Shown: in pieces, positions 1 to 20,590 of the stretch
Position numbering within the stretch: position 1 is the stretch's first letter
How the letters are laid out: every line of letters starts with the position of its first letter
DNA from: a virus
DNA: 20,590 bases
Direction: 5' to 3' (one strand)
IMG/VR virus record: IMGVR_UViG_3300017605_000518
Span: 1-20,590 of that record
The notes under the pieces: generated by a model
Seen by the model: only the letters and a program-made list of their open reading frames with translations
What the model was told of the DNA's origin: nothing
The model's database searches: none
Program-made: the position numbers and the translations under genes

Positions 1-1
1 A

Positions 2-592
2 GAAGCCACTGGCCGTATTAAGCATACTACCAGTGCAGTTATGCTTAAGGCTAGGAATCTCTTCCTTCGTGGTATGAATCCTAGTTTGATTTCTAAGGAG
101 ACTGGCACTGATATCAATGTAATCAATAGATGGGTTCTTGTCTTCTCGTGGGATGAGGAGAGAGATCGCCGGTTGTTTGAAGAGTTTCGGAAGATCAGTG
201 GCGTAGGGAAGATGTATGGCGCTAATCTTGGCGAGCGCCACGATAGAATCGCTGCTAGCATTGAGCAAGTAGCCGAGCGTATGCTGCAACAGGCAGCTAA
301 TGGAGACGGAGTAATCTCTCCACAGGATCTTACTAGACTCACAACTACTATCAAGGCTACGCAAGACATTCGTAGGGTTGCTCGTGGTGAAGCAAACGAA
401 GTAAAGAAGTCGGAGGATAAGAAGACTGTAGAGATCAATGTTCACATGCCTAGCTCACTAGATAAGCTTGCTAGTGCGCTTGTTGATACTTATCATAGGC
501 CCAAGCTTAAGGCTGTTCAGACTAAGACAATCGCTGTAGGCACGGAAGGAGAAATTGGTAGCGACACTGAGTATGAAGCCACCGACGGGTAA
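2..592 (+). CDS. Terminase small subunit (partial at left edge)
   Basis: Likely the DNA-recognition subunit of the packaging motor, which binds the phage genome and hands it to the large subunit. Near the N-terminus the residues ARNLFLRGMNP are followed by a helix-turn-helix-like stretch and then FSWDEERDRR, the layout expected of HTH small terminases. A helical middle (about residues 65-115 counted from the Met at 41) contains the block ISPQDLTRLTTTI, as expected for an oligomerisation core, and a charged tail follows. The frame is open to the left edge: 13 codons precede the ATG at 41 without a stop, and that ATG has no Shine-Dalgarno sequence, so the true start is probably upstream of the window. 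It overlaps the next gene, which carries clear large-terminase motifs, and that supports the call. The sequence family was judged by eye only. Confidence 0.75.
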   Translation, partial: EATGRIKHTTSAVMLKARNLFLRGMNPSLISKETGTDINVINRWVLVFSWDEERDRRLFEEFRKISGVGKMYGANLGERHDRIAASIEQVAERMLQQAANGDGVISPQDLTRLTTTIKATQDIRRVARGEANEVKKSEDKKTVEINVHMPSSLDKLASALVDTYHRPKLKAVQTKTIAVGTEGEIGSDTEYEATDG

Positions 593-2246
593 CCAGAGAC
601 GTGCGGCTAGTAGACTAGCCCGCACTGCTCAGGTCAGAGAGTTCCTGTCGAGTATGGGCGAAAGCACTAACGATATGGAGGCAATCCGTATGGTGCTGCG
701 CGAGAAGTGTCGCACGGACTTCTGGTTTTTCCAGTGTCGCGTTTATGGGAACGCGGACACTATGACTCCGTTACATATGGAGTTTACGGAGAGGTATCAG
801 AAAAGGCACAATAAGAGATTTTCGATTTGGTTAATGCCTCGTTCTCATTTGAAGACGAGTTGCATTACAGAAGCCGGCACACTATGGGAATTGATTGTAG
901 ATCCGCATGAGCGGCATCTAATCATCAATGCCAAGCTAGAGAATGCAATTGACATTCTCGCTAACATTCGCTCGTGCGTGGAGACTAATGAAGTCTTCCG
1001 TTGGCTGTTCCCGGAGTATTGTCCTGACCTTGCTCCAAAGTCTTTGAAGGATCGTTGTAAGTGGCTAACACATAGGCTCGACTTCCCTTGCAGTAAGTAT
1101 GCTGGAAAGAAGGAAGGGAACATTGAGGTTATGTCAGTCACGGCTTCGCTTGTGTCGAAGCACTATGACAGGATGAAGTTTGATGATCCTGTTAACGATG
1201 ACAACACCACGACGAGAGAATACCGAGACAAGGTTCATCGCTGGTATAAGAATGCCTTGCAGTTGCGTCACGACGCCAATAGCAAAATCACGATTATTGG
1301 AACGCGGTGGCACTTCGACGATCTATATAGTCGGCTTATCGAGGCCGAGTTTGGTCGCCGCAAGCGTCTAATCCAGCTTAGTGAAAAGGTTGTTCCTCGT
1401 TACTGGATCTATCTGCGGCAGGTAGTTGAGAAGGTAGAATCCGGTGGCGAGACAATCGCAGGATATGAGAACGTTCAGCCTATTTGGCCTGAGCGTTTCA
1501 AGAAAGACGACATTGAGGAAATCCGAACTGAGAATGGTTCGTATATTTTCTCATGTCAATACATGAATAACCCGGTGCCTGAGGAAGATGCGATCTTCAA
1601 ATTCTCAGACATCAATCCGATTGATGAAATTGATATTCCAGAAACGGTTGTCAATTTCATGGCGTGCGACTTGGCAGTTGAGGAAACTGAGCAAGGAGAC
1701 TGGTGGGTCATTACAGTAGCTTCGTTTGACCATCTAGGACGCATGTTCGTGCGTCAGGTAGTGCGCGACAAGCTACTCACTTCCTCATTCCTGACGCACG
1801 TTGCTGCGCTACAGCAGAAATGGAAGTGTGTAAAGGTTTCAGTAGAGTCTACAGCATTCCAGAAGACTCTAAACAAGACATACAGAGAATGGTGTGTCAA
1901 GAATCATATTAGTGTGCCATGGGTAGAGGTAGATAGAGGACGATCTAGCAAGAAGAAGCGTATTCTAGCACTACAACCGCGCGTGGAACGTGGAGATTTC
2001 TTCATCGAGGAGCATATTCAAAACTATGAATATATCATTGATGAGATGGTCACTTATCCACGCTCTACCTACGACGATATTCTTGACACTCTAGCGGATT
2101 TAGAGATGCTTTTCTACGGTGCGCCCGAAGCTATGAAGGAAGTAGGGCCGACCGATACTTGGCAAGCAGTCTATGGAGACGTGAATGACGACGAATCAGA
2201 TAATGACGAGTCATTTGCTTGCGACTTCATAGGTAATCTGACATGA
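573..2246 (+). CDS. Terminase large subunit (ATPase-nuclease)
   Basis: Motor that pumps DNA into the prohead and cuts it. Residue numbers count from a possible TTG start at 555. The ATPase half shows a Walker A-like MPRSHLKTS (94-102), a Walker B-like DRMKFDDPV (205-213) and the coupling motif IIGTRWHFDDL (247-257). The RNase H-like nuclease half shows three acidic sites: D372 in MACDLAV, E431 in VSVESTAFQ and the D507/D508/D511 cluster in YDDILDTLAD. The length of about 560 residues is normal for the family. The Walker A lacks the usual glycine (SHLKT instead of G-x-GKT/S), a variant worth noting. The start is uncertain: ATG 573 has no good ribosome site, while TTG 555 has AAGGAG only 3 bases away. 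Either start overlaps the small terminase. The stop TGA overlaps the portal ATG as ATGA. Confidence 0.95.
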   Translation: MKPPTGNQRRAASRLARTAQVREFLSSMGESTNDMEAIRMVLREKCRTDFWFFQCRVYGNADTMTPLHMEFTERYQKRHNKRFSIWLMPRSHLKTSCITEAGTLWELIVDPHERHLIINAKLENAIDILANIRSCVETNEVFRWLFPEYCPDLAPKSLKDRCKWLTHRLDFPCSKYAGKKEGNIEVMSVTASLVSKHYDRMKFDDPVNDDNTTTREYRDKVHRWYKNALQLRHDANSKITIIGTRWHFDDLYSRLIEAEFGRRKRLIQLSEKVVPRYWIYLRQVVEKVESGGETIAGYENVQPIWPERFKKDDIEEIRTENGSYIFSCQYMNNPVPEEDAIFKFSDINPIDEIDIPETVVNFMACDLAVEETEQGDWWVITVASFDHLGRMFVRQVVRDKLLTSSFLTHVAALQQKWKCVKVSVESTAFQKTLNKTYREWCVKNHISVPWVEVDRGRSSKKKRILALQPRVERGDFFIEEHIQNYEYIIDEMVTYPRSTYDDILDTLADLEMLFYGAPEAMKEVGPTDTWQAVYGDVNDDESDNDESFACDFIGNLT

Positions 2247-4309
2247 AACTCACTAAGACGGAAAGTAAAACTCTTGGAGCAGAAGGCGGCAAGTGGCTTC
2301 GCGGCCTTATTGACGTCTCTATTGCTAAAGACGAGAGTTATTTTAAGTTCTTTAGGAACGTAAGAAACCTTCTTAGTGGAAAACACTGGGAGAACGTTAA
2401 GAAGAAGAGTAAAGAAGACATCAAAATGGTGATTAACCTCGCACACGCGCATGTGCGAACGTTGTTGCCAACCTTGTTCTTCCAGAATCCCTCGCTAGAC
2501 TGTGCTCCTACAGCGCCACAACACGCAGGAAAGGAGCAAATCTATAATGGCGTTATCAATAACACGCTGGATAAGACTGGATTTGCTGAGGAGTGTAAGC
2601 AAGTTGTCCTTGATTCATGTTTCTATCCAGAAGCAGTGCTTAAGGACATTGTGAATAAGGTAGATGAGGCTGGCAATGGCGCTGGCCCTACTAGCGAATC
2701 TTCTTCTCGTGGTCCAACCGTCTGGCTTGACAAGGGAGCGCCTGTCCACGTTCGTCTTTCTCCGGCTCAGTTGATCGTAGATTATCTAGTTCCTGATAGA
2801 AACGTAGATAATGCGCGATTTATCGCAATTCGTTCTAAGAGACTTCTTAGTGAACTCAAACTAGATCCGAAGTATGCTGACAATATCGAAGCGGATCTTA
2901 AGCCTACCCTTAGTCCTTTTCCAACTACTGGTAATGCTGTCGGTAAGCGCGTTACTGACGTTGATGATTGGGATGAGCCTAGGCAAAAGTCTAGTAATCT
3001 GGCTGAAGAGGATCTTGTAACGATTTTCGAGGTGTGGATTCACCAACTAATCGAGAATGCTGGGAAATGGCAGGTTCGTCGAAAGATGTGCGTGCTTATT
3101 GACGGGCAAGATAAGCCCATTAAGGAGCTAACATCATGGGATGAGGTTATGGGAGAGGGTTTCGATACCTTCCCGGTCACTCGTCTTGTTCTTAATCCTG
3201 TTCCTGATGAAAGTCCTCAGTCGGAACTTGCAGTTTGGCAAGATATGCAGTATGCTATTGACTGGTTAATTAGTCGAGTCACTCAGTTGGTCGAGAATGA
3301 CCGACTTTTGTATGCTGCCGATTCTGGCAAGATCAAGAACTTCGCTAAGTTTAGAGAGGAGTTCTACAAAGGACGTTCACGTCAACTTGTAGAGGTTGAT
3401 GGACCTGACGCACTCACACTATTGCAGCCTTCGTTTGCAGGACGTGATAATTACACGCTGCTAAACCTGATGAATACATATATTCAACAGGTTAGTGGAT
3501 TTGGCCAGAATAGGCGAGGTGGTTCTGGTATCCGAACTGCTACAGAGGCTAGTATTGTTGAGACTGGCACGCAACTTAAGACGGATGAGAAGGTAGACGC
3601 GGTAAGCAAGTTCCTAATTCGTGTTTTGACTAAGAATGCGAAGATGACTCGCGCACTTGTTAAGCAGGATAAGGGAGTCGCGTGGGTATTCCGACTTAAT
3701 GGTAGCGCCGGCGCAGTAAGGTGGATCAACTTTACTGCTGAAGACATCAATTGGATGCCTGAGATTCGTATTCGCGTTAATTCATTCCGCAAGATGGATT
3801 CAACGCAGGAAATGCAGAAGTATGCTGGGCTTATTCAGATCGCTACGAATATGTTCCAGCTATACGGGCCGCGTGTTCGCGTAGACATCCTGTTCCAGCG
3901 TATGCTTGAGGCTGCTGGTATCTTTGACGCCGAGAAGATTGTTGGCGGCTTCGATGCTCAGATGATGTTGCAGATGATTGAGATTTCTGGCATCATTGCC
4001 GGTGTAGCAACGCCGGTAACTGAGGAACAGAATCACGCTGCACATATGCAAGTCCTCGATGCGTTCATGCAGTCGCAGATTGGCATGCAAATCATGCAGG
4101 GTAGCCCTGATGTTGCAGAGCGCCTAATGATGCATAGGCAAGAACATGAGCAAGCCTTGATGATTGCTCAAGAAAAGGCAGCTAGAGCCCAGCAGGCAGC
4201 AGATCCATTTGCTTCCGCTGGTGCTAGCGAGAATCCGACTCCGCAGTCTACAGCTAACGGAGCAACGGCAGAAGATAGGACTCCTGTTCAATCAGTTCCA
4301 GGTGGCTAA
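2243..4309 (+). CDS. Portal protein
   Basis: Forms the dodecameric ring at one capsid vertex through which DNA enters and leaves. The 688-residue protein has portal-type blocks: an N-terminal helical region with LLSGKHWENV and then AHVRTLLPTLFFQNPSLDC (about residues 66-89), and in the second half IRTATEASIVETGTQLKTDE followed by helices ending near TRALVKQD, as in many podovirus-type portals. The C-terminal 50 residues are low-complexity (Ala, Pro, Ser, Thr) after a Gln/Met/Ala-rich helical stretch that could line the barrel. The position directly after the large terminase is standard. The start ATG at 2243 overlaps the terminase stop by 4 bases and has AGGT about 8 bases upstream, so translation is probably coupled. 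Confidence 0.92.
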   Translation: MKLTKTESKTLGAEGGKWLRGLIDVSIAKDESYFKFFRNVRNLLSGKHWENVKKKSKEDIKMVINLAHAHVRTLLPTLFFQNPSLDCAPTAPQHAGKEQIYNGVINNTLDKTGFAEECKQVVLDSCFYPEAVLKDIVNKVDEAGNGAGPTSESSSRGPTVWLDKGAPVHVRLSPAQLIVDYLVPDRNVDNARFIAIRSKRLLSELKLDPKYADNIEADLKPTLSPFPTTGNAVGKRVTDVDDWDEPRQKSSNLAEEDLVTIFEVWIHQLIENAGKWQVRRKMCVLIDGQDKPIKELTSWDEVMGEGFDTFPVTRLVLNPVPDESPQSELAVWQDMQYAIDWLISRVTQLVENDRLLYAADSGKIKNFAKFREEFYKGRSRQLVEVDGPDALTLLQPSFAGRDNYTLLNLMNTYIQQVSGFGQNRRGGSGIRTATEASIVETGTQLKTDEKVDAVSKFLIRVLTKNAKMTRALVKQDKGVAWVFRLNGSAGAVRWINFTAEDINWMPEIRIRVNSFRKMDSTQEMQKYAGLIQIATNMFQLYGPRVRVDILFQRMLEAAGIFDAEKIVGGFDAQMMLQMIEISGIIAGVATPVTEEQNHAAHMQVLDAFMQSQIGMQIMQGSPDVAERLMMHRQEHEQALMIAQEKAARAQQAADPFASAGASENPTPQSTANGATAEDRTPVQSVPGG

Positions 4310-4761
4310 TGCCTCAATACCGATTCATTTGCTCTAGAGGCCACGAGACAGAGAAGTATCTGCCTCTCAGTAAGTTTAAGAAATACATCAAGTGCAAGCA
4401 TGATGTGCGCGAGGGAACCGATTCTACTACATGGGAGCCTGCTACTTTCTTCCCTTGTGGTTTAAGGGCAACCCTTGGGATTCCTAAGGTTCTTAGCATG
4501 CGTTCGTTTAAGCCGTATGTTGAGGAACATATGACTGGTAAGCCCATAGAAATAACCAGTAGTAAACAGCGCGACCAACTATGCAAACAGCATGGCGTGA
4601 CTTACGATAAAGCCAAATACTTTACTAAGCCTAAACGCGCGGCTGCTGTTGACTGTATGACTGACGACGAGATTCACTCTGCGATAGAGAAGTCAAGGAT
4701 ACCTGACGATGTCTACAAACGAAAGTTACCTCCCGTGGTGGCAAAAGACTCCTTTGACTAA
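4309..4761 (+). CDS. FmdB-like zinc-ribbon protein
   Basis: Small protein that begins MPQYRFICSRGHETEKYLPL, the opening seen in FmdB-type zinc ribbons that many phages keep near the portal. Possible metal ligands are C8, H12, C29, H31 and C50. The spacing is irregular, so the exact ligand set is unclear. A second conserved-looking stretch, FKPYVEEHMTGKPIEITSS (about 67-85) followed by LCKQHGVTYD (91-100), is typical of this phage group. The molecular role is not known to me; a part in head assembly or as a regulator are both guesses. The ATG overlaps the portal stop as TAATG. The last 53 bases also encode the start of the next gene in another frame. Its C-terminal region contains MTDDEIHSAIEKSRIPDD, which resembles a segment of that neighbour. 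Confidence 0.75.
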   Translation: MPQYRFICSRGHETEKYLPLSKFKKYIKCKHDVREGTDSTTWEPATFFPCGLRATLGIPKVLSMRSFKPYVEEHMTGKPIEITSSKQRDQLCKQHGVTYDKAKYFTKPKRAAAVDCMTDDEIHSAIEKSRIPDDVYKRKLPPVVAKDSFD

Positions 4762-4903
4762 GGAGCAAATGCAGTCCGAGATTGAGTCTTCTCGGATTGT
4801 AGATAAACGTTCCGAGTTTAGTGATGAGGATATTCACGAAACTCTTAAGGCTCTCAACCTGACCGATAAGTATACCAATGACCGACCTGCCTCCGCCAAG
4901 TAA
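4709..4903 (+). CDS. Small hypothetical protein (64 aa)
   Basis: Not recognised. The product is acidic/polar and rich in Glu, Ser, Asp and Lys, probably helical, with no membrane segment or cysteine. It starts inside the previous gene in a different frame with an overlap of 53 bases. The start is well supported by AAGGA at 4695-4699, 9 bases before the ATG. Its residues SEIESSRIVDK and FSDEDIHETLK echo SAIEKSRIPDD and MTDDEIHSAIE near the end of the upstream protein, in swapped order. This suggests a small duplicated motif or a shared partner. It also overlaps the following gene by 26 bases. The placement between portal and scaffold points to a head-assembly accessory role, but that is inference from position only. 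Confidence 0.7.
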   Translation: MSTNESYLPWWQKTPLTKEQMQSEIESSRIVDKRSEFSDEDIHETLKALNLTDKYTNDRPASAK

Positions 4904-5594
4904 TACTCCTCTTGGAGTTGATCCTGTTGTTGCTCAGAATGCACCTGGGCCTGCTCCTAAGGCTCCTGCACCTGCGACTACTAATGCGCCGGCTGCTGAT
5001 CCTTCTTCTCCTCGTGGTTCAACAGCAAAAGCTATCTCGCCAGAAGAGTATGAAACTCTTATGCGTAAGGCTGGTAACTACGACATGATCGAGCGAGATC
5101 CTGAGCTAGTCGGCAAGATTCACGACCACTTGCGTGCGAAGACTGGTAGACTCCCGGCCAAGCCCGTGAATACTCCGTCTGCTCAACCTCCCGTGAATGA
5201 AACAGATTCTTACGTAAAGGATCTTAAGGAACAAGTCAATACATTGACTCGTAATCAAGCACGAGCTGAGATCGAGCGATTTAGAGAGAAGCATCCTGAC
5301 CTTGATGAATACAAGGACGAGGTTTCTCGGCTACTGAATCACGGACTTCCACTTGATGAAGCATACCGCTACAGTAAGGCAGCCAAGCCGCAGCCTTCAC
5401 AGTCGCCGTCTAAGGCACCGCCAGTAGTGCCTACGACAGAAACAAATCGTAATGCTGGTGCGGTCGATGCAACGACCAACGATGGTTTTGCTGAGATGGA
5501 AAAGCGAATCAACGATCCAAAAGCCACGCCGCGAATGGATGATGCAATTGAAATCGCATACCGTCTTGCCAAAGCGAAGCATGCTGAAGGGTAA
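4878..5594 (+). CDS. Probable capsid scaffolding protein
   Basis: Expected to nucleate and shape prohead assembly and then leave. The evidence is position (immediately before the capsid gene), size (238 residues) and composition. A Pro/Ala-rich disordered N-terminus (1-50) is followed by a helical charged middle with SPEEYETLMRKAGNYDMI, then a likely coiled coil SYVKDLKEQVNTLTRNQARAE (about 112-132). After that come REKHPDLDEYKDEVSRLL and LDEAYRYSKA, blocks common in phage scaffold-like proteins. A second Pro/Ser-rich linker precedes a basic C-terminal helix ending AYRLAKAKHAEG, the kind of tail that binds capsid protein. There is no cysteine and no protease motif, and no separate prohead protease gene is visible nearby. 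The start overlaps the previous gene by 26 bases and has only a weak ribosome site. Confidence 0.75.
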   Translation: MTDLPPPSNTPLGVDPVVAQNAPGPAPKAPAPATTNAPAADPSSPRGSTAKAISPEEYETLMRKAGNYDMIERDPELVGKIHDHLRAKTGRLPAKPVNTPSAQPPVNETDSYVKDLKEQVNTLTRNQARAEIERFREKHPDLDEYKDEVSRLLNHGLPLDEAYRYSKAAKPQPSQSPSKAPPVVPTTETNRNAGAVDATTNDGFAEMEKRINDPKATPRMDDAIEIAYRLAKAKHAEG

Positions 5595-5599
5595 GTAAC

Positions 5600-6622
5600 A
5601 TGGCAGTTTCAGAGACTACCCTCACGACAACCACGCTTCAACTTGTTCGCAAGAGGATGGCCGATAACATTTTCAAGGCTAATCCGCTTGCTGCTTGGTT
5701 GTTGATGAAGGGCCGCGTAAAGACGGAAAGTGGAGGTAAGCGCATCGACGAACCGTTGATGTATGCTACCAATAGCACGGTTCAAGCCTACAAGGGCTAT
5801 GACCGCTTGAATGTCTTCCCGACGGAAGAACTCACGTTGGCTCAGTATGGTTGGCGTCAAGCCGCTGCGAGCATTTCGTTGAGCGGACTTGAAGAATTGC
5901 AGAACTCCGGTGAGGCTGCTGTCTTCAATATGCTCAAGGCAAAGATTAAGGTTGCAGAGATGTCTTTGCAACAGTGGCTTGCTGAAAAGCTGCTTGCTAA
6001 CGCTACCACGAAAGATCCGATTCGTGACTTCCTTGGGCTCGACGAGCTTATCGAAGACCTTGCTGGTGCTACTCAAGGCACCGTTGGTGGTATCGACCGT
6101 GTTATCGAAACGTGGTGGAGGAACTACTACGCTGATAAGTCCGCCGGAACTCTTGGTGCCAGCACTAGCTTGCTGACCAAGTATCTTGGCGAGACTTACT
6201 TGGCTGTTAGTAAGGGCCTCACGCAGCCTGACTTGATCCTTACGGATCAGTTCATGTTCCAGCGTTACGAAGACGACAACCGCGCTTATTTGCGCCTCAT
6301 GGATACGAAGCTGATGGAAGTCGGCTTTACTAACATGAAGTTCAAGGGCGCCACTATGATGTGGGATGAGAACATTCAGTCTGGCACTAACATTACTGGT
6401 GGTGCGGGAACTCCCGGCACTAGTGCTGCTGGTGTTGACCATCTGTTCTACTTCATCAATAGTGAGTATATTGGCGTTACCCTGCATGCTCGTCGTAACT
6501 TTGTGATGACTCCTTTCGTTACTCCTTACGATCAAGACGCACAGGTCGCGCAGATCCTTCTGGCCGGCAATAGCACTCTGTGCAATAGCCGTTTCCAGGG
6601 CGTCATCAAGGTAAGGGAGTGA
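5600..6622 (+). CDS. Major capsid protein (HK97 fold)
   Basis: Builds the icosahedral shell. The 340-residue length, the position after the scaffold and the family-like blocks support the call: an N-terminal helix with LVRKRMADNIFKANPLAAWL, KGYDRLNVFPTEELTLAQYGW (a spine/E-loop-like region), the central helix LKAKIKVAEMSLQQWLAEKL, PDLILTDQFMFQRYE, FKGATMMWDE, and a C-terminal strand block ARRNFVMTPFVTPYDQDAQV. No N-terminal processed delta domain is obvious, consistent with a separate scaffold. AAGGG at 5587-5591 lies 8 bases before the ATG. Codon use differs from its neighbours: after codon 4 the gene contains no CTA, TTA or TCA codon, although these are common in adjacent genes. This fits selection for high expression and creates a full-length open antisense frame. 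Confidence 0.93.
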   Translation: MAVSETTLTTTTLQLVRKRMADNIFKANPLAAWLLMKGRVKTESGGKRIDEPLMYATNSTVQAYKGYDRLNVFPTEELTLAQYGWRQAAASISLSGLEELQNSGEAAVFNMLKAKIKVAEMSLQQWLAEKLLANATTKDPIRDFLGLDELIEDLAGATQGTVGGIDRVIETWWRNYYADKSAGTLGASTSLLTKYLGETYLAVSKGLTQPDLILTDQFMFQRYEDDNRAYLRLMDTKLMEVGFTNMKFKGATMMWDENIQSGTNITGGAGTPGTSAAGVDHLFYFINSEYIGVTLHARRNFVMTPFVTPYDQDAQVAQILLAGNSTLCNSRFQGVIKVRE

Positions 6623-6626
6623 TACC

Positions 6627-7175
6627 ATGACGACTTCTCTTGGTAGTCATCCGCAAGGTGTTCGTCTTGCGGTTCGTAATACTGGCGCTACTACGCTTGT
6701 GCGAGGAACAATCGTCACATTCAACTCAGTAGCTGCCAGCAATCCTGCGGTTCTTTTCATGGACGGAACCATGAATAAGGACTACCAGGCTGGTGGTGGT
6801 GTTGCTGGAACGGTCAGGCAAATTGATATTCCTATCATTCCTGTTCTGGCTTCCGGCAATGATGCTGCTACTCCTGGTCTTCCTGGCCGAGTTGGTGTTC
6901 TTGCTGCTGACATCCTTCCTGGTAAGGATGGCGAAGCAATTACCTACGGACTTGCTCGTGTGTTCTATCCTGCTGCCGCTGCTATTACTGTGGGCTCAGT
7001 GGTTACCAGTAATGCCTCTGGCTTTGGTAGGGCTGCTGCGAACGCCAACGACGATAATGCCATTGGTATCGTTGTGGAGACTGTGGACGCTACTGCCGGT
7101 CTTCGTTGGACGTTTGTAAACTGTCTGGTTCCTGGCGGAACTGCTGGTGCCCTTTACATGGGCAAGGCTTTCTGA
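6627..7175 (+). CDS. Probable capsid decoration protein
   Basis: Likely cements the expanded capsid from outside. The 182-residue, Gly/Ala/Val-rich, beta-type protein directly follows the capsid gene. It shows the pattern of DUF2190-like decoration proteins: VRNTGATTLVRGTIVTF near the N-terminus, GVLAADILPGKDGEAITYG in the middle (about 89-107, the segment that in such proteins sets a beta-barrel), VGSVVTSNASGFGRAA and AIGIVVETVD near the end. A strong ribosome site AAGGGAG (6613-6619) stands 7 bases before the ATG and overlaps the end of the capsid gene, consistent with high expression together with the capsid protein. A strong hairpin follows the stop codon. A minor head or fibre-base role is the main alternative. 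Confidence 0.7.
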   Translation: MTTSLGSHPQGVRLAVRNTGATTLVRGTIVTFNSVAASNPAVLFMDGTMNKDYQAGGGVAGTVRQIDIPIIPVLASGNDAATPGLPGRVGVLAADILPGKDGEAITYGLARVFYPAAAAITVGSVVTSNASGFGRAAANANDDNAIGIVVETVDATAGLRWTFVNCLVPGGTAGALYMGKAF

Positions 7176-7182
7176 GCCTTCG

Positions 7183-7211
7183 ATGCAGGGAGTCTAATAG
7201 GCTCCCTGCAT
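7183..7211 (+). terminator. Strong stem-loop after the capsid/decoration genes
   Basis: ATGCAGGGAG (7183-7192) and CTCCCTGCAT (7202-7211) are exact reverse complements and form a 10-bp perfect stem with a 9-base loop (7193-7201). It starts 7 bases after the decoration stop and ends 7 bases before the next ATG, in the largest gap in the window apart from the amber locus. No run of T follows, so it is not a textbook intrinsic terminator. It may attenuate transcription, protect the 3' end of the capsid message, or limit translation of the next gene, which has no ribosome site within normal distance. Confidence 0.6.
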
Positions 7212-7218
7212 TCATAAC

Positions 7219-7434
7219 ATGACAGACAAAAAGACAAACGCAGATTTGCCTGCTACTCCGGAAGGATTGAAGCAGAACATTGAGCAAGGTTTCTGCTGTT
7301 ATCGTTTTAACGTTCCTGAGTTTCGTTGCTCTAATAAGTCTACTGTAAAAGTAGCCTATTTCCAGTTGTGCGATAAGTGCCATAAGCGCATGATGGATAA
7401 AGCCGCCAGTTTGGCTAAAGGTAAGAAGCAATGA
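7219..7434 (+). CDS. Small Cys-rich, zinc-finger-like protein
   Basis: Product of 71 residues with five cysteines: C26 and C27 in GFCCYRF, C37 in EFRCSNK, and C51/C54 in the knuckle LCDKCHKRMMD. The CxxC-H block plus an upstream CC and C resembles a single zinc-binding finger, with flanking Lys-rich ends suited to nucleic acid binding. I do not recognise a family. It follows the hairpin at 7183-7211 and has no Shine-Dalgarno sequence at normal spacing. The only purine-rich AGGGAG nearby is 26 bases upstream and buried in the stem. Its TGA overlaps the next ATG as ATGA. The sequence is compatible with either a minor head component or a regulator of late expression. Confidence 0.7.
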   Translation: MTDKKTNADLPATPEGLKQNIEQGFCCYRFNVPEFRCSNKSTVKVAYFQLCDKCHKRMMDKAASLAKGKKQ

Positions 7435-7889
7435 ACATCGGAATTAAGTCTAAGACGTTCAATGCTCTAGGAACTCCTGACGTAAGTCCGGGTGTTCTTA
7501 TTTCAACAGCACTAGAGCCTAGAGCTAGAATTATCGGCATCATTGCGTCTGTTACTGGTGTTGCTGATAGTGCTGCATGGGCCTTGTTTGCATCAGTTGG
7601 CGGCGTAGATACTCAGGTTGCTAACTGTAACATAAGTGCTTTGACAGCTAACACTGCTCGTGGTTGGTGGGCTGGTATCTCAGGCAGGTATAACGATAAC
7701 ATTATTCTGCAAGCTGCTGCCGCTAATTCACAGCAAGGATTTTGGCCTTTTACTAGCACTGACCAATGGGTAGATATCACCGCTGGTGCTACTTACCAGT
7801 TGAAGTTGCTAATTGACACTAACGTGGCTGGCAATGTGATTGTGTTCTACACAGTTGATCCGCCTACTCAATGGGGAGACTCTACCTAA
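7431..7889 (+). CDS. Hypothetical beta-rich structural protein
   Basis: Not recognised. The 152-residue protein is rich in Ala, Gly, Thr, Val and aromatic residues, with alternating hydrophobic stretches such as RARIIGIIASVTGVAD, WALFASVGGVDTQVANC, NDNIILQAAAA and ATYQLKLLIDT, suggesting a beta sandwich. The C-terminus VIVFYTVDPPTQWG ends in a strand and a short tail. It has one cysteine and no signal peptide. AAAGG (7417-7421) lies 9 bases upstream of the ATG, and the ATG overlaps the preceding stop. The position between decoration and neck genes fits a head fibre, a second decoration protein or a minor capsid component, but nothing in the sequence decides between these. Confidence 0.7.
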   Translation: MNIGIKSKTFNALGTPDVSPGVLISTALEPRARIIGIIASVTGVADSAAWALFASVGGVDTQVANCNISALTANTARGWWAGISGRYNDNIILQAAAANSQQGFWPFTSTDQWVDITAGATYQLKLLIDTNVAGNVIVFYTVDPPTQWGDST

Positions 7890-8149
7890 TGGCAACTCAA
7901 CTAAACTACGCTGCTGATATGGGAATGGTTGAACGTGCACCATTCTCTGTTAAGGTAGATCCTAACAAGCCTCCTGGCGATAGGTTTAAGGACTACATTC
8001 CTAGGACTCCACAAGCCAAGACAAAGGCGGATGACTCGATTCAGCGTAAGACTTTCATGCGCGCTCCTGTTGCACGCTATACGGAAGACTACGTTAGCGG
8101 CCCTGATTCAGCAGTAAGGCGCGGTAATGAAAAGCAACGTATTGTCTAG
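7889..8149 (+). CDS. Hypothetical protein, ends at an in-frame amber codon
   Basis: Not recognised. An 86-residue product, hydrophilic and Pro/Lys/Arg-rich, runs from MATQLNYAADMGM to NEKQRIV and stops at TAG (8147-8149). I chose ATG 7889, which overlaps the previous stop as TAATG and has GGAG (7875-7878) 10 bases upstream. An in-frame ATG at 7871 is possible but has no better site. The TAG is the only one of its kind here, since every other gene complete in the window ends in TAA or TGA. The same frame continues for 66 further codons to a TAA at 8348-8350, so this is probably the N-terminal part of a 153-residue protein. The location between head and neck genes suggests a structural or connector role, without direct proof. 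Confidence 0.65.
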   Translation: MATQLNYAADMGMVERAPFSVKVDPNKPPGDRFKDYIPRTPQAKTKADDSIQRKTFMRAPVARYTEDYVSGPDSAVRRGNEKQRIV

Positions 8150-8350
8150 CTTGCTAAGGAAATATGGGAAGGCGAGTCTGGTAAGCGAAAGCTGTGGGCA
8201 CAGTCTAAGACAGTCGTTGAGAACGCTACAGAAGATAGCGAAGATACAACGGTTGCTAAGGCACGAAAGGTTCTTGCGCGACATGCTCCGCTTACTAAGC
8301 AAGAGTGTCTAGATAAGGCTGCTACGCAGTTCTATGGCCTGAGAAGTTAA
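8147..8350 (+). other. In-frame extension after the amber codon (readthrough, recoding or mutated gene)
   Basis: After the TAG the frame of the preceding gene stays open through LAKEIWEGESGKRKL, KTVVENATEDSEDTTVAKA and LTKQECLDKAATQFYGLRS to TAA 8348-8350, one base before the next gene's ATG. The segment contains no in-frame ATG, GTG or TTG, so it cannot easily be translated independently. Its Lys/Glu/Ala content looks like the flanking real genes. Without it there would be a gap of about 200 bases, the largest in a window of abutting genes. Three explanations are open: amber suppression or reassignment in the phage or host, leaky readthrough producing two products, or a single C-to-T change (CAG to TAG) or base-call error. 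I cannot decide between them from sequence alone. Confidence 0.65.
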
Positions 8351-8351
8351 C

Positions 8352-10343
8352 ATGGCTGTAAAGAACGTAATTGTCCGACTCGGGCAATCTAACGAGGAAG
8401 GACGAGGAAATAAACTCGACCTTCCTCTTTCGCTTCGTGGACCACAAGCGAATACGTTTATTTTCAACTTTGAGAATAACGCTATGGAGCTTCTCAATGT
8501 TGATGGAGTTGGTCCTAATCTTCCGAATAACACGACAGGACATATCGCAGGTAGATTTGGACCTGAGATGAGTAATGCTGCCGCAGCAGTAGCGGCACTT
8601 GGAGAAATCTACATCTTCAAGTTTGCAGTAGATTCGTCTGTTCTTGGTCCGTCTGCTATTTTTCCAGTATGGAATAGTGAAACTGCCACAGGGCTCTTTC
8701 CTCCATTCATGGTAAGATGGAATGCTTTCAAGGCAGTTATGACTGGCCTTGGCCATACCATCAAGGTTCTGTATGTAGACTGGAAGCAAGGAGACTCGGA
8801 TTGCTTTGTTGAGGGTAATGACCTCGCCTATTATGGGCTATATAAACGATTCATGAAGGAAGTTCGAGCATTTGTGATGCCGAACGATCCACTACCTTGC
8901 CGCTGGGTTTCTAATCTCACGCATCATCTAGTTATCCCTAGTGGTCCTGCTGGCATTTTCCTTGTGCAGCGTGCTAAGAATGTCCGGTCTGCACAACTTC
9001 GTGCAGGATGGGATGATGCAAACTATCGCGTATACGACTCAGATGGCTATTCCTACCTCCCGGACCTTATTCACCTTGACTCCCAAGGAAATATTGATAT
9101 TGGCGTGGCGGAATGGAATGCCTATTCTCTATCCTACAATAACTCAATGGCCCTCGAAGACTACACACTCAAGTCTATCAGAGAGCGACTTGCTGATGAC
9201 TTCGGTATTGACCTCTCCAAGCAGAACAACGTAATTGCTCTTGATAAGAAGATCAATGACGGAATTGCTTGGATTAGTAACCGACGTAAGAACTGGCCGC
9301 ATCTTGAGCGAGATACGTCAATCAATGTAGGCGAGACTACTCCTACACTAGCTGACATCCGCTATGGTGCTGGTATCTTTACTAAGTCTAACAATCAGGT
9401 TCCTTACACCTCGTGGTCAAACACGCCGATTTCACCGCGAGAGATAGTAGACTTGAATGGGCAAGGACGTGAAGGCATTTTGTGCGTGTCTATCTCTAGC
9501 AATACCATGTTGCTCAAGCATGGATTTAGAGGAGACGCACAGGTTGTAGGAACTCTCCTAATTACTACAGGTAATCCTACGATCTTCACAATCAATCTTG
9601 CGACTACGCAAGGTGGCACTTGCCATATCCCAACTAATGTGGCAACATTTGGAGTAGCTATTGCTGGTTCATTGCACGATGGAGCATTGACCTACGATGG
9701 TTACTACTACGCAACGAGAATTGCTGATGACAAGTTCAGTATTCCTGTAAACTCTACTGGACACGTTCTTGTCGCTCTTGGTGTAGCGCAGGTAGCTAGA
9801 GAGTTTAAGGTCGCTCAGGCTTACTTTGAGTTACCTGATGACTTTATCCGTAATAGTGCCTGTCATACGGATGAAGACACTGAGGAGAATACCGTAAGGT
9901 ATATTCATCCTACTCTCTTTGAGCGCGAGATTAGAGCTAGGAAGCTGCATACCTCACTTGATCGGATCTACAGTGTTACTGTTGATCCGCTGAATATCAA
10001 TCCAAAGAAGTATGCGTGGATGTATCCATACTTCCTTGATCGCAGAGTTCTTCACTTTAAGTATTTTGGCGATGCTAAGAAACTTGTCTCTGATGAGGAT
10101 GTGCCAGACGTTCCTCGTAGTGATCGCATCGTCGTTCTGTATGCTGCTGGCTGGTTTGTTGCACAGTGGCAGAAAGACGCTGAGATGATTCCAGTCTATA
10201 GAGACGGAGCACTAGGCGAGCTTGACAGAATGACTAAGGAATATCAGTTGGCAGACGACTTTACTGAGAACTTCCCGAGCAGTGATGATGTTCCAGGTAT
10301 TCCGCACGGTCCTTCTGGTTTCCCTGAGTTTGACGAGCCATGA
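8352..10343 (+). CDS. SGNH/CE6-like esterase fused to a neck (head-tail adaptor-like) protein
   Basis: Two parts are visible in 663 residues. The first (about 1-265) carries the blocks of GQSN-type carbohydrate acetylesterases: VIVRLGQSNEEGRG with candidate nucleophile S13, GRFGPEMSNAA (67-77), DWKQGDSD (143-150, the usual W-x-QGE-SD block with D for E), and PDLIHLDSQGN (237-247) with candidate D238 and H241. Such enzymes remove O-acetyl groups from glycans. The second part begins with ALDKKINDGIAWISNRRKNWPHLER (about 296-320), has a beta-rich insert with DGYYYATRIADDKFSIPV, and ends with WMYPYFLDRRVLHFKYF and EDVPDVPRSDRIVVLYAAG (about 582-600). That layout recalls podovirus neck/adaptor or tail tubular A-like proteins. 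The TAA of the amber frame is one base upstream of the start, and the stop overlaps the tail-nozzle gene as ATGA. The esterase call is the stronger of the two. Confidence 0.75.
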   Translation: MAVKNVIVRLGQSNEEGRGNKLDLPLSLRGPQANTFIFNFENNAMELLNVDGVGPNLPNNTTGHIAGRFGPEMSNAAAAVAALGEIYIFKFAVDSSVLGPSAIFPVWNSETATGLFPPFMVRWNAFKAVMTGLGHTIKVLYVDWKQGDSDCFVEGNDLAYYGLYKRFMKEVRAFVMPNDPLPCRWVSNLTHHLVIPSGPAGIFLVQRAKNVRSAQLRAGWDDANYRVYDSDGYSYLPDLIHLDSQGNIDIGVAEWNAYSLSYNNSMALEDYTLKSIRERLADDFGIDLSKQNNVIALDKKINDGIAWISNRRKNWPHLERDTSINVGETTPTLADIRYGAGIFTKSNNQVPYTSWSNTPISPREIVDLNGQGREGILCVSISSNTMLLKHGFRGDAQVVGTLLITTGNPTIFTINLATTQGGTCHIPTNVATFGVAIAGSLHDGALTYDGYYYATRIADDKFSIPVNSTGHVLVALGVAQVAREFKVAQAYFELPDDFIRNSACHTDEDTEENTVRYIHPTLFEREIRARKLHTSLDRIYSVTVDPLNINPKKYAWMYPYFLDRRVLHFKYFGDAKKLVSDEDVPDVPRSDRIVVLYAAGWFVAQWQKDAEMIPVYRDGALGELDRMTKEYQLADDFTENFPSSDDVPGIPHGPSGFPEFDEP

Positions 10344-13300
10344 AGACTCCAATTGATAGAGGAGGCGCCTTTCGTGGAATGGATAAAACCACGAGGGATA
10401 GTAGGCAGCCATTTAGTAGCCCTAGGTTGCTAGAGAACTTTGGGTTACCTGATGGTCGCTCTAGGAGACGTCGTGGTTACAAGACTGTGCATGAGCCTGT
10501 TAAAACTCAGGCATTGTGCAAGTCGACTCCTGTTAGCTATAGCAAGAAGCTACAGGAAACAAATCACAGTAAGGGAACTACAGCGATTTCGCCTCTTAGT
10601 TACGGCCTTATTCGCTGGCAGACTGACTATCAACTTAGGCGCGCAGAACCTAAGACGATTGAGTTCATGTTTCGTCTTGGAGATAAGGAAGAACTAGTTG
10701 CTAATAACTTCGTTCGAGTAGCTACATATCCAGGTAGTTGGACAAACTACAGTTTCCGTAGTGGAGTCTATCTTTACGATCAGACATTGCTGTCTAACGG
10801 TCATATCTGGAATGATGGTCTTGTTGTTAGCGGTGCCATATTTCCTGGCACTACATGGAACATGACAGCATTGGCATCGCCTACACAATTTGATGTGTTG
10901 CCGACTAATGCCTTGTCATTCTACTTTGACTCTAACAATCTTTATGTTAGCTTTGGATTGGTTGAGTCTACGGGAGCGAATACTGGTAGATACTGGCAAG
11001 GTTTCATGCTTCATGCGTTGGGAACCTACGTTGCTGGAACAAACTACCATGTAGCTCTTACGTATGATCCTGCTGCTGGCGCTGGTCCTGGTAGATTCAT
11101 TCTCTACGTGAATGGAGCTGCCTCTACTTCTTTTGACATTCCGGTTACTGTTGAGACGTTTAAGTTTGTTGGCGAGTATGACGTCATCAATGGAGTTACA
11201 TACGCTGCCGGTCAAAAGAGAGATATTGTTCTCTTGAATGAATGCACTGCTCGTGCTTCTTACTCATCTTCGTGTAAGATTCGCGGAGATATGCACGGGC
11301 ATCAGACATTCTTTCATGATTACTCATTTATTCCTAGCGCGCAGCAGATCAATACATGGGCTCTTTCTCCTCCTCGTGGCACTGCCATGTGGGATCTTCG
11401 TATCTGGAATGAGGTCCGCTCGGCTGGTAATGTTCTAGCTAATGCTAAAAAGCGTATCCTTGATACTGGCACAGCTAACCTTAAAGGAAACTGGTTCCTA
11501 AATGAAGGCGGCCCAATTTGTAGTAATCACGTCACTGGGAGAGAACGGCACTACTGCACTGTGCATCATGGTTATCCTGGTTATGTTACTGAGGCTGGTT
11601 TGCTTAGTGGCCAAGGTATCAAACTTGGAGAAGGACAACACCTAATCAAGAGTTTCGGAAGGGACGATAGACACTTTGGTAGTGGTCTTGCTGCTAAGTT
11701 GTGCAATATCTTCGATGACGATATCGGAGCGGGATATCTAGTCCATAGAGATCAGCATAGCTTTACAGTGCAGATACAGATTCTAGTTCCTGACGCATTT
11801 CAACCTGAGTTGAATGATAAGGGAACAGATCCTCTCACTATGCGCGATCTTGCACTAGTGGAAACACGACGTGCAATGAATACTGGTTGTTCTGCTGACT
11901 ATGATTCGTTGTTAGATGGAACTGCGGAAGCTGGTGCCGCTGCTAGATTCTTTATCGGACATGCTACAGATCCGGTTCCCGGACCTGATATCCAGCAACA
12001 CCTTCGCGCATATGACCAAACTCTTTGGTCTATTGAAGGAGTCCAACTTAAGACATACACAGCCACTAGCTCTCCTACTAATGAGGCCGAACGTCGTAGG
12101 ATTCCAGTAGCTCGCGGAGTTCTAGCGCCTGATGGCAGAGTGATCTTTGAGCTATTTAAGTCTCAGACTGGCGGGTTGCAACCTAAGTATTGTAGGCTGC
12201 GCTCTGCTTCATCCCTTGTGGTTGGGAACGTCTACACCCTTACGTTTGTTCAACGAGTGAACTACGTATATACCGGAGGCACCAATACTATGGATGCTTC
12301 TGGTTGGGTAATGGAAATCTGGATCGAGAATGTTACGGCTGGAACTCCTCCTGCTTTGAGTTCTAGTTTTACTTTTGCGGCGGGCTCTATCATTACTACA
12401 GGAGCACTGGCGCATGAGCAAGACTATGATATCAGTATTGGAGCTTCTTATGTTAATGATGGCTGGGATCATTCCATTAACATGCCGTTTCCTAATGGCC
12501 CTGTAGCTACTCCAAAGTCTTCTTTCCTTAAAGGTGGTGGCGCTATTAGAGCGGATCATGGACCTTGGCCAGTGCAACAAAGGTTCATGTCTCCGTATCA
12601 AGATCAGCCAGGGAACTTTACTGTCGGTATGTTCCGTATGTGGTCAATCTCTCTAAGTAATACAGAGATTGCCAGAGTTGGACATAGTAAGTTGGTAGGA
12701 AGTGATCGTAGTTCTGATCTTCTTATCAATCTTGAGTTCTCTGAGAAGACTGGCGTAGAGATCCCTAACAAGTCTATCTATCCTGATACTTTCCGTCTCG
12801 GCTATAAGGGTTGGGGAATGCCTCAGTCCTATAGAAACTTCATCTATCAGACTATCAACCTCAATGCGTATCTTAAGAAGGAGTTGTTTGAAGGCACTTG
12901 GGCTTATGAGGATTGTCTTGGCTATATGCCTATTACTGATCCGACTTACGATTCCGGTCAGAGATACACGCGCGTTAACGGACTTGCAGCTTTCAAGGCA
13001 TCGTTTGGTCAGCAATACGGAACTCTCGCTGTATATGGCGATGCTATTGCTTTTGATGAGTCCGTTACAGGGACATACCTTCCTCTACATTTGGCTAACC
13101 ACGGCCTTATGTCTGAACTTGTGCCAGGTCTTAACTGGAATCATACAATTGTCGGAGATAGGACGATCCTTACTAGTCCTAATGCGTTGCCAAAAGTCTT
13201 CGACGGCAAGTCTATCAATACAGCAGGATTTAGAAAATGGAATGGTGGAACTCCTGTATTGTATGAGACAGCGGCAGTTCCTGGGGCGCTAGTCAATGGC

Positions 13301-14971
13301 TGGTATGGAGTCGTCGTGGTTTACTTCCAAGAAAAGAACGGGACATACATTGTATCTCCTGTAGCTACTTGCGAAGTATTTAGCACGAATGCCATTGGAT
13401 TGTTCATGGTGCCTCAGCATCCTGACAATCGCGTAACTCTCATCGAGGTATACCGGACCTTACCACAAGCAACAGAATCACTAGCTAAGTCTGCTCCTCT
13501 ATTCAAGACTAGAATGGGAGCTGGTAGCACTGTAACTGTTGGAGTTGGTGGAGGTAACTGTTTCTGCGAATCTATCACTATTGCAGAGGCTGACGCGAAT
13601 CTGCCAAACGTAGTGCTGGATCGTAACGTTACAGAGATGCCGGTATGCGCATACGCCGCTTCACTAAATGACAGACTCTATCTGGTGGGCGATGTCCTTA
13701 ACCCTGATATTGTATACTTTAGCGATCCTGGCAATCCTGAGCGCATTGACATTATCGCTAATAGTCTCAAGATCCCGCAAGGAAGCGGAGATTTCCCAAC
13801 AGGAATTATCGCAGCCTTTGAAGCGATCTTCATTTTTAAGCCGAATGCTATCTGGCGCCTTGATGACGTTGGTGGGAACAGGCATCAATTTACTAGGATG
13901 GCTAGTGTTGGCGCTGTTAGCGATCGCTCTATTCAGCTAATCACAGATCCGGATACAGGAAGAGAGTCTATCTTCTTCTGGTCTCAGCATGGCCCGTATA
14001 AGCTAGACACTAGCGGAGTTCAGTATCTTGGGTATCCTATCGAGGAATCTAAGTATGCTGGCGATGGATTGCCTGAGTATAACTGGCTGAATCCTTCATC
14101 CGTCGTGGTTGGGCACGATATTGGACGTCGAGAAATCATTTGTTTCTATACTCCTAAGAGAACAGACGCTAATGGTGTAACTACTCAGCTTGATAGAAAT
14201 GGAGAAGCCTTTGTATACAACTACAGAGTGAATGGTTGGTATAGATACACAGGGACAATTTGCACAAATGCATTGTCTCTTGTGTATGGGACCAGTTCTA
14301 TCTTTGTAGACAGTGTGACGAATAGACTTCAAGGTTTTGTCTACAAGCTTGTTGTCGGAGGAGAGAATGGAAGACTCTACTATTGGGGAGAGAGTAAGAC
14401 AGACGGTATCCCAACAGGACTAGCTCTTGCTAATCCATATAGTCTGGCTATTAACTCTCAGTATGAGTATAAGCCAGTTGGATTTGATGCATCTAAAGAC
14501 TACATTGGTCTTTGGGTAACCATTGTCAATACAGATGGGAGATGGTTCTCGGCTCCAATTACCTCCTATGATGCAACACTGGTGTTTGTGCATGTAGATG
14601 AGACATGGACAGATACTCAGAAGACGTTCACTGTTACACAGGACTGTAAGTTGTATTTCGGCCAAGTTCCTGCTATGGTGGAATTGGCGTGGGATCAACT
14701 AGAAGTTTCATTCTGGGATAAGAAGCTTCAAGAGTTTATCACTTGGCATGATACGCTATTTAAGTATCGAATCGGATTCAATAACGTTGACATTCCTCTA
14801 GCTGATAGCTGGTTGGATATCACAGATTCTGATAGTCAACGTAAGAGAACTCAGGTGAATAGAGCTTGCGAGACAGTGAAGCTACAACTGGCCTCTTCTG
14901 AACTTGACGCTACCTTTGACGCTATTGTGTATAACGTGGCTCCAACTAAGGGAGCTAGTCTAGAGCAATGA
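10340..14971 (+). CDS. Tail nozzle/stem protein with LamG-like inserts
   Basis: A 1543-residue tail protein. The N-terminus has GGAFRGMDKTTRD, LLENFGLPDGRSRRRRGYKTV (about 30-50), the opening of podovirus stem/nozzle (tail tubular B-like) proteins. The last third has their propeller-like blocks: LNDRLYLVGDVLNPDIVYFSD (about 1109-1129), AAFEAIFIFKPNAIWRLDD (about 1157-1175) and FTRMASVGAVSDRSIQLI. Between them lie about 800 residues not expected in a minimal nozzle. They contain concanavalin/LamG-like signatures: YHVALTYDP (236-244), FILYVNG (about 252-258), DLRIWNEVRSAGN (352-364), WFLNEGG (385-391), and a second set with MFRMWSISLSNTEIA (764-778) and LINLEFSEKTG. LamG folds bind glycans, so host-surface binding is likely. 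The start overlaps the upstream stop by 4 bases. There is no signal peptide or membrane segment. Confidence 0.82.
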   Translation: MKTPIDRGGAFRGMDKTTRDSRQPFSSPRLLENFGLPDGRSRRRRGYKTVHEPVKTQALCKSTPVSYSKKLQETNHSKGTTAISPLSYGLIRWQTDYQLRRAEPKTIEFMFRLGDKEELVANNFVRVATYPGSWTNYSFRSGVYLYDQTLLSNGHIWNDGLVVSGAIFPGTTWNMTALASPTQFDVLPTNALSFYFDSNNLYVSFGLVESTGANTGRYWQGFMLHALGTYVAGTNYHVALTYDPAAGAGPGRFILYVNGAASTSFDIPVTVETFKFVGEYDVINGVTYAAGQKRDIVLLNECTARASYSSSCKIRGDMHGHQTFFHDYSFIPSAQQINTWALSPPRGTAMWDLRIWNEVRSAGNVLANAKKRILDTGTANLKGNWFLNEGGPICSNHVTGRERHYCTVHHGYPGYVTEAGLLSGQGIKLGEGQHLIKSFGRDDRHFGSGLAAKLCNIFDDDIGAGYLVHRDQHSFTVQIQILVPDAFQPELNDKGTDPLTMRDLALVETRRAMNTGCSADYDSLLDGTAEAGAAARFFIGHATDPVPGPDIQQHLRAYDQTLWSIEGVQLKTYTATSSPTNEAERRRIPVARGVLAPDGRVIFELFKSQTGGLQPKYCRLRSASSLVVGNVYTLTFVQRVNYVYTGGTNTMDASGWVMEIWIENVTAGTPPALSSSFTFAAGSIITTGALAHEQDYDISIGASYVNDGWDHSINMPFPNGPVATPKSSFLKGGGAIRADHGPWPVQQRFMSPYQDQPGNFTVGMFRMWSISLSNTEIARVGHSKLVGSDRSSDLLINLEFSEKTGVEIPNKSIYPDTFRLGYKGWGMPQSYRNFIYQTINLNAYLKKELFEGTWAYEDCLGYMPITDPTYDSGQRYTRVNGLAAFKASFGQQYGTLAVYGDAIAFDESVTGTYLPLHLANHGLMSELVPGLNWNHTIVGDRTILTSPNALPKVFDGKSINTAGFRKWNGGTPVLYETAAVPGALVNGWYGVVVVYFQEKNGTYIVSPVATCEVFSTNAIGLFMVPQHPDNRVTLIEVYRTLPQATESLAKSAPLFKTRMGAGSTVTVGVGGGNCFCESITIAEADANLPNVVLDRNVTEMPVCAYAASLNDRLYLVGDVLNPDIVYFSDPGNPERIDIIANSLKIPQGSGDFPTGIIAAFEAIFIFKPNAIWRLDDVGGNRHQFTRMASVGAVSDRSIQLITDPDTGRESIFFWSQHGPYKLDTSGVQYLGYPIEESKYAGDGLPEYNWLNPSSVVVGHDIGRREIICFYTPKRTDANGVTTQLDRNGEAFVYNYRVNGWYRYTGTICTNALSLVYGTSSIFVDSVTNRLQGFVYKLVVGGENGRLYYWGESKTDGIPTGLALANPYSLAINSQYEYKPVGFDASKDYIGLWVTIVNTDGRWFSAPITSYDATLVFVHVDETWTDTQKTFTVTQDCKLYFGQVPAMVELAWDQLEVSFWDKKLQEFITWHDTLFKYRIGFNNVDIPLADSWLDITDSDSQRKRTQVNRACETVKLQLASSELDATFDAIVYNVAPTKGASLEQ

Positions 14972-15441
14972 GCGCAATTCCTTCTAGTAATAAAAAGGAG
15001 ACTCTTCCTAAAGCAAGAAAGAGAGGCTTCTTTAGGAACCTTACTCCTTTTGATGGAACTAATCAAGAGAAGCTCTTTAGAGAGATTGAAGATATCCTCA
15101 GAGAGAATACTCGCGCTTTAGACGAACTACAGTCGTTCCAGGTAGCGGCTAGAAACGTAGATGGCGGTGGAAAGCCTTTAGACAAAGAACGTTGCGAGAC
15201 TTTCGATGGTCAATTTATTCGCGTGACTCAGACGGCCGCCGCGCCTATGCTAGTCACGGTGGACCACGGGCTCGCACGCACTCCTCAGGGAGCTATGCAA
15301 CTTCTAACCAAAGCAACTACTCTAGCTAAGGTCTTCATTGAGGGAGACAAGACACTGCTAGTTAGTCCGGCAGATAGTAACCGAATTGTGTTCCAACTTA
15401 ATGGTAGTGTAAACGATGAGTTTACATTTATCATTTTCTAA
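14968..15441 (+). CDS. Small tail-associated virion protein
   Basis: The 157-residue product has a basic N-terminus (KKETLPKARKRGFFRN), then a helix LFREIEDILRENTRALDELQ (about 37-56) that could trimerise or dock, then a beta-rich C-terminal domain. That domain begins LVTVDHGLARTPQGAM (about 95-110) and ends RIVFQLNGSVNDEFTFIIF. A helix followed by an H-G-L-x-x-x-P beta domain occurs in several phage tail and fibre-base proteins, and I use it as general support only. The exact family is not certain. The ATG overlaps the nozzle stop as ATGA, with AAGGGAG about 13 bases upstream. Its location right after the nozzle supports a role at the tail tip or in attaching receptor-binding parts. Confidence 0.65.
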   Translation: MSAIPSSNKKETLPKARKRGFFRNLTPFDGTNQEKLFREIEDILRENTRALDELQSFQVAARNVDGGGKPLDKERCETFDGQFIRVTQTAAAPMLVTVDHGLARTPQGAMQLLTKATTLAKVFIEGDKTLLVSPADSNRIVFQLNGSVNDEFTFIIF

Positions 15442-15449
15442 GGTGACCT

Positions 15450-16235
15450 ATGTCTAGTTTTTGGGAAGATCCCTGGGCAAATACCTACGGACAAGCATAC
15501 GGTAATAGAGTTACTTCTCCTGGTGGTGGGACTAACGAATACCGGGATGTTCAGTATAGGACTAATCCGAATCAGTTCGATAGTCCTAATGCTCAGTTAA
15601 CTCCACATCCTCTTGACTACGGGCAAGGTGAAAGCACTCAGGATGCTATTACGCGATTGCTTCGCGATAGGCTCGGTGGTGCTACTGCTCGGTATAACAG
15701 GCTTGGGACACAGACAGGCGCAACATCTCAGATGTTGGCTAATGTGCTCAATCCTCTAAATGAAACTGCCGGCATGGTTGACGCAGAGATGAATAGTCTT
15801 AGCGGTCTTACAGGACAGCTAATCTCTTCTTCTCTTGGATCTACAGCAGGCGCAGGAATGGCTGCTGCTAATGCTGCGCGCCTATCTGGCGATGGTAGAT
15901 ATGGCGGCGGTGGAATGGCTGCTATTCTTGCTGGTCGTGGTGCGACCGACGCTGCTGTTGGACAATCTTCTGCTTTAAGTCAGGCGATTGTGCAAGGCAG
16001 ACTTGGTGAGGCGCAACATAGAAGCGGGCTACTTGCTCAACGCGGTGGAATTGCCTCTACTATCTCTCAAATCCTGCAACAGCAAGCCGGGCTTATGGAA
16101 GATAGAGGTAAGCTCGGAGTCGCTATGGAAACTGAGCAGGCTCAGATTCTTGGTGGCGCTCTTGGAGTGTATGGCGGTATCCAGACTGGTAGGGATCAGA
16201 AGCCGGATCGTCCGTCTATCTTTGGACTCTTCTAA
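15450..16235 (+). CDS. Probable internal virion (ejection) protein, Gly/Ala-rich
   Basis: The 261-residue protein has a disordered, Asn/Gly/Pro-rich N-terminus (1-60) and then long helices very rich in Ala, Gly, Gln and Ser, for example TAGAGMAAANAARLSGDGRY, GGGGMAAILAGRG and SSALSQAIVQGRLGEAQHRS. There is no cysteine and no strong membrane helix. This composition and the location after the tail genes recall small ejection proteins of podoviruses, which leave the capsid and help form a DNA channel across the host envelope. That role is inferred; no diagnostic motif is present. AAGG at 15440-15443 lies 6 bases before the ATG, and the stop overlaps the next start as TAATG. Confidence 0.65.
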   Translation: MSSFWEDPWANTYGQAYGNRVTSPGGGTNEYRDVQYRTNPNQFDSPNAQLTPHPLDYGQGESTQDAITRLLRDRLGGATARYNRLGTQTGATSQMLANVLNPLNETAGMVDAEMNSLSGLTGQLISSSLGSTAGAGMAAANAARLSGDGRYGGGGMAAILAGRGATDAAVGQSSALSQAIVQGRLGEAQHRSGLLAQRGGIASTISQILQQQAGLMEDRGKLGVAMETEQAQILGGALGVYGGIQTGRDQKPDRPSIFGLF

Positions 16236-16558
16236 TGGTCAAGCTAGCTCTAAATCTAGGCGATCTAATAGCTGCCTTCTTTGGAGTTCCAGGACCGTCA
16301 ACTCTAAAGAACATAGGAACCTCTTCATTCTCTAGTCTTGCTGACGAAGGACTTGGAAAACTTGAAGAGGCAGCTGCTCCTACTACAGTTACTCAGGATC
16401 TTGACAAGATGTTTGACGAGATCCGAATCTCAAATAAAGGCGCTCTGTCAGTATCACAAACTTCTAACGAGTATACTCAGTCACTGCAACCAAAACCACA
16501 AGGAGGAAGTGAAACCCTCCAGGATTTGTTTAGCACACTAAGGAGTATGACTAGATGA
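16235..16558 (+). CDS. Small hypothetical protein (107 aa)
   Basis: Not recognised. A short hydrophobic amphipathic N-terminus (VKLALNLGDLIAAFFGVPGP) could touch a membrane or a partner protein. It is followed by a polar, Ser/Gln-rich and probably flexible remainder ending LQDLFSTLRSMTR. No ribosome site is seen; the start overlaps the previous stop (TAATG), so it probably depends on translational coupling. It sits between two probable ejection proteins, which suggests it belongs to the same packaged set, although it is too small and featureless for a firm call. Confidence 0.6.
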   Translation: MVKLALNLGDLIAAFFGVPGPSTLKNIGTSSFSSLADEGLGKLEEAAAPTTVTQDLDKMFDEIRISNKGALSVSQTSNEYTQSLQPKPQGGSETLQDLFSTLRSMTR

Positions 16559-18231
16559 CTACTCAAGATCCAGTTAAGCCTACCGCTACTGCGAATACAG
16601 AACCTAAGGTATCGCCTGACCTTAAGAATTGGATCATGACTACTGCTGTGCATGACCAACTTAAAGAACTTCTAACACAGCCTTTGTTTGGAGGAGCAGG
16701 CCAGAACGGCCCTAATGAATCTCTTGTAGACGCGCTTACTCATGTGCGAGATCAAGAGAAGCATATGGCCGATATGCGTAAGTCGGCAGTTGATGTCCGT
16801 GGTTCTCTTCTGGATAATCAGAAGAAAGAAATGGACATGGACATTAAGCTAGCTGAGGCCCAGCAAAAAGGTTTAGTTGTCCAAACGCAAGATCCAAAGC
16901 CTGTTCCTGTCCCTGGTCAAAATCCTACTAGCGGAGCTAAGGTATCAGAAGCTCTCTTGAATAGAGATACTGGCGTTAATATGACCAAAGGGTTGTTTGA
17001 CGCCATTAACAAGAGATACGCGGAGCTAGACGCAAAAGGCATTGTTAAACCTGTTAACAGTGAGGAAGAGAAGAGGTTTGACTTCTATCAAGAGGAACTT
17101 GGTAAGGCTCTTAAGAACGCTGAAACAGAAAAGAAGCTTCAATACGGTCCATTTGCTGGGACTGGTCCGCTAGGTAACCTCATTCAAATTGGCGCAGGAC
17201 TACTTGATATTGTCAGCGGTCCATTGGACATTGGCACTGCTCTCTTCGGTGGAACTATCGGGGAAGCTGGTAAGGCTGAAATGCTTACACGCGCGATGGC
17301 TAATACGAGTCCATTGCTTCGTGCGCAAATGTCCGATATGTTTAACCGCGATAAGATGGAAGAGACTGCACAACGATACCTTGAGAAGCGCGGACTTGGA
17401 GGACTTCGTAATTCTGTGTCTGCTGGTGCTATAGAAGAAGCGGATCAGATAGCCGCTCTAGCTATTGATGCTAGGCGTTTATTGGCAAGTAATCTCAAGA
17501 CACAGGAAAGTTTCAGTTCTGATTCTGTTACAGGACTTGATAAGTCACTTGATGCTTTTGAGAATATTCATAAGTATCTTGACGATCTTAGGCACGCAAC
17601 CACGAAGGAAGAAGTAGCCTCTATCCAGCAAGAACTAGTCAAGGCTGACCAAGCTATGCGCGAGCCTTATAGAAGGCATCTAGCTAATGGCGGAACTCCG
17701 GATCAATTCCATCAATACATTGCGAATGCAGTTGATGTCATCGACAAAGAGTTCCAGCCTAATATGCAGTATAGCCCAATGGGAGGTAAGGAAGAAGCCA
17801 ATTTCCTTGCTCGTAAGAAACTTGTCGGACATGATCTTACCAATAAGCTTGCTGACATTGAGCAAGCCCTTCTTGGTAATACTGAACTGGATATCAGAGA
17901 GAACGCAAAGAGTCGGCTTACTCCTTCTCAATACGCTAAGTTTGAGAAGTTTGTTACTGAGGCAGACGACGTTCAGCAAGGAACTGAGGAGTTTGATGTT
18001 GCTAATAATCCTAGTAAGTTGACTGCTTACCTTAGAAAGATGCAGACTAGTAGCTGGAATGGAGCTAGTGCCGTTGGTATTGGAGAATCTCTTGACAGAC
18101 TGCAAGCTAGACTATTTAAGGTAGCTAATAAGGACAATAAAGAAAAGATCCAGAAGACTATCCAGAGTTGGAAAGACGTATATACAAAGCCTCAGACTGT
18201 TCCTAATCCATTCAAGCTACACGGACGCTAA
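16555..18231 (+). CDS. Probable internal virion (ejection) protein
   Basis: The 558-residue, mostly helical protein has no cysteine and no enzyme motif that I can identify. After a charged N-terminus with coiled-coil character (VRDQEKHMADMRKS and the following 40 residues) and a Pro/Gln linker (about 110-125), there is one clearly hydrophobic Gly-rich stretch at about 197-245. It includes GNLIQIGAGLLDIVSGPLDI and ALFGGTIGEAG and could insert into membrane when the protein is ejected. The C-terminal 300 residues are helical and charged. AAGGAG (16540-16545) lies 9 bases before the ATG, and the start overlaps the preceding stop as ATGA. The context (after tail genes, before a giant protein) and the composition support an ejection or inner-core protein, with the assignment by analogy. 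Confidence 0.6.
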   Translation: MTTQDPVKPTATANTEPKVSPDLKNWIMTTAVHDQLKELLTQPLFGGAGQNGPNESLVDALTHVRDQEKHMADMRKSAVDVRGSLLDNQKKEMDMDIKLAEAQQKGLVVQTQDPKPVPVPGQNPTSGAKVSEALLNRDTGVNMTKGLFDAINKRYAELDAKGIVKPVNSEEEKRFDFYQEELGKALKNAETEKKLQYGPFAGTGPLGNLIQIGAGLLDIVSGPLDIGTALFGGTIGEAGKAEMLTRAMANTSPLLRAQMSDMFNRDKMEETAQRYLEKRGLGGLRNSVSAGAIEEADQIAALAIDARRLLASNLKTQESFSSDSVTGLDKSLDAFENIHKYLDDLRHATTKEEVASIQQELVKADQAMREPYRRHLANGGTPDQFHQYIANAVDVIDKEFQPNMQYSPMGGKEEANFLARKKLVGHDLTNKLADIEQALLGNTELDIRENAKSRLTPSQYAKFEKFVTEADDVQQGTEEFDVANNPSKLTAYLRKMQTSSWNGASAVGIGESLDRLQARLFKVANKDNKEKIQKTIQSWKDVYTKPQTVPNPFKLHGR

Positions 18232-18234
18232 CAA

Positions 18235-20590
18235 ATGACAGGTCTTGATGGACTAATTGACGCAAGACAACGTCAGATTTCTGACATTGTTAGGCGCACT
18301 GGTTCTCGTCTTGTGGCTGGAACTGGTAGAAGCGAGCGCGAAACTACTGCCTTTCAGAAGTTGATGGGAGTAGCTGGCGCTGCTGAGGAAGTTCTAACAA
18401 AGGCAGTTGGCAGCGTTGTTAGTAACGACGATAAGTATTCGTTTAGGCATGGAATCGGACACTACAATACCCAGGTAGGATTCTCTGACCTATTCCGAGA
18501 TGCTGGTATGGGACACGAGGCTGCCGCAATCCTTGGTATTGCTGCCGCTATTGCTAATCCTCTTGATCCTCTAAATAAGCTAAAGTTCGGTCAGCTTACT
18601 AAGATGGGCAGGGCAGCAGAAGCTGTCACTAATGCTGGCGACAATCTAGTAAAGGATGCTGCCGGTATTTGGCGTATCTCTACTGAGGCTATCGAGAAGA
18701 GGATGGCAGGTAGGATTAAAGCCATTGAGGAAGGCGCGCTTACAGGAGAGAACGCTACTCGCTCTGGTAGTTCTGTTGCACTTGAGCATCGTTCACTAGA
18801 TCAGATCAATGAGCTTAACGATATGCTCGTTGAGCTTCAAGGTAGAGGAGTAAAGGTTAACGAACTCCAACTTGCTGGCACTACCTACGATCAGATCCGA
18901 CTAGGACAGAGGCACTTGATTGGCTTTGGTAGTCCTACCTCGCTAGACCATATTCCGTTCCTTTCAGAAGGTCCGGCACAGCAAGCTAGCATCTATGGCC
19001 TTAGCGGTAAGCCTACTGCTGCTTTATTTAAGTCTGTCTCTACACTGACAGGTGCAATAACAAAGCCGCTAAAGGACTACGCATACAAGGTAGCTGACTA
19101 CATCGGCATTCCAACCACGAGGAGTGAAAAAGCCAAGCAAGCTGCAACTGCTATCAAGCAGGCAATGAATCACAGCGGCGCTAGAGTAGAGGAGACTGAA
19201 CGCGAGATTCAAGGAACTCTAGCGGACTTTCTAAAGTCCTATGGCCCAACAGGACTAGATGCTGCTAAGAACGATATGTTCTCTGTGCTGCAACACATCG
19301 AATGGGATAGTGCTGCACATAAGGAACTGGCAATTGCACAACTAGATAAGATCAAGGACATAGACTACAAGGCTTCTCTTCCTCGTGGTTTGGGCGCGGA
19401 AGTAAAGTCTGGCCAAGGACTGACAGACGAGCAAAAGATTCGCCTTACACAGTCTGGTGTAGAGGACGCCGATATTCCAATTGCTGTGTCTCAGTTTGAC
19501 AATGCGTCTATTCAGAGCGCGCACATTGGAACTCATAAACAACATGAGCTTAAAGTATTCGGACGTTATGTCGTTGTTAAAACTAACGACGCTAAGGCCG
19601 CTCTTGCCACGCTGGATGACCTTGATGGAATCTATGGCAATCGTGTTTGGGCAAAGTATGAACGTGATGGGTCCACTTACCTCATTCAAAAGCGCCATCC
19701 TTCTGCCCAACGCATATCTAGGACTGATGACTTCGAGCCCTCTCACCTACGTAACCTTGAGAGTATAGCCGCTCAGATCAGTGCGAAGAAGAAAGGATTT
19801 ACTGCAATCAATCCGGAGGACATTCTTGTATCTCCAAGCGGCGCAGTGCAGATCGTTAATCCTTCTGTCATTACTGAGTTCAAGTCTCCTAAGGATGCGC
19901 TAGCTAATTCTAGAGAAGCACTAGACTATCTGGCGGAAACTCTTTCTATTCCTCGTGATCCGTTGCGCGAGTTCTCGTCTCTAAAGAATACGAAGACAGC
20001 GCGCGCAGTTCCTAAAGGAGTAGATGGACTTACCTTTAGGACTATACAGGGTATTGCTCCTACTGAGGATCTTACCTATATCTCTGCTCATGATCTGCTT
20101 GAGCAATCTGTCAATACCCAATCGTATAAGGACTATGTAAGGTCTTCATACGGTGCTCCTCTTCCTGAGGAAGTTGCTACTGGTGGATTTGGAGAAGGAG
20201 TAACTCAACAAGTAGATCCAACAGATTTTGAGAGAGCTAACAACATTGCATTTCATCGTAAGCAAATCAGAGAATCATTAGCTCAAGGACTGCAACCTAG
20301 TATTGAGCCTATCTCTGTAACTATAGATGATCTTGGCAATCTGCATGTTTCTAATGGTAGGGATAGACTTACTGCTGCACTCCTCGAAGGGTTTGAGGTT
20401 GTGCCAATCTACAATAAGAACTTCATCGGCGATGTAGTAAAGGCAGAGGCAGGATTCTACGCCGGTAAGACAGTTTCTCTTAAGTCTGTCTGGAATCCCG
20501 TAGAGGACTCTAGCGCGCGTAACATTGTAGAGAATACAAGAGGTATTGCAGCAGCCAACTATAGTCTAATTCCTCGTAGCGGTGAGCTAG
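18235..20590 (+). CDS. Giant putative virion-delivered protein with ParB-like domain (partial)
   Basis: Open from ATG 18235 to the right edge: 785 codons with no stop, so the protein is longer than seen. An early block, GHEAAAILGIAAAIANPLDP (about 93-112), is of the sort found in very large phage internal proteins. Around 523-543 lies INPEDILVSPSGAVQIVNPS, faintly kinase-like but without the key aspartates. Near the right edge, QIRESLAQGLQPSIEPISV (about 674-692) leads into GNLHVSNGRDRLTAALLEG (701-719) and VVPIYN. This is the pattern of ParB-N/sulfiredoxin-like domains, whose conserved block is (D/N)GRHRxxAA. Known phage polyvalent proteins combine such domains and are thought to enter the host with the DNA. 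The ribosome site is weak. The gap from the previous gene is 3 bases. Confidence 0.7.
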   Translation, partial: MTGLDGLIDARQRQISDIVRRTGSRLVAGTGRSERETTAFQKLMGVAGAAEEVLTKAVGSVVSNDDKYSFRHGIGHYNTQVGFSDLFRDAGMGHEAAAILGIAAAIANPLDPLNKLKFGQLTKMGRAAEAVTNAGDNLVKDAAGIWRISTEAIEKRMAGRIKAIEEGALTGENATRSGSSVALEHRSLDQINELNDMLVELQGRGVKVNELQLAGTTYDQIRLGQRHLIGFGSPTSLDHIPFLSEGPAQQASIYGLSGKPTAALFKSVSTLTGAITKPLKDYAYKVADYIGIPTTRSEKAKQAATAIKQAMNHSGARVEETEREIQGTLADFLKSYGPTGLDAAKNDMFSVLQHIEWDSAAHKELAIAQLDKIKDIDYKASLPRGLGAEVKSGQGLTDEQKIRLTQSGVEDADIPIAVSQFDNASIQSAHIGTHKQHELKVFGRYVVVKTNDAKAALATLDDLDGIYGNRVWAKYERDGSTYLIQKRHPSAQRISRTDDFEPSHLRNLESIAAQISAKKKGFTAINPEDILVSPSGAVQIVNPSVITEFKSPKDALANSREALDYLAETLSIPRDPLREFSSLKNTKTARAVPKGVDGLTFRTIQGIAPTEDLTYISAHDLLEQSVNTQSYKDYVRSSYGAPLPEEVATGGFGEGVTQQVDPTDFERANNIAFHRKQIRESLAQGLQPSIEPISVTIDDLGNLHVSNGRDRLTAALLEGFEVVPIYNKNFIGDVVKAEAGFYAGKTVSLKSVWNPVEDSSARNIVENTRGIAAANYSLIPRSGEL

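Follow-up and report, generated by a model that had tools for sequence, protein, structure and literature searches.

In an uncultured tailed phage, a single in-frame amber codon (TAG, 8147-8149) splits one gene of the structural operon, hereafter gene X (7889-8350, plus strand). Its presence is best explained by one base change that turned a sense codon into TAG, either as a real nonsense allele in the phage or as an error in the metagenome consensus. This reading, which the original prediction had named as a fallback, is given a probability of about three in four, its two versions carrying about equal weight.

The phage and its relatives

The window analysed here is the complete viral record IMGVR_UViG_3300017605_000518 (20,590 bases), a linear fragment of the phage genome in which terminase, portal, presumed scaffold, capsid and small structural genes are followed by gene X and then by large proteins presumed to form the tail. 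The phage was placed by its major capsid protein (MCP; 5600-6622, plus strand; phrog_9953, E=3.5e-60), which is 29-33% identical to those of Bradyrhizobium, Stenotrophomonas and Myxococcus phages. Its closest relatives were found with the terminase large subunit (TerL; 600-2246, plus strand; phrog_38) and are the contigs L094, L095 and L090, with TerL identities of 70%, 69% and 68%, respectively; a further contig, L002, shares 41%. The contigs L090, L094 and L095 stop short of the gene X position, and searches of genome contigs with the capsid and terminase sequences found no prophage relatives. The lineage formed by the window and these four contigs is poorly sampled, its terminase and capsid relatives in IMG/VR amounting to a few short contigs.

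Gene X is one coding unit interrupted by TAG

The frame of gene X comprises 153 codons. Its start codon (ATG 7889) overlaps the stop of the preceding gene (TAATG) and is served by the strong Shine-Dalgarno (SD) sequence GGGGAG (-8.6 kcal/mol). The first half (7889-8146, plus strand) has 86 codons, and the second half (8150-8350, plus strand) has 66 codons followed by TAA (8348-8350), one base ahead of the next ATG at 8352. This layout agrees with the one originally predicted, as does the lack of any in-frame ATG, GTG or TTG in the second half, where the only non-canonical start candidates are ATA 8162, CTG 8192 and CTG 8339.

Both halves have the codon usage of genuine genes, with in-frame scores of +37.8 bits for the first and +25.7 bits for the second, to be compared with a mean of 21.9 (sd 8.1) for 66-codon stretches of other genes and with negative averages for wrong frames. 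The second half is a true part of a gene, and the scores support the proposal of one gene divided by an amber codon with a second half unable to start on its own. The competing 61-codon frame in the +1 phase (8127-8312, plus strand), suspected from the outset of being a shadow, behaves as one, scoring -24.7 bits over 8151-8348, a value typical of wrong frames.

This arrangement is singular in the window. Among its 1,084 forward-strand stops, 31 precede at least 66 open codons, and TAG 8147 alone is followed by 30 or more codons that lack a start and have coding composition. A similar scan of 95 loci (1.2 Mb) returned two sense-strand cases, gene X and one at position 3908 of L026; the latter, where the frame directly follows a portal gene, lacks the look of a split gene. 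Minus-strand matches of the codon-usage scan were set aside as shadows, the structural modules being encoded on the plus strand, and a homology-based count of interrupted genes was left out, swamped as it was by antisense shadow frames. The rest of the contig contains no other broken gene, so that its general sequence quality looks good.

A probable base change or consensus error

According to the preferred reading, gene X would be a normal gene of 153 codons within the structural operon, coding for a small protein, mostly disordered and helical, without known relatives. Codon 87 would have passed from sense to TAG either because the sequenced phage population acquired one substitution or because the metagenome consensus was miscalled, and translation would end there, giving an 86-residue product and releasing the second half only by background leakage. 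Such a change is easy, given that 16% of the codons of the genome (1,089 of 6,703) are one substitution away from TAG. We infer that it was recent, or else not real, since the second half shows no visible decay. Single amber alleles and consensus errors in metagenome-assembled phage genes present the same picture of a lone in-frame stop in an intact frame and nothing else that points to recoding, and no feature was found in which gene X differs from them.

Several points weigh against this reading. The good general quality of the contig is one, and another is that the originally proposed search for a homologue bearing a sense codon at the site turned up none. Moreover, the phage should suffer from a true nonsense allele if it needs the protein, and expression of the next gene might also fall if translation of that gene is coupled to the end of gene X, as its weak SD could allow.

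Possible readthrough of the amber codon

Programmed or leaky readthrough, by which the TAG would yield a short (86 residues) and a long (153 residues) form of one structural protein, is unlikely. What speaks for it is the second half itself, which is intact, coding, in phase with the first and devoid of a start of its own, as expected of programmed readthrough, together with the position of gene X among virion genes. A stimulatory context, also to be expected, is lacking: the folding energy of the 101 bases after TAG is -17.9 kcal/mol, no better than that of shuffled sequences (mean -18.7; z=0.32), which reveals no RNA structure downstream, and the 3' context, CTTGCT, is T-rich. Regulated production of the 86- and 153-residue forms, as had been suggested, gained no support. 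E. coli does read amber codons at some level, inserting Tyr, Gln or Lys, but its readthrough benefits from many G and few T after the stop, with TAG less leaky than TGA (PMC11126739). The break also falls inside a predicted helix rather than between two domains, a placement of low-to-moderate confidence, and no homologue of the protein was found that would show conservation of the split arrangement.

Phage Qbeta, an RNA phage, makes its A1 protein from the coat gene by readthrough. The codon concerned is a leaky UGA, read as Trp about once in 15 times (PMC8067240). Like A1, the long form of gene X would be an in-phase extension of a gene located among virion genes; unlike the Qbeta UGA, the codon of gene X is UAG, has nothing remarkable around it, falls within a predicted helix and belongs to a DNA phage. 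That a tailed DNA phage should make two forms through a single dedicated UAG without a structural stimulator, perhaps depending on a host suppressor, is quite improbable. Readthrough in bacteria need not show an obvious signal, and for this reason a minor share of the probability is kept for it.

A possible separate start for the second half

The second half is very unlikely to be a gene of its own, translated from a rare start (ATA 8162 or CTG 8192) or through reinitiation downstream of TAG. An AAGGA motif just past TAG could pair at -6.0 kcal/mol upstream of ATA 8162, but it is spaced from this codon by only about 2 bases. The first 14 codons after TAG, which precede CTG 8192, already score 0.42 bits per codon, typical of coding sequence, so that the frame does not begin as late as CTG 8192. 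Every other complete gene of the window (terminase left out) starts at ATG, and the predicted helix would run across the junction of the two halves. As for frameshifting or hopping past TAG, it was rejected for want of a repeat codon or slip site that restores the same frame.

TAG as a stop codon in the lineage

Genetic code 15, in which TAG means glutamine, is used by some crAss-like phages. Reassignment of this kind in the phage or its lineage, one of the possibilities first raised together with amber suppression, is largely refuted and now seems extremely improbable. Two features of the window resemble code 15 phages, namely that a late gene holds TAG in frame and that no gene terminates at TAG: as initially noted, the 16 other genes whose 3' ends are present use TAA (9) or TGA (7) as stops, with no internal stop in any of them. 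TAG terminates 2 of about 14 late genes counted in the relatives, however; at that rate a set of 16 genes would lack TAG stops in about 8% of cases, and its absence from the 16 is weak evidence. Many in-frame TAGs would be expected in the late genes of a table 15 phage, whereas there is a single one here in about 6,850 late-gene codons: a search of the other sense codons of the window, although these belong to late genes, counted TAG in 0 of 6,703, next to 145 CAG and 136 CAA.

No tRNA gene, and hence no suppressor with a CUA anticodon, was found in the window, which is part of an incomplete phage genome, or in the loci of L090, L091, L094, L095 and L002. A suppressor tRNA could lie elsewhere in the phage genome; one is carried by 375 of 715 predicted table 15 phages, about half of them (PMC11210395).

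A lineage with reassigned TAG would also be free of TAG terminators, and genes ending at TAG were found in four relatives, L090, L094, L095 and L002, three of them at 68-70% TerL identity. The TerL gene of L095 ends at TAG with a homologous C-terminus (…CDFIGN, then the stop), two bases before the portal ATG; reading past this TAG gains four codons only, which makes the case inconclusive alone. Stronger cases come from two minus-strand genes, in L090 (1314-2111) and L095 (7064-7870), each with its TAG within or just before a strong terminator hairpin of about -25 kcal/mol, and from L094, where TAG parts two same-frame genes, the second of which begins at an ATG also used by its L090 and L095 counterparts. 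In both contigs the minus-strand gene lies ahead of the packaging genes, at a comparable place. The scaffold gene of L002 ends at TAG as well. Altogether, these stops show that TAG is an ordinary stop codon in this lineage, as expected if gene X carries a nonsense allele or a consensus error.

The product of gene X and its neighbours

When its structure was modelled from the single sequence (mean pLDDT 63), the read-through protein was predicted to be disordered in its first half and to form a helix, residues 72-112, that crosses the TAG position (residue 87); such a helix is weakly suggestive of one continuous protein. Homologues were sought with peptide patterns in viral contigs, and also in phages, plasmids, 88 loci with related capsid genes, the loci of terminase-based relatives and nine whole records; there were none. 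A DNA pattern of the gene with the TAG codon left free had no match, PHROGs, Pfam and Rfam returned nothing, and comparison with solved structures gave only three insignificant matches (E at least 0.23). Lying as it does between the capsid genes and a presumed tail adaptor, gene X may code for a small assembly or virion protein. The p50-type protein of Mx8-like and BUCT555-like phages occupies roughly the corresponding place, upstream of the tail adaptor, but shares no sequence similarity with the product of gene X (profile comparison, hhalign probability 0.1%).

The next gene (8352-10343, plus strand; SD -2.7 kcal/mol), whose translation is possibly coupled to the end of gene X given this weak SD, encodes a protein of 663 residues whose N-terminus carries a SASA-type (sialic acid-specific acetylesterase) domain (PF03629, E=1.2e-07). 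Judged by eye, its C-terminal part resembles a podovirus tail adaptor, and the protein is probably a fusion of adaptor and esterase, which, if true, would place the esterase on the tail. The following protein (10340-14971; 1,543 residues) had no match in phages or Pfam; by eye, its C-terminal third is like head-closure or stabilisation proteins, while its N-terminal part is long and rich in insertions.

Significance for phage recoding

No recoding signal was found, and gene X most likely involves no novel use of the genetic code. Dedicated UAG readthrough in the structural operon of a tailed phage would, if true, add a mode of recoding; to our knowledge, based on the literature searched, it has not been described in this phage group. 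Lone in-frame stops in assembled viral contigs can wrongly pass for recoding, and a cheap test is offered by stop codon use in the nearest relatives, where TAG at terminators and TAG between same-frame genes argue here against reassignment.
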